Positions 1 through 64,000 of a stretch of 64,000 nucleotides of DNA are shown piece after piece (within the stretch, counting starts at the first letter, position 1; each line of letters starts with the position of its first letter). The translations under genes and the position numbers were made by a program. The notes below the pieces were generated by a model. That model worked only from the letters and a program-made list of their open reading frames with translations. It made no database searches and was not told the DNA's origin. The DNA is from Arthrobacter tumbae (lineage in GTDB: Bacteria > Actinomycetota > Actinomycetes > Actinomycetales > Micrococcaceae), in the NCBI RefSeq assembly GCF_016907495.1, contig NZ_JAFBCC010000001.1:620001-684000 (forward strand). Direction: 5' to 3'.

Positions 1-416
1 GCCCAGTCCGCAGTGACGTCTGCGATCTCCACACGGAGCATGAACTTCATGCGGTCAAGCCATTGCGCAAGGGGTGCAGCTTCCCAGCTTTCGGTCAGCA
101 ACCAGGTGGTGGCGCCGTCGTCGACCACGCTGGGGCTGTACTCGATCCGGCCCTGCACGGTGAGCAGGAGCGTCTCAGTGGATTCACCCGGCGCCAGGTC
201 GAGCAGGAGCTGGGAGGAAAGCGTGTTGAGCCAGCTCAACCGGTCCGGGCCGGTCACGGTGACGACTCCGCGGTGGGAGAGGTCGACGACGGCCTCTCCG
301 CGGGCAAGGGCGCGCTGTTCGCGGAGCGGATCGCCGTAGTGCGCTGCCACGCCCTCATCGGGTGCACCGGCAGCCACTGCGCCGGGCAGGGAAAGTAGCG
401 GGCTTGAGTAGGTCAT
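1..416 (-). CDS. ygfZ: YgfZ/GcvT-like folate-binding protein, partial (N-terminal part)
   Basis: The gene runs leftward off the window, so only about 138 N-terminal residues are present. They contain the signature of the GcvT/YgfZ fold: an early VDLSHRGVVTVTGPDRLSWL segment followed by a LLDLAPGE...LLTVQGRIEY segment. In E. coli this family binds tetrahydrofolate and helps maintain some iron-sulfur proteins. The chosen ATG at 416 gives the conserved start of the family, although no strong ribosome binding site precedes it. The nitrobindin-like gene lies 82 bp upstream on the same strand, and this pairing is common in Arthrobacter-type genomes. An aminomethyltransferase is less likely because the N-terminus is of the short YgfZ type. 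Confidence 0.8.
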   Translation of the reverse strand, partial: MTYSSPLLSLPGAVAAGAPDEGVAAHYGDPLREQRALARGEAVVDLSHRGVVTVTGPDRLSWLNTLSSQLLLDLAPGESTETLLLTVQGRIEYSPSVVDDGATTWLLTESWEAAPLAQWLDRMKFMLRVEIADVTADW

Positions 417-498
417 ACCGTTGGCAACGTCATGAGCGGCAAGCGGTATTCCGGCACAGGGTATTCCAGCGGCGCACCCGGGCGGTCTGCAGTGCTAC

Positions 499-1098
499 TC
501 AGGACGCCTTCCTGAGGATCGCGGAGGCGTGCGGCTCCAGCGAACTGCCGTCCGCCGCGATGTCCCAGCGCCAGTAGAGGTCTCCGTTGACCAGCCCGAA
601 CAGACGCGTGGCCGCCGAGTAGTCCTTGGAGTGCTGGCCGCGCATCACGAGATCCGTGGAAAGCTGGATCTGCGGGCCTTTGATGCTGCCGTAGTACAGC
701 TCGGCGATGCCGCCCGGGTGAACGATCGTGGCCGTGATGTCGAAGCCGCCCGCCTCATTACGGAACTGCTCAACCTCGTCAGCGCTCTTCAGGGCGGGCA
801 CGATATCCGCAGGAGACAGGCCCGGCCCGACGTCGGCGTCGTTCAGTTTGCGGTCCAGCGCCCAGAAGCCGGTCTCCACCGACAGCGGTCGGAGCGTATT
901 GCCCTCTTCATCCGTCAGCCAGCTCTCAGCGGTGTACTGCACATAGGGCAGTCCGTGCTGGGTGAACACGGCACGCTGGAAGAAGTGCTCGGAATCAGCG
1001 GTGCCCTCGCCCAGCCGGCCGGAGCCCTCCCAGCTGCCCAGCAGCCAGGACAGCGGAACAAGCTCAGGGGTCAGATCTGTAGGAATCTCGAAAGACAT
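499..1098 (-). CDS. FABP-family nitrobindin-like heme-binding protein
   Basis: This 199-residue protein belongs to the FABP-like beta-barrel family (nitrobindin, formerly UPF0678/THAP4-like). The GSWEGSG motif near residues 21-27 matches the G-x-W-x-G-x-G signature that lines the ferric heme pocket in nitrobindins. Members bind ferric heme and isomerise peroxynitrite to nitrate; that activity is known for the family and inferred here. It lies between the ygfZ-like gene downstream and a 37-codon membrane peptide upstream, all on the minus strand, so the three may be co-transcribed. No signal peptide is visible, so the protein should be cytoplasmic. Confidence 0.85.
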   Translation of the reverse strand: MSFEIPTDLTPELVPLSWLLGSWEGSGRLGEGTADSEHFFQRAVFTQHGLPYVQYTAESWLTDEEGNTLRPLSVETGFWALDRKLNDADVGPGLSPADIVPALKSADEVEQFRNEAGGFDITATIVHPGGIAELYYGSIKGPQIQLSTDLVMRGQHSKDYSAATRLFGLVNGDLYWRWDIAADGSSLEPHASAILRKAS

Positions 1099-1111
1099 GG
1101 ATCAGCGGAAG

Positions 1112-1225
1112 TTACTTCTGGCCCTTGTACAGGCGCGTGATGACGAGCAGAGCGAAGCCGCCCATGCCCAGGCCCGCGATCACCAACAGGGAGATGAAGA
1201 AGATTTCCAGCGCAAGAATTGACAT
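1112..1225 (-). CDS. 37-residue single-pass membrane mini-protein
   Basis: A short reading frame, MSILALEIFFISLLVIAG at its start and ending LYKGQK, encodes one hydrophobic helix with a positively charged C-terminus (N-out/C-in expected from the charge distribution). Two things support it as a real gene. Its ATG sits exactly six bases after a TAGGAT -10-like hexamer, the leaderless arrangement seen at many genes here. Its stop lies 13 bp before the nitrobindin-like gene on the same strand. The function is unknown. It could be a small membrane regulator, or simply the first cistron of the nitrobindin transcript. Confidence 0.6.
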   Translation of the reverse strand: MSILALEIFFISLLVIAGLGMGGFALLVITRLYKGQK

Positions 1226-1231
1226 GGGTCC

Positions 1232-1237
1232 ATCCTA
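1232..1237 (-). promoter_or_regulatory. -10 element of a leaderless promoter for the mini-protein operon
   Basis: TAGGAT on the minus strand is followed by six bases and then the ATG at 1225, so the transcript would start at or next to the start codon. The spacing matches that of several other genes in this window. The call is inferred from spacing and not measured. Confidence 0.45.
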
Positions 1238-1291
1238 ACGCTGTGTTTCCGCCGCCTGCGCCACGGTGAACAGTTGCGCGAAATACGCGCG

Positions 1292-2035
1292 TCAGCTCAG
1301 CAGGAGCCGTTCGAGGAAGTAGGCAAGCGAGCCGATGCCCAGGATCGGAGCGACACCCACGGCGAGAACGGCCGCCGTGTTGAGCGGCGCATCCCGGCTG
1401 ATCACGAGGCGGCGGCCGGCCATGACGACGGCGCCGCACACCGCGCCGATGATTGCGGCGGCAAGGCCTTCGACGTCCGTGAAAATCAGTGCGCACAGGG
1501 GCCCCGCGAGCGCCGCGAGGACAACACCGAGCGGCCCCACCATGCGGTCGGGCCAGGGCAGCAGAGCGGTGGCGATCGCACTCAGGACGCTGATTCCCGT
1601 AACGAGCGTGACACCGGAGGTTCCCGCGTTCAACCCGAGGTTCTCGGCGGCGATCCAGCCGGCCCCCAGCGCGACGATCAGCACGCCGGAACTCGCCCCG
1701 AGCGTTGACTCGAGGCGGTGGCTCTGGCCGGTTCCCCGGATGAGCTGGATGAGGAAGATCGCCCCGACACCGAGGGCCACCGCAACGGGCAGCCAGGTCA
1801 GCGCTGCCCCGGACGGGGAGAAGTAGGCAGCGGCGCTGGCCGCAAGGGCACTGAGCGCGATCGCCGTGGACTGGCTCTTGCGCGCCGGAACTCCCAGCAG
1901 ATGCGGCCACCCGAAAGCGGCCACCAGGATCAGAACGACGACGACGACGGCGCTCACCGTCAGCGACACGTAGGACGCCCCGACGACAGCTATCAGTGCT
2001 ACCGCCGCGACCAGTGCCGCCATCATCATCCTCAC
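1292..2035 (-). CDS. Multi-pass integral membrane protein of unknown function
   Basis: The protein has 247 residues, is rich in Ala, Val, Leu and Gly, and has about eight predicted hydrophobic segments separated by short loops. No catalytic motif or transporter signature is recognisable. It begins with GTG (2035) or one of three ATG codons directly after it (from 2029). A CAGTAT hexamer seven bases upstream of the GTG fits the leaderless pattern. It is transcribed divergently from glnR across a 250-bp gap and is conserved at this position in related Arthrobacter-type genomes as far as I recall. The product name permease sometimes given to such proteins is not supported by anything seen here. 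Confidence 0.7.
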   Translation of the reverse strand: MRMMMAALVAAVALIAVVGASYVSLTVSAVVVVVLILVAAFGWPHLLGVPARKSQSTAIALSALAASAAAYFSPSGAALTWLPVAVALGVGAIFLIQLIRGTGQSHRLESTLGASSGVLIVALGAGWIAAENLGLNAGTSGVTLVTGISVLSAIATALLPWPDRMVGPLGVVLAALAGPLCALIFTDVEGLAAAIIGAVCGAVVMAGRRLVISRDAPLNTAAVLAVGVAPILGIGSLAYFLERLLLS

Positions 2036-2176
2036 CCCTGCAATACTGCACTACCCACGCCGGAGGCGTCGAAAGCGGCGGATCGTCCTCGGCGTACCCG
2101 TCCGCCCCGCGTCCGGCATGTGCTGTGGGAGGCCGTTTCGGACGTGATGTTACGGGGGTGCCCCCGGTCACACCGG

Positions 2177-2182
2177 TATACT
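2177..2182 (+). promoter_or_regulatory. Probable -10 element for glnR
   Basis: A TATACT hexamer lies about 100 bp before the glnR start in the divergent intergenic region. It matches the actinobacterial TANNNT -10 consensus. No convincing -35 element is seen at standard spacing, so this is a tentative call that implies a leader of roughly 95 nt. Confidence 0.35.
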
Positions 2183-2285
2183 GGACTTCAATCCGCTGCC
2201 GGCCCGCCGGAACGTCCTGCTGTTTCCGGCATCCGGTCACCGCTGCGCCCGCCCGATGATGCGCGTCCCAATCCCTGGAGGACAC

Positions 2286-2990
2286 ATGCCGCACATCCTG
2301 ATGCTGACCAACAGCCCTGGCTCCTCCGTGGACATCCTTCCGGCGCTGGAGCTTCTCAGCCACAAGGTGCACATCCTTCCAGCCGAGCCCACTGCCCTGC
2401 TTGAAACTGAACCGTCCGACGTCGTCATCATCGATGCGCGGAAGGACCTGGTGGGTGCCCGCTCACTGACGCAACTGCTGCGTGCCACAGGGCTCAGCGC
2501 TCCGCTCATGCTGGTGCTCACCGAAGGCGGAATGGCGGCCGTAGCCGCGAACTGGCTGGCCGACGACGTCGTCCTCGACTCCGCGGGTCCGGCCGAGGTC
2601 GAGGCGCGGCTGCGCCTTGTCATCTCGCGGGCGAACACTGCGGCCGAGGAGGTTTCGAGCGAGATCCATGCCTCGGGCGTCTTCATCGATGAGGCGAGCT
2701 ACACCGCACGGGTGGGCGGCGAGCCGATGAACCTCACCTACAAGGAGTTCGAGCTGCTGAAGTACCTTGCGCAGCACCCCGGCCGGGTCTTCACCCGCGA
2801 CCAGCTGCTGCACGAGGTGTGGGGCTACGACTACTACGGAGGCACCCGGACCGTCGACGTGCACGTCCGCCGGCTGCGGGCCAAACTGGGCGCGGACCAT
2901 GAGCAGCTGATCGGCACCGTGCGGAACGTCGGCTACCGGTTCACGCTGAGCCGCCAACCGGGTGATTCCGCCGTCAGCCAGCAGGCATGA
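2286..2990 (+). CDS. glnR: GlnR-type OmpR-family response regulator (nitrogen control)
   Basis: The 234-residue protein has an N-terminal receiver-like domain (about 1-115) and a C-terminal OmpR/PhoB winged helix (about 135-228). The winged helix contains [19 protein letters not shown] and [16 protein letters not shown]. The receiver is atypical. It starts [10 protein letters not shown] without the usual acidic pair, yet keeps Asp50 in [10 protein letters not shown], as in Streptomyces GlnR, a global nitrogen regulator that works without a partner kinase. The immediately downstream mshD repeats the mycobacterial Rv0818-Rv0819 order. The ATG at 2286 is preferred over a start ten codons earlier because GGAGGAC lies just upstream of it. 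The last codons carry a 15-bp repeat duplicated just after the stop. Confidence 0.88.
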
Positions 2991-3008
2991 ACCTCAGCCA
3001 GCAGGCAT
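2974..3008 (+). repeat. 15-bp direct repeat spanning the glnR stop codon
   Basis: The sequence TCAGCCAGCAGGCAT occurs at 2974-2988 and again at 2994-3008 with a 20-bp period. The first copy contains the start of the glnR stop codon. The second lies downstream and would also supply a stop (TAG). It looks like a recent tandem duplication. Confidence 0.8.
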
Positions 3009-3056
3009 AGACGAAGGCTCCCTTCCCGCGCTGCGGAAAAGGAGCCTTCGTCTTTT
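3009..3056 (+). terminator. Rho-independent terminator of glnR
   Basis: A perfect 13-bp stem (AGACGAAGGCTCC at 3009-3021 with GGAGCCTTCGTCT at 3041-3053) is followed by TTTT. It lies 18 bp after the glnR stop, so mshD should have its own promoter. Confidence 0.88.
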
Positions 3057-3195
3057 GTGGAGGACATACGGGTCGAACGTATCGAGGGCGCCCCACTGGC
3101 GCATCCCCCCGGTTGCACTCTTTCGAACGCTAGAAAAGCCTACAGTACGCCGCCCGGCGCCGCCAAAACCCTCCCGGAACGGCGGTGCCCACGGC

Positions 3196-3201
3196 TACGC
3201 T
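3196..3201 (+). promoter_or_regulatory. -10 element of a leaderless mshD promoter
   Basis: TACGCT is followed by six bases and then the mshD ATG at 3208. No ribosome binding site precedes this ATG, consistent with a leaderless transcript. Confidence 0.5.
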
Positions 3202-3207
3202 GGTCAA

Positions 3208-4200
3208 ATGACGGCAGCTGACGCACCCACCTGGCCCATCCGCACCATCGGCGGCGCTCCACGCGATGAGGTCCTGCAGGACATCGCCGGCCTCGCCCGC
3301 GCTGCGGAAGACGCTGACGGCAACCCTCCGCTGTCCGAGCAGACGCTGGTGAACCTGCGCGCCTCGCATGGACACCCGGATTCCCTACTGGTCTTCGCGA
3401 CCTACGCCAGTGACGAAAACGGCACCGGTGAGGCCGGGGAGGAGCTGGCCGGCGTCGCCGTCGTAAGTCTTTCCCGCGGCGACGGCCAACCGGGCGTGCT
3501 GGAGCTCGTTGTCCGTCCCACCTACCGCAACCAGGGCGTCGGCAGCAGCCTGGTGCGCGCGCTGCAGGACCGCCGGCTGCCTGAGCTGCGGGTGTGGTCG
3601 CACGGGAACCATGCGGCCGCCGTCGAACTTGCGGGTAAAGCGGGGTTCACCCCCGTCCGCGAACTGTGGCGGATGCGGCAGACGCGCGCCGCCCTCGAAG
3701 CAACAGTGCCCGACGCCGTGGTTCCCGCTGGTGTTCGACTGCGCACCTTTGAACCGGGCCGGGATGAGCAGGCCCTGTTGGACGCGAACGCTGCCGCCTT
3801 TGCACACCACCAGGAGCAGGGCGCCATGACGCTCGAGGACCTGCAGGCACGCATGGCGGAGGACTGGTTCGATCCGCAGGGCCTGATCCTTGCGGTGCGG
3901 GAGGCGGACGGGGAACTGCTCGGTTTCCACTGGACCAAGGTGCATCCCCGCAGCGGCAAGCACCCAGCCATCGGCGAGGTGTATGTCGTGGGAGTGACTC
4001 CCGCCGCGCAGGGCATGGGCCTGGGGAAGGCGCTGACCATTGCCGGGATCGAACACCTGCATTCGCTGGGCCTGCAGGCCATCATGCTGTACGTGGACGC
4101 GGACAATACTGCCGCCGTCGCCCTGTACCGTTCGCTGGGCTTCACCCGGTGGGACGTCGACGTCATGTACGCACCGGGTAACACAGCCGACAACTTGTAA
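3208..4200 (+). CDS. mshD: Mycothiol synthase (two GNAT domains)
   Basis: This 330-residue enzyme catalyses the last step of mycothiol synthesis, acetylating Cys-GlcN-Ins with acetyl-CoA. It contains two GNAT acetyltransferase domains. The N-terminal domain has VRPTYRNQGVGSSLVRAL, and the C-terminal domain has VGVTPAAQGMGLGKALT followed by LYVDADNTAAVALYRSLGF, the usual acetyl-CoA loop and C-terminal strand. The length matches mycobacterial MshD. The reading frame is open further upstream, but the ATG at 3208 gives the normal N-terminus and follows a leaderless-type -10 element. It sits between the glnR terminator and ppk1. Mycothiol is the main low-molecular-weight thiol of Actinobacteria, so the gene also helps place the organism. 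Confidence 0.93.
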   Translation: MTAADAPTWPIRTIGGAPRDEVLQDIAGLARAAEDADGNPPLSEQTLVNLRASHGHPDSLLVFATYASDENGTGEAGEELAGVAVVSLSRGDGQPGVLELVVRPTYRNQGVGSSLVRALQDRRLPELRVWSHGNHAAAVELAGKAGFTPVRELWRMRQTRAALEATVPDAVVPAGVRLRTFEPGRDEQALLDANAAAFAHHQEQGAMTLEDLQARMAEDWFDPQGLILAVREADGELLGFHWTKVHPRSGKHPAIGEVYVVGVTPAAQGMGLGKALTIAGIEHLHSLGLQAIMLYVDADNTAAVALYRSLGFTRWDVDVMYAPGNTADNL

Positions 4201-4272
4201 GGTTGGGAAGGGCCTCGACCTGTGCTGCCACGGCAGGCAGCGAGCCACGCCAGAACCACAAAAGGAGACACC

Positions 4273-6498
4273 ATGGAAGCCGAAACCGCCGCCAGGGTCC
4301 CGGCACGGTACGGATCGTCCGAAGTGGCTCCCGCCCGGGCAACCCAGGACCGCATCGACATTCCCGAGTTCGCGCCGAGCCTCCTGCCGGCAGGCGAGAT
4401 CTCCGCCGACCGCTTCCTGGACCGCGAGCTGAGCTGGCTGCACTTCAACGCCCGCGTGCTGGACCTTGCGGAAGACCCGGACCTGGCCCTGCTGGAACGC
4501 GTGAACTTCCTCTCCATCTTCGCCTCCAACCTGGATGAGTTCTTCATGGTGCGGGTGGCCGGCCTGAAGCGCCGGATCGCCACGGGCCTGGCCGTCCCCT
4601 CCGCCGCCGGGTTGAGCCCGATCGAGCAGCTCGAGACGATCATGACTGACGGGCTTGCGCTGCAACGCCGCCATGCCGCCATTTTCGCCGAGTACATCCG
4701 GCCTGGGCTCACCGCGGAGAACATTCACCTCACCACCTGGGATCAGCTGGACGAGGTTGCGCGGCAGGACCTGAACAAGCTGTTCGCTGAAAAGGTCTTC
4801 CCCATCCTGACGCCGCTCGCCGTCGATCCGGCACATCCGTTCCCCTACATTTCCGGGCTCTCACTGAACCTCGCCGTCGTCGTGCGTAATCCGGTGAGCG
4901 ACAAGGAACTCTTCGCTCGCGTGAAGGTGCCCGACCAGCTGCCGCGGCTGATCTCCGTGGACGGACCGCGGGCAGGCAACGTGGCCGGCCGGAACGCCCG
5001 CTTCATTCCGCTGGAGGAGGTCATTGCGGTCCACCTGGACCAGCTGTTCCCCGGCATGGAGGTCCTAGAGCATCACACGTTCCGCGTCACCCGAAACGAA
5101 GACCTCGAGGTTGAGGAGGATGACGCCGAGAACCTGCTGCAGGCGCTCGAGAAGGAACTGCTGCGGCGCCGGTTCGGCCCGCCCGTCCGCCTTGAGGTCA
5201 CCACCGACATCAACCCCAGCATCCGCGCGCTGCTCTCCCGGGAGCTCGGCGTCGAGGAGTCGGAGGTCTATGACCTGCCCGCTCCGCTGGACCTGCGGGG
5301 CCTGAGCGTCATCGCCCGTATTGACCGCGGCGAGCTCCGTTACCCGAAGCATGTGGCGCACACCAGCCGGGACCTCAACGAGAGCGAAACCTCGAAGGCC
5401 GCAAACGTCTTCGCAGCCATGCGGCGCCGGGACATCCTCCTGCACCACCCGTATGATTCCTTCTCCACTTCCGTGCAGGCGTTCCTCGAGCAGGCCGCGG
5501 TGGATCCGAAGGTCCAGGCGATCAAGCAGACGCTGTACCGGACCTCGGGCGACTCCCCCATCGTCGATGCGCTGATCGACGCGGCCGAAGCGGGCAAGCA
5601 GGTGCTCGCGCTGGTGGAGATCAAGGCCCGCTTCGATGAGCAGGCGAACATCTCCTGGGCGCGGAAGCTTGAGCAGGCAGGCGTGCATGTCGTGTACGGC
5701 ATCGTGGGCCTGAAGACCCACTGCAAGCTCTCCCTCGTGGTTCGCCAGGAGATCGACGGACTCCGCCGCTACTGCCACATCGGCACCGGCAACTATCACC
5801 CACGCACGGCCCGCTACTACGAGGACCTGGGGCTCCTCACCGCCAACCACCAGGTGGGCGAGGACCTCTCACGGCTCTTCAACCAGCTCTCCGGCTACGC
5901 CCCCAAATCGACGTTCAAGCGGCTTCTCGTGGCGCCGCGCTCCGTCCGTTCCGGACTGATCGAGCGCATCGAACAGGAGATCGCCAACAGCCAGGCGGGC
6001 CTCGAAGCCCGCGTGACCATCAAGGTGAACTCGATCGTTGATGAGGCGCTCATCGACTCCCTGTACCGGGCGTCGCAGGCCGGGGTACGGGTGGACGTGA
6101 TTGTCCGCGGTATCTGCTCTGTACGCCCCGGCGTTCCGGGCCTCAGCGAAAACATCACTGTCCGGTCCGTCCTCGGCCGGTTCCTGGAGCACTCACGCGT
6201 CTTCGCCTTCGCCAACGGCGGAGATCCGGCAGTGTTCATCGGTTCAGCCGACATGATGCACCGCAACCTCGACCGCCGGGTGGAAGCCCTGGTCCAGTTG
6301 TCTTCACCCGAACACATCACCTATCTACTGTCGCTGATGGACCGCTACCTCGACAGCGGTACGGCGAGCTGGCACCTGGACAGCGACGGAGAGTGGATCC
6401 GCCACCACAAGGACGACGACGGCAACCCACTGAGCGACGTGCAGTCCTGGCTGCTGGCCTCCCGTTCCCGCAGCCGTCTGCGGCCCGCCCGCCAGTGA
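4273..6498 (+). CDS. ppk: Polyphosphate kinase 1 (RNA-degradosome type)
   Basis: PPK1 reversibly polymerises the gamma-phosphate of ATP into inorganic polyphosphate. The 741 residues include the N-terminal domain ([17 protein letters not shown]), the [21 protein letters not shown] segment, and two phospholipase-D-like catalytic domains. GLKTHCK holds the likely autophosphorylated histidine, His483. The C-terminal HRNLDRRVE segment is also typical. The ATG at 4273 is chosen over an upstream start because AAAGGAG lies six bases before it. The stop overlaps the start of the MutT1-like gene by one base (ATGA), so the two are translationally coupled, as with ppk1 and mutT1 in mycobacteria. Confidence 0.95.
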
Positions 6499-7463
6499 TG
6501 ACGCAGCCCGATACGGCGGTAGACAGCAAACAGAGCAGGAAGGGCGCCGCCGTCGTCGCTGCCGGTGCACTGTGCTGGCGCAAGCGCTCCCGCGCGCTGG
6601 AAGTTCTCCTCATCCATCGTCCCCGCTATGACGACTGGTCCTGGCCGAAAGGCAAGATCGACGCCGGCGAGACCACACCGGAGTGCGCCGTACGCGAGGT
6701 CCGTGAGGAAATCGGCATTCCGGTGCAGCTCGGCATCCCCCTGCCGACCATCGAGTACCCGGTGGCGTCCGGGTTGAAGGTGGTCCACTATTGGGCGGCG
6801 AAGGTTGATACCGCTACCCCGCAGCCGGATGGCAGGGAGGTGGACGACTTCCTGTGGTGTTCCGCCGATCGCGCCGCCGAACTGCTCAGCAACCCCTCCG
6901 ACAGGGAGCCGCTGGATGCCCTGGTTGAGGCATTCGCGGAGGACCGTCTGGCCACCTGGCCGCTGATCGTCGTCCGCCACGCGAAGGCCAAGCCGCGGTC
7001 CTCGTGGACCCGTGCCGAGGGCGAGCGCCCGCTCGCCGCGTCCGGGCGGCGACAGGCACAGGCCGTGAGCCGCCTCCTGGAGGCGTGGTGGCCCGAACGC
7101 ATAGTCAGCAGCCCGTGGGACCGGTGCGTGCAGACGATCATGCCGTATGTGAAGCGCTCCGACGCGAAGCTGAAGCTCGTGGACGCCATCACCGAACGCG
7201 ACGCCGCCCGTAAGCCCGGACGGGCCGGCAACACGGTCGAGAAGCTGTTCGACCGGCGCGTCCCGGTGGCCGTGTGCAGCCATCGCCCGGTGCTGCCGCT
7301 CCTGTTCGACGTGCTCCGGTCGCACATGCCGTCCCATCTGGGCGAGCTGCTGCCGGCGTCGGATCCGTACCTGGCTCCGGGTGAGGCGATCATCTGCCAG
7401 GTGAGCTCCCGGAAGCAGGGCCAGGTGGTCTCCGTTGAGCAATTCCGTGCCTATGACGACTGA
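6498..7463 (+). CDS. mutT1: MutT1-like NUDIX hydrolase fused to histidine phosphatase
   Basis: This 321-residue two-domain protein begins with a NUDIX domain (about 14-150), whose box reads [20 protein letters not shown]. It ends with a histidine-phosphatase domain (about 160-321) that opens with VVRHAKAKP, where Arg-His forms the phosphohistidine site. The same fusion occurs in mycobacterial MutT1, which sanitises 8-oxo-dGTP and hydrolyses diadenosine polyphosphates. Those substrates are inferred from the family. The ATG overlaps the ppk stop. Co-expression with ppk suggests a link between nucleotide and polyphosphate metabolism. Confidence 0.9.
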
Positions 7464-7487
7464 TTCCGGCAGTGAAGGTTCCAGTCA

Positions 7488-7493
7488 TAGACT
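7488..7493 (+). promoter_or_regulatory. -10 element of a leaderless thyA promoter
   Basis: TAGACT is followed by seven bases and the GTG at 7501. This supports GTG 7501 as the thyA start rather than the ATG at 7453, which would overlap the end of mutT1. Confidence 0.5.
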
Positions 7494-7500
7494 GGGTGCC

Positions 7501-8310
7501 GTGACTACCCCGGTTCCCACACCCTACGAAGACCTGCTCCGCGACGTCCTGGCCAACGGGACCCCGAAATCGGACCGGACCGGCACCGGAACCCGCAGCG
7601 TCTTCGGGCGGCAGCTGAGGTTCGACCTCGCAGAGTCCTTCCCGCTCATCACCACCAAGCGGGTGCACTTCAAGTCAGTGGCCCTGGAGTTGCTCTGGTT
7701 CCTCCGCGGCGACTCCAACGTGTCCTGGCTGCAGGAACGCGGAGTGCGGATCTGGAACGAATGGGCTGACGAGGACGGTGAGCTTGGTCCCGTGTACGGC
7801 GTCCAGTGGCGTTCGTGGCCCACGCCCGAGGGCGGCCACATCGACCAGATCGAACGCCTCATCGAAGGTCTGAAGACCAATCCGGATTCCCGGCGGCACA
7901 TCGTCTCGGCCTGGAATGTCGCGGACATCGAGAACATGGCCCTGCCTCCGTGCCACGCCTTCTTCCAGTTCTATGTGGCTGAGGGCAAGCTCTCCTGCCA
8001 GCTCTACCAGCGCTCCGCGGACACCTTCCTCGGCGTACCGTTCAACATTGCGTCCTACGCGCTGCTCACCCTCATGGTCGCCCAGCAAGTGGGCCTTGCA
8101 CCAGGCGAGTTCGTGTGGACCGGCGGGGACGTTCACATCTACGACAGTCATCTGGAGCAGGTCGCCGAACAGTTGTCCCGCGAGCCCTACCCCTACCCGT
8201 CGCTGCGCCTGAACCGGAAGCCCGAGAGCATCTTCGACTACGAGCTCGAAGACTTCACGGTGGAGAACTACCAGCACCACCCCACCATCAAGGCCCCGAT
8301 CGCCGTATGA
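7501..8310 (+). CDS. thyA: Thymidylate synthase
   Basis: ThyA methylates dUMP to dTMP using methylene-tetrahydrofolate. The 269 residues have the family landmarks [31 protein letters not shown] N-terminus (shown here only in part: [19 protein letters not shown]), the catalytic Cys151 in [33 protein letters not shown], and HIYDSHLEQ. The length is close to that of E. coli ThyA (264). GTG 7501 is chosen because it gives the usual N-terminus and sits seven bases after a TAGACT hexamer. The stop overlaps the dfrA start (ATGA). The dihydrofolate made here is recycled by the next gene's product. Confidence 0.96.
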
Positions 8311-8906
8311 ACGAGCCATTGAGCGCCGCTGCTCTGGTCGGCACCCCGGTTGTCGGGATGATTTGGGCCCAGACCGTGGACGGCGTCATCGGCCGGGACG
8401 GCACCATGCCCTGGCACCTGCCGGAAGACCTCGCCCACTTCAAGCGCACCACCCAGGGGCACCCGGTCATCATGGGCAGGCGAACCTGGGAGTCCTTCCC
8501 GGAGAAGTACCGTCCATTGCCCGGCCGCACCAACATCGTGGTGAGCAGGCAGGAACCGGACCCGGCGCGCTACCGGGGTGCCGCCGTCGTCGGCTCGCTT
8601 GAAGAGGCATTCAGCGAGGCACAGCGGAGTGAGGGCGCTGACGAGATCTGGATCATCGGCGGCGGTCAGATCTATGCAGAGGCGGCCCAGCTCGCTAACG
8701 CCGCTTTTGTCACGGTGATCGACTCGGCAGAGGAGGGTGACACCTACGCCCCTGCACTAGCGAGCTCATGGAATCTCACCGGAGTTGAGCCGTCCGAGGG
8801 TTGGAACACGTCCCACAACGGCACGCGGTTCCGGATCAGTCTGTGGACCCGGACGGACAGTCATGGGCAGCCCTCCCCATCGCGTGAGAACACCGGCACT
8901 GGGTAG
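8307..8906 (+). CDS. dfrA: Dihydrofolate reductase
   Basis: The enzyme reduces dihydrofolate to tetrahydrofolate with NADPH. Its 199 residues contain [25 protein letters not shown] (partly shown: [19 protein letters not shown]), [10 protein letters not shown], and the nucleotide-binding [11 protein letters not shown]. The acidic substrate-binding residue lies in the LPEDL segment. The protein is about 35-40 residues longer than E. coli FolA, with an N-terminal extension of some 15 residues and a longer C-terminal tail after FRISLW. It overlaps thyA by four bases, giving the classic thyA-dfrA operon in which both steps of the thymidylate cycle are co-expressed. Confidence 0.95.
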
Positions 8907-8953
8907 TCTCAGGGCGGTACCGGGATCAGACACAGGGAAAGACGCGGGGGACA

Positions 8954-9916
8954 ATGACTGGGACGCTGGGGGCAAACCCGGATCAGCTGCGCTCGCTGGC
9001 GCAGCACTGCAGTACAGGGGCACAGTCGCTGCTCGACATCTCGTCCAGCGTTTCCGCGGTGGTCAACAATCCCGGGTTCTGGAAGGGCACTGACGCGGAT
9101 CAGACGCGCCAGCGGTGGAACACCGTGCTGCGGATGCAGATCCTGTCCGCCTCCACCAGCCTTGAGCGCGCCAAGTCAGAACTGCTGGAGCAGGCCGCGG
9201 ACCAGGAGCGCACCAGCTCGGACGCCGATGGGCCCGGAGGCCCCGGTGCGCCCGGCGCTCCTGGAATGACACCCGCTGGTGACCAGGGGCGCACACCCCT
9301 ACCCGGAGAAGACGTCCCCGGGCCGGACTGGCTGCTTGGACCCGACTCCCCCTTCCGCGACGGCTGGGACATCTACCAGCTCATCAAGGCATTCCCCAAC
9401 ATGCGTGCCGGGCTCTTCGACATCGGCGCCATGCTGACGCCGGCCCTCCGCAGCGGGTTCCTGGACCCGGAAGCATGGACGGCGTTCCGCAGTTCGAACA
9501 TGCTCAGCGGCTTCTTCAACACCTCCGGTGACCTCTTCGACGGGAACTGGCACACGGCCCTGAACCTCACGGAAGGCTCCCGGGCGTTCGCTGCCTTCGA
9601 TGTGCTGGGCAAGGGGCTCGGCGTCGTCGGCACCGGACTCGACCTGTATGACACAGTGGTCCACTGGAACGAGGGCGACGAGGGCGCAGCCGCCTACTCC
9701 GGGGTGAAAACAGTTCTGGGGCTTGCGTCCTTTGCGCCTCCCCCTGTCGGTACAGTCGCCATGGTGGCCAGCGGCGCCCTCGCCATCTATGACAACGTTC
9801 CGGTAGTACACGACGCCGTCAACGCAGTGGGCGGGGCAATTGCCGACACCGCTGAGGACGTGAGCGGCGCCCTTTCCGACGGGGCGGAAGCAGTCGGTGA
9901 TTTCTTTGGTTTCTAG
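8954..9916 (+). CDS. WXG100-like protein with long C-terminal domain (candidate type VII substrate)
   Basis: The first 100 residues look like a WXG100 helical hairpin. Helical segments flank a Trp43-Lys-Gly45 turn (NNPGFWKGTDADQ). A Gly/Pro/Ala linker (about 95-125) follows. The C-terminal part (about 130-320) has no motif I recognise but contains hydrophobic glycine-rich stretches such as LGKGLGVVGTGLDLYD and TVAMVASGALAIYD. WXG proteins are exported by type VII (ESX) systems, and long versions are often effectors or polymorphic toxins. That role is inferred from architecture only. The next gene resembles EspG-type chaperones and the third encodes a membrane protein, suggesting a small secretion-linked cluster. 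The start has GGGGGAC upstream. Confidence 0.65.
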   Translation: MTGTLGANPDQLRSLAQHCSTGAQSLLDISSSVSAVVNNPGFWKGTDADQTRQRWNTVLRMQILSASTSLERAKSELLEQAADQERTSSDADGPGGPGAPGAPGMTPAGDQGRTPLPGEDVPGPDWLLGPDSPFRDGWDIYQLIKAFPNMRAGLFDIGAMLTPALRSGFLDPEAWTAFRSSNMLSGFFNTSGDLFDGNWHTALNLTEGSRAFAAFDVLGKGLGVVGTGLDLYDTVVHWNEGDEGAAAYSGVKTVLGLASFAPPPVGTVAMVASGALAIYDNVPVVHDAVNAVGGAIADTAEDVSGALSDGAEAVGDFFGF

Positions 9917-9943
9917 GACTTCAATTGCACGAGGAGCAGCACG

Positions 9944-10597
9944 ATGACCGAGACCGTGTCGAAGCCTGAGCAGGCCGACAGCCCGTATCCCGACGCCATC
10001 GGATTCGGGTTCGCCGAGGTGGCAGCCCTGCTGAGTCTCGCTCCAGGCGCTGCCGCAACGGCGAGTGCCGCGGCCTTGCGGGTGAGCGATGAAGTCGGTG
10101 ACACCCGCATGGTTGCGGCGGGCGGCTCCTCCCTGGTGGCACGCGGGCTGGCTGTCCCCGACGACGACGGCGTCCTCTCGGTGGGTGGGCCTGTTGCCGC
10201 AGTGACCCGTGCGCTCACCACGGCGCAGCGCCGGATCGAGCTCAGCCTCGTTGCGCCCAACTACTCGGACAGCGTGATTTCCATCGAATCTGCGGAGTAC
10301 GAGATCCTGATGCAGCCGCGCAGCCATCTCACCTGGTTCGCGATGGCCAAGCGACCGGACATCACCGGCGCCGAGGCGAATTTCTTCATCGTGCAGTCGC
10401 ACTGTGCTGAGCATCCGGACGGCGGTGCGATCGTCAAGAACCGTGAAACCCCTGATGCCGGCGAACTCCTCATCAAGGTCGAATCAGGAGCGTGGACCGT
10501 TGGCCGCCGGCAGCCCGGAGCGGACTCCGTGGCATCCGAGACGGGCCTGTCCGACGAAGACGTCCTGGCCCGGCTGCGCACCCTTCGGCAGGACTGA
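9944..10597 (+). CDS. Possible EspG-like type VII secretion-associated protein
   Basis: The protein has 217 residues and no signal peptide or transmembrane segment. Its central pattern LVARGLAVPDDDGVLSVGG followed by LTTAQRRIELSL recalls EspG, the cytoplasmic chaperone that binds ESX substrates. I see no exact motif that proves the assignment. It follows the WXG-like gene by 27 bp on the same strand, where a dedicated chaperone or an immunity protein would be expected. Either role would fit. Without a profile search the safest label is a hypothetical protein with an EspG-like pattern. Confidence 0.45.
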   Translation: MTETVSKPEQADSPYPDAIGFGFAEVAALLSLAPGAAATASAAALRVSDEVGDTRMVAAGGSSLVARGLAVPDDDGVLSVGGPVAAVTRALTTAQRRIELSLVAPNYSDSVISIESAEYEILMQPRSHLTWFAMAKRPDITGAEANFFIVQSHCAEHPDGGAIVKNRETPDAGELLIKVESGAWTVGRRQPGADSVASETGLSDEDVLARLRTLRQD

Positions 10598-10601
10598 ACC
10601 A

Positions 10602-11009
10602 GTGGTCTATAACGCTGAACGGGAACACCGCGATGCCCGGGCCAAGGCTGCGCACGAAGAGCAGATTGGACGGACCGGCGAGAAGCGCGTGCTGATGCGC
10701 GCGATCAACGGTGAGCTGGTGAGCTACACGCCGGAGGAATACGGGGTGGGCCGCCTGGGGCTGGGCCCGCGCATCAACACCCGGTGGGGACATCTGGTGT
10801 ACGTCCTCGCCATCGCTGCGGTTATCGCCGTCTTCCTCTACCTGCCGCTGCAGGGCCTCCTGGTGGAGGGCGATACAGAAACGATCGGGTTCCTTGTTAT
10901 TCCGGCTCTCCTGATCGTGTTGGAGGCATACGCGGTGCGGAACCTGATCCGCGAATGGCGTGCGCACAAGCTGCGTGAGGAGCGCGGCCTTCCGCGGCCT
11001 GCGTACTGA
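10602..11009 (+). CDS. Small two-pass membrane protein
   Basis: The 135-residue protein starts at a GTG four bases after the stop of the EspG-like gene and so is probably translationally coupled to it. A charged N-terminal part of about 65 residues precedes two hydrophobic helices (VLAIAAVIAVFLYLPLQ and IGFLVIPALLIVLEAYAV) and a basic tail. No family is recognised. Its place as the third gene behind the WXG-like protein suggests an accessory or immunity role at the membrane. That is inference from position only. Confidence 0.6.
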   Translation: MVYNAEREHRDARAKAAHEEQIGRTGEKRVLMRAINGELVSYTPEEYGVGRLGLGPRINTRWGHLVYVLAIAAVIAVFLYLPLQGLLVEGDTETIGFLVIPALLIVLEAYAVRNLIREWRAHKLREERGLPRPAY

Positions 11010-11082
11010 GCCGCGCGCCGTCGTCGTCATACTGGGACTCGGCTGTGACGTAACCGACCGGCGCCGGTTTGGCATCCTCCCC

Positions 11083-11088
11083 TAAACT
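11083..11088 (+). promoter_or_regulatory. -10 element of a leaderless asd promoter
   Basis: TAAACT is followed by six bases and then the asd ATG at 11095. No ribosome binding site precedes this ATG. Confidence 0.5.
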
Positions 11089-11094
11089 GGATGC

Positions 11095-12246
11095 ATGACA
11101 ACCGCTGCGCACCTTTCCTCATCCGTGCCCTCCGTCGGTCTGGTCGGCTGGCGTGGGATGGTCGGTTCGGTCCTCATGCAGCGCATGCAGGATGAGGGCG
11201 ACTTCCGCCTCATCAATCCGGTCTTTTTCTCCACGTCCAATGCCGGTGGTGCCGCGCCGTCGTTCGCCGATGGCGCCGGTCCGCTGCAGAATGCCTATGA
11301 CGTGGAGGCCCTGGCAAAGCTGCCCATCATCGTTTCCGCCCAGGGCGGCGGGTACACCTCGGAGGTGTACCCCAAACTGCGCGACGCCGGATGGGACGGC
11401 CTGTGGATCGATGCCGCCTCCACGCTGCGCATGGAGGAAAGCTCCATCATCGTGCTGGACCCGGTCAACCGGAACGTCATCGATGCCGGGCTTGCCCGCG
11501 GCGTCCGGGATTTCATCGGCGGCAACTGCACGGTCTCCTGCATGCTGATGGGCCTTGGCGGACTGTTCCGGAACGGCCTGGTGGAGTGGGGCACCTCCAT
11601 GACCTACCAGGCGGCCTCCGGCGGCGGAGCCCGGCACATGCGCGAGCTGCTGGACCAGTTCGGCTCCATCCACGGCGCAGTCGCCCACAACCTGGCGGAC
11701 CCGGCCTCGGCGATTCTCGATATCGACCGGGCAGTGCTGGCCCAGCAGAAGAATCCAGCCATGGATGCCTCCCAGTTCGGGGTGCCGCTTGCCGGATCGG
11801 TGATCCCGTGGATCGACGCGGACCTCGGCAACGGGCAGTCCAAGGAAGAGTGGAAAGCCGGCGCGGAAACCAACAAGATCCTGGGTAAGGACATTGACGG
11901 ATCTCGGATCCCATTCGACGGACTGTGCGTGCGGATCGGCGCCATGCGCTCCCACTCACAGGCGCTCACGCTCAAGCTCACCGAAGACCTCTCCGTGAAC
12001 GAGATTGAATCACTGATCGACCAGGACAACGAGTGGGCAACCGTGGTTCCCAACACCAAGGAAGCCACCCTGCAGGGCCTTACCCCGGTAGCGGCCAGCG
12101 GAACGCTGCAGATTCCCGTTGGACGAATCCGCAAGCTCGAGATGGGGCCGGAGTACATCAGTGCGTTCACCGTGGGAGACCAGCTCCTGTGGGGTGCTGC
12201 CGAGCCGCTTCGCCGCGCGCTCCTGATCGCGACCGGCAACCTTTAG
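11095..12246 (+). CDS. asd: Aspartate-semialdehyde dehydrogenase, E. coli type
   Basis: Asd reduces aspartyl phosphate to aspartate semialdehyde, feeding lysine, diaminopimelate, threonine and methionine synthesis. The 383 residues closely follow the E. coli enzyme. They include [17 protein letters not shown] at the NADP-binding start, [10 protein letters not shown] with catalytic Cys145, [16 protein letters not shown], and [17 protein letters not shown] at the end. Most Actinobacteria use the shorter Asd made from a lysC-asd locus. This version is the gamma-proteobacterial type and stands alone, with no lysC beside it. It may therefore be a second copy or an old transfer. Confidence 0.95.
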
Positions 12247-12311
12247 GCAGTTTTCACGCCCTCTTTTTTTTACTCGGAGACTTGTACTAGAAAAATGTCA
12301 GGGGTGCCGGG

Positions 12312-12317
12312 CAGACT
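12312..12317 (+). promoter_or_regulatory. -10-like element before the 142-residue gene
   Basis: CAGACT lies seven bases before the ATG at 12325, in the leaderless position. It deviates from consensus at the first base. Confidence 0.35.
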
Positions 12318-12324
12318 ATGCTGC

Positions 12325-12753
12325 ATGACCCAGATTCCGGTAGACCAGATTCTTACGCGGTACTTTTCGGCGAGCGCCGCGGGCAGGCATCCCGCCACGG
12401 TTGAGCGCTACGGGCGCGTCTTCAACCACCTGCGGCTGTTTCTCGACCAGGAGGGGCACTCCACCGTCAGCGTGGACACGGCGGCGCTGCTCGCCCTGGA
12501 GCGGCAGTTCGAGCCTGCGGGCGCTTTCGAACGGGTACTCGGTGCGGAGGAGCTGGTCTTCGCGCTTCCCCGGTTCCTCAGCGGCGCATGGCTGCTTCCG
12601 GACTTTCACGACCGGCTTGCGCAGATCAGCCTGATCTCGCGGCTGGTCCAGTGGCTGTGCAGCCGGGAACTCGTGGACAGCCGGTGGCACCGCCACGCAG
12701 TCATGCAGACCCGCGCGGCGGCCGAGAAAGCGCGGCGGCGGGCAACCACGTGA
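12325..12753 (+). CDS. Hypothetical protein (142 aa)
   Basis: This soluble, mostly helical protein has no recognised motif. Its first 45 residues (ILTRYFSASAAGRHPATVERYGRVFNHL) superficially resemble the SAM-like core-binding domain of tyrosine recombinases. There is no catalytic domain, so recombinase activity is not claimed. A leaderless-type promoter element precedes the ATG at 12325. It ends 15 bp from the convergent murB stop. Codon use and GC content match the neighbours, so it appears to be a resident gene. Confidence 0.6.
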   Translation: MTQIPVDQILTRYFSASAAGRHPATVERYGRVFNHLRLFLDQEGHSTVSVDTAALLALERQFEPAGAFERVLGAEELVFALPRFLSGAWLLPDFHDRLAQISLISRLVQWLCSRELVDSRWHRHAVMQTRAAAEKARRRATT

Positions 12754-12767
12754 AGCGTCGGCGCTCT

Positions 12768-13841
12768 CTAGTTCAGAGAACAGCCGATCAGCAGGGGTTC
12801 TGGGTGCAGGCGGATGCCGAAGCGATCCTCCACACCGTCGGCAACCAGCCGGGCGATACTCAGCAGGTCCTCCGCTGATGCCTCGCCGCGGTTGGTGACG
12901 GCGAGGGTGTGCTTGGTCGACAGCGAGGCCCTGCCGCCTGCCGCACGATGGCCGGCATCCCCCGCGAGGCCGAAGCCCTTGCCGAAGCCCGCCTGCTCGA
13001 TGAGCCAGGCCGCACTGAGCTTCACGGCGCCGCCGGGCATCGGGTACCGGGGCGCATTTGCCGGTAGGGTCTCCGCCGCGGCCTCGTCCACCACGGGGTT
13101 CGTGAAGAAGGATCCGGTGCTGTAGGTATCGCGGTCAGCCGGGTCCAGGACCATGCCCTTGGCTGCGCGCAGTTTGAGCACGGCGCCTCGCACATCGTTG
13201 GCGTAGGTTCGTCCGCCGGTGTCAATGCCGAGTTCCCGGGCCAGCTCGGCGTACCGCACCGGTGCGCTCATGCGGCCGAGTCCCAGCTGGAACTGGACCG
13301 TGAGCACCACATAGCGGGGAGAGCCGGCGTCGGTGGTGCGCTTGAGAAGGGAGTCCCGATACCCGAACTTGAGATCGAAGTTGGCGAGGGACTTGATGGA
13401 CCGGGTTTCGCGGTCATACGTGCGAACCATGGCGATGGTGTGGGACACCTCTGCACCGTATGCGCCGACGTTCTGCACCGGTACCGCCCCGGTGGACCCC
13501 GGGATGCCGGAGAGCGCCTCCAGCCCGGAGTAGGCGTGGCTCACCGTGTACTCGACGAGCTCATCCCAGGGCTGCCCGGCCTGGGCGGTGACCATCACGC
13601 CTCCGCAGGTTGCGTCGTCGTCGTTCACGGTGAAGCCGGTCGAAGCGATTTTGACCACTGTGCCGGCGAAACCGGCATCCGCCACCAGCAGGTTCGAGCC
13701 GCCGCCAACGAGCAGGAGCGGCTCCCCCGCTTCATCGGCGGAGCGGACGGCATCGATGAGTTCCGCTTCGGTGCGTGCCACCACGAGTTTGCGGGCGGGG
13801 CCCCCGACGGCCGACGTGGTGAACCGGGCGAGGGATGTCAC
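12768..13841 (-). CDS. murB: UDP-N-acetylenolpyruvoylglucosamine reductase
   Basis: MurB is a cytoplasmic FAD enzyme that reduces UDP-GlcNAc-enolpyruvate to UDP-MurNAc with NADPH, the second committed step of peptidoglycan synthesis. Its 357 residues contain the FAD-binding LLLVGGGSNLLVADAGF, the PGSTGAVPVQNVGAYG segment, and the C-terminal end KHTLAVTNRGEASAEDLLSIA. It is a type I-like MurB of E. coli length. Its ATG overlaps the stop of the hadB-like gene (ATGA), placing it third in a hadA-hadB-murB operon. Confidence 0.95.
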   Translation of the reverse strand: MTSLARFTTSAVGGPARKLVVARTEAELIDAVRSADEAGEPLLLVGGGSNLLVADAGFAGTVVKIASTGFTVNDDDATCGGVMVTAQAGQPWDELVEYTVSHAYSGLEALSGIPGSTGAVPVQNVGAYGAEVSHTIAMVRTYDRETRSIKSLANFDLKFGYRDSLLKRTTDAGSPRYVVLTVQFQLGLGRMSAPVRYAELARELGIDTGGRTYANDVRGAVLKLRAAKGMVLDPADRDTYSTGSFFTNPVVDEAAAETLPANAPRYPMPGGAVKLSAAWLIEQAGFGKGFGLAGDAGHRAAGGRASLSTKHTLAVTNRGEASAEDLLSIARLVADGVEDRFGIRLHPEPLLIGCSLN

Positions 13842-14278
13842 CAGATCCGCACCACTGCCTGTGCCTTGACGAGCACCTTCTGTCCCCCGGCGGAGACGGT
13901 CAGGTCGATGCGGGCAGTCGAATTGTCCGCATCCAGCGCCCCGACAACTCCGACAACCTCGATGACCGCTCCGGCGTTGCCCGGCTGCGCAGTGGTGTCG
14001 TCAACAACCACCGGACGGGTGAAGCGGGTCTGGTAGTCGATAACGGCGGCCGGGTCACCGATCCAGTCGGTCACGGCCTGAACCGCCGAACCCATGGTGA
14101 ACATGCCATGGGCGATGACTCCGGGCAGGTCCACTCCGCGCGCAAAGGATTCGTTCCAGTGGATTGGGTTGAAGTCCCCGGATGCGCCTGCGTACTTCAC
14201 CAGGTCCAGCCGGGTGACGTCGATCGAGGAGCGGCCGATTTCCTGGCCCACCTCGAGATCCGTCAGCGTGATTGCCAT
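13838..14278 (-). CDS. MaoC-like (R)-hydratase, HadB-type
   Basis: This 146-residue hot-dog-fold protein has the hydratase 2 motif YAGASGDFNPIHW, whose Asp and His are catalytic in (R)-specific enoyl hydratases and 3-hydroxyacyl-ACP dehydratases. The next conserved loop, ARGVDLPGVIAHGMFTMG, is also present. It begins two bases after the HadA-like gene. HadA and HadB form a heterodimer in mycobacteria, where they dehydrate intermediates of mycolic acid elongation. Micrococcaceae make no mycolic acids, so the substrate here is unknown and could belong to ordinary fatty acid synthesis. Confidence 0.85.
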   Translation of the reverse strand: MAITLTDLEVGQEIGRSSIDVTRLDLVKYAGASGDFNPIHWNESFARGVDLPGVIAHGMFTMGSAVQAVTDWIGDPAAVIDYQTRFTRPVVVDDTTAQPGNAGAVIEVVGVVGALDADNSTARIDLTVSAGGQKVLVKAQAVVRIW

Positions 14279-14280
14279 TC

Positions 14281-14730
14281 TTACTGCTCCTCCCCGCGCA
14301 CCAGGATGGATGACGTGGTTGTTGCGGTTTTCTCGCCCTCGACGGTGGAAATTTCAGCGCGGGTGGTGATCATCGCTCCGCCGCCCATGGCCCGGACCTG
14401 ATCGACGTGGAGTTCGGCAACGAGTTCGTCACCGGCGACGATTGGCCGGTGGTGGATGAACCGCTGGTCTGCGTGGACCACCCGGGTGAAATCAATGCCG
14501 GCCTCGGGGTCATTGATCAGCTGTGCGTCAGCCCGCTGGGCGATGATGATTGCGAACGTGGGCGGCGCCACGACGTCACGGTGCCCCAGCGCGCGTGCGG
14601 CTTCAGGGTCAAAATGCGACGGATGCGTCGCCTTTACTGCCTGGGCGAACTCGCGAATCTTCTCTCGCCCTACGGTGTAGACCTCACCAGCGGGGTAACT
14701 ACGCCCCTGGAGGTCGGGATTGATCGTCAT
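14281..14730 (-). CDS. MaoC N-terminal-domain dehydratase, HadA-type (UPF0336)
   Basis: The protein has 149 residues of hot-dog fold and lacks the catalytic Asp-His pair of its partner. It carries the UPF0336/HadA pattern SYPAGEVYTVGREKIREFA and TFAIIIAQRADAQLINDPE. In mycobacteria such subunits bind the acyl chain, while the HadB subunit supplies catalysis. AAGGAG precedes the ATG, and the HadB-type gene follows after two bases. Together with murB they form a three-gene minus-strand operon. The functional reason for the link to murB is not known. Confidence 0.83.
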   Translation of the reverse strand: MTINPDLQGRSYPAGEVYTVGREKIREFAQAVKATHPSHFDPEAARALGHRDVVAPPTFAIIIAQRADAQLINDPEAGIDFTRVVHADQRFIHHRPIVAGDELVAELHVDQVRAMGGGAMITTRAEISTVEGEKTATTTSSILVRGEEQ

Positions 14731-14795
14731 GAAACTCCTTATGATCCGGGCTTTCCCGTCGCGGGCACGCCTGTTCAGGGTAACTGTTCGTCAGG

Positions 14796-15047
14796 CTACC
14801 GGCTGGTTGGCCTGGTACCGCCGTCCGGACGGTGCCGGCGCCTGGCGTCGCGTCCGCGCACCACCAGGCCGGCCAGGTGTGCCGCCATTCCCGCAATGAT
14901 GATCGGCAGGGCCGCGAAGACCAGCGGATCCGTCTCGAGCATGGCTCCGGCGATGGCCAGCAGGATTCCGACGCCGGTGAGGATCAGCGCAGCGATGACA
15001 AGCCGGCGGTACAGCGGCGATCCGGTATCCCAGGGCGTGTTCAGCAT
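14796..15047 (-). CDS. Small two-pass membrane protein (83 aa)
   Basis: Two hydrophobic helices (LVIAALILTGVGILLAIAGAML and LVFAALPIIIAGMAAHLAGLVV) are followed by a basic tail, RGRDARRRHRPDGG. No family is recognised with certainty. The ATG lies six bases after a TAGGGT hexamer, a leaderless arrangement, so it can be transcribed separately from the large upstream operon that ends at 15057. The codon use is typical of the chromosome. Confidence 0.65.
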   Translation of the reverse strand: MLNTPWDTGSPLYRRLVIAALILTGVGILLAIAGAMLETDPLVFAALPIIIAGMAAHLAGLVVRGRDARRRHRPDGGTRPTSR

Positions 15048-15053
15048 TCTTTA

Positions 15054-15059
15054 ACCCTA
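15054..15059 (-). promoter_or_regulatory. -10 element of a leaderless promoter for the 83-residue membrane protein
   Basis: TAGGGT on the minus strand is followed by six bases and the ATG at 15047. It overlaps the stop codon of the preceding adenylation/acyltransferase gene. Confidence 0.45.
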
Positions 15060-17633
15060 CCGAAGCAATCTCCGCCGGCTTCTGGTCAGCGCTGGAGTCT
15101 TTCGACGGAACAGCCCCGGCACCCGCATGACCAGCGCCCAGTAGAGTACTCCGGCAATCAGGGAGGCAGCTACGCCCACCGAGGGATGCAGGGTTTCAAG
15201 GTGCGGGAACACGAGCCAGTGGGTGAGGTAGATGTACAGCGAAGCACTCGCCAGCACCACTGTCAGCTGCTGGAGGACGGTGGGGACCGGGAGCCTGGGA
15301 ACCCAGACGAGGAGCAGCATTCCTGTCAGGAGGGTCATTTCGCGGGGCAGGTCCCCGTAGAAGAAGCCGGGGATGCACAGCAGCGCAACCGCTGTAATCA
15401 GGAAGCGGTGCGCGGTACTCCGTGCCCGAGCCACGGCCCATCCGAGGGCGAACAGCCAGAGCGCCGGGGCAGTATTCGGCACTTCGAGGTCAACAACATT
15501 GAATCGCGTCAGCAGACCGACGGCGGCGAGTCCCAGCGGGAACCCGAAGGGAGAACGCCGTTCCAGCCGAGCAACGGGAGGAACAGCAAGCAGCGTAACA
15601 GCGCCGACGAGGAGGTAGGTCAGAACCTCGACGAACCAGAAGTGCCATTCGGGGGTTACCTCCTGGGGGCCGACCAGCGCGTTCAGCAGGAAGATGTTCG
15701 CAACACTGTAATGGTCGGTGATGAGATAACCCAGAAAAATCAACGCCACGCTCGGCACCACTATGCGGGCGATGCTGGTCAGCTGGCGCCGCAACCGGTG
15801 CCAGCGCTCGCCCTCGAGCTGGAAGCGCGCAAAGTTGAACCCGGCTGCGGCCAGCAGCACGTGGGCCGTACCTTCCCAACGGAACAATCCAATGTGCGTG
15901 CTGATGATGAGGATGATGGCGACGGCCCGCAGCACGATGCTGGTCTCGACGGGCGCGAAGAATCTCCGCCGCCGTATGGGTGAACCAAGCTTTTCAGGCT
16001 CTGCAACCTTTTCTAGCTCAGCGACGGACCGCACATGCCAGTCTGCGGGCAGGGTGCCGAGGGCCCGCTCCAGGCGTACCGACGTTGCTACATAGGACAG
16101 TGAATCGCCGCCCAGTGATACGAAGGTGCTGTGATCGTCGACTGTGGCTACCTCCAGCTGCTCGGCCAGAATTGCACGCACGTCACGTGGACCCTCCTTC
16201 CGGGTGACCGACGGTCCTCGAGGCTCCGGGGCGGGCTCGGCAAGCGCCAGGACCGACTGGTAGTCCGGCTTCCCGTTGCTGAGCCGTGGAAGCTGCTCCA
16301 CGGCGTACATCGCCAGTGCCCCGCGCGGTATCCCGAGGTCCCGCGCCAGCACCTTCCGGAGCAGGCCGGGCTCGTGGTCGCCCTCCAGCGCGACGACCAG
16401 GCGATCATCTGTCCCGGCGCAGGCAGCGCGGACGCCGAGGCCGGCGAGGATCTGCTCCACGCACCCGAGGTCGATCCGCAATCCCGCGACCTTGATGAAG
16501 CGGCTGCGCCGTCCGACCACCTCGTACAGACCGTCAGGGTGCCGCCGGGCAAGATCCCCGGTGCGCAGCTCGTTTACGGTTCGGCCTGCAGCGAGGTCTT
16601 CGGGAGTCTCCGCGTACCCCAGCATGACGTTGGGGCCGGTGTACACGAGTTCGCCGTCGTCCAAACCGTCGACCGGATCGACCCGGAAATTGCCACCGGG
16701 TACGGGCACGCCGATTCGGGACGGGTTTTCCGCAGCAAGGGCGGGCGGGAGGTAGGCCATCCGTGCCGTTGCTTCCGTCTGGCCGTACATCACGAACAGT
16801 TCCCAGCCCCGGTCGTTCCCCAGGTCCGCGTACCGCCGCACCAGATCCGGGGCCAGTCGACCGCCCGCTTGAGTCAGGTAACGCAGCTTCGGCAGGTCCA
16901 TGTCGGGAAAACCGACGCGCTCCAGCAGCTCGAACGTGTAGGGAACGGCCGCGAAGGCGCTTGCGTCCGTTCGGCGGAACAACTCCCAGAAGCAGGGGTC
17001 CACGACTGAAAGGTCGGTGAGTACCAGTGACGCTCCCGTCAGCAGGTGGCTGTTGAGAACCGATAATCCGTAGCAGTAGGACATCGGGAGCGTGGTGACC
17101 GCACGGTCCGCCGGGCCTATCCGCAGATACTCTGCGATAGCCGCCGCGTTCGACTCCAGGTTCTGGTGGGAGAGCCTGACCAGCTTCGGTGAACCCGTTG
17201 ATCCCGAGGTGCTCAGCAGGAGGGCGAGGTCGGGATGCAGTTCGTGGCTGGTCAGGGCCCGGATCTCCTGGATGCGCGGCGTGCCGTTCCCGTCGCCCGC
17301 CGCGACGATGACGTCCGGGTCGAACGCGCTTTGAATCGAGTCCACGGCGGCGGGCTTGTCTCCCGGCACGAGGACCACCGGATGCCCGGCGGAAAGTGCC
17401 GCCAAATACGCGACGAGGGAGTCGACGTCGTTGGTTGCTGCCAGCAACACCAGCCGCCGGTCCGGACCGAGACGGTCCACCACGGCTTCCACCCGGTCCG
17501 CCAGCTGACTGTAGCTGAGGGTTCCGCCATCCGTGATGATCGCAGGACTGTCCGCGAAGCGGGCGAGCTCCGCTGCGAATCCTACGGACCGGGTAGCGGA
17601 TTTCAGGGGCAGAATCGGCGTTGTCAGAGACAC
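15057..17633 (-). CDS. Adenylation domain - carrier protein - acyltransferase-3 membrane fusion
   Basis: This 858-residue protein joins three modules. The adenylation domain (about 20-460) has STSGSTGSPK (141-150), YGQTEA (283-288), the VVGRRSRFIKVAGLRIDL hinge and Lys455 in LSNGKPDY. A carrier domain (about 485-545) has the phosphopantetheine site Ser511 in LGGDSL. A membrane acyltransferase-3 domain (about 560-850) has roughly ten helices and His580 in ISTHIGLF. Such a chain could activate an acid, load it on the carrier and transfer it to an acceptor in the membrane or outside. Neither substrate nor acceptor can be read from the sequence. The GTG at 17633 is chosen because GAGGTG precedes it and it follows fbpC by four bases. 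Confidence 0.8.
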   Translation of the reverse strand: MSLTTPILPLKSATRSVGFAAELARFADSPAIITDGGTLSYSQLADRVEAVVDRLGPDRRLVLLAATNDVDSLVAYLAALSAGHPVVLVPGDKPAAVDSIQSAFDPDVIVAAGDGNGTPRIQEIRALTSHELHPDLALLLSTSGSTGSPKLVRLSHQNLESNAAAIAEYLRIGPADRAVTTLPMSYCYGLSVLNSHLLTGASLVLTDLSVVDPCFWELFRRTDASAFAAVPYTFELLERVGFPDMDLPKLRYLTQAGGRLAPDLVRRYADLGNDRGWELFVMYGQTEATARMAYLPPALAAENPSRIGVPVPGGNFRVDPVDGLDDGELVYTGPNVMLGYAETPEDLAAGRTVNELRTGDLARRHPDGLYEVVGRRSRFIKVAGLRIDLGCVEQILAGLGVRAACAGTDDRLVVALEGDHEPGLLRKVLARDLGIPRGALAMYAVEQLPRLSNGKPDYQSVLALAEPAPEPRGPSVTRKEGPRDVRAILAEQLEVATVDDHSTFVSLGGDSLSYVATSVRLERALGTLPADWHVRSVAELEKVAEPEKLGSPIRRRRFFAPVETSIVLRAVAIILIISTHIGLFRWEGTAHVLLAAAGFNFARFQLEGERWHRLRRQLTSIARIVVPSVALIFLGYLITDHYSVANIFLLNALVGPQEVTPEWHFWFVEVLTYLLVGAVTLLAVPPVARLERRSPFGFPLGLAAVGLLTRFNVVDLEVPNTAPALWLFALGWAVARARSTAHRFLITAVALLCIPGFFYGDLPREMTLLTGMLLLVWVPRLPVPTVLQQLTVVLASASLYIYLTHWLVFPHLETLHPSVGVAASLIAGVLYWALVMRVPGLFRRKTPALTRSRRRLLR

Positions 17634-17637
17634 AGGT

Positions 17638-18783
17638 TCACCTCGAAGTGGGGATCGGGAACGGTTCCGGCGTCTGCGCTGCGCGGCCGGCGAGACCGAT
17701 CGGCGGCTCGGTGACCGCCCGGTCATCCACCAGCAGTGTCGGCGAGGTCCCGGACGCGACAGTCACGGTGACCGCGGTACCCGGGGCGTACCGCACATGG
17801 TGCGGCTGCCAGGACCGCAGCGTGCGGCCCGATGCCAGACGGACAGAGTGCAAAACGAAGGCCCCCCGGTACTCCAGCGAAACAACGCGCGCGGATGCAC
17901 CCGGATCGGGGGCGAGCGCCACTTCATGCGGGCGCAGAACGACGTCAACGTTCACGTCGCAGTTCGCCCACCCCGGTACGGTCGAGACAACACCGATCTC
18001 GCAGGTCAGCAGTGCATTGTGGACGTTCGCCGGAAGGAAGTCGGCATCGCCCATGAAGGAGGCCACAAAGCGTGTGGCGGGCTGCTCGAACACCTTCTCC
18101 GGTGTGTCAGCCTGTTCAATCACGCCGTCGCGCATGACAACAACCCGGTCTCCCACGGACAGCGCTTCCGTCTGGTCATGCGTCACCAACAGGCTGGTGG
18201 TTCCCGTCTCCTGCAGCACCGCTACGATGTCCGCACGTACCCGCGCCCGGAGTGTCTCATCCAGACTGGAGAATGGTTCGTCCAGCAGCACGACGGCGGG
18301 GCGGGGCGCCAGGGCGCGCGCCACCGCCACCCGCTGCTGTTCCCCGCCTGACAACTCATGCGGATAGCGGGCGGAAAGATGATCGAGGCGGACCAGTTCC
18401 AACACCTCGGCTACGCGCTTGCGCCGTTCGGGGACGGACAGCCTGTTCAGCCCGAAGGCGACGTTCTTAGCGACCGTGAGGTTGGGAAACAGCGCGTGGT
18501 CCTGGAACACCAGACCCACGCGGCGGCGTTCAGGTTCCCGGAAGGTCCGCCGGTCCGCGACAACGTCGCCGGCGATCGTGATTGTTCCGGAGTCAGGCCG
18601 TTCCAGGCCGGCGATCATGCGCAGCATCGTTGATTTTCCGCAACCCGACGGCCCGATCACGGTGAGCATCTCACCGGGGGCTACTGTCAGGTCGAGGGAG
18701 GTAGCGGCCGGTACGGCACCGTAACGCCGGCTCACACCGTTGAGGGTCAGCGCGGTGCTGACGTTGAACATGTCACCGCCCAT
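17638..18783 (-). CDS. fbpC: Ferric iron ABC transporter ATP-binding protein (FbpC-like)
   Basis: The 381 residues begin with a canonical ABC ATPase: Walker A GPSGCGKST, signature LSGGEQQRVAVARAL, Walker B VVLLDEPFSSLD and the H-loop VTHDQTEA. A C-terminal TOBE-like regulatory region (about 250-360) follows, containing DVVLRPHEVALAPD. This is the FbpC/PotA arrangement. The gene overlaps the end of the permease gene by 11 bases if the first ATG is used; a second ATG four codons later would begin just after the permease stop. It is the third gene of the iron transport operon and is followed by the adenylation/acyltransferase gene. Confidence 0.88.
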   Translation of the reverse strand: MGGDMFNVSTALTLNGVSRRYGAVPAATSLDLTVAPGEMLTVIGPSGCGKSTMLRMIAGLERPDSGTITIAGDVVADRRTFREPERRRVGLVFQDHALFPNLTVAKNVAFGLNRLSVPERRKRVAEVLELVRLDHLSARYPHELSGGEQQRVAVARALAPRPAVVLLDEPFSSLDETLRARVRADIVAVLQETGTTSLLVTHDQTEALSVGDRVVVMRDGVIEQADTPEKVFEQPATRFVASFMGDADFLPANVHNALLTCEIGVVSTVPGWANCDVNVDVVLRPHEVALAPDPGASARVVSLEYRGAFVLHSVRLASGRTLRSWQPHHVRYAPGTAVTVTVASGTSPTLLVDDRAVTEPPIGLAGRAAQTPEPFPIPTSR

Positions 18784-20467
18784 GGGTCACGCTCCCTACC
18801 TGTTGGCCCGCCGACCGCCGGAACAGGAAGAACACCGGGATGACGGCCACCGCGATGATGCCCAGTGCCGGCAACGCGGCCTTCTCCCAAAAATTCTCCC
18901 GGGCCAACTCGTAGACCCAGACAGAGACAGTGGTGAATCCGAAGGGTCGCAGCAGAAGCACGATCGGCAGCTCCTTCACGGCATCGATCGCCACCAGCGC
19001 CAGAGCGACAGCCACGCCGCGGCGGGCCAACGGCAGATGCACACGTGCCAGGAGCCGGCGTGGAGTCGCTCCGAGGCTGAGCGCGGAGGAGGTGAGTGCC
19101 GGCGATATCTTGGCGAAGCTCGCGTCGACCGCCTGATAGGCAGGGGCAAGAAAGCGCACCACGTAGGCAACGAGGATCCCGGCCACAGACCCGGTAACGA
19201 GCAGGTCGGTGCCGCCCGGAACGCCCGCGGACTCCAGCCATTCATCCGCGCGGGCGAAAGCGATGAGCACACCGATGCCGATCACCGCGCCCGGCACGGC
19301 ATAGCCGAAGGTGGTGACCTGCGCGGCCGTCGCCACAACCGGACCTCCACCCAAACGCTGCGCGTGCCCTGTGATGAGCGCGAGTCCCGCGCACACCAGT
19401 GCAACCAGCAGCGCAACGGTCACACTGTTCACGAGATACTCGACGAAGCGCGGGTCCACCAGCGGTTCCGGCGAAGCAAGCGCCTCACCCGCAGCCCAGC
19501 CGATGAGCTGCACGACGGGGAGGATGAACCCCAGCCCGAGCACGCCGAGGCAGGCCAGGGCTGCAGCCCATCCGGTCCAGCCGGTGAGCTTCCGAGGCTG
19601 CAGGCCCTCGCCCCGCCCGGGCTTCTGGTGAAATCGCGACCGTCCGCGAAGGAGCCGCTCGCCGGCCAGCACGGCAACCGCAAACAAGAGCACCAGCACG
19701 GAAAGCTGCGTTGCCGCGTTGAAGTCGAAGGTGCCTTTCCAGACAAGGTAAACGCCCACGGAAACGGTCTGGACGTTGAAGTACTGGACCGTTGCAAAGT
19801 CCGTCAGGGTTTCCATCATGACCAGCGCCAATGCCGCCGCAAGCGAGGGCCTCGCCAGGGGGATCACCACCCGCCACAGCGTGCGGGCACGGCCGGCACC
19901 GAGGGTGCGCGCGGCGTCGTACGTTGTTGCGCTCTGCTCAACGAGCGCCGACCGCGCCAGAAGATAGACGTACGGGTAGAGCGTCAGGGACAGAACGACG
20001 ACGGCGCCCGTCAGCGTGCGCACGTCAGGCAGCCAGGCGCCGGGACCGAGCACTGCCCGCAACGCGGCCTGCACCGGTCCGCCGACGTCGAAGGTGGAGA
20101 GGAACACGAAACCCAGGATGTAGGCGGGCATGGCCAGCGGAAGGACAAGCGCCCAGGAGAGCAGTTTCCGCAGGGGAAAATCATAGGCCGTCACCAGCCA
20201 CGCGAGGCCGCCGCCGATCAGCAGCGTTCCCGCACCAACTCCCGCCAGCAGGAGCACCGTGACCAGGACCATCGAGCCGATGTCCTGCGGAATGCTGCCG
20301 GAGTTCAGGCTCCCCAGTCCGTCCACCATCACAGCGATGACCGGAGTCGCCACCAGTGCTGCAGCAAGCACCACAGCCGCGGACCACAGCGGACGGCCGT
20401 TCCCGGTCAGGCGGCGCCGGCGTTGACCGGCAACGGCTGCGTCAACCAGGACAGCCGATTCGCTCAC
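18773..20467 (-). CDS. fbpB: Ferric iron ABC transporter permease, duplicated domain (FbpB-like)
   Basis: The protein has 564 residues and about twelve transmembrane helices arranged as two BPD-type permease domains. Each carries an EAA-like cytoplasmic loop (YDAARTLGAGRARTLWRVVIPLARPSL in the first half, shown here only as AARTLGAGRARTLWRV; SALSLGATPRRLLARV in the second). Fused permeases of this kind characterise the FbpB/SfuB family for periplasmic-type ferric iron uptake. The GTG start overlaps the fbpA stop (GTGA), indicating coupled translation. It would form the membrane channel with two FbpC subunits and receive iron from the lipoprotein FbpA. Confidence 0.88.
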   Translation of the reverse strand: MSESAVLVDAAVAGQRRRRLTGNGRPLWSAAVVLAAALVATPVIAVMVDGLGSLNSGSIPQDIGSMVLVTVLLLAGVGAGTLLIGGGLAWLVTAYDFPLRKLLSWALVLPLAMPAYILGFVFLSTFDVGGPVQAALRAVLGPGAWLPDVRTLTGAVVVLSLTLYPYVYLLARSALVEQSATTYDAARTLGAGRARTLWRVVIPLARPSLAAALALVMMETLTDFATVQYFNVQTVSVGVYLVWKGTFDFNAATQLSVLVLLFAVAVLAGERLLRGRSRFHQKPGRGEGLQPRKLTGWTGWAAALACLGVLGLGFILPVVQLIGWAAGEALASPEPLVDPRFVEYLVNSVTVALLVALVCAGLALITGHAQRLGGGPVVATAAQVTTFGYAVPGAVIGIGVLIAFARADEWLESAGVPGGTDLLVTGSVAGILVAYVVRFLAPAYQAVDASFAKISPALTSSALSLGATPRRLLARVHLPLARRGVAVALALVAIDAVKELPIVLLLRPFGFTTVSVWVYELARENFWEKAALPALGIIAVAVIPVFFLFRRSAGQQVGSVTHGR

Positions 20468-21492
20468 TGGTAGCCGGCCTCGGCGAGGACGTCGATTGCC
20501 TCGGCGTTCAGGTCGCCGTAGGCTGCAGCGTTCAGCGGCATACGGCCGAACTCACCGAATTCCGCAATCACCGGCTCAGGCTCGGCGGCCGGGTTCACCG
20601 GGAACTCATGGTTGGCGTCCACGAACGCGTTCTGCCCCGTGGTGGCGAGCCACTCAATGAGCTGCTGGGCCTGGGCCGCGTTATCTGAGTTGGCCACAAC
20701 CCCGGCACCGGAGATGTTGACATGGGTGCCGGCTCCCTCTTGGCTGGCCCAGTAGAGGTCCACTGCCAGATCCGGGTTCTCCTCGAGGGTGCGTGCCAGG
20801 TAGTAGTGGTTGTTGATTCCCACATCGCAGGCACCGGCGTCGATCGCTTCGAGCAGGAGGATGTCATTGCTGAGAATGTCCACGTCATTGGCCACCCAGC
20901 CCTTGACGATGTCCAGCGCCCTGTCCCGTCCGTGGAGATCGATCAGGCTCGCAACCAGCGACTGCGTGTAGGAGGACGTGGCATCACGCATGCACAACCG
21001 CCCCTTCCACTTCGGATCAGCCAGTCCCGCGTAGCTGTCCGTGGCGTCAAACTCGGCCGGATCGACATTCTCCGGGTTGTAGGTGAGGGTTCGTGCCCGG
21101 ATGGCCAGCCCGAACCACTGCCCTTCCGGGTCACGCAGGTCCTCGGGAACGGCCTCGTCGAGGGCATCCGAGCTGGTCGGAGCCAGCACGTCCTGACGCG
21201 CGGCGTTCCAGAGATTCCCGGCGTCCACAGTCATGAAGACGTCTGCGGGGGTGTCGCTGCCCTCGGCCTTGAGGCGTTCAAGCAGCTCCGCATCATCACC
21301 GGTGATGAACTCCACGGAGATGCCGGTTTCGTCGGTGAACTCAGCGAAAGCACCCTCGAGGTCATAGTGGCGGGCCGAGTAGATCTGCAGGTCGGCGGGC
21401 GCCGCACCGATCCCGAGGACGCCGCATCCCGAGAGGGCCAGCACGGGTACCGCGAACGCGGTGCAGGCAGCAAGGAGCTTGGGTCGAGGCAT
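20464..21492 (-). CDS. fbpA: Ferric iron-binding lipoprotein (FbpA-like)
   Basis: This 342-residue substrate-binding protein starts with a lipoprotein signal peptide ending LALSGC (lipobox), so it should be anchored to the outer face of the membrane. The body matches the FbpA/FutA family: LQIYSARHYDLEGAFAEF at the N-terminus, and a paired-tyrosine segment (NNHYYLAR) of the kind that coordinates ferric iron. It is the first gene of the operon. AGGAG lies before the ATG, and a DtxR/IdeR-like box lies 46-64 bp upstream. This places the operon under likely iron repression and supports iron rather than another substrate. Confidence 0.9.
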   Translation of the reverse strand: MPRPKLLAACTAFAVPVLALSGCGVLGIGAAPADLQIYSARHYDLEGAFAEFTDETGISVEFITGDDAELLERLKAEGSDTPADVFMTVDAGNLWNAARQDVLAPTSSDALDEAVPEDLRDPEGQWFGLAIRARTLTYNPENVDPAEFDATDSYAGLADPKWKGRLCMRDATSSYTQSLVASLIDLHGRDRALDIVKGWVANDVDILSNDILLLEAIDAGACDVGINNHYYLARTLEENPDLAVDLYWASQEGAGTHVNISGAGVVANSDNAAQAQQLIEWLATTGQNAFVDANHEFPVNPAAEPEPVIAEFGEFGRMPLNAAAYGDLNAEAIDVLAEAGYQ

Positions 21493-21537
21493 AGGGATAC
21501 TCCTGGAGGTAACGGCGAAAGCCGCAGCAGAATTTAC

Positions 21538-21556
21538 AAAGGCTAGCCTAACCTAT
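21538..21556. promoter_or_regulatory. DtxR/IdeR-like iron box
   Basis: AAAGGCTAGCCTAACCTAT matches the palindromic DtxR/IdeR consensus (TTAGGTTAGCCTAACCTAA) at 15 of 19 positions, counted by eye. It lies 46-64 bp before the fbpA start, where a repressor would cover the promoter. Confidence 0.7.
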
Positions 21557-21628
21557 TCCAAGAGGTGCCTCGGGGTATGTTGCGAAGATCAACGCCCGCC
21601 TGGCAGAAGGGCCCTGAGGCGTCCGCCG

Positions 21629-22543
21629 CTAGAACAGCTCGTCCTGCACCGCGATAGGCGCGGATCGGAACTCCCCCAGCTCAACGCGCCGGCCCCGCAG
21701 CAGTGCAAGGTTCAGGAGGAACCCGCCTTCCGGCAGCCCCAGCAGCGCGGTCTGTCCGAGGAGCGCGAGGACAGTGCCGCCGTGATCCCCGGTTTCGAAA
21801 CTGAGCGGGTAGACCGGTGCCCGCGCCGTCACTACCTGTTCCCAACTGCCCGGCGGCTGCCACTGTTCCTCCACCGTTTCGAACCCGTCAATGCCGACGC
21901 CGGCGGCCAGCAATTCCCGCAGCGCATCAGCCGCTGCACGATTAACGGCGTCCAGTTCCGCCGGCGCCAGCGGACGGACGAGGGCTGCGGTCTTCGCCGC
22001 CGACCGGACAGCCTGCGGCAGACCGGCATGACGGGTTGCAGCGTCCTCAAGGACGCGGACTATCCGGCCGTCGTCGGCGTGGGCGACGTAACGGGCAACG
22101 ACCGCGCCCTGCTCGGTCAGTCGGCTCCATTTGCTGCGGTGCGACGCCGTTCCGACCTTGGTGGAACCGTCGGCGAAAGTCGCCACGTAGAGCCAGTGCT
22201 CCTGAGCGAGATAGGCGGCAAGCCCGGGAGGCGCCACACCGGAGCGGTGAACGTCGTGCATGAACCGGAAGTCGTCCCGCGCGAAACAGGGCCCGCACTG
22301 GTAGCCGCGTTCCGCCGTCGTCTGTTCCGGGCAGGGGAAAGCGCGGCGGTCAGTCGGTCCCAGCACCTTCGAATAGCCCAGACAGAAGCGTTCACCCCTG
22401 TCGCCGAGGAGGCGGAAACCGAGCAAAGCCGGGAGATCATCCAGCGGCAACGATGCCGGGACCCCGGGTGGCGTGGCGAGTGTGAGGGATGGGCCGGACC
22501 GGTTCCAGGACACGCCGTGGCACAGGAAAGGTCCGGTAAGCAT
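21629..22543 (-). CDS. DUF2797 family protein
   Basis: This 304-residue protein of the DUF2797 family has a cysteine-containing N-terminal segment (CPEQTTAERGYQCGPC) that could bind zinc. A central stretch, LYVATFADGSTKVGTASHRS, resembles the Tyr/Lys-Val-Gly pattern of GIY-YIG nuclease folds. The catalytic residues of that fold cannot be confirmed here. No function is established to my knowledge. The ATG at 22543 lies six bases after a TAGCGT hexamer, a leaderless arrangement. The gene sits between the iron box region of fbpA and the DJ-1/PfpI gene, on the same strand but with its own promoter. Confidence 0.75.
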   Translation of the reverse strand: MLTGPFLCHGVSWNRSGPSLTLATPPGVPASLPLDDLPALLGFRLLGDRGERFCLGYSKVLGPTDRRAFPCPEQTTAERGYQCGPCFARDDFRFMHDVHRSGVAPPGLAAYLAQEHWLYVATFADGSTKVGTASHRSKWSRLTEQGAVVARYVAHADDGRIVRVLEDAATRHAGLPQAVRSAAKTAALVRPLAPAELDAVNRAAADALRELLAAGVGIDGFETVEEQWQPPGSWEQVVTARAPVYPLSFETGDHGGTVLALLGQTALLGLPEGGFLLNLALLRGRRVELGEFRSAPIAVQDELF

Positions 22544-22549
22544 GTCGCC

Positions 22550-22555
22550 ACGCTA
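22550..22555 (-). promoter_or_regulatory. -10 element of a leaderless promoter for the DUF2797 gene
   Basis: TAGCGT on the minus strand is followed by six bases and the ATG at 22543. Confidence 0.4.
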
Positions 22556-22590
22556 CCGGACCCCTCTGCCTGAAGTACCCCTCTAGGGGT

Positions 22591-23157
22591 TTAGGCCGTT
22601 TGTCCCTCGTGCGGACCTTCGGCGATTTCTTCGAGCACCTTGTCGTTGAAGGCGGGCAGGTCATCAGGATTACGGCTGGTGACGAACCCCTTGTCCACCA
22701 CGACCTCGTCGTCGGTCCATTCGGCACCGGCGTTACGGAGGTCCGTTTCGAGTGTGTGGTACGAGGTCATGGACCGGCCGCTGACCACGCCGGCTTCAAT
22801 GAGCAGCCACGGAGCGTGGCAGATCGCCGCAACGGGCTTGTGCTGTTCAAAGAAGCTGCGGGTGAAGGCCTGCGCGTCCTTGTCCACCCGCAGATGGTCA
22901 GCATTGACGACGCCGCCGGGGAGCACCAGTGCGTCGAAGTCCTCGGCTTTTGCCTGACTGACCGTCAGGTCGACGGGAAATTCATCGCCCTTGTCCGTGC
23001 CGTTGAAGCCCTGCACCGAGCCCTCCGACGGGGCGACGAGCGATGGCACTCCACCGGCACCCTTCACGGCATCCCAGGGGCTGGTGAGCTCAACCTGTTC
23101 AACGCCGTCCGTGAGCAGGAAGGCCACTTTCTTTCCGGAAATATTGTGCATAGTCAT
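22591..23157 (-). CDS. DJ-1/PfpI family stress protein
   Basis: The 188 residues form a single class I glutamine-amidotransferase-like domain of the PfpI/YhbO type. Visible landmarks are the nucleophile Cys113 in AAICHAPWLLIEA and Glu20 in DGVEQVEL, the acidic residue that tunes the nucleophile. A conserved LVLPGGVVNADHLR segment is also present. Family members act on stress-damaged proteins; protease and deglycase claims for them are debated. GGAGGAAGC precedes the ATG. A short AT-rich gap separates it from the MinD-like gene upstream on the same strand. Confidence 0.88.
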   Translation of the reverse strand: MTMHNISGKKVAFLLTDGVEQVELTSPWDAVKGAGGVPSLVAPSEGSVQGFNGTDKGDEFPVDLTVSQAKAEDFDALVLPGGVVNADHLRVDKDAQAFTRSFFEQHKPVAAICHAPWLLIEAGVVSGRSMTSYHTLETDLRNAGAEWTDDEVVVDKGFVTSRNPDDLPAFNDKVLEEIAEGPHEGQTA

Positions 23158-23225
23158 GCTTCCTCCAATTCCGTTGGCTTACGTTCCCAGCCTAGGAACG
23201 ATCGGAATGATAAGCAACCTGACTA

Positions 23226-24719
23226 TTAGAGCCCGTCAGCCACTGCGGCGGCAGCAGCAAGCCACGCACCCTGCGTCGCTGGCTTAAGAGAACCCCAGCG
23301 GATCCGGCCTTTCAGCAGCGCCACGTCGTAGGGAATGGTGACGGCGCTTCGGGCAAGCTGCGCAAATCCGTCGGCGATGTGCTGCGCCTGCGCCGCTGTC
23401 CCGTTCTTGTCCGACTGACTGACGATGACGACGGCGTTCTGCGACAGCTCCGCATACTTCCCGCCCCGAGCACGAAGAGCCTCGAGCAGGAGGGCGCCGG
23501 CTTCCGCGTGCTCCTCGAGCGTGGTGGTGGCGATCACCAGCTGGTCAGTGTGGTGGATCATGCGCAGCCAGCGCTCGGCCGTCTCATCATTTCCGGAGTC
23601 GACGATGTTCAACCGGAAATACTTGGAGGCAACCTCGTGGAGTGCGTCGAAGTCGTCGGCTGTGACCTTCTGCTCGGAGGCGAGCACGTCCGGCTTGGAC
23701 CGCAGGACGTCGTATTTGTCCTCCGTCTGGTGGTGGACGTAGCGGGCAAGCAGTGCTGACTGCGCGGAGGGAGCCAACAGCTGGCTCGTCTCAGGCAGCA
23801 GGTCCATCACCGAGGAATTGTGTGGACCCTGTTCGGTGCGCCAGCCCAGCGTCCCGCGGGTTTCATTGTTGTCCCAGGCGAGCACCGGTCCCCCGCCGTT
23901 CCGGGCGAAGACTGCAGCGAGCATGACCGTGGTGGGCGTCTTGTTCGCGCCGCCCTTGCCATTCACCACCGAGATGGTCCGCGGGCCGGGCCAGTGCTGG
24001 CTGACGGCACGCGTGTGCGCCCGGGAGATCAGTTCCCGCTTGGACGGAGCCACGCGGACTCCCATCCGGGACAGCAGGCCGCGGAACCCCGTCTCCGCAG
24101 GAACAGTGCCGTTATCCGGTGCCAGGAAGGAACGACGCCGGCCCTCGGCTGAGTCCTGCCTGCGCGACTGGCGTGGCGGTTCGGCAGGGGCGCTCGGCGC
24201 TGACGGAACGGGAGGCAGGGTGGTGACGGCCGTCGTCGTGCCTCCGGCTTCTGAGTGCATGCGGCCCTCCGGCGCGTTGCGCGGTGCCGGCGGCACCGGA
24301 GTGGACACGGTCGACTTCGGTGCCGGCGTCGGTGCCTGCGGCACCGGAGCGGACACGGTGGACTTCACGGCCGCGGATGCAGCGGGCGCCGCTGGGCCGG
24401 TGGAGGGCGCCGGCGGCTGCTGGGGAAGAACGACGGGGACGGACATGGTGCGGACGCCGTGTGCCGATTCGTCGAAGCGGATGTCGAGCACCGGACGCCG
24501 CACGGTGTCCTCGCTTTGCCTCTCCGGCTGCGCGCTCTGCTGTCCCTGCTGCGGCGCCGGCTGCGGCACCTGCGGGGCCGGCGACAAGCGGTCCGCAAAT
24601 CGTGGGACCTCCGAGATAGGACCTGTTCCGGGGTCACGCCCGGTGCGGCGCCGGCTTGCACGGGTCGGAAAGTCTTCCGGGTTCTCGCCCGGCCCCCAGG
24701 CCGAATCGTTGTCAGTCAT
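23226..24719 (-). CDS. MinD/ParA-like ATPase with Pro/Ala-rich N-terminal region (EspI-like architecture)
   Basis: Of the 497 residues, the first 220 or so are low-complexity, rich in Pro, Ala, Ser and Gln. They contain a 16-residue internal repeat (KSTVSAPVPQAPTPAP then KSTVSTPVPPAPRNAP). The C-terminal half is a deviant Walker ATPase of the MinD/ParA class, with the P-loop VNGKGGANKTPTTVML and a switch-like IVDSGNDETAE. Proline-rich MinD-like ATPases include EspI of mycobacterial ESX-1, a regulator of secretion. That role is a guess from architecture. Chromosome or plasmid partition is less likely because no ParB gene is adjacent. ATG 24719 is favoured by AGGA upstream. Confidence 0.7.
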   Translation of the reverse strand: MTDNDSAWGPGENPEDFPTRASRRRTGRDPGTGPISEVPRFADRLSPAPQVPQPAPQQGQQSAQPERQSEDTVRRPVLDIRFDESAHGVRTMSVPVVLPQQPPAPSTGPAAPAASAAVKSTVSAPVPQAPTPAPKSTVSTPVPPAPRNAPEGRMHSEAGGTTTAVTTLPPVPSAPSAPAEPPRQSRRQDSAEGRRRSFLAPDNGTVPAETGFRGLLSRMGVRVAPSKRELISRAHTRAVSQHWPGPRTISVVNGKGGANKTPTTVMLAAVFARNGGGPVLAWDNNETRGTLGWRTEQGPHNSSVMDLLPETSQLLAPSAQSALLARYVHHQTEDKYDVLRSKPDVLASEQKVTADDFDALHEVASKYFRLNIVDSGNDETAERWLRMIHHTDQLVIATTTLEEHAEAGALLLEALRARGGKYAELSQNAVVIVSQSDKNGTAAQAQHIADGFAQLARSAVTIPYDVALLKGRIRWGSLKPATQGAWLAAAAAVADGL

Positions 24720-24846
24720 GGTTCCTGTCCTGTCGATGTGCCTCGCGCCCCATACTATAAGGAGGCTGACCATAGCCCGGTCCTGGTGCCAACACCGGAA
24801 AACACAACAGGCCGACAGCTCACGGGAGCCGCCGGCCTGACATTTG

Positions 24847-24920
24847 TAGCGGTGGCGGGACTCGATCCCGCGACCTCACGATTATGAGTCGTGCGCTCTA
24901 ACCAGCTGAGCTACACCGCC
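24847..24920 (-). tRNA. tRNA-Met (CAT)
   Basis: The cloverleaf reads 5' GGCGGTGTAGCTCAGCTGG on the minus strand, with anticodon loop CTCATAA (anticodon CAT), T-arm GCGGGATCGAGTCCCGC and acceptor 3' strand CACCGCT followed by A. The sequence pattern is that of elongator tRNA-Met. A tRNA-Ile read by lysidine-modified CAT is less likely. CCA is not encoded. Confidence 0.93.
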
Positions 24921-24975
24921 ATAAATGAGACTGCCCGCTCCAATCTTACGATCTTTGGCGGGCCTCCCATTTGAG

Positions 24976-25047
24976 AGCCCCCCACCGGAATCGATCCGGT
25001 GACCTCGTTCTTACCAAGAACGCGCTCTACCACTGAGCTAGGGGGGC
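24976..25047 (-). tRNA. tRNA-Thr (GGT)
   Basis: On the minus strand the acceptor GCCCCCC pairs with GGGGGGC. The anticodon loop TTGGTAA gives anticodon GGT, and the T-arm is CACCGGATCGATTCCGGTG. It lies 55 bp upstream of tRNA-Met on the same strand, so the two are probably one transcript. Confidence 0.93.
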
Positions 25048-25131
25048 AACAGCAGAAAACTTTACCAGCAAAATCTCGTGCTGAAAAATCGAACCGCGGG
25101 GTGATTTCCGCACCCTGCCAGACACAGCGAA

Positions 25132-25196
25132 AAGCGCCGCTGTTGCGCAGAAACGTGGGGAATTTCCCACGTTTCTGCACAACAACGGCGCTTCTA
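25132..25196 (-). terminator. Long-stem terminator of the DEAD-box helicase gene
   Basis: Arms of about 28 bp (25132-25159 and 25165-25192) pair with only two non-Watson-Crick positions. On the minus strand the stem is followed by TTTT. It lies about 40 bp after the helicase stop and before tRNA-Thr, so it should separate the two transcripts. The stem is unusually long for an intrinsic terminator. Confidence 0.75.
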
Positions 25197-25233
25197 CGAA
25201 TGCTGCAGTCCGGGCTGAATCAGAGTGCTGGAA

Positions 25234-27159
25234 CTACCACTTTTCGCGGCGCCCGTTACCGGCGCCGGCGCCCTTCTGGTGACGCGGCTTGCGCTCGCCG
25301 GAGGAGGCACCGCGGTCAGCCCGGAAGTCGCCGTCGTGCGAGCGTTCCTGGCGGAAGCCGCCGTCGTGGCCGCGGTCACCGCGGTAACCCTCACCTTTGC
25401 GGTGCGGCTTCTTGAAATCGCCGGAGGGGCGCTCGCTGCTGGGGCGCCGTCCCTTGTCCAGCTCGAGGTGGATCAGTTCGCCGCCGATGCGGGTCTTGGA
25501 CAGTGCGCGCCACTGATCCTTGGAAAGCTCGGCAGGGAGCTCCACCAGGGTGTGGTCGGCGCGGATGTCAATTCCGCCGATCTGCGACGACGAGAGTCCA
25601 CCCTCGTTGGCAATAGCTCCAACGATGGAGCCGGGCATGACGCGCTGGCGGCGGCCGACGGCGATGCGGTAGGTGGCGTTGCCCTCGGTGAGAGTGCGCG
25701 TGGGTCCGCGGGATCCGAAGGCGTCCTTGCGGCCGCCTGCCCGTTCCTTCTGGCCTGCCGGCGCCTGCGGGATGTCCTTGACCAGGATGGGGTTACCGCC
25801 CTGGGACATGACGGCAAGCGCAGCGGCGATCTCCGCGGCGGGCACATTGTGCTCGTCCTCGTAGTTGCTGATCAGGTCGCGGAAGATTGAGACGTCCTCG
25901 GTGGCGAGGGTCTCGGTGATGCGCTCCGCGAACTTGTTCAGGCGGAGCTCGTTGACAGCCTCCGTGGAGGGCAGGTGCATCTGCTCGACCGGCTGGCGCG
26001 TTGCCTTCTCAATGGAACGCAGCAGGTACTTCTCCCGCGGCGTGATGAACAGGATGGCGTCGCCTGCGCGGCCTGCGCGGCCGGTGCGTCCGATGCGGTG
26101 GACGTAGGACTCGGTGTCATGCGGGATGTCGTAGTTGACCACGAGGGAGATGCGCTCAACATCGAGGCCACGGGCTGCGACGTCCGTTGCCACGAGGATG
26201 TCGATCTTTCCATCACGCAGAGCCTCGATGGTGCGCTCACGCTGCTGCTGGGGAATGTCACCGTTGATGGCAGCGGCCTGGAAGCCCCGGGAACGCAACT
26301 TGTCCGCCAGGTCTTCAGTGGCCATTTTGGTGCGCACGAAGGCGATGATTCCGTCGAAGTCCTCGACCTCAAGGATGCGCGTCATGGCGTCGAGCTTGTG
26401 CGGGCCCATCACCTGCAGGAACCGCTGCCGGGTGTTGGCACCGGTGGTGGTCTTCGACTTGACCGTGATTTCCTGCGGGTTGTTCAGGTACTTCTGGGCG
26501 ATACGGCGGATGGCGCTCGGCATGGTCGCGGAGAACAGCGCTACCTGCTTGTCCTCCGGGGTCCCTGCGAGGATCTGCTCCACGTCGTCGGCGAAGCCCA
26601 TGCGCAGCATCTCGTCAGCTTCATCGAGCACGAGGTACTGCAGGTTGGACAGGTCCAGCGATCCCTTGGACAGGTGGTCGATGACACGGCCGGGGGTGCC
26701 GACCACTACCTGCGCGCCGCGGCGAAGGCCTGCCAGCTGCGGCCCATAGGGCGAACCGCCGTAGACGGGCAGCACCGTGAAGTTTTCGATGTGCTTGGCG
26801 TAGGAGGCAAACGCCTCTGCGACCTGGAGCGCGAGCTCGCGGGTCGGTGCAAGGACGAGGACCTGGGTGAACTTCGCCGGACCGTTGAGATCCGCAAGCT
26901 CAGCCATCCTGGACAGTGCAGGGACAGCGAACGCGGCGGTCTTGCCGGTGCCGGTCTGGGCGAGGCCGACGACGTCGCGCCCTTCCAGCAGTACCGGAAT
27001 GGTGGCCGCCTGGATGGGCGAAGGCTTTTCATAGCCGACGTCGGACAGTGCGGCAAGCACGCGGCCGTCGAGGTTGAAGTCCGCGAACGTGACATCCGGG
27101 GTGCCGGTGGCTTCGGTTTCAGGTGTGGCGTTAACGTCAGGGGCAAGGTTTTCAGGCAT
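25234..27159 (-). CDS. deaD: DEAD-box RNA helicase (DeaD/CsdA type)
   Basis: The 641-residue protein has the full DEAD-box core: Q-motif region FADFNLDGRVLAAL, motif I AQTGTGKTAAF, motif II VLDEADEML, motif III SAT, and motifs V-VI ATDVAARGLDVERI and HRIGRTGRAGRAG. It is followed by a DbpA-type RNA-binding domain (TYRIAVGRRQRVMPGSIVGAI) and a basic, Gly/Arg/His-rich tail. This architecture is that of DeaD/CsdA, which remodels structured RNA during ribosome assembly and in the cold. ATG 27159 gives the normal N-terminus, although the frame is open further upstream. The upstream region of over 400 bp leaves room for a long regulated leader, as in cold-shock helicase genes. Confidence 0.93.
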   Translation of the reverse strand: MPENLAPDVNATPETEATGTPDVTFADFNLDGRVLAALSDVGYEKPSPIQAATIPVLLEGRDVVGLAQTGTGKTAAFAVPALSRMAELADLNGPAKFTQVLVLAPTRELALQVAEAFASYAKHIENFTVLPVYGGSPYGPQLAGLRRGAQVVVGTPGRVIDHLSKGSLDLSNLQYLVLDEADEMLRMGFADDVEQILAGTPEDKQVALFSATMPSAIRRIAQKYLNNPQEITVKSKTTTGANTRQRFLQVMGPHKLDAMTRILEVEDFDGIIAFVRTKMATEDLADKLRSRGFQAAAINGDIPQQQRERTIEALRDGKIDILVATDVAARGLDVERISLVVNYDIPHDTESYVHRIGRTGRAGRAGDAILFITPREKYLLRSIEKATRQPVEQMHLPSTEAVNELRLNKFAERITETLATEDVSIFRDLISNYEDEHNVPAAEIAAALAVMSQGGNPILVKDIPQAPAGQKERAGGRKDAFGSRGPTRTLTEGNATYRIAVGRRQRVMPGSIVGAIANEGGLSSSQIGGIDIRADHTLVELPAELSKDQWRALSKTRIGGELIHLELDKGRRPSSERPSGDFKKPHRKGEGYRGDRGHDGGFRQERSHDGDFRADRGASSGERKPRHQKGAGAGNGRREKW

Positions 27160-27581
27160 GGGGAAGTTGACCTTCACTAGGAGCCGGGCGGCGTTGATGA
27201 GCCGCATGAACAGGAAATCCAGCGCTGTTTCAATCCCGCGGCAGGACCATACATTCCAACTTCGCACCGCTATCACAGCGGTGAAGTGCAATGTTTCTGA
27301 CCGGCGCTCCCTGAATGAATCTGCCCGCTTCGCAATACGTAGCGGGCCCCAACACAACCAATCCATGCCGCTTGAGGGCAGGAATAAAGGGAAAACCGGT
27401 GTGGGGGATGTTTCAAGTGTACCCCACCGAGCTCCCGACTCTTCCGTTCAAGACGCAATCGGGACGTGAGGCTGCCCACAGGCAAGGCATTGCGCACCAC
27501 ACACGGTTCCTTGCATCTGAGGTTGAGCATTGAAACACTGGCATCCCGATACTTCTCCTACTTGCTGCCTCAAGGATTCTC
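27160..27581. other. 422-bp intergenic region between divergent deaD and BCCT genes
   Basis: No reading frame with support is seen. The region holds both promoters and any leader of the helicase mRNA. The only clear structure is an inverted repeat CACCGCT-ATCAC-AGCGGTG at 27265-27283, about 105 bp before the helicase start. Confidence 0.6.
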
Positions 27582-29357
27582 ATGAAATCGAAACGGGATA
27601 CGGCCGCTCAGCAGAGCTACAACTCCGGCACGCAGCGAAGCAGAGGCAAAGCCGTCATCCTCGCTCCCCGAATATTCTGGCCCTCGCTGATCATCATCGT
27701 GGTTGCTGCTCTGCTTGCAATTCTGTTCCCGGAAGGTACGGGTACGGCGCTGGCGGCCGCACAGACCGGCGTCGTAGCGGTCTTCGGCCCTTACTACCTG
27801 CTGGTTGTTGCTGCGTTCGTGGTTTTTGCCTTCTGGATGGGGCTGAGCCGGTTCGGCGACATAAAGCTTGGCAAAGATGACGGTGAACCGGAATTCAAGC
27901 TGCTCTCCTGGTTCGCGATGCTCTTTGCGGCAGGAATGGGAATCGGACTCGTCTTCTGGGGCGCCGCCGAGCCATTGACGTTCTTCGTCAATCCGAAGCC
28001 GGGCGTTGAGGGCGACGCCCGGGAGCTCGCCAACGCAGCCATGACGCAGACTTACCTTCATTGGGGTTTCCACGCCTGGGGAATCTACGCCGTCGTCGGG
28101 CTCTCACTGGCCTACGCCATCCACCGCAAAGGCCGGCCCGTATCCATCCGCTGGGCGCTTGAACCGCTGCTGGGTAACCGTGTGCGCGGACGCGCAGGGG
28201 ACATCATCGACATCATCGCTATCGTCGGCACTGTCTTTGGTGTTGCCACCTCCCTGGGACTCGGAGTGCAGCAAATCTCAGCGGGCCTGGTCCAGATCGG
28301 TGCCTTCGGCGAATCCACTGATGCGCTCCTCGTCGGCCTCATCGTCGTCATCACGTTCATTGCTGTCCTGTCTGTGGTGAGCGGTGTCGGCAAGGGCATC
28401 AAGTGGCTTTCGAACATCAACCTCGGCATGGCCGCAGTGTTCCTCATATCGATTCTCCTGCTCGGCCCCACACTGTTCCTGTTCCGCGAATTTGTGCAGT
28501 CCTTCGGCGGTTACCTTCAGTCAGTCGTAGGGCTGTCCTTCGATTCCAGCGCCTTCGCCGGAGAAGCCGGCCGCGACTGGCAGGGCGCCTGGACTATCTT
28601 CTACTGGGGATGGTGGATGTCCTGGGCGCCGTTCGTCGGCCTGTTCATTGCACGAATTTCCCGTGGCCGCACCATCCGCGAGTTTGTTCTGGGTGTGCTC
28701 CTGGTTCCGTCGATGGTCAGCTTCATCTGGTTTGCCGTGCTGGGCGGAACCGCTATCAACCGCGCGTTCGAAGATTCCAACGGAGGCCTATTCGACCCGG
28801 CCGAGGGCATCGTGTCCGAGGAAGTGCTCTTCAACCTCCTCGAGAGCCTGCCGCTGGGCGGGCTGCTCTCTGTTGTTGCGATCGCGCTGGTGGCGATCTT
28901 CTTCATCACGTCCTCCGACTCCGGTTCCCTGGTGGTAGACATGCTGGCCTCCGGCGGCGAGACAGATCCGCCCAAGTGGAGCCGCGTGTTGTGGGCATGC
29001 CTGGAAGGTGCGCTGGCAATCGCCCTGTTGCTTGCCGGTGGACTCGCGGCGCTGCAGACCGGAGCTATCCTTACCGCCCTGCCGATCAGCATCGTCATTA
29101 TCGGGATGTGCATTTCGCTGTACAAGGCTCTCCATGCGGAGCATCAGTTGCTGGTGCGTGCCGAGCGCCGGCAGCGGCAGTCCGAGCTCCAACGCGAGAT
29201 CGGCGAGAACGTCACGGTGAACCTGTCCGAGAACTTCGATGAACATTTCGGCGATCAGGTCGATGACCGCATTGAGACCGCGCTACCCAACGATCTGCAT
29301 GATCGTCCGCGTCCCTGGCTCCCACGGCGCAAGACGAGGCCCGGACCGCGCACATAG
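27582..29357 (+). CDS. BCCT family betaine/choline/carnitine transporter
   Basis: The 591-residue membrane protein has about twelve helices and the BCCT hallmarks: AAGMGIGLVFWGAAEPL early, the tryptophan-rich segment FYWGWWMSWAPFVGLFIARISRGRTIREF (shown here as GWWMSWAPFVGLFIARIS), and SSDSGSLVVDMLASGG near the C-terminus. GMGIG in the unwound helix is the form found in sodium-coupled BetP. Transport of glycine betaine or a related quaternary amine is expected, usually for osmoprotection. A charged C-terminal tail of about 70 residues resembles the osmosensing tail of BetP. It is monocistronic and divergent from deaD. Confidence 0.9.
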   Translation: MKSKRDTAAQQSYNSGTQRSRGKAVILAPRIFWPSLIIIVVAALLAILFPEGTGTALAAAQTGVVAVFGPYYLLVVAAFVVFAFWMGLSRFGDIKLGKDDGEPEFKLLSWFAMLFAAGMGIGLVFWGAAEPLTFFVNPKPGVEGDARELANAAMTQTYLHWGFHAWGIYAVVGLSLAYAIHRKGRPVSIRWALEPLLGNRVRGRAGDIIDIIAIVGTVFGVATSLGLGVQQISAGLVQIGAFGESTDALLVGLIVVITFIAVLSVVSGVGKGIKWLSNINLGMAAVFLISILLLGPTLFLFREFVQSFGGYLQSVVGLSFDSSAFAGEAGRDWQGAWTIFYWGWWMSWAPFVGLFIARISRGRTIREFVLGVLLVPSMVSFIWFAVLGGTAINRAFEDSNGGLFDPAEGIVSEEVLFNLLESLPLGGLLSVVAIALVAIFFITSSDSGSLVVDMLASGGETDPPKWSRVLWACLEGALAIALLLAGGLAALQTGAILTALPISIVIIGMCISLYKALHAEHQLLVRAERRQRQSELQREIGENVTVNLSENFDEHFGDQVDDRIETALPNDLHDRPRPWLPRRKTRPGPRT

Positions 29358-29377
29358 TTCCGGGCGAGGGCACCAGG

Positions 29378-30040
29378 TCAGGCGGGGACCTGCTGCACCC
29401 GTATCTGTGCCAGTGCACGGGCGAGCACTTTGGCGACGTCCGGCGTGAGGATCGCGCCGCCGTCGTGCGCTGCCTGCAGCCTGGCCGCCTGGTCAGGTGA
29501 GAGGCCGGCGAAAAGCTGGCCGACGGTCACCCCATGCTCCGGCCGGTCTTCGACGACGACGGCGTCCCCCGCCTCGATGTGCCCGCCCTTGAGGACGCGG
29601 AGGTACGTGCCGATCCTGCCTTCAGCAGCGAAGCGCTTCACCCAGTTGGGTTCCCCCAGGTACCGGGCGAAGTTCATGCACGGGGTCCGCGGCTCAGTCA
29701 CCTCGAGGAGCACGTCCCCGATCCGCCACCGTTCGCCGATCACCGCGTGGGTGGCTTCGATCCCGGAGACGCGGAGATTCTCACCGAACTTGCCGGGAAA
29801 CATGTCGCGTCCCAGTTCGACTGACCAGAAGTCGGCGTCTTCCTGCGAGTAGGCGTACAGGGCCTTGGACGGGCCGCCGTGGTGCTTCCTGCTTGCCTGG
29901 ATGTCGCCGGTCAGGCCGAGCGGATGCACTTTGACGGGCCCGGCGGCGGCCCGCTTGTCGATCGCCGTGACGCCGGTGGAATCCTTCGTGGGCAGCAGGG
30001 CGTGAACGCGGCATACGGCAAGAAGGAAACCTGTTGTCAT
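29378..30040 (-). CDS. MOSC domain protein (YiiM-like)
   Basis: The 220 residues carry a MOSC domain with GDIQASRKHHGGPSKALYAY, FGENLRVSGIEA and the conserved cysteine segment TEPRTPCMNFARYLG. A C-terminal 3-alpha segment typical of YiiM follows. MOSC proteins handle sulfur bound to the molybdenum cofactor; YiiM-type members reduce N-hydroxylated bases with molybdenum. The ATG at 30040 is chosen because it gives the family N-terminus and lies six bases after TACCAT. Flanking genes give no further hint about its substrate. Confidence 0.85.
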   Translation of the reverse strand: MTTGFLLAVCRVHALLPTKDSTGVTAIDKRAAAGPVKVHPLGLTGDIQASRKHHGGPSKALYAYSQEDADFWSVELGRDMFPGKFGENLRVSGIEATHAVIGERWRIGDVLLEVTEPRTPCMNFARYLGEPNWVKRFAAEGRIGTYLRVLKGGHIEAGDAVVVEDRPEHGVTVGQLFAGLSPDQAARLQAAHDGGAILTPDVAKVLARALAQIRVQQVPA

Positions 30041-30046
30041 GTAGCG

Positions 30047-30052
30047 ATGGTA
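30047..30052 (-). promoter_or_regulatory. -10 element of a leaderless promoter for the MOSC gene
   Basis: TACCAT on the minus strand is followed by six bases and the ATG at 30040. Confidence 0.4.
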
Positions 30053-30084
30053 TCCGGACGCGCGCACGTCACGCGGCGGCGCTT

Positions 30085-30837
30085 TCAGGAGGCCGAGAAC
30101 CCGCCGTCGGCCTTGATGAGCTGCCCGTTGATCCACCGGCCCGCCGGGGACAGGAGGAAGGCGACGACGCCGGCCACATCGGCCGGTGTGCCGAGGCTCC
30201 CCGTTGGCTGCTGATGGATGAGCGCTTCGCGTACCTCGTCCGTCATCCAGCCGGTATCCACTGGACCCGGATTCAGCACGTTGGAGCTGATCTTCCGCTC
30301 TCCCAACTCACGCGCTGCGGCCATGACTATCCGGTCGAGTGCGCCTTTCGATGCTCCGTACGGAAGGTTGTGCACCGTATGGTCACTGGTCAGCGCGACA
30401 ATTGCGCCGCCGTCGTCCGGGCACTGCAGCGCGAAGGCGCGGATGAGCTGCCAGGCGGCACGTACATTGACGGCGAAGTGACGGTCGAAGCTGTCCACCG
30501 TCGTATCGAGGATGGATGAGTCAACGCTTTCCGCGTGGGAAAGCACCAGCCCGGTCAATGGGCCAAGCTCCGCGGCGTCGTGGATGAGTGCATCCGGTGT
30601 GCCCGGTTGCTCCAGATCTGCGGGCAGCAGCGTGACGCGCGAGCCGATGGCCTCCAGCTCAGCGGCGAGGTCCCGCAACTCGGTGTAGGGATCCGTGGCC
30701 TGGTTGACCCGCTCGTCATAGGGGTGCCAGTAGGAGAGGACAAGATCCCATCCCTCGGCGGCAAGGGCGCGGGCGATTCCCGCCCCGATTCCCTCGGGAC
30801 GGCCGGCGCCGGTGATCAGGGCTGATCGTTGCATCAT
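30085..30837 (-). CDS. Short-chain dehydrogenase/reductase
   Basis: This classical SDR of 250 residues has a slightly expanded cofactor motif, TGAGRPEGIGAGIA, the catalytic YGASKGALD (Tyr-x-x-x-Lys), and PGPVDTGWM downstream of the active site. The usual NNAG motif is replaced by LSHAE, as in some FabG-like relatives. The C-terminal GQLIKADGGFS is typical of FabG-type enzymes. Substrate unknown. The ATG pair at 30834/30837 follows TACACT by six bases, so translation probably starts at 30837 on a leaderless transcript. It is divergent from the amidohydrolase gene, with only about 65 bp between them. Confidence 0.85.
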   Translation of the reverse strand: MMQRSALITGAGRPEGIGAGIARALAAEGWDLVLSYWHPYDERVNQATDPYTELRDLAAELEAIGSRVTLLPADLEQPGTPDALIHDAAELGPLTGLVLSHAESVDSSILDTTVDSFDRHFAVNVRAAWQLIRAFALQCPDDGGAIVALTSDHTVHNLPYGASKGALDRIVMAAARELGERKISSNVLNPGPVDTGWMTDEVREALIHQQPTGSLGTPADVAGVVAFLLSPAGRWINGQLIKADGGFSAS

Positions 30838-30843
30838 CGGATC

Positions 30844-30849
30844 AGTGTA
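30844..30849 (-). promoter_or_regulatory. -10 element of a leaderless promoter for the SDR gene
   Basis: TACACT on the minus strand is followed by six bases and the ATG at 30837. Confidence 0.5.
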
Positions 30850-30902
30850 GGCAGACGGTAAGTTTGACTGTGACCCCCACCACCGGCGAAAGGTCTTCAC
30901 CC

Positions 30903-32078
30903 ATGACTGTCACAGCAATCGTCAATGCGCACGTCGTTCCCATTGAAGGCGAACCCTTCGACGGAACCGTGCTTATCGAGAACGGCAAGGTCTCCGCACT
31001 GGGAGCCGACGTTCAAGCACCGGAGGGTGCCGACGTCGTCGACGCCGCCGGCAAGTGGCTCCTTCCGGGCTTCGTCGATGCGCACGTGCACCTCGGCACG
31101 CACGAAGAGGGCGAAGGCTGGGCCGGCGATGACACCAACGAGATGACGGACCCGGTCACCGCCGGTGTCCGCGCGCTGGACGCCGTGAACCCCTACGACC
31201 CAGGGTTCGACGACGCCCTGGCCGGCGGGGTGACCTCGGTGAACGTGAATCCCGGATCCGGCAACCCGATCGGCGGCCTCGCCGTTGCGATCCACACGCA
31301 CGGCCGGTACATCGAAGAGATGGTGCTGCGCTCCCCCAGCGGGCTGAAGTCGGCGCTCGGCGAGAATCCCAAGCGCGTGTACGGCGAGAAGAAGCAGACG
31401 CCCTCCACGCGGCTCGGCACAGCCATGATCATCCGCAAGGCGTTCATGGACGCGCAGAACTACATGGGCAAGGCGGACGAGAACGCCCGCGACCCGAAGC
31501 TCGAGGCCCTGGCCATGGTGCTGCGCCGCGAGATTCCCTGGCGGCAGCACGCCCACCGCGCCGACGACATCGCCACCGCGCTGCGCATCGCGGAGGAGTT
31601 CGGCTACGACCTGGTGCTTGACCACGGCACCGAAGCGCACCTGCTCGCCGATGTGCTGGCGGAGCGCGGAATCCCGGTGCTGATCGGCCCGCTGTTCACC
31701 ACCAAGTCCAAGGTGGAACTGCGCGGCCGCTCCATCGCCAACCCGGGCAAGCTGGCGGCTGCCGGCGTCGAAATCTCCATCATCACGGATCACCCGGTCA
31801 TCCCGATCAACTTCCTGGTTCACCAGGCGACCCTCTCCGTGAAGGAGGGGCTGGACCCGGTCACGGCGCTGCGCTCCATCACCATCAACCCCGCGAAGGT
31901 GCTGGGGCTGGCTGAGCGCATCGGTTCCCTGGAGCCGGGCAAGGACGCCGACGTCGTCCTCTGGAGCGGTGATCCGCTGGATGTCATGCAGCGTGCGCTC
32001 ACCGTCTGGATCGGCGGCAAAGAGGTCTACCGTTACGACGACGTCGCACGCACCGGCGTCGTAGCTCCCCGGGGCTGA
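30903..32078 (+). CDS. Amidohydrolase (imidazolonepropionase/dihydroorotase-like superfamily)
   Basis: The 391-residue metal-dependent hydrolase has the superfamily landmarks KWLLPGFVDAHVHLGTHEEG (metal-binding His-x-His), a mid-protein IPWRQHAHRADDI histidine segment, and ITDHPVIPIN near the C-terminal metal site. GSLEPGKDADVVLWSGDPL ends the beta-sandwich. Related proteins are often annotated imidazolonepropionase-like, but substrate residues cannot be assigned here. ATG 30903 gives the usual start (VTAIVNAHVVP). GTG 30870 in the same frame, near a TAAGTT element, is an alternative. The next gene begins one base after its stop. Confidence 0.85.
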   Translation: MTVTAIVNAHVVPIEGEPFDGTVLIENGKVSALGADVQAPEGADVVDAAGKWLLPGFVDAHVHLGTHEEGEGWAGDDTNEMTDPVTAGVRALDAVNPYDPGFDDALAGGVTSVNVNPGSGNPIGGLAVAIHTHGRYIEEMVLRSPSGLKSALGENPKRVYGEKKQTPSTRLGTAMIIRKAFMDAQNYMGKADENARDPKLEALAMVLRREIPWRQHAHRADDIATALRIAEEFGYDLVLDHGTEAHLLADVLAERGIPVLIGPLFTTKSKVELRGRSIANPGKLAAAGVEISIITDHPVIPINFLVHQATLSVKEGLDPVTALRSITINPAKVLGLAERIGSLEPGKDADVVLWSGDPLDVMQRALTVWIGGKEVYRYDDVARTGVVAPRG

Positions 32079-32079
32079 C

Positions 32080-32532
32080 GTGGCACGACAGCCCCGCCCC
32101 GACCTTCCGCCACGGCCGCTGACCATTCGGGCAGCGATTGCCGTGGAGGTGCTGGTCAGCGTCCTGTTCCTGATCGCCGCCGCGAGCTTCCTGATCTCTG
32201 CGGCGGCCCAGGAAATAGACCGGGCGGGGCTGATCGGCCTCGGCGCGCTTCTGGGCGGACTCGCCGTCATTCAACTGGTGCTGGTTCTGGGCCTCCGGCG
32301 GGGCAAACGCGGCGCGCGCGAACTTCTGACCACGATCGGGCTCATTGTTGGAGTGCCGATCCTGGTCCGCCGCACGCCCGGGCTGTCCGTGGTGAGCGTG
32401 GTCATGCTGATCGGCGTGGTGCTGATGTGGCTTCCGACGTCCACGGCCTGGTTCCAGCGGATCAGCCCCAAGCCCCAGAACAAATGGGTGCGGCTGGCCA
32501 GCCGGACAGTGAGCCCGTTCCGGAAGCGCTGA
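32080..32532 (+). CDS. Four-helix membrane protein of unknown function
   Basis: This 150-residue protein begins at GTG one base after the amidohydrolase stop and so is co-translated with it. About four hydrophobic helices are visible, the first being AAIAVEVLVSVLFLIAAASFLI, with basic residues at both ends and between helices. No family motif is seen. It ends four bases from the convergent metB-like gene, leaving no room for a terminator between them. It is probably a conserved actinobacterial membrane protein without known function. Confidence 0.65.
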   Translation: MARQPRPDLPPRPLTIRAAIAVEVLVSVLFLIAAASFLISAAAQEIDRAGLIGLGALLGGLAVIQLVLVLGLRRGKRGARELLTTIGLIVGVPILVRRTPGLSVVSVVMLIGVVLMWLPTSTAWFQRISPKPQNKWVRLASRTVSPFRKR

Positions 32533-32536
32533 TCTC

Positions 32537-33691
32537 CTAGAGGCTCGCGAATGCCTTTTCGAGGTCCGCGATGAGGTCCTCGACATCCTCGATGCCGACG
32601 GACAGGCGCACCAGATTCTCAGGCACCGCCAGCTCCGTGCCCTTGACCGACGCATGCGTCATCTCGGACGGGTAGTTCATCAGCGACTCGATGCCGCCGA
32701 GGGATTCCGCCAGGGTGAAGAGCTCGGTGGATTCAGCGACGGTGCGCGCGGCCTGCTCGCCGCCCTTGAAGGACACCGAAATCATGCCGCCGAAGTCGCG
32801 CATCTGCCGCGCCGCCAGTTCATGGCCGGGGTGATCCGCCAAGCCCGGGTAGTACACGCGCTCCACTTCTTCACGGCCCTGAAGCCACTGCGCGATAGCC
32901 AACGCATTGGAGCTGTGCCGGTCCATCCGCACACCGAGAGTCTTCAGCCCGCGCGTGGTCAGCCACGCCTCCATGGGGGCAGACACAGCGCCCACCGCGA
33001 ACTGGATGAAGCCCACCTTTTCGGCGAGGTCAGCATCATTGAGGACGACGGCGCCGCCGCTTGCGTCGGAATGGCCACCGATGTACTTCGTGGTCGAGTG
33101 CACAACAACGTCGGCACCGAACGCGAGCGGCTGCTGCAGGTACGGGGTGGCGAACGTGTTGTCGACCACCAGCAGCGCGCCGGCCTCCTTTGCTACGGCG
33201 GCGATGGCTGCGATGTCCGTAATTTTCATCATCGGGTTGGACGGCGTCTCAACCCAGACCATGCGGGTGTTCCCGGACTTCACCGCGTTTTCGACGGCGT
33301 CGAGATCCGACATGTCCACCGCTGAGTTGGTGATGCCCCAGTCTGCGAGTACGCGGTTGATGAGCCGGTAGGTTCCGCCGTAGGCGTCGTTGCCCAGGAC
33401 AATGTGGTCGCCGGGCCTCAGTGCTGCCCGGATCAGGGCGTCCTCGGCCGCGAGGCCGGAGGAGAAGCTGAATGCGTGCTCCGCCCCCTCAAGAGCTGCG
33501 AGCTGGGACTGTAGGGAATCGCGGGTGGGGTTGGTGCCGCGGCCGTACTCATATCCGTTGCGCAGTTTGCCGATGCCGTCCTGCGCGAAAGTGGTTGTCT
33601 GGTACAGCGGCGGAATGACCGCTCCCGTGGTTGGGTCCGGGGTCTGCCCCGCGTGGACCGCGCGCGTGTTGAAGCCGTTCGATGAAGGCAT
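32537..33691 (-). CDS. metB: Cystathionine gamma-synthase / gamma-lyase family enzyme
   Basis: The PLP enzyme of 384 residues belongs to the Cys/Met metabolism family. Lys202 in VVHSTTKYIGGHSD binds the cofactor, and NGYEYGRGTNPTRDSL and FSFSSGLAAEDAL are conserved. Synthase and gamma-lyase are hard to tell apart by sequence. The gene follows a cystathionine beta-synthase gene on the same strand with a 28-bp gap, as the mycobacterial pair does, and that context favours reverse transsulfuration (cystathionine to cysteine). GlnR or sulfur control is not visible. The symbol metB follows convention only. Confidence 0.9.
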   Translation of the reverse strand: MPSSNGFNTRAVHAGQTPDPTTGAVIPPLYQTTTFAQDGIGKLRNGYEYGRGTNPTRDSLQSQLAALEGAEHAFSFSSGLAAEDALIRAALRPGDHIVLGNDAYGGTYRLINRVLADWGITNSAVDMSDLDAVENAVKSGNTRMVWVETPSNPMMKITDIAAIAAVAKEAGALLVVDNTFATPYLQQPLAFGADVVVHSTTKYIGGHSDASGGAVVLNDADLAEKVGFIQFAVGAVSAPMEAWLTTRGLKTLGVRMDRHSSNALAIAQWLQGREEVERVYYPGLADHPGHELAARQMRDFGGMISVSFKGGEQAARTVAESTELFTLAESLGGIESLMNYPSEMTHASVKGTELAVPENLVRLSVGIEDVEDLIADLEKAFASL

Positions 33692-33719
33692 TGCTCACCT
33701 TTCCAATCGTTAGGAAGCT

Positions 33720-35096
33720 TTAGCTGCTCAGATACGTCAGCAGGTCATGGCGCGTAAGTATTCCCACGGGCGCCCCGACAAAGGTGACCATCAGGGCGTC
33801 GCTGCCCTGGAGCCGCTCCCGCGCAGTGGTCACCGACTCGAGTGAGCCGATGATCGGCATCTTCTCCCCCATGTGCTCGGAGATCTTGTCGGTGAGCTTG
33901 GCAGTGCCGTGGAAAATCTTCTCCGTGAGGTGCCGCTCATCGACCGAGCCGAGGACTTCTCCCATGACCACCGGCGGTTCCTGCGAGAGGACCGGGATGT
34001 TGGACACGCCGAATTCATTCATGATCATGATGACGTCCCGAACGGTCTCGTTCGGATGCGTGTGCACGAGGTCCGGCAGCGCGCCGTTCTTCGAGCGGAG
34101 CACCTCGCCGACCGACGACTCATCGCCGCTGTCCATGAAACCGTAGGACTTCATCCAGTCGTCATTGAAAATCTTCCCCAGGTAGCCGCGGCCGCTGTCA
34201 GGCAGGAGAACGACGACGACGTCCTCCTTGGGAAGGTCCTTCGCCGCACGGAGCGCAGCCACTACCGCCATACCCGACGATCCACCCACCAGCAGGCCCT
34301 CCTCACGGGCGAGCCTGCGGGTCATGGCAAAACTCTCGGCGTCGTTCACGGGGATGATCTGGTCAGGAACCGCCGGGTCATAGGCGTCCGGCCACATGTC
34401 CTCGCCGACGCCCTCGACGAAGTACGGACGCCCGGTGCCGCCGGAGTAGACCGAACCCTCAGGGTCTGCGCCGATGACACGTACGGCGCCCGACCCGCGG
34501 TCCTTCGAGACGTCCTTGAGGTAGCGGCCGGTGCCGCTGATGGTGCCGCCCGTGCCCACACCTGTGACGAAGTGCGTGATCCGGCCCTCAGTGTCCCGCC
34601 AGATCTCTGGGCCGGTGCTCTCATAGTGGCTGAGCGGGCCGTTGGGATTGGAGAACTGATCGGGCTTGAACGCGCCCGGAATCTCGCGGGTGAGTCGGTC
34701 CGAGACGCCGTAGTACGACTGCGGGCTGTCCGGCGCAACGGCCGTCGGGGTGACAACCACCTCGGCGCCGTAGGCTGCGAGGACGTTGCGCTTGTCCACC
34801 CCCACCTTGTCCGGGACCACGAAGATGCACTTGTACCCGCGCTGCTGGGCAACAAGCGCAAGCCCGACGCCCGTATTACCCGACGTGGGCTCGATGATAG
34901 TGCCACCGGGCTTCAGCTTGCCCTCTTTCTCTGCCGCGTCGATGATCTTGACGGCGATGCGGTCCTTCACCGACCCGCCGGGATTCATGTACTCCACCTT
35001 CACCAGGACGGTGGCGGCGATGCCATCAGTCACGTTGTTGAGCTTGATGAGGGGGGTGTTACCGATGAGATCCAGGACGGAGTTGGCGAACTTCAT
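33720..35096 (-). CDS. cbs: Cystathionine beta-synthase with C-terminal CBS domains
   Basis: The 458-residue protein has a type II PLP fold (about 1-310) with Lys44 in NPGGSVKDRIAVK, the phosphate-binding PTSGNTGVGLALVA and GTGGTISGTGRYLK. A pair of CBS domains (about 335-458) follows, which in homologues sense effectors. It condenses serine with homocysteine to cystathionine. No heme-binding N-terminal extension is present, as is usual in bacteria. ATG 35096 lies seven bases after TAACTT and has no ribosome binding site, so the transcript is probably leaderless. It forms a transsulfuration pair with the metB-like gene. Confidence 0.93.
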   Translation of the reverse strand: MKFANSVLDLIGNTPLIKLNNVTDGIAATVLVKVEYMNPGGSVKDRIAVKIIDAAEKEGKLKPGGTIIEPTSGNTGVGLALVAQQRGYKCIFVVPDKVGVDKRNVLAAYGAEVVVTPTAVAPDSPQSYYGVSDRLTREIPGAFKPDQFSNPNGPLSHYESTGPEIWRDTEGRITHFVTGVGTGGTISGTGRYLKDVSKDRGSGAVRVIGADPEGSVYSGGTGRPYFVEGVGEDMWPDAYDPAVPDQIIPVNDAESFAMTRRLAREEGLLVGGSSGMAVVAALRAAKDLPKEDVVVVLLPDSGRGYLGKIFNDDWMKSYGFMDSGDESSVGEVLRSKNGALPDLVHTHPNETVRDVIMIMNEFGVSNIPVLSQEPPVVMGEVLGSVDERHLTEKIFHGTAKLTDKISEHMGEKMPIIGSLESVTTARERLQGSDALMVTFVGAPVGILTRHDLLTYLSS

Positions 35097-35103
35097 GGTT
35101 AAC

Positions 35104-35109
35104 AAGTTA
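35104..35109 (-). promoter_or_regulatory. -10 element of a leaderless cbs promoter
   Basis: TAACTT on the minus strand is followed by seven bases and the ATG at 35096. Confidence 0.4.
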
Positions 35110-35171
35110 CCGCGAGGCTGTGACAGTCCTGAACGATGGAAGTGTCACGGCTACGTGCGAGCATTAACAGC

Positions 35172-36134
35172 ATGACCATCACCGCTTCCGCCCCGGCCGC
35201 CCTGTCGGCGGAGTGGGAGCTCCATGAGCCGTACGCACTACTGCCTTCCGTGGGACCGCTGCAGTGCGGTCCTTCCGATCCCACTGTCGTGTTCCGTGAA
35301 GGCGCGGTGTGGATGGCTTTCCGGAACGACGACGGCGCGGCCACCCTTCGCTTGTCCCAGCGCGGTGGGCTGCGGTCATCTTCCGTGCACGCGACGGCGT
35401 GGGGACCGGGTGCTTCCCTTGCCCTTGCCTCAGTTCCGCGGCTGGCGGGTTTGGCCGATGACTGGAGCCGGTTCGACTCCCCCACATTTGCCGCTGAGCT
35501 GCCGGAGTTGGCCCGGAAGGGCCGCTATCTTCACCCTGGCCTTCGGCTACCTGCGACCGGAAGGATGCTTGACGCCGTCGTGCGCGTGATTCTGGAACAG
35601 AAGGTGACGGGGCTTGAGGCGAAGCGTGCATGGCGGTACCTGGTGACCCGCTTCGGCGATCCGGCGCCCGTTGCGCCCGGAGCTCCGCGGGAGCTTCGGT
35701 TGCCTCCTACTGCTGCGCAGTGGCGGCGGGTTCCGTCGTGGGAGTGGCACCGGGCAGGGGTTGATTCGAAGCGGTCGGCGGCAGCGCTGCGGGCTGCCGG
35801 GGTCGCGTCCGGCCTGGAGCGGCTGGCGGGACTTGATGCTGCGGGCGTGCACGCCGGACTGTGTTCCCTTCCGGGAATCGGCGTCTGGACTGCTGCCGAG
35901 GTGCTTCAGCGCACGCACGGGTGTCCCGATTCGATTTCGGTGGGCGACTTCCACCTCGCGGCGTTCGTTGGGGCGGCGCTGACTGGCGAGCGCACCGACG
36001 ACGCCGGGATGCTCGAATTGCTCAGACCTTGGGCCGGCCAGCGTCAACGGGTGGTGCGGATGCTCTATGCCAGCGGATTCCGGAAGCAGGCGTACGGGCC
36101 GCGGCTCTCACCGGAGGACCACCGGCGGCGGTAG
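35172..36134 (+). CDS. DNA-3-methyladenine glycosylase, AlkA-like HhH-GPD
   Basis: The 320-residue base-excision enzyme has a helix-hairpin-helix LPGIGVWTAAEVLQRTHG followed by the catalytic aspartate in SISVGDFHL, the HhH-GPD arrangement of AlkA. The N-terminal 110 residues form a variable domain. The LRLPATGRMLDAVVRVILEQKVTGLEA stretch (here given in part as DAVVRVILEQKVTGLEA) is the conserved entry to the glycosylase domain. It would remove alkylated purines from DNA. ATG 35172 is preferred over an in-frame ATG 12 codons earlier because it fits the family start better; neither has a good ribosome binding site. It is divergent from cbs. Confidence 0.88.
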   Translation: MTITASAPAALSAEWELHEPYALLPSVGPLQCGPSDPTVVFREGAVWMAFRNDDGAATLRLSQRGGLRSSSVHATAWGPGASLALASVPRLAGLADDWSRFDSPTFAAELPELARKGRYLHPGLRLPATGRMLDAVVRVILEQKVTGLEAKRAWRYLVTRFGDPAPVAPGAPRELRLPPTAAQWRRVPSWEWHRAGVDSKRSAAALRAAGVASGLERLAGLDAAGVHAGLCSLPGIGVWTAAEVLQRTHGCPDSISVGDFHLAAFVGAALTGERTDDAGMLELLRPWAGQRQRVVRMLYASGFRKQAYGPRLSPEDHRRR

Positions 36135-36332
36135 GTTCTGTGGTTAGGGGCAGAATCCTGCAGCTTCTCAACTGCTGTGCTCTTCCCAGCCGCTGGTTCT
36201 CGGCAGGTGGCGTTGCCGACGTGGTCGTTCTGGGTCAGAAGATGCAGGATCGTGTGCACGTGCTGGGTTAAACGCACGAAAGCTCCGGCTCCCGCTGTTG
36301 ACGGGTGCCGAAGCCTTCGCGATGAAGTCTTG

Positions 36333-36758
36333 TTATGCCTGGCGCTGCGCGCTTTCAGGCTGAGCACCGTCAGCCTGCGCACCGTCAACCTGGGCCTTGG
36401 CCTGCTGCTCGGCGACCTGCGCGTGGACTTCATTCATGTCCAGTGCCTTGACTGCGTCGACCAACTCGGTGAACTGGTTGTTGTTCAGCGCACCCGGCTG
36501 CGAGAAGACCAGGACCTTCTCGCGGAACGCCATCAGCGTGGGGATGGAGGTGATGCCTGCTGCCGCGGCGAGCGACTGCTCGGCTTCAGTGTCCACCTTC
36601 GCGAAGGTGACGTCGCTGTGCTGCTGGGACACGGCGTCGTACACGGGAGCAAACTGCTTGCACGGGCCACACCATTCGGCCCAGAAATCGACGAAGACAA
36701 TGTCGTTCGTTTCGATGGTCTCGGGGAAGGTTGCCTCGGTGATGTCAATAGTTGCCAT
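36333..36758 (-). CDS. trxA: Thioredoxin with repeat-containing C-terminal tail
   Basis: A thioredoxin domain (about 1-108) carries the active site W-Cys30-Gly-Pro-Cys33 in VDFWAEWCGPCKQF and the cis-proline loop SIPTLMAF. It reduces protein disulfides in the cytoplasm. The protein extends to 141 residues with a hydrophilic tail rich in Ala, Gln and Glu containing short repeats (AQVDGAQADGAQ), which is unusual for thioredoxin and of unknown use. It is convergent with the alkA-like gene across a 198-bp gap in which I see nothing of note, and divergent from the 135-residue orphan gene. Confidence 0.92.
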   Translation of the reverse strand: MATIDITEATFPETIETNDIVFVDFWAEWCGPCKQFAPVYDAVSQQHSDVTFAKVDTEAEQSLAAAAGITSIPTLMAFREKVLVFSQPGALNNNQFTELVDAVKALDMNEVHAQVAEQQAKAQVDGAQADGAQPESAQRQA

Positions 36759-36937
36759 ATCTTCACGCTAACGAGAATCGGCGGAGATGTCTCGTCCTGT
36801 TCGCTCTGCGCGAGGCCGCTTGGTACAACGTGGCTTGGATCGAAGGCGGTTATCCACAATCTGTCGTAGGAGCCCCATTCGAAATGGAGCTTCCAATAGC
36901 GTCAGTTTCGCCGACGAAACGCTACGGAAGGACGAAG

Positions 36938-37345
36938 ATGGCCCGCCATACGGCATTGATCCTCACCCACCAACTGGATGCTGAAGATTCACTCGAACGC
37001 AGCATCGCTCTGCTCGACGAACTGTTCTCGCAACTCCCTTTCATTCCTGATCCAGGACGCACGGAACTATATGCAATTGCGCCTGCAACCACGTTGAAAG
37101 AAAAGCTCGTCCTGCCTCGGGGGCCGCACGGCGCGGAGCCACCGGCAACCCCGAGCGGCAATGTTCACCACCTTTTCGACGGTGAACGCTGGCATACGCC
37201 TGATCAGTGCCCTCCTGCACCGGCGGACAACAACGACGCTACAGGCTGGCAGTGGCTCTACTTCAACACTCTGCACAACACAGACGCGAGCACAATCTGC
37301 TATCTCTGGGACATTCACCCGCTTGGCGCTGAAAGCGCTCCTTGA
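36938..37345 (+). CDS. Hypothetical protein (135 aa) adjacent to the integration site
   Basis: The frame is open further upstream, but ATG 36938 is chosen because GGAAGGACGAAG gives a good ribosome binding site. The protein is soluble, with no motif I recognise (begins MARHTALILTHQLDAEDS). Base composition is lower in GC than the flanking core genes, suggesting acquisition. It lies just outside attL of the integrative element. In the ancestral chromosome it would have been the first gene downstream of tRNA-Tyr. It may be the remnant of an older insertion at the same tRNA. Confidence 0.55.
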   Translation: MARHTALILTHQLDAEDSLERSIALLDELFSQLPFIPDPGRTELYAIAPATTLKEKLVLPRGPHGAEPPATPSGNVHHLFDGERWHTPDQCPPAPADNNDATGWQWLYFNTLHNTDASTICYLWDIHPLGAESAP

Positions 37346-37361
37346 TCAAGTGCGGCCAAAG

Positions 37362-37408
37362 CGAAAGGCCCGCACTCCCCTGGATTTCCGGGTAGTACGG
37401 GCCTTTCG
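37362..37408. terminator. Inverted-repeat terminator outside attL, probably the original tRNA-Tyr terminator
   Basis: An 11-bp perfect stem (CGAAAGGCCCG at 37362-37372, CGGGCCTTTCG at 37398-37408) lies six bases from the attL repeat. In the minus direction it would have followed tRNA-Tyr before integration. It could also terminate the 135-residue gene in the plus direction. Confidence 0.6.
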
Positions 37409-37413
37409 TGGCG

Positions 37414-37466
37414 AGTGGCAGATGAGGGATTCGAACCCCCGTAGGCTGTGCCAGCTGATTTACAGT
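37414..37466. repeat. attL: 53-bp direct repeat containing the tRNA-Tyr 3' half
   Basis: Identical base for base to 44748-44800. It includes the T-arm, variable arm and 3' anticodon stem of tRNA-Tyr but not the 5' half, so no functional tRNA is encoded here. Confidence 0.93.
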
Positions 37467-37505
37467 TGCCGCTTCCGAGTTATCAGCTGTAGCCGGGAAT
37501 AGCCT

Positions 37506-37550
37506 GGAGCGCTGAGTTTCTGCGGATTTTCCGTAAGGGCTCAGCGCTCC
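37506..37550. other. Inverted repeat GGAGCGCTGAG / CTCAGCGCTCC inside attL end
   Basis: Perfect 11-bp arms at 37506-37516 and 37540-37550 lie between the attL core and the candidate integrase arm sites. It could be a terminator protecting the cargo gene from outside transcription, or a binding site used in recombination. Confidence 0.5.
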
Positions 37551-37583
37551 TGTTATCCCCTGTAGTCCCGTTTGAGCACCTTT

Positions 37584-37605
37584 TCCCCCACAAATCCCCC
37601 ACAAA
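37584..37605 (+). repeat. Candidate integrase arm sites, left pair
   Basis: TCCCCCACAAA occurs twice in direct tandem (37584-37594, 37595-37605), about 120 bp inside attL. The same motif occurs as a pair near attR. Such paired repeats are typical of integrase arm-type binding sites. Confidence 0.55.
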
Positions 37606-37731
37606 ATCCTGCACGTCCTGATAGCCCTTTGGCGGTGCGTACAAGCCCTCTCGCAGGCGGGTCACGTCTTCGCTGCGCCGAGCGGGCCAGCCACAAAACG
37701 GGAACGGGCTTTCACTGTCGCGCGGGTAGGA

Positions 37732-37737
37732 AATACT
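37732..37737 (+). promoter_or_regulatory. -10 element of a leaderless promoter for the cargo gene
   Basis: AATACT is followed by six bases and the ATG at 37744. The region is clearly more AT-rich than the host chromosome. Confidence 0.45.
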
Positions 37738-37743
37738 GTCCCA

Positions 37744-39195
37744 ATGGGGAAAGCCGAAGAGCGAGTGATTCGCTCCTATCTACGCCGTATCGAAACTCTT
37801 GCCAAGGGAAGCTCCAAGCGCGGTTTCTTAGCCGAGGGGCTGCAGTCCTTCATTGATCATCAATCGCAAGTCGCCGAGCTACAGCGGGACATCCAGCGAG
37901 AAATAGCTGCAGTGAAACCCAAAGCAAGGCGGGACAGAGCGCTAATTGCTCACTTGCGGGAGCTGCGAGTCGTGCGCTGGCACTCCCGGAGAGTCGGAGA
38001 CGGTCTGGCTTGGCGGGTGTTACTTCACGACAAGCAAGCCATCTATGCACTGGGCAAAAACGCGCGCGTCCCTTTGGCCCCAAAAGAGGACGATGGAAGC
38101 CGTGGGGTAGGAATCTCAGCCGCGAATTTCTTGAATGAGGGCTGGGGACTGCCCATCATCCATGACATAACGGACTGTCTCCGCATAGGAGATCTGACCC
38201 TACTCTCGTTTGGCGACGACTCCAGTGAACGGTTCTTTCGCACGTTGGAAATAAAAACGACGCGCATCTCGCAAACCGAAGGGGACGACGGTTCAGTGTC
38301 TCTTGACCTGCGAGTTTCCGCGATTGGAACGGAGTCCTTTCCGGAGGTCTCGGCCCGCCCTATTCCCGAGTTGAAAGCGTCTCCTATCCCCCAGGACACT
38401 AACGCTTCTACCCAGAAACGCAGGGAAGACCGCCGTATCCCCAAGCAGTTCGAGCGAATGGTCGAAGCAGTCGCCTACCGCACTGCGGAAGCCGACAAAG
38501 TGAATAAGATCGGCGACACTTTGCACTTGGCTCTTGAGGCCGATTACGAGGAAAAACCACACTGGGCCGAGCTGAGACGAACCATTCGCGAAGCACGGCG
38601 AGAGGGCTTCTCGTACTTCTCGATCGATGAGTTCGTCGGGTACGGCATCTGGTATAACGCTCAAGGATTGGAGCCGGGGGACGTCAAGAAGTACGACCTC
38701 AACACGCGTATCCAACAGAGCATCGTCAAGGAGGCGCTAGGAGAACGTAACCGCCTCACAATCCAGCAGATCCCTATAGCCGAGGACAATGAGTTCGCCC
38801 GATTCGTGCTTCCGTTCACTGCATACGACATCCCTCATAGAGCTATCTCCGACATGCTGCACGGCCGATTGTTGATCGCGGCTTTCGTGAATACGGGAGT
38901 GATCGAGCAGGCGCTTGAGGGAGCGGGGTTCACCGTCTTGAGACGCCCGGGGAAGGACGACCCGCGATCATTCACACTACGCGGTGAGCTTCACTGGCCA
39001 ACGGGCGAAGCAATCTGGACGGAGATCCCCGCACCTTGGGTAGAGATCTGGTCGGCCGTTCATGAGTTCCTGGCGCTGGAAAGCATCATCTCGAAGTCTT
39101 CTACCATCCTTGCCCTGCCGACCAAGATCCCCTTCGAAGATTTCTCACCTGAGAAGCTCGAAGCTTCCATGGCAGGCGAAGAGGTCAGTTCCTAG
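37744..39195 (+). CDS. Cargo protein of unknown function with PD-(D/E)XK-like motif
   Basis: This 483-residue soluble protein is the only rightward gene at the attL end and is distinctly lower in GC than both the host and the rest of the element. Residues 141-171 (from DITDCLRIGDLTLLSFG to RTLEIK) place Asp150 about 19 residues before Glu169-Ile-Lys171, with strand-like residues around both. This is the spacing of PD-(D/E)XK nucleases. A charged, helical N-terminus (about 1-80) and a mixed C-terminal domain without known motif complete it. Position, composition and motif suggest an anti-phage or nuclease cargo gene. This is inference; no family was recognised. It has its own leaderless-type promoter and a hairpin at its stop codon. 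Confidence 0.6.
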   Translation: MGKAEERVIRSYLRRIETLAKGSSKRGFLAEGLQSFIDHQSQVAELQRDIQREIAAVKPKARRDRALIAHLRELRVVRWHSRRVGDGLAWRVLLHDKQAIYALGKNARVPLAPKEDDGSRGVGISAANFLNEGWGLPIIHDITDCLRIGDLTLLSFGDDSSERFFRTLEIKTTRISQTEGDDGSVSLDLRVSAIGTESFPEVSARPIPELKASPIPQDTNASTQKRREDRRIPKQFERMVEAVAYRTAEADKVNKIGDTLHLALEADYEEKPHWAELRRTIREARREGFSYFSIDEFVGYGIWYNAQGLEPGDVKKYDLNTRIQQSIVKEALGERNRLTIQQIPIAEDNEFARFVLPFTAYDIPHRAISDMLHGRLLIAAFVNTGVIEQALEGAGFTVLRRPGKDDPRSFTLRGELHWPTGEAIWTEIPAPWVEIWSAVHEFLALESIISKSSTILALPTKIPFEDFSPEKLEASMAGEEVSS

Positions 39196-39209
39196 AACTG
39201 ACCTCTTCG
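39177..39209. terminator. Perfect 15-bp hairpin spanning the stop codon of the cargo gene
   Basis: CGAAGAGGTCAGTTC (39177-39191) pairs fully with 39195-39209, leaving a three-base loop that contains part of the TAG stop. It lies between convergent genes and could terminate both transcripts. There is no long T-tract on either side. Confidence 0.55.
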
Positions 39210-39306
39210 AGTCATCGCTTTCCTTCCGGCCATCGTCCGCAGGCTGCCTTACGCGTTCCTCACAGACGTACCGGCTCTCCCAGTGCCCGGGCAGGATCCC
39301 AACGGC

Positions 39307-39672
39307 TCACAGGTGCCTTTCCCGCTGCAGCTGCTCGAACAGCGCCAGCGCGTCCGGGTGCTTGTGCTCCTGCCATCCGTAGACCCGGAACCGCTCCCGG
39401 GTGGGTGACATCAGCGCGCGGACCTCGACCTGTACGGACTCCACGATCTCGCGGCCCTGCAGCACGTCCAACGCGAGGCTTGCAACTCTCATCAGGGTGA
39501 AAGCGGCTTTAGCCTGTACCGCGTCCCCACGGATCGAGTCCCAGGACTCCAACGCGGCCACGGTCAGCCTGCCAAGCTCTCCCAACTCGGCCATGCTCGG
39601 CCCGGAACTGTCACCGTGCAGGATCTCGTTCCGGGCTTCCAGCACCCGCAACCTCCGCTCGACGTCGCTCAT
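39307..39672 (-). CDS. Hypothetical protein (121 aa), last gene of the element's leftward operon
   Basis: This soluble, mostly helical protein (starts MSDVERRLRVLEARNE) has no recognised domain. Its ATG overlaps the stop of the TerS-like gene (ATGA), so the two are translated together. It ends about 100 bp from the convergent cargo gene. It may work with the TerS-like protein, since small packaging genes of phages often come in pairs, but nothing in the sequence proves this. Confidence 0.6.
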   Translation of the reverse strand: MSDVERRLRVLEARNEILHGDSSGPSMAELGELGRLTVAALESWDSIRGDAVQAKAAFTLMRVASLALDVLQGREIVESVQVEVRALMSPTRERFRVYGWQEHKHPDALALFEQLQRERHL

Positions 39673-40055
39673 GGTTCGGCCCTCCGCTCAAGGTCGGCCA
39701 GCCGTGCCTCAATGTCGTCATCCCGGATCTTCAACCCGACTTCCAACAGTCTCGACGCGGCCCGGACCTGAGTTGCAGGGCTCTCCGCTGACAGACCCGC
39801 TCGGAGCACCCGCACGGCCTCTTTCTGCGCCATCCGCAGATCATCCAGCGCTTCACCGTTCAACTCGCGTGACTGCTGCCGGTAAGCCTCCCTGAACGGC
39901 TCGGAAGCGAACCATCGGCGCACGGTCGATTCAGCTACCCCTACACGCTCGGCGGCTTCCTTTGTGCTGCCGACGACGGCGAGCGCGGCCAGTGCGGCCT
40001 CCTGTTTTCGCGATAACCGCGCATTTCTGTCGTTTCCGCTCACGTTTGCCGCCAT
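39669..40055 (-). CDS. HTH protein resembling a phage terminase small subunit
   Basis: The 128-residue protein has an N-terminal helix-turn-helix: LSRKQEAALAALAVVGSTKEAAERVGVAESTVRRWF (in part, STKEAAERVGVAESTVRRWF). This is followed by SEPFREAYRQQSRELN and a helical C-terminus. The layout is that of small terminase subunits of the phBC6A51 type, which recognise phage DNA for packaging. No large terminase gene is present. Phage-inducible islands use a lone TerS to redirect a helper phage's packaging, and that would fit here. A simple DNA-binding regulator is the alternative. Confidence 0.55.
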   Translation of the reverse strand: MAANVSGNDRNARLSRKQEAALAALAVVGSTKEAAERVGVAESTVRRWFASEPFREAYRQQSRELNGEALDDLRMAQKEAVRVLRAGLSAESPATQVRAASRLLEVGLKIRDDDIEARLADLERRAEP

Positions 40056-40723
40056 GTCCCGCCCTGACTTTTGTCCTGACTCCTGCGGAACGCTTCCCGT
40101 TCGCCCCGGTCGGCGGCTTCCTTATCCCGCGCGCTGGTCGGCGGGAGCGGCGCGGGTGCCAGCGGATCCGTTCCGGCTGCGAGTGCCTGCAAGTCCGGGA
40201 CGCCGATACTTGACCGCATCCGGGACGCCTCCCCGTTCAGGAGACGAACACCCTTGACCCGTTCATCTGCCAGCCGTGCATCGGAGAGCAGACGGCGCCA
40301 GTCCCCTACCTCCACCGCGAGAGCTTCCAACGGTTTCAGCGCTTCCTCTGTCCTCCGCGTGAGGGTTTCCCTGGCTTCCTGCCATCGGCTCTCGATCATG
40401 AGCTTCTGGTGTCCCAGCATCTTCTCGGCGCGATCATGCGCTGCGGTTCGGGCCTCGTGCAGCCGGTGAAGTAGCTGCTGCAGCTGGGCGATGCTCTCCC
40501 GCTCCGGGCGCGGCGGTTCCGGCCGGTACTCGGCGCGAGCCTCCGCACAGTCGACCTGCCAACGGTCGAGCTTGACGTCATGCTCAGCGTCCAACCGGCT
40601 GATCTCCTCCCGGGTTTCCCGGTCAACCTCTGCCAGCCGCTCAAGCTCGGCCGTGACCTCCGCGACGATCTCAGCGCGTAGCTCCTCCGCTGTCGGCGGC
40701 TTCGGCTTCCTCGCGGTGCTCAT
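40040..40723 (-). CDS. Coiled-coil protein of the element (227 aa)
   Basis: The first 170 residues are highly charged, rich in Glu, Arg and Ala and without proline breaks, and look like long coiled coils (EIVAEVTAELERLAEVDRET). The C-terminal 50 residues are Pro/Ala-rich, then basic. No enzyme motif is seen. It overlaps the TerS-like gene by 16 bases and the upstream gene by four, so it is part of the tightly packed leftward operon. Coiled-coil proteins of this type are common in phage early and packaging regions, with no defined role. Confidence 0.6.
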   Translation of the reverse strand: MSTARKPKPPTAEELRAEIVAEVTAELERLAEVDRETREEISRLDAEHDVKLDRWQVDCAEARAEYRPEPPRPERESIAQLQQLLHRLHEARTAAHDRAEKMLGHQKLMIESRWQEARETLTRRTEEALKPLEALAVEVGDWRRLLSDARLADERVKGVRLLNGEASRMRSSIGVPDLQALAAGTDPLAPAPLPPTSARDKEAADRGEREAFRRSQDKSQGGTWRQT

Positions 40724-41016
40724 CGCTCACCGTCCAAGAACCGCTGCCGTTCAAGCTTCCTGTCAGCAGCAGAATCCCGCGTCGATTCCCGCTCCTCCTG
40801 GACTCTCTTCCCGCCCAACGCTTCAAGCCGGTTCACTTCGACCTGACGTTCGGCTACCTCCTCGATCCTCCGCAACCGCTGTTTCTGTGCGGGTGTCCCG
40901 TTCAACTCGACCCGGATCCATGCGGCCCGATCCCGGCGCGGGTCATCGAGCCGTGCCACCGCGTGCAACATGTCCGTCAAGATCTCGTCACACTGCCGTT
41001 CTACCGTGCTGCTCAT
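40720..41016 (-). CDS. Small charged protein of the element (98 aa)
   Basis: This hydrophilic protein is rich in Arg and Glu (RAAWIRVELNGTPAQKQRLRRIEE), probably helical, with no known motif. ATG 41016 is chosen because AAAGGA lies upstream and because it overlaps the stop of the previous gene (ATGA). It also overlaps the start of the coiled-coil gene by four bases. It is part of the leftward operon of the element. Confidence 0.55.
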   Translation of the reverse strand: MSSTVERQCDEILTDMLHAVARLDDPRRDRAAWIRVELNGTPAQKQRLRRIEEVAERQVEVNRLEALGGKRVQEERESTRDSAADRKLERQRFLDGER

Positions 41017-41240
41017 TTCGTCATTCCTTTCTGGTCTACCTTGAGAGCACCGAACTTGCTTTCCGCGCGGCACACAAGCTCCCCCACGGCGCGGATCTGA
41101 TCGATGGAGCCATGGACCTCCACAGAGCGCCTCAACGCGTTCAGCGGCCCGGACTTACGGATGTCCCGGCCACGCTTCGACGCTGCTTGAAGCTCCCCGA
41201 TCCGATCATCCATGGACATATCCCGGCTGTAGTCGCTCAT
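41013..41240 (-). CDS. Small protein of the element (75 aa)
   Basis: The hydrophilic protein starts MSDYSRDMSMDDRIGEL and overlaps both neighbours by four bases. Its middle part (SVEVHGSIDQIRAVGELVCRAESKFG) resembles the end of the next upstream small protein (AVAVEGHPDQVADLNTLIGVAERRFG). The two genes are probably tandem paralogues. Function unknown. Confidence 0.55.
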   Translation of the reverse strand: MSDYSRDMSMDDRIGELQAASKRGRDIRKSGPLNALRRSVEVHGSIDQIRAVGELVCRAESKFGALKVDQKGMTK

Positions 41241-41467
41241 GCTGCGCCTCCCTCGGGGGTAGTACCGAACCGGCGCTCAGCAACGCCGATAAGGGTGTTC
41301 AGGTCGGCCACCTGATCCGGGTGACCCTCAACGGCAACGGCGTCCATGGCGGCTTTCAAGCCCGGATTGACGCGGGGATCCCGCTGATTGAGGAACGCAG
41401 CCCGTACCCGGTCGAGAGTCTGCGCACTCCGGCGATGTTCCTCTAGTGATGTCCAGCTGATTTTCAT
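41237..41467 (-). CDS. Small protein of the element (76 aa), paralogue of its neighbour
   Basis: ATG 41467 is selected because AGGAGG lies seven bases upstream. The protein is soluble and shares the pattern V-x-V-x-G-x-x-D-Q-x-x-x-L/V with the following 75-residue protein, including a closing AERRFG versus AESKFG. It overlaps both neighbouring genes by four bases in the leftward operon. No function can be assigned. Confidence 0.55.
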   Translation of the reverse strand: MKISWTSLEEHRRSAQTLDRVRAAFLNQRDPRVNPGLKAAMDAVAVEGHPDQVADLNTLIGVAERRFGTTPEGGAA

Positions 41468-41775
41468 GATGTGCCTCCTAAGGCGTTTGTTCCCCAGTCC
41501 GGGGAATCGGTGGTTTCGTGCTTGGTCAGTGCTCGGCATGGGACGCAGAAGTCCGGGCGGGGCGTCACCGGGTGCGAGTTACAGCCCGGACCCGGGAGAG
41601 GGATGAACCGGATCTCGTGGCACGTCTTGTAGTTCAGCCACGCCTCATCCCGCGAGCGCGAGTAACCCTCTGGGAACCCGTTCCGGTCATGGCAGGCATC
41701 ACAAGTCGGACGACCATCAGCGGCCAGCCCCTCACACCCGTCAGTCACACAAGGGAACCCATCCATGAAAGCCAT
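41464..41775 (-). CDS. Cys-rich zinc-finger-like protein of the element (103 aa)
   Basis: Cysteines are arranged as CVTDGC and CDACHDRNGF in the N-terminal part and FCVPC near the C-terminus, suggesting one or two zinc-binding sites. Such short Zn-ribbon or HNH-like proteins are frequent in actinophage genomes. An HNH nuclease signature is not complete here. ATG 41775 overlaps the stop of the replication-initiator-like gene. The first clear Cys pair lies seven residues after this start. Confidence 0.6.
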   Translation of the reverse strand: MAFMDGFPCVTDGCEGLAADGRPTCDACHDRNGFPEGYSRSRDEAWLNYKTCHEIRFIPLPGPGCNSHPVTPRPDFCVPCRALTKHETTDSPDWGTNALGGTS

Positions 41776-42431
41776 CAGGCAGCCCTCCAACCCGGGAACG
41801 CGGACCCCCACCACTTGACCGCCTCGGCTTCATCCATCCCGCGAGCCTCTGCAAGCTCAGCCGGTGACGTGATGCCGTTGCCCTCGATCCACTGCCGAAC
41901 CTGCAACGCTTTCCCGTCCTCCGGATACGCGAAACTTTCAGGTTCAGCCTGTTGTCCTTGCAGCTTGCTCTTGCTCTTGCTCTTGCCTTTACCGTCCGAC
42001 ACGACTTCCGACCCGATGTCCGACTCGATGTCCGACCGGACATCCGACTCGATGTCCGACCGGACATCCGACCGACTGTCGGGCACGACATCCGGTCCCT
42101 TGCCCTGCGCCCTGACCTTCGCTTTGTACTCGCGGTCATTCCGGCGCTTCCGCTCCAACCGCTCAATCTCCGCGCTGCTGGTCTGTGTGCTGTCGAAGTC
42201 CTGGATAGTCCAACCGCTGCCTGATACCCGCCATAAGCCAGCGCTGACCAGTGCAGCCGCTTCCCTTGCCGTTGCGGACGGGATCAGCGGAAGGTCTGCG
42301 CCGTCGATGAGCCCGTCAGTTCTGTTGGTGACGCTCCATGCCGTCGCCATTACCCACATTCGAAATTGGTCGCCGCTCAATCTCAAAACTCGCCGGTCTG
42401 TCAGATATCGAACCGGGAATCTTGCGTCCAT
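41775..42431 (-). CDS. Replication-initiator-like phage protein with SD-repeat linker (218 aa)
   Basis: The N-terminal 75 residues (MDARFPVRYLTDRRVLRLSG, then FRMWVMATAWSVTNRTDGLI) match the start of actinophage proteins annotated as replication initiators or replisome organisers with a winged-helix fold. A linker of repeated four-residue units (SDVR, SDIE, SDVR, SDIE, SDIG) and a Lys/Ser run separates it from a small helical C-terminal domain (about 165-218). The repeats are encoded by 12-bp iterated DNA that may serve as an origin. It is the first large gene of the leftward operon and would drive autonomous replication after excision. Confidence 0.55.
   Translation of the reverse strand: MDARFPVRYLTDRRVLRLSGDQFRMWVMATAWSVTNRTDGLIDGADLPLIPSATAREAAALVSAGLWRVSGSGWTIQDFDSTQTSSAEIERLERKRRNDREYKAKVRAQGKGPDVVPDSRSDVRSDIESDVRSDIESDIGSEVVSDGKGKSKSKSKLQGQQAEPESFAYPEDGKALQVRQWIEGNGITSPAELAEARGMDEAEAVKWWGSAFPGWRAA
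42005..42076. repeat. 12-bp tandem repeats inside the replication-initiator-like gene
   Basis: Six consecutive 12-bp units share the core TCCGAC. A 24-bp block is repeated exactly (42021-42044 and 42045-42068), and each copy contains the inverted repeat GATGTCCG-AC-CGGACATC. The DNA encodes the SDxx linker, but it also has the form of origin iterons. Confidence 0.75.
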
Positions 42432-42453
42432 TCGAAGTGCTCCCTTTCCGCTG

Positions 42454-42696
42454 TTAGTCGTTGCTGATCGGCTGTGATTGATCGAGCCCGAGCACTCGCA
42501 GCAGACCCGGCTTAGGTACTCGGATCACCCGGCCCAGGCGGACCACTGGACAGGGAAACTCCCCAGCTTTTACGAGCCTGTACCCCGTGACCCGTGAGAT
42601 CCCCAACGCCTTGCACGCCGCCTCCAGGTCCATCGACGGTGGCAGGGCCAGCACTTCCTCCGAAGTCATCGCTTCATCCCTCTCTTGGCTTGTCAT
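42454..42696 (-). CDS. Excisionase-like small HTH protein
   Basis: The 80-residue protein has a MerR/excisionase-type helix-turn-helix, MDLEAACKALGISRVTGYRLVKAG, followed by a wing VVRLGRVIRVPKPGLLRVLG. Small proteins of this type bend DNA for excision or repress early promoters. It is divergent from the gene preceding the integrase and next to a 30-bp palindrome that could be its operator. ATG 42696 would be leaderless (CACAAT six bases upstream). ATG 42669, with GAGAGGG at good distance, is an alternative that would shorten it to 71 residues. Confidence 0.7.
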   Translation of the reverse strand: MTSQERDEAMTSEEVLALPPSMDLEAACKALGISRVTGYRLVKAGEFPCPVVRLGRVIRVPKPGLLRVLGLDQSQPISND

Positions 42697-42705
42697 GCCT
42701 CCATT

Positions 42706-42735
42706 GTGTACGTATTGATCTTTCAAGACGTACAC
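42706..42735. promoter_or_regulatory. 30-bp nested palindrome between divergent element promoters
   Basis: Outer arms GTGTACGT (42706-42713) and ACGTACAC (42728-42735) and inner arms TTGA (42715-42718) and TCAA (42723-42726) share one centre. It covers the promoter area of the excisionase-like gene and lies 47 bp before the divergent gene, the expected place for the element's repressor operator. Confidence 0.65.
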
Positions 42736-42782
42736 TTAGAGGCGTACAAGTAATTCGGGAACCGGATATACGGCAGGGAGCA

Positions 42783-43424
42783 ATGGAGACATTCACCATC
42801 ACCACATCGTTCGGAGGCGCGAAAGGCGTAACCGGGCAACGGTTCCGGGGGATAGCGAAGCCTCCCGAGTGGTCAGACCCGGAAATGAGGAAGTGGCTGC
42901 TGCAAGGGGTGAAGTACGACATCCACGAGCCCGACCCCTGGCTTGCACAGATCACTTGGGAAGTCGGGGACGGGGAAGCGCGCCCCATTCGTTTCGAAGT
43001 GCGAGGGCGCAACGGTCAGTCAATAGATCCCGCGCAGACGTTCCGGGGGATGGCAACGGTTATCGCGAACTCCCGCCTCCAGTTGGGCTACCTGCATGAC
43101 GCACTGGCAAACCTCTGGGAATCGCACGGGTACTCCAAGCCCGCCGCCTTCACGCGGAGACAGGTACCGAAGTCCACGCGCGGGAACGCAACCCTCCCGG
43201 AAGGCCACTTCCCTTTGGTTGCGGCGCTCTACACCGAGTATCGCGACGAGCCGGCTGTGCATAATCCGGTGCAAGCCGTCGCCGCGCAGCTGCTCAAGTT
43301 CAAGGATTACGAGAACGAAGCCAACGGCGATCAAAAGTCGTGGCTCAACCGCGTGAATACGTGGGTCAACAGAGCGAAGAAAATGGGGCTCGTCCCTCCG
43401 GCGAAAGGAAAGAACGATGGCTAA
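42783..43424 (+). CDS. Hypothetical protein encoded upstream of the integrase (213 aa)
   Basis: The protein is soluble, with no recognised domain. The N-terminal half is beta-rich (TFTITTSFGGAKGVTG, ITWEVGDGEARPIRFEV) and the C-terminal half is helical (HNPVQAVAAQLLKFKDYENEA). It ends eight bases inside the integrase gene, so the two are expressed together from the promoter region with the palindrome. GGGAG lies very close to the ATG, so initiation may be near-leaderless (TATACG about 10 bases upstream). It could be a recombination or replication accessory protein. That is only a guess from position. Confidence 0.55.
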   Translation: METFTITTSFGGAKGVTGQRFRGIAKPPEWSDPEMRKWLLQGVKYDIHEPDPWLAQITWEVGDGEARPIRFEVRGRNGQSIDPAQTFRGMATVIANSRLQLGYLHDALANLWESHGYSKPAAFTRRQVPKSTRGNATLPEGHFPLVAALYTEYRDEPAVHNPVQAVAAQLLKFKDYENEANGDQKSWLNRVNTWVNRAKKMGLVPPAKGKNDG

Positions 43425-44643
43425 GCAACAAGGCGTTTATCAGCGGTGTGAGGCGGGTTGCCCTGCCCGGTGCAAGCGGCACAAGTGGGCGTTCCAGGTG
43501 GAGTTCCCACCCGGCCCGGACGGGAAGCGGCTGCGGGTTCGGGAGTCCGGGTTCCCCGACGCTGCGACCGCGAAGGATGCCCGGGACGCTGCGGTCAAGG
43601 CGTACAAGCTCGGGACTCTGGAAACGGACCGCAGGAAGGAAACCACGGGCGCTTACCTGACCCGCTGGCTGGAAGCGAAAGAAACCGCGCGGACGATCCG
43701 GCCCGCCACGATCAAAAGCTATCGCGGGCATCTGACTAACTACCTGCTCCCCAACATCGGACGGGTGCGGCTCACCGATCTGAAAGCGGCCGACATAGAC
43801 GGGATGCTGGTCAGGATCCGGAAGGCCAACGCGGACAAGCCACCCAATCAGCAGGTCAGCGCCTCTACAGAGCGCAGGATCGTTGCCACGTTGCGTTCCG
43901 CAGTCCGCGATGCCCTCCGGACGGGTCAGCTACACCGAGACCCCACCATAGGCGCACACGTGGCAAAGGAAGCCGGGGAACGTAGGGACGTGTGGACGCC
44001 GGAACAGTTCGCCCGGTTCCGGTCATGGATGGAAGTCCAGGCTGAGGGCGGCACGGGTAACAGCCACGTCGAGCGGCTGGCTCCGCTGGTGCTGTTCGCG
44101 GTCGGGACGGGTATGCGGCTCGGGGAAGTATGCGGGCTCCGCTGGTCGGATGTTGACCTGGACGCCGGTCACCTAACCGTCCGACAACAGGCGCAGCTGC
44201 AGGGCCGGGAGATCCGGTTCCAGCCCGTAAAGACGAAAGCGGGCCAGGATCGTTGGGTGCCTGTCGCGGGATGGGTTCCGGATGTCCTCAAGGCATGGAA
44301 GGCGCAGCAGGGCCGGGAACGTCTCGTGGCTGGTGAGGCATGGAGCAACGGGCAAGGGCTGGTATTCACGGATGCTCTGGGATTCCCACTGAATCCGAAC
44401 AACGTGTCCAAGACGTTCGGGAGGATGGCCGAACGTGCTGGACTCCCGAAAGTTGTGTTTCACAGCCTCCGGCACTTGGCCGCGACGATCATGCTGCAGA
44501 ACGGTCTGCCGCTCCCCGTCGTGTCCCGGATCCTCGGCCACTCGACCATCACAGTTACCGCTGACCTGTATTTCGACGTGGTGAAGGACAAGCGCCTGAA
44601 CGACGACGTGAGCGCCGCCTACGCGAGGGCTTTTAGCGCCTGA
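43417..44643 (+). CDS. int: Tyrosine site-specific integrase
   Basis: This 408-residue tyrosine recombinase carries the catalytic set Arg234 (GTGMRLGEVCGLRW), Lys273, His349-x-x-Arg352 (HSLRHLAATIML), His375 (ILGHSTITV) and nucleophile Tyr385 (TADLYFD). The N-terminal arm-binding part has a Cys/His cluster (CEAGCPARCKRHKW), and the core-binding domain spans about 75-185. AAAGGAAAG precedes the ATG. The gene ends about 10 bp before the candidate right arm sites and 105 bp from attR, the normal place for an integrase that targets a tRNA gene. It should recombine at the tRNA-Tyr anticodon region. Confidence 0.95.
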   Translation: MAKQQGVYQRCEAGCPARCKRHKWAFQVEFPPGPDGKRLRVRESGFPDAATAKDARDAAVKAYKLGTLETDRRKETTGAYLTRWLEAKETARTIRPATIKSYRGHLTNYLLPNIGRVRLTDLKAADIDGMLVRIRKANADKPPNQQVSASTERRIVATLRSAVRDALRTGQLHRDPTIGAHVAKEAGERRDVWTPEQFARFRSWMEVQAEGGTGNSHVERLAPLVLFAVGTGMRLGEVCGLRWSDVDLDAGHLTVRQQAQLQGREIRFQPVKTKAGQDRWVPVAGWVPDVLKAWKAQQGRERLVAGEAWSNGQGLVFTDALGFPLNPNNVSKTFGRMAERAGLPKVVFHSLRHLAATIMLQNGLPLPVVSRILGHSTITVTADLYFDVVKDKRLNDDVSAAYARAFSA

Positions 44644-44653
44644 TCCGGACGCA

Positions 44654-44676
44654 TCCCCCACAATTTCCCCCACAAG
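44654..44676 (+). repeat. Candidate integrase arm sites, right pair
   Basis: TCCCCCACAAT (44654-44664) and TCCCCCACAAG (44666-44676) repeat the motif found in tandem near attL, in the same orientation. They lie just after the integrase stop and about 72 bp from the attR repeat. Confidence 0.55.
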
Positions 44677-44688
44677 AGGGCAAGAAAG

Positions 44689-44726
44689 AAGCCCGCCCGA
44701 ACCTCCGAAGAGATTCGAACGGGCTT
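44689..44726 (-). terminator. Terminator supplied by the element downstream of tRNA-Tyr
   Basis: Arms AAGCCCG (44689-44695) and CGGGCTT (44720-44726), with an inner CGAA/TTCG pair, form a hairpin. On the minus strand it is followed by a T-rich stretch (CTTTCTTG). It lies just downstream of tRNA-Tyr and could also end integrase transcription from the other side. Confidence 0.6.
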
Positions 44727-44747
44727 ACTTCCCCGTGATACCGGCGA

Positions 44748-44800
44748 AGTGGCAGATGAGGGATTCGAACCCCCGTAGGCTGTGCCAGCTGATTTACAGT
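44748..44800. repeat. attR: 53-bp direct repeat within the intact tRNA-Tyr gene
   Basis: Identical to attL at 37414-37466. Identity stops inside the anticodon arm, so crossover must fall within this block. Confidence 0.93.
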
Positions 44801-44831
44801 CAGCCCCCTTTGGCCGCTCGGGTAATCTGCC
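44750..44831 (-). tRNA. tRNA-Tyr (GTA), element integration target
   Basis: This class II tRNA of 82 nt has acceptor GGCAGAT, anticodon loop CTGTAAA (anticodon GTA), a long variable arm and T-arm GGGGGTTCGAATCCCTC, with discriminator A. CCA is not encoded. The 3' part is the attR repeat, so integration has rebuilt an intact gene. An 8-bp hairpin (CCTGCGGA/TCCGCAGG, 44868-44889) lies in its upstream region. Confidence 0.95.
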
Positions 44832-44948
44832 GAACGTCTCGTGAAGAAGAACTCTTCAGGAAGACCACCTGCGGATCGCCGTCCGCAGGCAAAATAACTT
44901 TACAGAACATCCCGCGCATTATCGAATCGTGGGCCGGCGCAGCCGAAT

Positions 44949-45236
44949 TCAGCGACCGGACGCCACCCGACGCTCGATCTGCGCATAGAAACCCTTCGCC
45001 TGGTCCGCGGTCACCAGCCCCATACCGACAGCGTTCTCAAGATCCGAGCGGACGCCCTTCAACCGGTCGGCGGACGAGGATGCTGCCTCAGAATCCGGCT
45101 CCTGCGGCCGGGTAACTGTGGGCGATGCGGCGACCGACGGCGCCACTCCCACCCCTGTCAGTGAGGCTGCCATGATCAGCGACCCCGCAACAGCATGTCG
45201 GGCGTGGACAAAGTAGCGACGCGATTGCGCGGTCAA
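44949..45236 (-). CDS. Small secreted protein (95 aa)
   Basis: The protein starts with a basic stretch and a hydrophobic core ending VGVAPSVAASP, a Sec signal peptide with an AxA-type cleavage site around residue 37. The mature part of about 58 residues is acidic and helical (DRLKGVRSDLENAVGMGLVTADQAKGFYAQIERRV). Translation starts at TTG 45236, supported by a strong AGGAGG five bases upstream. It is divergent from yajQ. No function is known for this kind of short exported protein. Confidence 0.65.
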   Translation of the reverse strand: MTAQSRRYFVHARHAVAGSLIMAASLTGVGVAPSVAASPTVTRPQEPDSEAASSSADRLKGVRSDLENAVGMGLVTADQAKGFYAQIERRVASGR

Positions 45237-45354
45237 GAGTTCCTCCTGAGAACGACTGAGGTTCCCACCGTTTCACCCGCACATGAACGCCACCTGTCGC
45301 GAAGCTGTGAATTAGGGTAGGAGCAGGAAAAATACCAATCAGAAGGAGGCAACG

Positions 45355-45843
45355 GTGGCCAGCGAATCCACATTCGACGTTGTGAGCAAGGTAGACAAGC
45401 AGGAAGTCGCCAACGCGTTGAACCAGGCACAGAAGGAAATTGCCCAGCGCTACGACTTCAAGGGTGTCGGTGCCGAGGTCGATTTCAGCGGCGAGATGAT
45501 CCTCATGAAGGCAAACTCGGAAGAGCGCGTCCTCGCTGTGCTCGACGTCCTGCAGTCCAAGATGATCAAGCGCGGCATCTCGCTGAAGTCCCTCGACACG
45601 GGCGAGCCCTACGCCTCAGGCAAGGAATTCCGCCTCGAGACCACCATTAAAGAGGGCATCGCACAGGACATCGCCAAGAAGATCAACAAGCTCATCCGCG
45701 ACGAGGCCCCCAAGGGCGTCAAGTCCCAGATCCAGGGTGACGAGCTGCGCGTCAGCTCCAAGTCCCGCGATGACCTGCAGGCCACCATGACGCTGCTCAA
45801 GAACTTCGACGAGGCTGACCTCCAGTTCGTGAACATGCGGTAG
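45355..45843 (+). CDS. yajQ: YajQ family nucleotide-binding protein (UPF0234)
   Basis: The 162 residues match YajQ throughout: [54 protein letters not shown], and the C-terminal [16 protein letters not shown]. The fold is two ferredoxin-like domains. Homologues bind nucleotides, and in Xanthomonas a YajQ protein is a cyclic-di-GMP effector; the role in Actinobacteria is not known. GTG 45355 is preceded by AAGGAGGC. A strong terminator follows, so it is monocistronic. Confidence 0.95.
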
Positions 45844-45850
45844 GCATTCA

Positions 45851-45921
45851 AGGCAACCAACGACGACGGCGACGCACCCTTGAGAGGGGGCGTCGCCGTC
45901 GTCGTTTGGTTGCCTTTGTCG
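45851..45921 (+). terminator. Long-stem terminator of yajQ
   Basis: Arms from AGGCAACC...GGCGACGC (45851-45874) to GCGTCGCC...GGTTGCCT (45890-45915) pair over about 25 bp with one bulge and are followed by a T-rich stretch (TTTG). It lies right after the yajQ stop. Confidence 0.88.
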
Positions 45922-45945
45922 AACAAACCGTCCCAGTGGATCACG

Positions 45946-45983
45946 GGTTTCACTGGGAATGTCTAGACATTCCCAGTGAAACC
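45946..45983. repeat. 38-bp perfect palindrome
   Basis: The 19-bp half GGTTTCACTGGGAATGTCT is followed directly by its exact complement, with no spacer. A third copy of the arm core (TCCCAGTG) at 45931-45938 can pair with CACTGGGA at 45951-45958, so alternative hairpins are possible. It lies between convergent yajQ and htpX. Confidence 0.93.
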
Positions 45984-46000
45984 GGCGATTCGGTGGGACG

Positions 46001-46097
46001 GTGCGGCGGGATACGACGGGGTACGACGGGATCCGGCGGGATACGACGGGATACGACGGGGTGCGGCGGGATCCGGCGGGATCGGCGGGATCCGGCG
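46001..46097. repeat. 10-bp tandem repeat array, nearly ten units
   Basis: Units such as ATACGACGGG, ATCCGGCGGG and GTGCGGCGGG follow each other without gaps (one unit is 9 bp). The consensus is RTNCGRCGGG. The array ends 12 bp from the htpX stop. The period is close to one helical turn and is not a multiple of three, so coding is unlikely. Confidence 0.9.
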
Positions 46098-46108
46098 AAA
46101 CAGGATAT

Positions 46109-46987
46109 TTACTGCAGCGTGCGGCCGGCCATACCCTCGAGGCGGGTGATGCGCTCCGCCATCGGCGGGTGGGATGCGAACAGCTTCTTCACCCCGCCGC
46201 CGCGGAACGGATTCGCGATCATCAGGTGCGAGGTGTTGACCAGCTGCTGGCTCTGCGGCAGCGGCGCCTGCTGGGTACCGCGCTCGAGTTTGCGCAGGGC
46301 GGAGGCGAGTGCCAGGGGATCTTCGGTGAGGCGGGCGCCGTCTTCGTCGGCGTCGTACTCGCGGGTTCGGCCGATGGCCATCTGGATGAGCCCTGCAGCG
46401 ACTGGCGCAAGGAAGGCGAGTAGCAGAGCGGCGATCGGGTTCCCGCCCGAGTTCCGATTGCCGCCCATGAGCCCGGTGAAGGCGAACATCTGTGCAACGG
46501 AGGTAATGACGCCGGCAACAGCGGCCGCAACTGACCCGGTCAGGATATCGCGGTTATAGACGTGCATCAGCTCATGCCCCAGCACACCGCGCAGCTCGCG
46601 CTCGCTGAGGATCTGCAGGATGCCCTGCGTGCAGCAGACCGCCGCGTTCTCCGGGTTGCGGCCGGTGGCAAACGCGTTGGGCGCCATGGTCGGCGAGACG
46701 TACAGCCGGGGCATTGGCTTGCCCGCCTTGGTGCTGAGCTCCCTCACGATGCGGTACATCGCGGGAGCCTGCTGCTCCGTCACCGGAACGGCTTTCATGC
46801 TGCGGATAGCGAGCTTGTCGCTGTTCCAGTAGCTGTACGCGATGGAGCCGACACCGATAAGCGCGAAGATCCAGAGGAACGCCGAGCTGCGCGTAGCCGA
46901 AGCGATCACCGCACCGAACAGCAGGAAGATCCCCATGAGGGATCCGAAAAGCAGGGCCGTTTTGGCCCCATTGAAGTGGTTGTGCAC
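46109..46987 (-). CDS. htpX: Membrane zinc metalloprotease HtpX
   Basis: The 292-residue protein has two N-terminal membrane helices, the zinc motif His138-Glu139-Leu-Met-His142 ([14 protein letters not shown]) and a third zinc ligand region, [12 protein letters not shown]. Two further hydrophobic segments follow the active site. HtpX degrades misfolded membrane proteins on the cytoplasmic face and is often stress-induced. It starts at GTG 46987 with AAGGAGACCAG upstream. Its 3' side borders the repeat array and palindrome shared with yajQ, where no classical terminator for htpX is seen. Confidence 0.93.
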
Positions 46988-47052
46988 CTGGTCTCCTTGT
47001 TGACTTACCTACCGGTACAACGGCGCTGCGCCGCACACTGTTCCGCAGCCCG

Positions 47053-47700
47053 TCAGCGCTCCAGGACGGTGCAGACGCAGGCGCGGTTGCCCTCGCCGTC
47101 GGCCAGAACGGTGAAGGACGGCGCCTGCGCATCATCGACGACGGTGCCTCCTGCGGCGACGGCCGCTGCGATGCGTTCTTCAGCGACGTCGTGAGGCACC
47201 CACACGTCGAGGTGGAACCGCTGCCGCGGGGTCTCGTGCGCGTCTGTGCCCTGGAACCAGAGCAGCGGAACCCGGCCGGAAGGGTCGACGACGTCGTCCC
47301 CGTCCACATTGCCGGCGTCGCCAGTGAGCAGCGCGGCCCAAAATGGCCCGGCAGTTGCAAGCGCTGCAGTATCGAGCGCGAGTTCGATCTCGGCGAGCGC
47401 CCCGGGCTGCGGCGTCAGGCCCTGCTCGTGCGCGATGGAACTGATGGCCCGCGCGAGGTCCATATCGCGCTGTGTCAGTGCGCCGACGTCGTGACTGATC
47501 AGTTTCAGGTCCACGTGCGGGTAGGTGAGGGTGACATCCGGGTGGTGGTTGGCGGCTTCTGCGGCCTCGGTGACCGCGGTCACGAACCGCAGCCCGGCAG
47601 TGAAACTGCCGGTGCGGAAACGGGCGTGGATGCCCTGTGCGAGCTGGCGCCAGTCGGTGAGCCCGGCGTCGAGAATCTGCGTGCTGGTGAGCTTGTCCAT
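47053..47700 (-). CDS. Pterin-4a-carbinolamine dehydratase fused to VOC/glyoxalase-like domain
   Basis: The first 95 residues form a PCD/DCoH domain with EAANHHPDVTLTYPHVDLKL, where the His-His-Pro is the catalytic motif of 4a-hydroxytetrahydrobiopterin dehydratase. Residues from about 105 to 215 resemble a VOC/glyoxalase-type domain (LWFQGTDAHETPRQRFHLDVWVPHDVAEERIAA in part: RQRFHLDVWVPHDVAEERI). The PCD part recycles oxidised pterin cofactors. What the VOC domain binds is unknown. No aromatic amino acid hydroxylase gene is nearby. It is probably monocistronic. Confidence 0.85.
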   Translation of the reverse strand: MDKLTSTQILDAGLTDWRQLAQGIHARFRTGSFTAGLRFVTAVTEAAEAANHHPDVTLTYPHVDLKLISHDVGALTQRDMDLARAISSIAHEQGLTPQPGALAEIELALDTAALATAGPFWAALLTGDAGNVDGDDVVDPSGRVPLLWFQGTDAHETPRQRFHLDVWVPHDVAEERIAAAVAAGGTVVDDAQAPSFTVLADGEGNRACVCTVLER

Positions 47701-47749
47701 GACCCCAGTATGTCGCGGTACGGGGCAGCTGTGACCCTGTAGAAGCGCT

Positions 47750-48487
47750 TTATTGCGCGAGGGTCATCGAGATCTGGTAGCGGTCGGAGCGGTAGGTGGA
47801 GATCGAATACTCGATCGGAGTGCCCGGTTCTTCCGGCCCGGTGAATGAGCGCCGATGGAAGAGGAGCACCGGAGCCCCCGGCAGGATATCGAGCAGCGGC
47901 GCAATCTCCGCTGACGCAGCACTTGCCTGGACGGTCTGTTCCACGCGCCGCACCGGATGCCCGGATGTCGACAGGACTCGGTAGAGGGAACCGGTCAGGT
48001 CTTCGGCAAGGAGATTGGGCAGCAGCGCCGTCGGGAGCCAGGACTCGTCAACGCTGACGGGTGCATTGTTGGCGAGCCTGAGGCGTCTCAGCCGGTATGC
48101 CGGTGCATCCTCGGTCAGGCGAAGGTGCGAGGCAGCGGCGTCCGGCGGTTCAGAGAGCTCGGCTGTGATCACGCGGGTGCTGGGTTGGAACCCGGCAGCG
48201 CGCATGTCGTCATTGAAGGAGGCCAGGTGCAGCACCGAACGGACCATGCCATGGGACACAAAGGTGCCCTTGCCATTTTCCCTTACCAGCTCGCCGTCCC
48301 GAACGAGGTCGGAAATGGCTCTGCGCACCGTGATGCGCGAAACCCCGAACATCTCCTCGAGCTGGCGTTCACCGGGCAGCGCTTCGCCCGGCTTCAATCC
48401 TTGCGCCAACTCCTGAAGCTGGCGCCGCAGCCGGAGATGTTTGAGCTCGCCTTTCTGGCCCTCCCCGTGGCTGTGTGTTTTCTCCAT
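47750..48487 (-). CDS. nagR: GntR/HutC-family regulator, DasR/NagR-like
   Basis: The 245 residues comprise a GntR winged helix (about 15-85; LPGERQLEEMFGVSRITVRRAISDLVRDG in part: VSRITVRRAISDLVRDGELV) and a UTRA effector domain (about 95-240) ending EYSISTYRSDRYQ, as in DasR/NagR. It is divergent from nagA-nagB, and ACTGGTTATAACCAGT, close to the DasR dre consensus, lies 21 bp before its start. It is therefore expected to repress amino-sugar genes and itself until glucosamine-6-phosphate or GlcNAc-6-phosphate binds the UTRA domain. The ligand is inferred from the family. Confidence 0.85.
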   Translation of the reverse strand: MEKTHSHGEGQKGELKHLRLRRQLQELAQGLKPGEALPGERQLEEMFGVSRITVRRAISDLVRDGELVRENGKGTFVSHGMVRSVLHLASFNDDMRAAGFQPSTRVITAELSEPPDAAASHLRLTEDAPAYRLRRLRLANNAPVSVDESWLPTALLPNLLAEDLTGSLYRVLSTSGHPVRRVEQTVQASAASAEIAPLLDILPGAPVLLFHRRSFTGPEEPGTPIEYSISTYRSDRYQISMTLAQ

Positions 48488-48507
48488 GTATCTGTAATAT
48501 CAGAACA

Positions 48508-48523
48508 ACTGGTTATAACCAGT
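48508..48523. promoter_or_regulatory. dre-like operator of the GntR regulator
   Basis: ACTGGTTATAACCAGT is a perfect 16-bp palindrome. Its half-sites ACTGGT and ACCAGT match the DasR responsive element consensus. It lies in the divergent nagR-nagA interval. Confidence 0.75.
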
Positions 48524-48601
48524 AGTCGCGCCGAGAGTCCGTCCCACTCCATCGGAATCACCGGCCAGCATGAGTTCGCCCCTGAGAACCTAAGGACCCG
48601 C

Positions 48602-48724
48602 ATGACGCCCAGTGGCAGGCAGCCCACCCAACGCCTTGAAATTTCGTGCAGCTTCGGCGACTCCGCCGGCGTCGATGTCACCGGAGCTGCGCAAAACTTC
48701 CACTCCCGGCCAGATGCCAGCTGA
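48602..48724 (+). CDS. Possible 40-residue leader ORF upstream of nagA
   Basis: An ATG at 48602 is preceded by AAGGA at a spacing of five, the best ribosome binding site in this interval. The frame runs 40 codons (starts MTPSGRQPTQRLEIS) and ends with TGA at 48722-48724, overlapping the probable nagA ATG at 48714. It could couple ribosomes to nagA or be chance. The product has no recognisable features. Confidence 0.35.
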   Translation: MTPSGRQPTQRLEISCSFGDSAGVDVTGAAQNFHSRPDAS

Positions 48725-49931
48725 CGCTGCGCCCGGCCAGGACCGGGTACTCCGCGGCCGGCTGGTGACCGGCCAGCCGGCCGCCAATATCATCGACGAC
48801 GGCGCCGTCTGGCTCGCAGGGGACCGCATCGAATGGTGCGGCCCGGCCTCGGCCCTTCCGTCCGGTGCCCCAGACCGCGTTGAACAGGTCCCGGTGATCC
48901 TGCCGGGACTCGTCGACCTCCATTGTCACGGCGGGGCAGGGCACACGTTCTCCGCCGATCCGAATGGAGCCAGGGCGATCGCGGCCCACCACGCGGCCAA
49001 CGGAACGACGTCGCTGCTCGCCTCGCTGGTCTCCGCACCAGCGAATGAGCTGCTGGCACAGATCGAGGCGCTGCGGGACCTGGTCGACGACGGAACGCTC
49101 GCCGGCCTGCACCTCGAAGGACCGTTCATCGCCGCCGACATGTGCGGGGCGCAGAATCCGGCGGCGATCATCGACGGCGATCCGGCCCTGCTTCGCCAGT
49201 GGCTGGAGGCCGGACGCGGGACCATACGGTCCCTCACACTGGCCCCCGAGACCGCTCACTTCGACGAGCTGGTAGCGCTCTGCCGGCAACACGGCGTCGT
49301 ACCGTCGGTCGGGCATACGGCAGCGACTGCGGCGCAGATGCGTGCGGCCCTTGAGCACAATCCGGGCGGGACGTGGTCGGCCACGCACCTGTTCAACCGC
49401 ATGCCTCCTCTGGACCATCGCCGCCCAGGACCGATCGCAGTGCTGCTCGAAACAGCCCGCCGCGCCCCGGACTCCATGGTCCTGGAACTGATTGCCGACG
49501 GCGCGCACCTGCACCCGGACACCGTCCGGATGGTCTTCGGCCTGGTCGGCGCGGACGGCATCGCTCTTATCACGGACGCCATGGCCGCCGCCGGCATGAG
49601 CGACGGTGACTACGCGCTCGGCACCCTGGACGTCGAGGTGCGCAATGGAACCGCGCGGCTCGCTTCCCCGGACGGGACCGCCGGCGCCATCGCCGGAGGC
49701 ACCAGCCGCCTGCTGGAGAACGTGCGGCGCTGCCGCGACTGGGGCATAAACCTCGCCGATGCTGTTGCGGCCGCATCCTCCACTCCGGCACGGCTCATCG
49801 GGAACGACGACGTCGGAATGCTCAGCCCCGGACGGCGGGCAGATGTGGTGGTCGCCTCGGACGAGCTCGAAGTACTGCAGGTGTACCGCTCAGGTGCCCT
49901 GCAACAGCCAGCACCAAAGGAAAGGTCTTAA
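48714..49931 (+). CDS. nagA: N-acetylglucosamine-6-phosphate deacetylase
   Basis: NagA removes the acetyl group of GlcNAc-6-phosphate to give glucosamine-6-phosphate. With ATG 48714 it has 405 residues. It has PGLVDLHCHGGAGHTF (metal-binding His70-x-His72), LHLEGPFIA (Glu), SVGHTAAT, SATHLFNRM and LITDAMAAAG, all family positions. The frame is open upstream to GTG 48612 but without a ribosome binding site. No good site precedes 48714 either, so translation may be coupled to the small leader frame that overlaps it. nagB follows after two bases. Confidence 0.92.
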   Translation: MPADAAPGQDRVLRGRLVTGQPAANIIDDGAVWLAGDRIEWCGPASALPSGAPDRVEQVPVILPGLVDLHCHGGAGHTFSADPNGARAIAAHHAANGTTSLLASLVSAPANELLAQIEALRDLVDDGTLAGLHLEGPFIAADMCGAQNPAAIIDGDPALLRQWLEAGRGTIRSLTLAPETAHFDELVALCRQHGVVPSVGHTAATAAQMRAALEHNPGGTWSATHLFNRMPPLDHRRPGPIAVLLETARRAPDSMVLELIADGAHLHPDTVRMVFGLVGADGIALITDAMAAAGMSDGDYALGTLDVEVRNGTARLASPDGTAGAIAGGTSRLLENVRRCRDWGINLADAVAAASSTPARLIGNDDVGMLSPGRRADVVVASDELEVLQVYRSGALQQPAPKERS

Positions 49932-49933
49932 CT

Positions 49934-50710
49934 GTGCAGGTCATCATCTGTGAGTCACCGGAGCAGGTCGGCTCGCGCGCCGCGGACATCATCGAGGCAC
50001 GCGTGCGGCAAGGGCCGGCAGTGCTGGGCCTTGCGACGGGCAGTTCGCCGGCGGGAACCTACCGCGAGCTGATCCGTCGCCATCGGGAAGAACAGCTGAG
50101 TTTCAGCGACGCCACAGCGTTCACGCTCGATGAGTACGCGGGGCTCCCGCTGGATCACGACCAGTCCTACCACTCAACCATTCGCCGCGAGTTCGTGGAT
50201 CACGTGGACCTCCCGCTATCCCGACTGCTGACACCTGCCGGGGACGCGGAAGACCTGCGGGCCGAAGCCGTCCGGTACGACGCGGCCATCCGCGAAGCCG
50301 GCGGCGTCGATGTCCAGATCCTCGGCATCGGTGCGAATGGGCACATCGGCTTCAATGAGCCGACGTCGTCCCTCAATTCCCGGACCAGGGTGAAGACCCT
50401 CGCCGGAGCCACCCGGTCTGACAACGCACGGTTCTTCCCCGGAGGTGAGGTTCCCCAGCTCTGCCTGACCCAGGGGCTTGGAACCATCCGCGAAGCCCAC
50501 CAGGCGGTGCTGGTGGCGCTCGGCGCTAATAAGGCCGGCGCCGTCCGGGCAATGGTTGAGGGGCCGGTGAGTGCGTTCTGCCCGGCGTCAGTCCTGCAGC
50601 TGCACCCGCGCGCCGTCGTCGTTCTGGATCCGGAGGCAGCCTCCCAGTTGCAGCTCATCGACTACTACCGCAGGGCCCAGGAACTGAACGACAAGCTGCT
50701 GGGCCGGTAG
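49934..50710 (+). CDS. nagB: Glucosamine-6-phosphate deaminase
   Basis: NagB converts glucosamine-6-phosphate to fructose-6-phosphate and ammonia. The 258 residues show ATGSSPAGTYRELI (phosphate loop), FTLDEYAGLPLDHDQSYH with catalytic Asp, GIGANGHIGFNEP with the active-site His, and a conserved C-terminal IDYYRRAQELNDKL. It starts at GTG, two bases after nagA, and both form the amino-sugar catabolic operon under the GntR regulator. The ammonia it releases links the pathway to nitrogen supply. Confidence 0.95.
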   Translation: MQVIICESPEQVGSRAADIIEARVRQGPAVLGLATGSSPAGTYRELIRRHREEQLSFSDATAFTLDEYAGLPLDHDQSYHSTIRREFVDHVDLPLSRLLTPAGDAEDLRAEAVRYDAAIREAGGVDVQILGIGANGHIGFNEPTSSLNSRTRVKTLAGATRSDNARFFPGGEVPQLCLTQGLGTIREAHQAVLVALGANKAGAVRAMVEGPVSAFCPASVLQLHPRAVVVLDPEAASQLQLIDYYRRAQELNDKLLGR

Positions 50711-50732
50711 CACTCGCCAAAAGTACAGAGGT

Positions 50733-52004
50733 TCAGGGCTCCGGATTCCGGGAATCGTACTGGCCGAAGCGCGGTTGGAGGCGGGCCAGCAGCAGGACCA
50801 GCAGGATGCACACGATCCCGCCCCACAGCGCCGTCCACCCCTCGCCGATCCACTCCGCGAACCCGCCGCCGACCAGCTCCCCCAGCCTTGGGCCGCCTGC
50901 CACGACGACGATGAACACTCCCTGCAAGCGTCCCCTCATGGCATCCGGAGTGGCTGACTGCAGGATGGTGCTGCGGAAGACGCCGCTGACCGAATCCGAA
51001 ACGCCCGCCAGCAGGAGGCAGACGGCGGCGGGAATGATCCACGGCGTCATCCCGCCGTCAGGTGAGCGTCCGGCGAGGATGACCACCAGCCCGAAGGCGC
51101 TGATCGACGCGCCCCAGCCGGCCACGGACCACTGGACCGCCCGCCCCTGCCGGTGAATATGCCCCAGCGGACCCGAAAACAGTCCCGAGAGGACCGCCCC
51201 GAACGCGCTTGCTCCCAGCAGGATGCCGACAGTGAGCTCGCCGCCGCCGATGAACACCGCACCCACCGCGGGCAGGAGAACGCGCGGCTGCGCCATGACC
51301 ATCGCGGCAAGGTCAATGAGGAAAGTCATCCGGATGTTGGGCCGCGTGCCGAGGTAGCGGAATCCTTCGATGACGGTGGCAAGGCCGGCGCGGCGCACCG
51401 GCCCTTCCGGCGGCATGGCGGGAAGGCGGAACAGCGCCCACAGCGCGGCGGTGAACGTAACGACGTCGATGGTGTAGGTCCAGCCGTAGCCCACCTGGGC
51501 GATGAGCACGCCCGCAAGCATGGGGCCGACAGTGAAGGCGAGCCCGAACGTGATCATGGAGAGCGCATTGGCGGCGGGCAGCAGCTCAGGGCGCACCAGT
51601 CGCGGGATGATGGCCGTTCGCGTGGGCTGGTTGATGCCTGCGAACCCGCTGTGCACAGCGATCAGGAGATACAGCAGCCAGATGTTGTTGGCACCGGTCC
51701 AGGCCTGCACTGCGATGCCGATGGTTGACGCCCACAGTCCCAGACCGGACAGCAGCGCCACCTTGCGGCGGTCATGCGCATCTGCGACGGCGCCGCCATA
51801 GAGGCCGGCGAAGATCAGCGGCACCAGTGCAAACAGCCCGATGAGGCCGACGTTCAGGCTGGACCCTGTGATGTCGTAGACCTGCAGGCTGACCGCGACG
51901 AGGGTGAGGTTGGTGCCGATCGCCGACAGCGCCGTGCCGAAGTACAGTCTGCGAAACGCCGGACTTTCCTTCAGCGGAGTGATATCTGCGAGGAGTCTGG
52001 GCAC
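50733..52004 (-). CDS. MFS transporter (EntS-like exporter)
   Basis: The 423-residue protein has about twelve helices in two halves. It shows an MFS loop 2-3 pattern GGAVADAHDRRKVALLSG and AINQPTRTAII-like segments (here GINQPTRTAIIPRLV) typical of the EntS/DHA3 branch. The substrate is unknown. EntS exports enterobactin, and relatives export drugs. It begins at GTG 52004, six bases after TAGACT, so it is probably leaderless. It is convergent with nagB, with 22 bp between them. Confidence 0.85.
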   Translation of the reverse strand: MPRLLADITPLKESPAFRRLYFGTALSAIGTNLTLVAVSLQVYDITGSSLNVGLIGLFALVPLIFAGLYGGAVADAHDRRKVALLSGLGLWASTIGIAVQAWTGANNIWLLYLLIAVHSGFAGINQPTRTAIIPRLVRPELLPAANALSMITFGLAFTVGPMLAGVLIAQVGYGWTYTIDVVTFTAALWALFRLPAMPPEGPVRRAGLATVIEGFRYLGTRPNIRMTFLIDLAAMVMAQPRVLLPAVGAVFIGGGELTVGILLGASAFGAVLSGLFSGPLGHIHRQGRAVQWSVAGWGASISAFGLVVILAGRSPDGGMTPWIIPAAVCLLLAGVSDSVSGVFRSTILQSATPDAMRGRLQGVFIVVVAGGPRLGELVGGGFAEWIGEGWTALWGGIVCILLVLLLARLQPRFGQYDSRNPEP

Positions 52005-52010
52005 CGGGCA

Positions 52011-52016
52011 AGTCTA
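52011..52016 (-). promoter_or_regulatory. -10 element of a leaderless promoter for the MFS gene
   Basis: TAGACT on the minus strand is followed by six bases and the GTG at 52004. Confidence 0.5.
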
Positions 52017-52154
52017 CCGGCGAAGCGGTTACCTCTGGCAACGACTCACACTGCCAGTTGCTTTTCATCAGCCTGCTGACTTTCCTTCCAGCGATGGCTA
52101 GGGTTGCTTTCACAGAGCCCTGCCTCACCGATCGCCAAGCGGAGGAAAATCGCC

Positions 52155-52895
52155 ATGCTCACCAGCGAGGTTGCTGAAGGAATCCACTGGCTCGAACACG
52201 CCCACGTGAACGTCTACTTCGTTGAGCAGGACGGTCGCGTCATGATTATCGACGCCGGCCTTCCCGGCATCTGGCCACGCATCCGCGCCGCGCTCCGCGA
52301 ACTTGGATTCGAGGATTCAGTGGTGGCCCTGGTTCTCACGCACGGGCACTTTGACCATGTGGGCGCGGCCGCCAGACTGCGCACTCATTACCGCCTGCCC
52401 ATTCTTGTCCACCCCGACGACGCCTACATTGCCGCGCACCCCTATCGCTACAAGCACGAGCTGAACCGGGTTGCGGTCGTACTTCGAAACCCTCGGAGCC
52501 TCCCGATTATCGGCCGGATGAAGATGGCTGGCGCGCTTACCGTCCGCGGTGTCACGGACACCCTGCCGCTTGTGCCCGGAATCGCAGGCAACCTTCCCGG
52601 CACCCCGGAGGTCATCCACGTTCCCGGCCATACCGCCGGCCACGTAGCCCTCCACTTCCCGGACAGGCAAACGCTGATCGTGGGCGACGCACTGGTCACC
52701 CTGAATCCCTATACCGGCACGAAGGGGCCACAGATCGTCTCGGGAGCCGCAACGGCCAACTCACCACAGGCGCTGGACTCCCTCGACCGGATAGCGGCGC
52801 TACCCGCCGACAAGGTGCTCACCGGTCACGGCGAGCCGTGGCTCTCAAGCCCGGCAGACGCCGTCGCGATCGCGAAGCTGAACGGACCGTCCTGA
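52155..52895 (+). CDS. MBL-fold metallo-hydrolase
   Basis: The 246 residues carry the metallo-beta-lactamase signature His63-Gly-His65-Phe-Asp67-His68 (LTHGHFDHVG), a second ligand group VPGHTAGHVALHF, GDALVT, and a last histidine in LTGHGEPW. This is the glyoxalase II-like branch, which hydrolyses thioesters, lactones or phosphate esters. The substrate cannot be read from sequence. ATG 52155 has GGAGG about nine bases upstream. It is convergent with the hydrolase pair that follows, with only four bases between stops. Confidence 0.88.
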   Translation: MLTSEVAEGIHWLEHAHVNVYFVEQDGRVMIIDAGLPGIWPRIRAALRELGFEDSVVALVLTHGHFDHVGAAARLRTHYRLPILVHPDDAYIAAHPYRYKHELNRVAVVLRNPRSLPIIGRMKMAGALTVRGVTDTLPLVPGIAGNLPGTPEVIHVPGHTAGHVALHFPDRQTLIVGDALVTLNPYTGTKGPQIVSGAATANSPQALDSLDRIAALPADKVLTGHGEPWLSSPADAVAIAKLNGPS

Positions 52896-52899
52896 CGGA

Positions 52900-53580
52900 T
52901 CAGTCCGGAGCGTGTTCGGCGATGGCGGTGTCGATCGCCTCCAGCAATCGCTCGTTTCCGAGGATCCGGAAGTGCCCCATCACATCCAACTGCACGTTGG
53001 TGGCACTGACCAGCTCGCTTCCACCCGGGATATGCGGGTCGAACGTCCCGTAGATCGAAGTGATGCGGGAGTTCACCGCAAGGTTGGCGTGCAGCGCATT
53101 CAGGGTCCGGTTCCGTGGTGAGAAGGCCCGCAGGCTCGGCAGCAGCGCAAACATGGCGTAGACCGAGCCTGAGAACGGAGAGTTCACTGCAATGAGCTGG
53201 CGGACACGCGGCGCGGAATCCGGAAGGGTCATGACGTACTTTCCGATCAGCCCACCCTTGCTGTGGGCTACGAGGACGACGTCGGTGAGGTCCCGTTCCC
53301 GGAGGTACTGCGCCACCAGCTCAGCCATCGCGGGAACGGTTCCACGGTTGTAGCCAAGCGCAGTGACAGCGTGCACCGGATGCCCCGCTTTGTGCAGGTG
53401 GGACGCCACCGGGTGCATGAACTGCCATGGCTCATAGATACCCGGCAGCAGAATCACGGGGGCCTTGTCCCCGGACAGCTGTCGGGCGGCATCTCCGCGG
53501 AAGAGAAAGCCCCGCGCCTGCCAGAAGCCCACGTAGGCATAGTCGAGGATCCACGCCCGGCCGCGCCTAAGCAGCTGCAT
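52900..53580 (-). CDS. Alpha/beta hydrolase, lipase-like
   Basis: The 226-residue protein has the nucleophile elbow in VVLVAHSKGGLIG (Ser), an oxyanion-side segment ILLPGIYEPWQFMHPVA, and a late TSIYGTFDPHIPGGS and VMGHFRILG that supply Asp and His. It resembles bacterial lipase/esterase proteins of the EstA/LipA-like type without a signal peptide. The substrate is unknown. Its start lies within the end of the preceding hydrolase gene, overlapping by 14 bases, so they are co-translated. Confidence 0.83.
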   Translation of the reverse strand: MQLLRRGRAWILDYAYVGFWQARGFLFRGDAARQLSGDKAPVILLPGIYEPWQFMHPVASHLHKAGHPVHAVTALGYNRGTVPAMAELVAQYLRERDLTDVVLVAHSKGGLIGKYVMTLPDSAPRVRQLIAVNSPFSGSVYAMFALLPSLRAFSPRNRTLNALHANLAVNSRITSIYGTFDPHIPGGSELVSATNVQLDVMGHFRILGNERLLEAIDTAIAEHAPD

Positions 53581-54322
53581 GCGGGTCTCGCGTCAGCATT
53601 CCGTGCGCGGTCTCCGCCGCATGGTGGTACATGAGAACGTGCGGGGCGCCCTCGACCTCGACGATCGCCGCGTGCCCGTTGGCCGAGGCGAGGCGACGCA
53701 GCCAGTCCACCGGAGCAATCGGGTCACGCCCTCCCCGCATGAGCACCACGGAACAGGTGACACCCGCTATTGCATCTTCGAGCCGATGATTCACCAGGGC
53801 CGGGAGCGTCCTGAGGTACGGCACGATGGAGCGCAGATAGTCAGTGAACACGACGAAGTTCACCACCGGCGATTCCCTCAGGGTGTCCTGCGCCAGGCGC
53901 AGCGCCTGCTTCCGAATGGAGCGCTCGTGGTCATTGGTGGTGGGACCGAGCAGCACGAGCCTGGATATCCGCTTGGGATCCCGCAGCGCCGTCTCGGTTG
54001 CCACCTGGCAGCCCATCGAGTGCCCAACAAGCACCACATCCCCGAGATCCAGACGCTGCAGAACCGTCAGCACAATCTCCCCCAGCTCAGGTACAGAAAG
54101 TGCCCGGCGCGGCCCCGGAGACGACCCGAACCCGGGAAGTTCCACCGCATAGACCGAAGTGTTCCGGGCGAGCTCCCGGGCAAGCGGCTCGAAGTAGCGT
54201 GCAGAGACTCCGATCCCATGAACAAGCACAACCGGCCGCCCCTCGGACCGAATCGACCGCACGGTAACCGTGCTGCAATCCACCCGCTCGAGGACTACGT
54301 CATCCCATGGCCCACGGCCCAT
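53567..54322 (-). CDS. Alpha/beta hydrolase
   Basis: The 251 residues form a classical alpha/beta hydrolase: VVLVHGIGVSARYFEPLA (oxyanion loop), VVLVGHSMGCQVATE (nucleophile Ser), GGRDPIAPVDW (Asp) and APHVLMYHHAAETA (His). The catalytic triad appears complete. It could be an esterase, lactonase or C-C bond hydrolase; no nearby pathway helps to choose. It overlaps the second hydrolase gene by 14 bases. The upstream interval towards the Fur-family gene is 93 bp and holds both divergent promoters and a Fur-type box. Confidence 0.85.
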   Translation of the reverse strand: MGRGPWDDVVLERVDCSTVTVRSIRSEGRPVVLVHGIGVSARYFEPLARELARNTSVYAVELPGFGSSPGPRRALSVPELGEIVLTVLQRLDLGDVVLVGHSMGCQVATETALRDPKRISRLVLLGPTTNDHERSIRKQALRLAQDTLRESPVVNFVVFTDYLRSIVPYLRTLPALVNHRLEDAIAGVTCSVVLMRGGRDPIAPVDWLRRLASANGHAAIVEVEGAPHVLMYHHAAETAHGMLTRDPHAAA

Positions 54323-54377
54323 TCTTCAACCCTTCATCGCCGGCATCCTCATCCAGCGTAGCCCGTTAGGTATGGCT

Positions 54378-54398
54378 TATTATGAATTGCTCAGAATA
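54378..54398. promoter_or_regulatory. Fur/PerR-type box upstream of the Fur-family gene
   Basis: TATTATGA-N5-TCAGAATA is a 21-bp inverted repeat ending 17 bp before the ATG of the Fur-family gene. Its AT-rich 8-5-8 layout fits an autoregulatory Fur-family operator. Confidence 0.65.
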
Positions 54399-54415
54399 GA
54401 TGTTTGACTGGTTTC

Positions 54416-54892
54416 ATGACCGAACATGCCGCCCCCGCGAACACTTGGGCTGTGTCCTTGCGTTCAGTGGGACGCCGGGTCACGAAGCAGCGCCTCGCAG
54501 TGCTCGCCGCCGTCGAACGGTCGCCGCATTCAACCGCCGACGACGTCGTTACTGCGGTTCGCGCCGAACTCGCCGATATCACAGTCCAGTCGGTCTATGT
54601 AGTGCTCTCCGACCTCACCGTCAGCGGACTGCTGCGCAGGATCGAAACCCCGAACTCGCCCGCGCGGTACGAGACCCGGGTCAACGACAACCACCACCAC
54701 GCCGTGTGCACAGGGTGCGGCCGGATCGAGGACGTGGACTGCGCCGTGGGACATGCGCCGTGCCTGACGCCCTCCTGGTCGCCCGGGTCCAGCCAGATGA
54801 CCATCCAGATCGCCGACGTCGTCTATCAGGGCCTGTGCACCGACTGCCGTCAGAATTCCCGAGAACTTCCCGAACAAGTAGAAAACCACTGA
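54416..54892 (+). CDS. Fur-family peroxide/metal regulator
   Basis: The 158 residues include a winged helix with [23 protein letters not shown] and [20 protein letters not shown], and a dimerisation domain with [20 protein letters not shown] and a second CTDC. The two CxxC pairs form the structural zinc site, and the His cluster is the regulatory metal site. Because it is co-transcribed with a catalase (14 bp gap), it is best read as a PerR/FurA/CatR-type sensor of peroxide. The metal is not known. ATG 54416 is preferred over TTG 54404. Confidence 0.88.
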
Positions 54893-54906
54893 AAGAAGGA
54901 GAATCC

Positions 54907-56403
54907 ATGACTGCCAACTACAGCACCACCCAATCGGGTGCCCCCGTTGTCGACGACAGCAATTCCTCAGCATTGGGCCGCGACGGCGCCATCCCGCTGA
55001 CTGACCATTACCTGATCGAGAAGCTCGCCCAGTTCAACCGCGAGCGTGTGCCCGAGCGCGTTGTGCACGCCAAGGGCGGCGGCGCATTCGGCGTATTCGA
55101 GGCCACCGAGGACGTCAGCAAGTACACCAAGGCAGCGCTCTTCCAGCAGGGCGCACAGACCGAGACGCTGCTGCGCTTCTCCTCCGTGGCAGGCGAGCAG
55201 GGTTCCCCTGATACCTGGCGCGACCCCCGCGGTTTCGCCCTGAAGTTCTACACCTCCGAGGGCAACTACGACCTCGTGGGCAACAACACCCCTGTGTTCT
55301 TCATCCGCGACGGCATCAAGTTCCCCGACTTCATCCACTCGCAGAAGCGCCTCCCCGGCTCCAACCTGCGTGATGCGGACATGCAGTGGGACTTCTGGAC
55401 CCTCTCCCCCGAGTCCGCGCACCAGGTGACCTGGCTCATGGGCGACCGCGGCCTCCCGGCCTCGTGGCGCACCATGAACGGCTACGGCTCGCACACCTAC
55501 CAGTGGATCAACGAAGCCGGAGAAAAGTTCTGGGTCAAGTACCACTTCAAGTCTGCACAGGGCCACGAGGCACTGACCGGCGACGAAGCCGAGGCACTCG
55601 CCGGCTCGGACGCCGACCATCACATCCGCGACCTCTACGAGAACATCGAGCAGGGCAACTTCCCCAGCTGGGACCTCAAGGTCCAGGTGATGCCGTATGA
55701 GGATGCGAAGAACTACCGGTTCAACCCGTTCGATCTCACCAAGGTGTGGCCGCACTCGGACTACCCGCTGATTCCGGTGGGCAAGCTGACTCTGAACCGC
55801 AACCCGGAGAACTACTTCGCGCAGATCGAACAGGCAACCTTCGCGCCGTCGAACTTCGTACCGGGCATCGCCGCGTCGCCGGACCGCATGCTGCAGGCAC
55901 GCATCTTCTCCTACGCTGACGCACACCGCTACCGCGTGGGCACCAACCACGCGCAGCTGCCCGTCAACGCTCCCAAGAGCGAGGTGCGCAACTACTCCAA
56001 GGACGGCGGCTCACGCTTCTTCTTCAACTCGCCGCAGACTCCGGTCTACGCACCGAACTCCGTTGGCGGGCCTGCGGCAGATCCGTCACTGACCGGGCCT
56101 GAGGGCGGCTGGGAGAACGACGGCGCCCTGGTGCGTGCCGCGCACAGCCTCCACGCTGAGGACGACGACTTCGGCCAGGCAGGCACGCTGTACCGCGAGG
56201 TCTACGACGACGCCGAGAAGGCCCGCTTCCTGGAGACCATCACCGGTGCCGTGAGCGGAGTCACCATCGCCGACATCCGCGAGCGCGCCATCCAGTACTG
56301 GACCAACGTCGATGCCGATCTCGGTGCGAAGCTCCGCGCCAACCTCGGCAGCGCGACGGGTGCTGCACAGAACTCTGACGCCGAGGCCGCGACCAAGTTC
56401 TAG
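54907..56403 (+). CDS. katA: Catalase (monofunctional heme)
   Basis: This clade 3-type small-subunit catalase of 498 residues disproportionates hydrogen peroxide. The distal His is in [13 protein letters not shown], the distal Asn in [13 protein letters not shown], and the proximal heme-ligand Tyr in [17 protein letters not shown]. No C-terminal flavodoxin-like domain is present. AAAGAAGGAG precedes the ATG. The gene follows the Fur-family regulator directly, and a terminator ends the operon, so peroxide-dependent derepression of both genes is expected. Confidence 0.96.
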
Positions 56404-56430
56404 GCATCAGCGCTGCACGACGCACATGGT

Positions 56431-56472
56431 GAAGGGCAGGTCCGAAAGGGCCTGCCCTTCGTCGTTCTTTAG
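56431..56472 (+). terminator. Terminator of the Fur-katA operon
   Basis: GAAGGGCAGG (56431-56440) pairs with CCTGCCCTTC (56451-56460) and is followed by GTCGTTCTTT. It lies about 30 bp after the katA stop. Confidence 0.85.
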
Positions 56473-57068
56473 GGGTTCGTCCGGGAATTAGCCAGGTCAA
56501 GACCGGTGAAAAAGCGGTCCATCAGCAACTGCAGGGCCCGTTCGACGGAATCCCGATCCTGGTTCAGGACGTAGTCGTACTGCAGGCCGTACAGACTCGA
56601 AGTGAACAACCGCGCAGAGGACTCGGCCTCCGCACGCTGCATACCCTGGTTGACCAGCCAGTCTGCCGAGAAGGAATGCCAGTAGGCGAACTTCTTCAGG
56701 GCACTGCCGCGTGGATTGACGCTCACTGCGTCCTGGAGAGCGGCTTCAAATTCGAGCCGCTGCAACTGGCGGTTTCGCTCAATCAGAAGCCAGCTCCAGG
56801 CACCCAGGATCCACGTGCGGAAATCTTCCCGGGTGAATCCCTCGGGGTTCTCAGGCTTCAAAGCATCGTGACGCGCTTCAATATGGCGGACGATCTCATT
56901 GATGAGTTCCTCGCGGTTACCGAAGTGGTACACGAGTACGTAGCTGCTGATGCCCAGGCCGTCCGCAAGGGTACGGAAGCTCAGGCTCGCGAACGTCTTG
57001 TCGAGGAGATGATCGACGATCTGCTCGAGCAGCTCGTTCTTCCGTTCCGGTTTCGGGGGGCGCGCCAT
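56469..57068 (-). CDS. TetR-family regulator
   Basis: The 199-residue protein has an N-terminal TetR helix-turn-helix (FASLSFRTLADGLGISSYVLVYHFGNREELINEIV, in part LADGLGISSYVLVYHFGNRE) and a helical ligand domain with a C-terminal pattern close to TetR_C families (FAYWHSFSADWLVNQGM). The ligand and targets are unknown. It is convergent with katA and lies downstream of the MMPL gene on the same strand with a 25-bp gap, so it may belong to the end of that operon. Its first ATG follows CTATTCAGCC without a clear ribosome binding site. Confidence 0.85.
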   Translation of the reverse strand: MARPPKPERKNELLEQIVDHLLDKTFASLSFRTLADGLGISSYVLVYHFGNREELINEIVRHIEARHDALKPENPEGFTREDFRTWILGAWSWLLIERNRQLQRLEFEAALQDAVSVNPRGSALKKFAYWHSFSADWLVNQGMQRAEAESSARLFTSSLYGLQYDYVLNQDRDSVERALQLLMDRFFTGLDLANSRTNP

Positions 57069-57093
57069 GGCTGAATAGTACAGCCCGTGAGGA

Positions 57094-59649
57094 TCAGCGG
57101 CCTGTCGTCACAGGGTCCGACGCCGGAACCTGGCGCGCGCCGTCGTCGTTCGTTTGTTCCACCAGACGGGCGCCTTCGACGTCAACATCCGGCAGGATGC
57201 GGTCCAGCCACTTCGGCAGCCACCAGGCCGAACGGCCAAGCAGGTGCATTGCGGCCGGGATCAGCGTCATCCGGACAATGAACGCGTCAAGCAGCACGCC
57301 GAACGCCAGGCCGAAGCCGATGGGACGAACCATGGTCAGGTGGGAGAACACAAAGCCGGCGAACACAGACACCATGATGATGGCCGCAGCCGTCACCACC
57401 CTGGCGCCGTGGCTGAACCCCACCCGGACCGCTTCCTTGGCCGGCCGGCCGTGGACGAAGGACTCGCGCATGCCGGAGACGAGGAACATCTGGTAATCCA
57501 TGGCCAGACCGAACAGCACGCCGATCAGGATGATGGGAAGGAAGCTCAGGATCGGGCCGGGATTGGTGACGCCGAAGAAGTCGCCCAGCCAGCCCCACTG
57601 GTAGATCGCGACGGTGGCGCCGAAGCTGGCCAGCAGCGAGAGGAGGAAGCCGGCAGTGGCGATGAGCGGCACCAGGATGGACCGGAACACGAGGAGCAAC
57701 AGCACCAGGGACAGCCCGACGACGATGCCAAGGTAGAGCGGCATGGCTTCCATGAGTTTTGCGGAGACGTCGATGTTCGCGGCCGTCTGCCCGGTGAAGG
57801 ACACGGTGACGCCCGTGGCGTCCTCAATGCTGGCGGCTTCGGCACGGAGGTCTCGCACCAGCTGCTCGGTGCTCTCGCTGGCCGGGCCCTCAGCGGGGAT
57901 GACCTGGTAGATGGCGGTGCGTCCGTCATCACTGATTCCGGCAGGGACGGCGGTCACGACGTCGTCGATGGCGGCGAGGCGGTCGGCTACGTCGAGCTGG
58001 AGGTCAGTGCGTTCGCCTTCATCCGCGATCTGCGGCAATTCACCGACGGCGAGGAGAGGACCGTTGGTGCCCTCGCCGAACTTCTCCCCCACCAGTGTGT
58101 AGGCCTGGTAGGCGGTGGAATCGGTCGGCTCGGAGCCGCCGTCGGGCAGGCCGACACGTAGTTCCAGCGCCGGCAGGGCAAGGACACCGAGCGCAGCGAC
58201 GCCTGCCAGCACCGTGAGGACCGGTTTGCGGGTGACGAAACCGCCCCAGCCGCGGCCGGCTGCATAGGAATCATCAACCGTGTGCTCGTCAGCCGCCGCT
58301 TCGCTGGCGGGGTGCGCGGTCTTCCAGCGGCGCTTCGAGATGACCTTGCGGCCCATGAAGCCTAGCAGCGCCGGCGTCAGGGTGAGCGCAACCAGCACGG
58401 AGACGGCGACTGTTCCGGCAGCGGATAGGCCGAGGATCGTGAGGAACGGCAGGCCGGGGACGGCGAGCGCAGCAAGGGCGATGATGACCGTGATACCCGC
58501 GAAAAGGACAGCGTTGCCTGCGGTCCCCGTGGCACGCGCAATGGATTCCTGCAGCGGCATACCGCGCAGCAGCTGCGTGCGGTGGCGGTTCACGATGAAC
58601 AGTGAATAGTCGATTCCGACGGCGAGGCCCAGCATCAGCGCAAGCACCGGCGAGATGGAGCTCATCTGGATGACTCCGGTGAGGGCGAAGGTGATTCCGA
58701 CGCCGACTCCCACTCCGACAATTGCCATGAGCAGCGGCAGGCCCGCTGCTACGAGTGTTCCGAGCATGACAATGAGGACAATGGCGGCGACCAGGAGTCC
58801 GATGACTTCGGCCGGGCCGAAGATCTCCGAGATGTCCTGGACGATTTCCTTGCTGTATTCGACGTTCAACCCGGCCTCAGTCGCCGCGTCAGCTGCTTCC
58901 TGAACCGCTTCACGGGTCTCGGGCGTGATGGCGTCGACTGCGGTGGTGAACTGGACGCTGGCAACCGCGGTGGTGTCGTCGTCGGACACGAACTGCACGC
59001 CTGAGGTGGCCTCGAGGAGGCGCTCACCGCGCTCGAGTTCCACGCGGGCGGCGTCCAGTTCGGCCTGGCCCTCGTCAAGCTGGGTGCGCTGGGCATCGAT
59101 CCCGGCCTGGGCGGCGTCAAGCTGCGCCACAGTTGCGTCGATCTGTTCCGCGGGCAGGAACGTCTTTCCCGCTTCAAACTGCGCACGCTGGTCATCGAGC
59201 TGTGCCTGGGCGGCATCGAGCTGGGCGGCGCCGTCTACGAGCTCCTGGGCTCCCGCCTCGAGTTCCGCCCTGCCGTTCTCGATCTCCTCGCGGCTGTCGG
59301 CGAGCTGCTGGGCAGTCTCGAACGGGTCGATGACTGACTCAACGCCGTCGAGCCCTTCAACGTCGGTGAGGGCAGCGGTGGCTGTGTTCTGCTGCTCGGC
59401 GGTGAACTCGCCGTCGGTGCTCTGGAAAACAATGGTTCCCATGCCGCCGACGGCCTCGGGCATCTCCTCCTTGAGCTGATTCAGGACACGCTGGGACTCA
59501 GTGCCCGGGATGGTGAAGTTGTTGCTCAGGGTGCCGGAGAAAGCGACGGCTGAGCCACCGACAGCGACCATGATGGCCAGCCAGGCGGAGACCACCCACC
59601 AGCGGCGGCGGTAGGCGAAGGAACCGAGTCGGTACAGGAGGAATGCCAT
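57094..59649 (-). CDS. MMPL/RND-family membrane transporter (YdfJ-like)
   Basis: The 851-residue protein has twelve helices in two MMPL halves. Each half has one helix followed by an extracytoplasmic domain and five more helices, including GLAVGIDYSLFIVNRHR and GLAMDYQMFLVSGMRE with the proton-relay aspartates. The first outer domain contains a long alpha-helical insert of Ala-Gln-Leu-Asp repeats (QLDAAQAGIDAQRTQLDEGQ), a coiled coil reminiscent of YhgE/Pip proteins. The substrate is unknown; lipids or drugs are typical. It follows the TetR gene (59680-60294) by 30 bp and is probably controlled by it. Confidence 0.9.
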   Translation of the reverse strand: MAFLLYRLGSFAYRRRWWVVSAWLAIMVAVGGSAVAFSGTLSNNFTIPGTESQRVLNQLKEEMPEAVGGMGTIVFQSTDGEFTAEQQNTATAALTDVEGLDGVESVIDPFETAQQLADSREEIENGRAELEAGAQELVDGAAQLDAAQAQLDDQRAQFEAGKTFLPAEQIDATVAQLDAAQAGIDAQRTQLDEGQAELDAARVELERGERLLEATSGVQFVSDDDTTAVASVQFTTAVDAITPETREAVQEAADAATEAGLNVEYSKEIVQDISEIFGPAEVIGLLVAAIVLIVMLGTLVAAGLPLLMAIVGVGVGVGITFALTGVIQMSSISPVLALMLGLAVGIDYSLFIVNRHRTQLLRGMPLQESIARATGTAGNAVLFAGITVIIALAALAVPGLPFLTILGLSAAGTVAVSVLVALTLTPALLGFMGRKVISKRRWKTAHPASEAAADEHTVDDSYAAGRGWGGFVTRKPVLTVLAGVAALGVLALPALELRVGLPDGGSEPTDSTAYQAYTLVGEKFGEGTNGPLLAVGELPQIADEGERTDLQLDVADRLAAIDDVVTAVPAGISDDGRTAIYQVIPAEGPASESTEQLVRDLRAEAASIEDATGVTVSFTGQTAANIDVSAKLMEAMPLYLGIVVGLSLVLLLLVFRSILVPLIATAGFLLSLLASFGATVAIYQWGWLGDFFGVTNPGPILSFLPIILIGVLFGLAMDYQMFLVSGMRESFVHGRPAKEAVRVGFSHGARVVTAAAIIMVSVFAGFVFSHLTMVRPIGFGLAFGVLLDAFIVRMTLIPAAMHLLGRSAWWLPKWLDRILPDVDVEGARLVEQTNDDGARQVPASDPVTTGR

Positions 59650-59679
59650 GGTGTTGTGCGTCCTGGATTGAGGGCTGAA

Positions 59680-60294
59680 TTAGGAAGAAGGACGGGAAAA
59701 GCCGTCGCGAAGCATGCTCAGCGTCGCGACGATGGAGTCTTCAAGGGTTTGCGCCGCATTGTGGTCCGGGTTCTCGCCCGATGCCCACTCCCGCATTGCG
59801 GCCTTAGCGCAGGAGAGCAGCGATCCGACCAGCGCGTGGACATAGAGGGTCGAAGCCTGGCCGCGCAACCGGTCCTCGACCGCGCTGATGATGCGCGCTT
59901 CAGCCCGCTCCCAGGCGAGGAGGTGGGAACCGAGGAGATCGGGGTTGCCTGCAGCCATGCGGAAGAGGTCGCCGCAGTCCTTCAGGTTTTCCACCTTGGT
60001 AGTGGCGGCGAGGGCTGCGATCATGGCGTCGAGGATGGGCTCATCCCCGGGGCGGGCGGCAAGCTCTGCTTCCGCGCGGTCCAGGAAAGACTCCGTGGAG
60101 ACGATCAGCGCCTCTTCCGGGCTGTGAAAGTAGTTGAAGAAGGTCCGGCGGGAAACGTTTGCCTGGTCGGCGATCTGCTCAGCCGTGAAACCGCCCATGC
60201 CGTGGGTGCGCGCGAGGTTGAGAGCCGCCTGGGCAATAGCGCGCCGTGTCTCGAGCTTGTTCTGCTCGCGGCGGCTGATCTGCTGTTCTGTCAC
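59680..60294 (-). CDS. TetR-family repressor of the MMPL operon
   Basis: The 204 residues contain a TetR helix-turn-helix, MGGFTAEQIADQANVSRRTFFNYF, followed by a helical effector domain. It starts at GTG 60294, six bases after TAGTGT, so the transcript is likely leaderless. Three alternating half-sites (GTGCAA, TTGCAC, GTGCAA) lie over this promoter and would allow autorepression. The MMPL transporter gene follows by 30 bp on the same strand. The ligand is probably the exported compound, as is common for TetR-transporter pairs; this is inference. Confidence 0.88.
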   Translation of the reverse strand: MTEQQISRREQNKLETRRAIAQAALNLARTHGMGGFTAEQIADQANVSRRTFFNYFHSPEEALIVSTESFLDRAEAELAARPGDEPILDAMIAALAATTKVENLKDCGDLFRMAAGNPDLLGSHLLAWERAEARIISAVEDRLRGQASTLYVHALVGSLLSCAKAAMREWASGENPDHNAAQTLEDSIVATLSMLRDGFSRPSS

Positions 60295-60300
60295 AGAATT

Positions 60301-60306
60301 ACACTA
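60301..60306 (-). promoter_or_regulatory. -10 element of the leaderless TetR-MMPL promoter
   Basis: TAGTGT on the minus strand is followed by six bases and the GTG at 60294. Confidence 0.5.
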
Positions 60307-60307
60307 C

Positions 60308-60330
60308 GTGCAACTTTGCACGCGGTGCAA
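60308..60330. promoter_or_regulatory. Operator of the TetR-MMPL operon
   Basis: GTGCAA (60308-60313), TTGCAC (60316-60321) and GTGCAA (60325-60330) alternate in orientation. They form two overlapping inverted repeats directly upstream of the -10 element of the TetR gene. Confidence 0.6.
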
Positions 60331-60390
60331 GTTCACCTTTGGGGTCTTGGCGCGGGCCGGTCGTGACCATCTTGCTCAGGCACTGAGCGC

Positions 60391-61545
60391 TCAGGAGATG
60401 GGCACCGCTTTGCCCGCCAGTGAAGCGCCGATGAACCGGTTGATCACCGGCAGCCGGGACAGCTTCAGCATCACCCGACGCAGCAACAGTTCCGGGCCCG
60501 ACGACGGCAGGAACCAGCGCGCTGCGCGGCGCCCGGCCTCCTGCTTTTCGCGGGCGACCGGCATCCAGTGCTCCTCATAAGCGACGAGTCCATCCGCAAT
60601 CGATGCGGACTCCGCAAGGTGGTTCGACAGGATGCGGGCTCCGGCAACCGCCAGTGACGCCCCCTGGCCGGCGAGCAGCGAAACCGCCTGGCACGCATCA
60701 CCCACCAGAACCACCCGGCCGGAATGCCACCGCTCCATGTGGATCTGGGCGACAACATCGTAGTACGGGTCCTCGGGCGCCTGGTCGAGAGCGCGTGGAG
60801 CGAGCCAACCTGCGCCCGAAAACTCCTTGCGCAGGGCCTCCCTTCGATTTACCGGCAGTGCGGGAGAAGCATCCCGGTGAATCAGGAACGCGGCGACCTT
60901 CGCATCCCTCAGCCCATAGAGTCCGATCTGCCTGTCCCTGGTGTCACTGAGGGCGAACCTGCCGCTGACTTGCTCACTCGTGACGGGATCCTCGAAGGTG
61001 AATGCAGCAGTATGGAATCCGAGGTAGTTGATGTACCGGGATTCCGGCCCGAAGACGGCTTCCCTCACCACCGAGTGAATGCCGTCCGCGCCGACCACGA
61101 GGTCAGCGTCAATAAGCCGTCCGTCCGAGGTATGGACGCACGCGCCGTCGTCGTAATTCTCGATCTGCTTGAAAGTTGCGCCGTAGCGAAGGCGGACTGA
61201 CGCAGGAAGGCTTTCCCGCAGTGCATCCTCGAGATCCGGTCGCATGATGCTCATCAGCCGGCCGTCGACTGCCTTCGAGAAGCGTTCGTAGCTGAGGCGC
61301 CCGGTTGAGCGCCCCTTCGCATTGACGTACGACACTTCATGGACGGAGTACGCCCGGGCCTGCAGCGCCGGCAGCACGCCCATCTTTTCCGCGGCATCAT
61401 ATCTGGGACCGAAGAAGTCAACCATGTAGCCGCTTGCCCGAGGTCCCGGCGCTCTCTCCAGAATCTCCACCTGCCACCCGAATTCCGCAAGGTTCTTCGC
61501 CGTAGCCAGGCCCGCGATCCCCGCGCCGATGATGATGGCCTTCAT
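60391..61545 (-). CDS. FAD-dependent monooxygenase (PHBH-like)
   Basis: The 384-residue flavoprotein has the dinucleotide-binding IIGAGIAGLATAKNLAEFG, the second FAD/NADPH motif VVGADGIHSVVREAVFG (DG motif), and GDACQAVSLLAGQGASLAV (GD motif). This is the group A aromatic-hydroxylase fold, also found in TetX-like and polyketide hydroxylases. The substrate is unknown. It is not linked to a regulator or transporter by strand continuity except the TetR-MMPL operon, which starts 97 bp downstream with its own promoter. A role in modifying a hydrophobic antibiotic-like compound is possible but not shown. Confidence 0.88.
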   Translation of the reverse strand: MKAIIIGAGIAGLATAKNLAEFGWQVEILERAPGPRASGYMVDFFGPRYDAAEKMGVLPALQARAYSVHEVSYVNAKGRSTGRLSYERFSKAVDGRLMSIMRPDLEDALRESLPASVRLRYGATFKQIENYDDGACVHTSDGRLIDADLVVGADGIHSVVREAVFGPESRYINYLGFHTAAFTFEDPVTSEQVSGRFALSDTRDRQIGLYGLRDAKVAAFLIHRDASPALPVNRREALRKEFSGAGWLAPRALDQAPEDPYYDVVAQIHMERWHSGRVVLVGDACQAVSLLAGQGASLAVAGARILSNHLAESASIADGLVAYEEHWMPVAREKQEAGRRAARWFLPSSGPELLLRRVMLKLSRLPVINRFIGASLAGKAVPIS

Positions 61546-61589
61546 GATCAGTCCTTTCCGACGATCCGCAGCAGCACCGGCGGCTGGAC

Positions 61590-63026
61590 TTACTCCCCGC
61601 GGGAAATCGCGATCATGTCCTCGCGCGGAACCAGCTTCACGCGGTCCCGGACCAGCTCGGGGAGGCTGCCGTCGTCGTGCATGTAATTGGCGCCCAGCTT
61701 CATTTCGTGGGAATCGAGCTTCAGCCAGCCCTCCCAGGTGGTGTACCGGACGCCGCGCTCCTCCAGGAGGTTGATGATGGCGTCTTCCGACGGATGTTCG
61801 GCCGGCGGGAGGTTGAGTCGGTCCTCCAAAAGGTAGCCGATGGTCTCGAGGGCGTCGCCCTTGGTGTGGCCGATCAGCCCGACGGGCCCGCGCTTGATCC
61901 AGCCGGTGCAGTAGATGCCGGGCACGGCGTTGCCTGACTCATCCACCACACGTCCGCCCTCGTTGGGGATGACGCCGGCCTGCTCGTCGTAGCCGACCTC
62001 CGGCAGTTCCGAGCCGAAGTAGCCGATGGCCCGGTAAACGGCCTGGATCGGGTAGTCGAGGTACTCGCCAGTACCCTCCACCGAACCGCTGCCGTTGAGG
62101 CGCGTGCGCTCAAAACGGACCTTCGCCACCTTGCCCGGGGTGTCCGGCGAGTCAGTGATCTCCACGGGACTGTGCAGGAAGTGAAGGTGCAGGCGGCGCG
62201 AGGCCGTGAATTCCGCCGGATCCTCCGGCTGCTCAACCAGCCAGTTCGTCAGCGTCTTGACCATCGTCTTGGTCTGGTTGTTGCCGGCGATCTGCTGTTC
62301 GGAGGCTTCGTCGAAATCGAAATCCTCGGGGTACAGCACAATGTCGACGTCGCGAGAGTGCGAAAGCTCACGCAATTCCAACGGCGTGAACTTCACCTGC
62401 GCGGGCCCGCGGCGGCCGAAGACGTGCACGTCCGTCACCGGGGACTCCTTCAGCGCAGCGTAGACGTTGGATGGAATCTCCGTGACCAGGAGATCATCGG
62501 CGTGCTTCGAGAGAACGCGGGCGATGTCCAAGGCCACGTTGCCGTTGCCGATGACGGCGATCTCTTTGGCATCAAGCGGCCAGTCGCGGTCAACGTCAGG
62601 GTGCCCGTCATACCAGGAGACGAAGTCCGCTCCGCCGAAGGAACCCTGAAGGTCCACGCCGGGAATGTTCAGATCCGCGTCCTTCACCGCACCCGTGGCG
62701 AAGATGACGGCGTCGTAGAAGGTACGGAAGTCTTTCAAGGTGAGATCGCGGCCGTAGTTCACGTTGCCGAGGAAGCGGATGTCCCCGCGGTCCAGTACCT
62801 TGTGCAGGGCGGTCACGATGCCCTTGATACGCGGATGATCAGGGGCCACGCCGTAGCGGATCAGGCCGTAGGGCGCGGGGTACTGGTCAAAGAGGTCGAT
62901 GGAAACCTCGAAGTCACCGCCCTTGACCTCCTGCGACTTCGTCAGGATGTCTGCGGCATAAACACCGGCCGGGCCTGCGCCGATGATGGCTACCCGAAGT
63001 GGACGGACCGACGTCGTGCTGGACAC
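61590..63026 (-). CDS. fprA: FprA-type NADPH-ferredoxin reductase
   Basis: The 478-residue protein of the adrenodoxin-reductase family has RVAIIGAGPAGVYAADIL (FAD), PYGLIRYGVAPDHPRIKGI (family signature), VIGNGNVALDIARVL (NADPH) and a C-terminal GIYCTGWIKRGPVGLIGHTKGDA. It passes electrons from NADPH to ferredoxins, as mycobacterial FprA does. It starts at GTG 63026 with AGGAAGAAGG upstream. The following monooxygenase gene (44-bp gap, same strand) might be co-transcribed, but class A flavin monooxygenases do not need ferredoxin. Confidence 0.93.
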   Translation of the reverse strand: MSSTTSVRPLRVAIIGAGPAGVYAADILTKSQEVKGGDFEVSIDLFDQYPAPYGLIRYGVAPDHPRIKGIVTALHKVLDRGDIRFLGNVNYGRDLTLKDFRTFYDAVIFATGAVKDADLNIPGVDLQGSFGGADFVSWYDGHPDVDRDWPLDAKEIAVIGNGNVALDIARVLSKHADDLLVTEIPSNVYAALKESPVTDVHVFGRRGPAQVKFTPLELRELSHSRDVDIVLYPEDFDFDEASEQQIAGNNQTKTMVKTLTNWLVEQPEDPAEFTASRRLHLHFLHSPVEITDSPDTPGKVAKVRFERTRLNGSGSVEGTGEYLDYPIQAVYRAIGYFGSELPEVGYDEQAGVIPNEGGRVVDESGNAVPGIYCTGWIKRGPVGLIGHTKGDALETIGYLLEDRLNLPPAEHPSEDAIINLLEERGVRYTTWEGWLKLDSHEMKLGANYMHDDGSLPELVRDRVKLVPREDMIAISRGE

Positions 63027-63221
63027 TGATGCCTTCTTCCTGGTGGATTACCCGGGGGCTTCCCTGAGGGGACAATTGAACGCACATTAGCGCACAGTTT
63101 CCTATTCTAAATCCCCCGTTCGATCCGCGTCGAAACCAGTGGCGCGGCTCACTCGCAACTCCCCTGAATGTTCCCCGTCCGTCCCCGGAATAGGAACGGT
63201 ACGACGGCGGTTGGCACGCAT

Positions 63222-64000
63222 GTGAGCCGCACCCGAACCAATCCCCGCCCTGCCCGTAGCGAAAACGCCACGGGCGTCCTCTTTGGTATCGGCGCCTACG
63301 GACTGTGGGGCATGCTCCCCCTGTACTTCATCATTCTGCTCCCGGCCACCGCCGTGGAAATTGTGGCGAACCGTGTGCTGTGGTCGCTCATCTTCTGCGC
63401 GCTGCTGCTGACCGTTCTGCGCTCCTGGACCACGGTCCGCACCGCCTTCGCCAACCCGAAGGTACTCGGAACCCTTACCGTGGCCGGGCTTCTCATTGCC
63501 GTGAACTGGCTTGTTTACACCTACGGCGTCACCAACGGTCACGCCATCGAGGCATCGCTGGGCTATTTCATCAACCCGATCGTGTCGGTCCTTCTCGGCG
63601 TCCTCGTACTGCGGGAGAAGCTCCGTCCACTGCAGTGGGTGGCCGTGGGAATGGGGCTGGTCGCCGTCGTCGTCCTGGCGGTTGGCTACGGGAACGTACC
63701 GTGGATCGCCCTGGCGCTGGCTTTTTCCTTCGGTTTCTACGGGTTTGTGAAAAAGCGGGTGGGACCGAGCGTCGACGCCGTGACCAGCCTCAGCATCGAA
63801 ACGGCGGTGCTGACGCCGATCGCCGCCGTTGTCATGATCTGGCTTTCGCTCTCCGGCGGGGCAACGCTGACCACGGAGGGGCCCGGCCACTTCTGGATTA
63901 TGGCGGCGTCGGGAGTCATCACCGCTGTTCCGCTGATTTTCTTCGGTGCAGCTGCCCGCCGGCTGCCCCTGACCACCATCGGGATGCTGCAGTACCTCGC
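63222..64000 (+). CDS. rarD: RarD/EamA-family transporter, partial
   Basis: The gene runs off the right edge; about 259 residues are present. It encodes a ten-helix EamA (DMT superfamily) protein with the RarD pattern GVLFGIGAYGLWGMLPLYFI, NRVLWSL, IAVNWLVYTYGVTNGHAIEASLGYFINPIVSVLLG (in part: GHAIEASLGYFINPIVSVL) and a C-terminal-half IFFGAAARRLPLTTIGMLQYL. RarD proteins were named for chloramphenicol sensitivity in E. coli, but the substrate is unknown. GTG 63222 is the start; the ATG just before it is closed at once by TGA. It is divergent from fprA over 195 bp. Confidence 0.9.
   Translation, partial: MSRTRTNPRPARSENATGVLFGIGAYGLWGMLPLYFIILLPATAVEIVANRVLWSLIFCALLLTVLRSWTTVRTAFANPKVLGTLTVAGLLIAVNWLVYTYGVTNGHAIEASLGYFINPIVSVLLGVLVLREKLRPLQWVAVGMGLVAVVVLAVGYGNVPWIALALAFSFGFYGFVKKRVGPSVDAVTSLSIETAVLTPIAAVVMIWLSLSGGATLTTEGPGHFWIMAASGVITAVPLIFFGAAARRLPLTTIGMLQYL

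Follow-up and report, generated by a model that had tools for sequence, protein, structure and literature searches.

The window, that is, the whole stretch of 64,000 nucleotides of Arthrobacter tumbae DNA analysed here (NZ_JAFBCC010000001.1, positions 620,001 to 684,000), harbours a 7.3-kb element in a tRNA-Tyr gene (Table 1). It is bounded by two 53-bp blocks with a start-to-start spacing of 7,334 bp. The initial annotation had described these blocks as identical, the right one lying within an intact tRNA-Tyr and the left one being a lone 3' half. The identity is indeed exact, and ARAGORN places the sole tRNA-Tyr of the window (gta) at 44749-44831 on the minus strand, with no tRNA call at the left copy. 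Insertion leaves the tRNA gene whole. The element has a G+C content of 61.5%, lower than that of the remaining window (65.2%), and its cargo gene reaches 56.6%. In the chromosome, between genes that we take by eye to be yajQ and a putative M48 protease gene, positions 45927-46092 hold a 38-nt inverted repeat followed by repeats with a 10-bp period.

Table 1. Features of the element, with positions in the window and the basis for each assignment
Feature	Position	Strand	Basis or remark
attL	37414..37466		53-bp tRNA-Tyr 3' part, identical to 44748-44800, without the tRNA 5' half
Hairpin	37506..37550		11-bp perfect arms (37506-37516 / 37540-37550), between attL and arm sites
Left TCCCCCACAA repeat pair	37584..37605	+	Probable integrase arm-type sites
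Cargo, 483 aa	37744..39195	+	Next to attL; L009 has a homologue (53% identity) at the corresponding position
p121	39307..39672	-	Gene after TerS; homologues adjoin TerS in L008, L009, L010
TerS, terminase small subunit, 128 aa	39669..40055	-	phrog_7344, satellite-phage matches, predicted fold
p227, all-helical	40040..40723	-	Before TerS; in all six elements
p98, small gene	40720..41016	-	Overlaps p227; ORF checked
p75, small gene	41013..41240	-	ORF checked; related stretch in L008 (45% over 60 aa, BLAST)
p76, small gene	41237..41467	-	ORF in operon order; no Pfam or PHROG match
Cysteine-rich protein, 103 aa	41464..41775	-	ORF; no Pfam or PHROG match
Rep, replication initiator, 218 aa	41775..42431	-	phrog_3926 (E 9e-17), phrog_2447 (E 1e-16)
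Iterons, 12/24-bp repeats inside rep	41993..42094		TRF score 114; reached by 0 of 200 codon shuffles
Xis/AlpA-like HTH, 80 aa	42454..42696	-	HTH_17 (E 1e-7); excisionase families phrog_66, phrog_12527
Inverted repeat, 8-bp	42706..42735		Between the divergent xis and p213
p213	42783..43424	+	8-nt overlap with the start of int
Tyrosine integrase (Int), 408 aa	43417..44643	+	PF00589 (E 4e-27)
Right TCCCCCACAA repeat pair	44654..44675	+	Probable integrase arm-type sites
attR	44748..44800		53-bp copy completing the intact tRNA-Tyr

Twelve main ORFs, each open from ATG to stop, fill this space. Starting from attL there is the rightward cargo gene, then a leftward run that reads, in order of transcription, Xis, Rep, the cysteine-rich protein, three small genes, p227, TerS and p121, and finally the rightward pair p213 and Int. 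When all twelve were compared with Pfam and PHROGs, interpretable matches came from Int, Xis, Rep and TerS, the very four that had been named from the letters alone; the rest gave either nothing or weak matches below the Pfam cut-off. The claimed absence of virion and conjugation genes holds across the same twelve ORFs and both collections: there is no match to conjugation or relaxase families and no credible virion family, the one weak exception outside the TerS families being a tape-measure match made by TerS itself (E 0.03). PADLOC, run on ten of the ORFs (all save Xis and Int), returned nothing convincing; for TerS it gave a single weak line, an HTH match to mad1 (E 0.001). By eye, the cysteine-rich protein is possibly zinc-binding. 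The cargo protein has no Pfam, PHROG or PADLOC family and no match among solved structures (best E 0.19), and in a sample of 197 genomes of the family the A. tumbae genome alone is listed as carrying it, that of L009 not being listed as a match there. Its D...EIK motif, which we take to be of the PD-(D/E)XK nuclease type, weakly suggests such an activity.

One might think at this point of a degenerate actinomycete integrative conjugative element (AICE) of the pSAM2 type, since tRNA genes, Int, Xis and Rep are features of AICEs too. Pfam finds, however, neither a transfer ATPase (FtsK/TraB-type included) nor a relaxase among the twelve ORFs, which sets the element apart from AICEs, ICEs and IMEs alike, and to our knowledge TerS and p227 are not components of AICEs. 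We hold this origin to be extremely improbable.

Is the site found empty elsewhere? The flanking gene yajQ is present in 29 of the 30 same-genus genomes searched, our own included. In one of them (G299, locus L030) the left-flank gene, which codes for a thioredoxin, adjoins the tRNA-Tyr and the right flank, and joining our two flanks with a single att copy yields a gap-free alignment through att; a single-base indel lies some 10 bases left of att, and about 200 bases right of it the similarity ends. This is an empty allele. The thioredoxin gene stands within 0.6 kb of the tRNA in five of the 28 other genomes (L030, L031, L038, L039, L044), the four beside L030 being judged by gene proximity, so that the empty sites sought in relatives do exist. 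There was no marker within the 1.5-kb reach of the tRNA in 22 of the 28, and in the remaining one (G256; L029/L063) the same tRNA-Tyr is occupied by something else (L063:1119-8989): an element of about 7.8 kb whose integrase shares only 25% identity with ours. It also encodes another recombinase, an HTH protein and one major capsid protein (PF05065), and it matches neither our TerS nor our p227. The site thus accepts more than one kind of element.

Related elements in other genomes

Searches with TerS brought out five related elements of 4.9-7.4 kb in four other genera, two of the five belonging to other families. Two sit in tRNA-Tyr: L009, from Arthrobacter sp. Leaf69 (7.25 kb, 52-bp repeats), and L010, probably from Paenarthrobacter sp. 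GOM3 as judged from protein P0002 (7.40 kb, 53-bp repeats). L008, from Arthrobacter sp. H14 (5.66 kb), has 28-bp repeats of 96% identity, one of them at the 3' end of what we recognise as glnA. L026, from another family (5.41 kb), occupies a tRNA-Arg with 62-bp repeats (98%), and L027, from Rarobacter incanus according to protein P0059 (4.88 kb), a tRNA-Pro with 50-bp repeats (96%). Direct repeats flank each of them, and one general gene order, with integrase, p227 and TerS, recurs in all five. Being found via TerS, the relatives share this gene by construction; the direct repeats, the integrase and p227 (by BLAST) are independent of the search in all five. BLAST also finds Xis in four of the five, L008 having a small HTH-like ORF in that place (by eye). 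Beside the Rarobacter element lies a second island (L027:1907-8875), bounded by copies of that tRNA-Pro repeat (the outer one 82% identical), which encodes HamA with a helicase, presumably a Hachiman-like pair, and an AbiEi/AbiEii pair.

The samples scanned partly overlap: TerS matches came from five of 395 genomes of the family (our own included, one dropped), three of 396 of the order (our own included) and one of 394 of the class (our own only). The match dropped from the family scan (L007; 30% identity, E 5e-6) lay inside a 923-aa frame. A TerS profile run on GTDB contigs gave 12 loci, two of which are known relatives (L011 being H14 and L012 Leaf69). The ten others, on contigs of metagenome-assembled genomes (seven with Chloroflexota-type names, two Deltaproteobacteria and one Reyranella), were dropped, with no p227 or Xis at E 1e-3 and no Int save in L014. 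That locus, at the end of a deltaproteobacterial contig (L014:2733-8583), pairs two TerS-like stretches with a tyrosine integrase and could be something akin to a satellite beyond the actinobacteria. Four of five IMG/VR scans (with single TerS, p227 twice and Int) found no relative, and the fifth, with the TerS profile, found one match, L058, restricted to HTH residues 14-48. On the contig in question (L058:576-5307) this TerS-like HTH gene is accompanied by a recombinase, an ORF resembling an intein and another, of 566 aa, that by eye looks like a large terminase.

The recurrence of the gene plan bears directly on whether we deal with the remnant of a larger prophage that has lost its virion genes. 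A capsid gene, which the initial annotation would have counted towards a decayed prophage, does occur at the same tRNA in G256, but in a different element: lacking a match to TerS and p227, and with so distant an integrase, it does not show that ours is such a prophage. Furthermore, six elements in five genera follow the same short plan with open reading frames, and no phage record resembles the element in DNA. With its five relatives, the A. tumbae element is not an isolated remnant, and decay from a prophage strikes us as very improbable.

Integration, a possible switch, and replication

The integrase is 81-82% identical to those of L009 and L010, the two other tRNA-Tyr elements. Four exact matches to TCCCCCACAA exist in the 64 kb, those of the left and right pairs; allowing one mismatch there are 9 against 4.2 expected, a number that 4 of 100 shuffles reach. 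The arrangement is the same in L010, with 4 matches of a degenerate pattern against 0.05 expected, and less exact in L009, with 11 matches at up to two mismatches against 5.0 expected. Repeats of the TCCCC(C/A)ACAA type, clear in L010 and in the window, are found on both arms of the three tRNA-Tyr elements. The hairpin near attL has a counterpart of other sequence at the same place in L009 and L010 (by eye), which suggests a conserved structure, a terminator or a boundary.

Xis is 61-62% identical to its homologues in L009 and L010 and 44-45% in L026 and L027. The inverted repeat between xis and p213 is a possible operator; 19 of 1000 shuffles reach it, and a similar one is seen in L027 (30 of 1000), the other four elements having none. 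As for p213, homologues of 30% identity exist in L009 and L010, while L026 and L027 have ORFs of similar size in that place without homology at E 1e-3; in L008 the gene before int encodes a repressor-like HTH protein. In all six elements int and the gene that precedes it share 4 or 8 nt. In the PICMIs of Vibrionaceae a gene in this overlapping position is described as required for excision (PMC10803314), and by analogy p213 may act in excision or as a switch.

Rep has 53 matches in phage records, all with actinobacterial hosts by name and none over 80% of the protein. Replication-initiator PHROGs are matched by the rep genes of five of the six elements, three of them through O-like families. 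Tandem repeats lie inside rep, their unit differing from element to element; the score observed was reached by none of 200 codon shuffles in five of the six, and by 24 of 200 in L026, where three spaced copies are visible. Repeats inside the initiator gene recall phage lambda, the origin of which lies within gene O, and the stretch in our rep is a probable origin of replication.

TerS and its neighbours

TerS is the key gene for reading the element as a satellite. Were it a mere HTH regulator, what remains would resemble a small integrative plasmid, with Int, Xis and Rep, that is moved by transformation, passive transduction or conjugative mobilisation; a core of these three genes is indeed also that of integrative plasmids. 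TerS scores only modestly in Pfam and PHROGs, and through its HTH it matches families of regulators besides those of terminase small subunits; when its profile was run against PDB sequences, the best rows were artificial alphaRep proteins, taken to reflect helix-repeat composition, and small terminases came at E 0.04-0.2 only, among regulators. That p227, p121 and the DNA of the element are shared with no phage record also fits a plasmid-like origin. Yet the match to phrog_7344 (E 2e-6) spans residues 11-123, nearly the whole protein and beyond the HTH. Of 50,697 phage records, the named ones that TerS matches are 24, all Streptococcus satellite phages (30-34% identity; records of 6.5-14.7 kb), and a structure search with the predicted fold ranks phage small terminases first, with modest scores. 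Add to this the lack of any conjugation or relaxase match in Pfam and PHROGs, and the plasmid-like origin appears rather unlikely.

Next to TerS stand the two genes that are probably the most novel part of the element. The first, p227, adjoins TerS in all six elements. Its predicted structure consists of three long helices (pLDDT 83) and retrieves no specific fold in a structure search; plasmid records hold no match either. A collection of 5.8 billion proteins, of which the 7,997 best candidates were scored, contains 23 homologues, the query's own included; where an organism is named, in five cases, it belongs to Arthrobacter, Paenarthrobacter or Pseudarthrobacter. Homologues of p227 or TerS are also encoded on metagenome contigs of 7.5-7.8 kb (P0009, P0010, P0027, P0030). 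The roles that we would consider for it are those of a scaffold, a terminase adaptor or an anti-TerS protein. The second, p121, has homologues in four of the six elements, ours included; in L026 and L027 ORFs of similar size hold its place, with no homology at E 1e-3. No BLAST match to p98 was found in the relatives. A forced alignment of the small gene before p227 does not speak for homology, its L008 row matching p75 by BLAST instead.

Comparison with known satellites and a proposed cycle

The element is quite probably an integrated phage satellite, compact, devoid of capsid genes and encoding TerS. This reading, which the initial annotation had put forward beside that of a similar cryptic element, is supported by TerS and by the recurrent architecture of the six elements; packaging by a helper is inferred. 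PICIs have a Stl- or AlpA-type regulator, and many of them, not all, carry capsid-size redirection genes. Our element has an integrase with a specific att site and direct repeats, no phage structural gene among its twelve ORFs in Pfam and PHROGs, and, by similarity, a replication module of its own (initiator match with intragenic repeats) and a TerS homologue. Its Xis/AlpA-like HTH protein matches Phage_AlpA below the cut-off, p213 has no family, and the all-helical p227, which has no specific match, could be considered for capsid-size redirection. Some PICIs have TerS while others rely on the pac or cos of the helper, as outlined in PMC6092414.

There is a close likeness to the Gram-positive phage-inducible chromosomal islands, namely SaPIs and streptococcal satellite phages, which combine a site-specific Int, a Xis or regulator, their own initiator with repeats, a TerS homologue and an accessory gene without virion genes. 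By contrast, the present elements are actinobacterial and smaller (4.9-7.4 kb, against 6.5-14.7 kb for the 24 streptococcal records), their Rep types vary, p227 and p121 are unmatched in phage records, and no known Stl-type repressor or capsid-size gene is recognised in ours. PICMIs too are very small, with an AlpA-type gene, a few-nt overlap with int and no capsid-remodelling genes, and their helper is a virulent phage rather than a resident prophage; their identification relied on a primase together with integration at fis, and the main text of the article (PMC10803314) nowhere uses the word terminase. Here we find instead a non-primase initiator (no Pfam match to DUF3987 or DUF5906), tRNA or glnA sites and TerS. 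Among actinobacteria, the Mycobacterium candidate PICIs, defined by integrase and capsid (PMC10654092), and the Streptomyces satellites Mulch and Flayer (PMC10690885, which also mentions predicted Actinomycetota PICIs) are in part located in tRNA genes; the latter are described as helper-dependent, the former presumed so. Both carry capsid genes, as far as these articles describe them, whereas capsid, portal and TerL are absent from our twelve ORFs in Pfam and PHROGs, unlike in capsid-forming PICIs. Actinobacterial elements below 15 kb could be satellites according to PMC10023795, the excerpted text of which lacks the word Arthrobacter. In the titles and opening lines of abstracts searched no TerS-only actinobacterial satellite is described, an earlier computational detection being possible.

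How would such an element live? Upon infection by a helper phage, the divergent Xis/p213 switch would open the left operon; Int and Xis would excise the element via the paired arm sites, and Rep, binding its own intragenic iterons, would have it replicated. TerS would then capture the large terminase of the helper and mark the satellite DNA for packaging into helper-made heads, perhaps assisted by p227 and p121, and the particle would deliver the element for integration in a new tRNA-Tyr. The cargo by attL would probably benefit host or satellite, for example against rival phages. As the host genome has no match to TerL (PF03354), portal (PF04860), capsid (PF05065) or Terminase_3 (PF04466), the helper would likely come from outside; among the six element-bearing genomes PF04466 is found in none and PF03354 in one (G035).

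More tentatively, and with somewhat less than even confidence, we suggest that these elements form a lineage of their own, made up of minimal actinobacterial satellites. There p227, joined by p121 in part of the family, would build a new helper-takeover module around TerS, serving as a scaffold that sets size or as an adaptor of the terminase, or else blocking the TerS of the helper itself; rep, iterons and cargo would be exchanged freely, and the same core would invade tRNA-Tyr, tRNA-Arg, tRNA-Pro and glnA. If the satellite reading is true, a TerS-only family with members down to 5 kb extends the packaging strategy of SaPIs to actinobacteria, and p227 and p121 become new candidates for the takeover of a helper by its satellite. 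Since the gene plan recurs, the idea lends itself to testing in named strains, Arthrobacter sp. Leaf69 among them.
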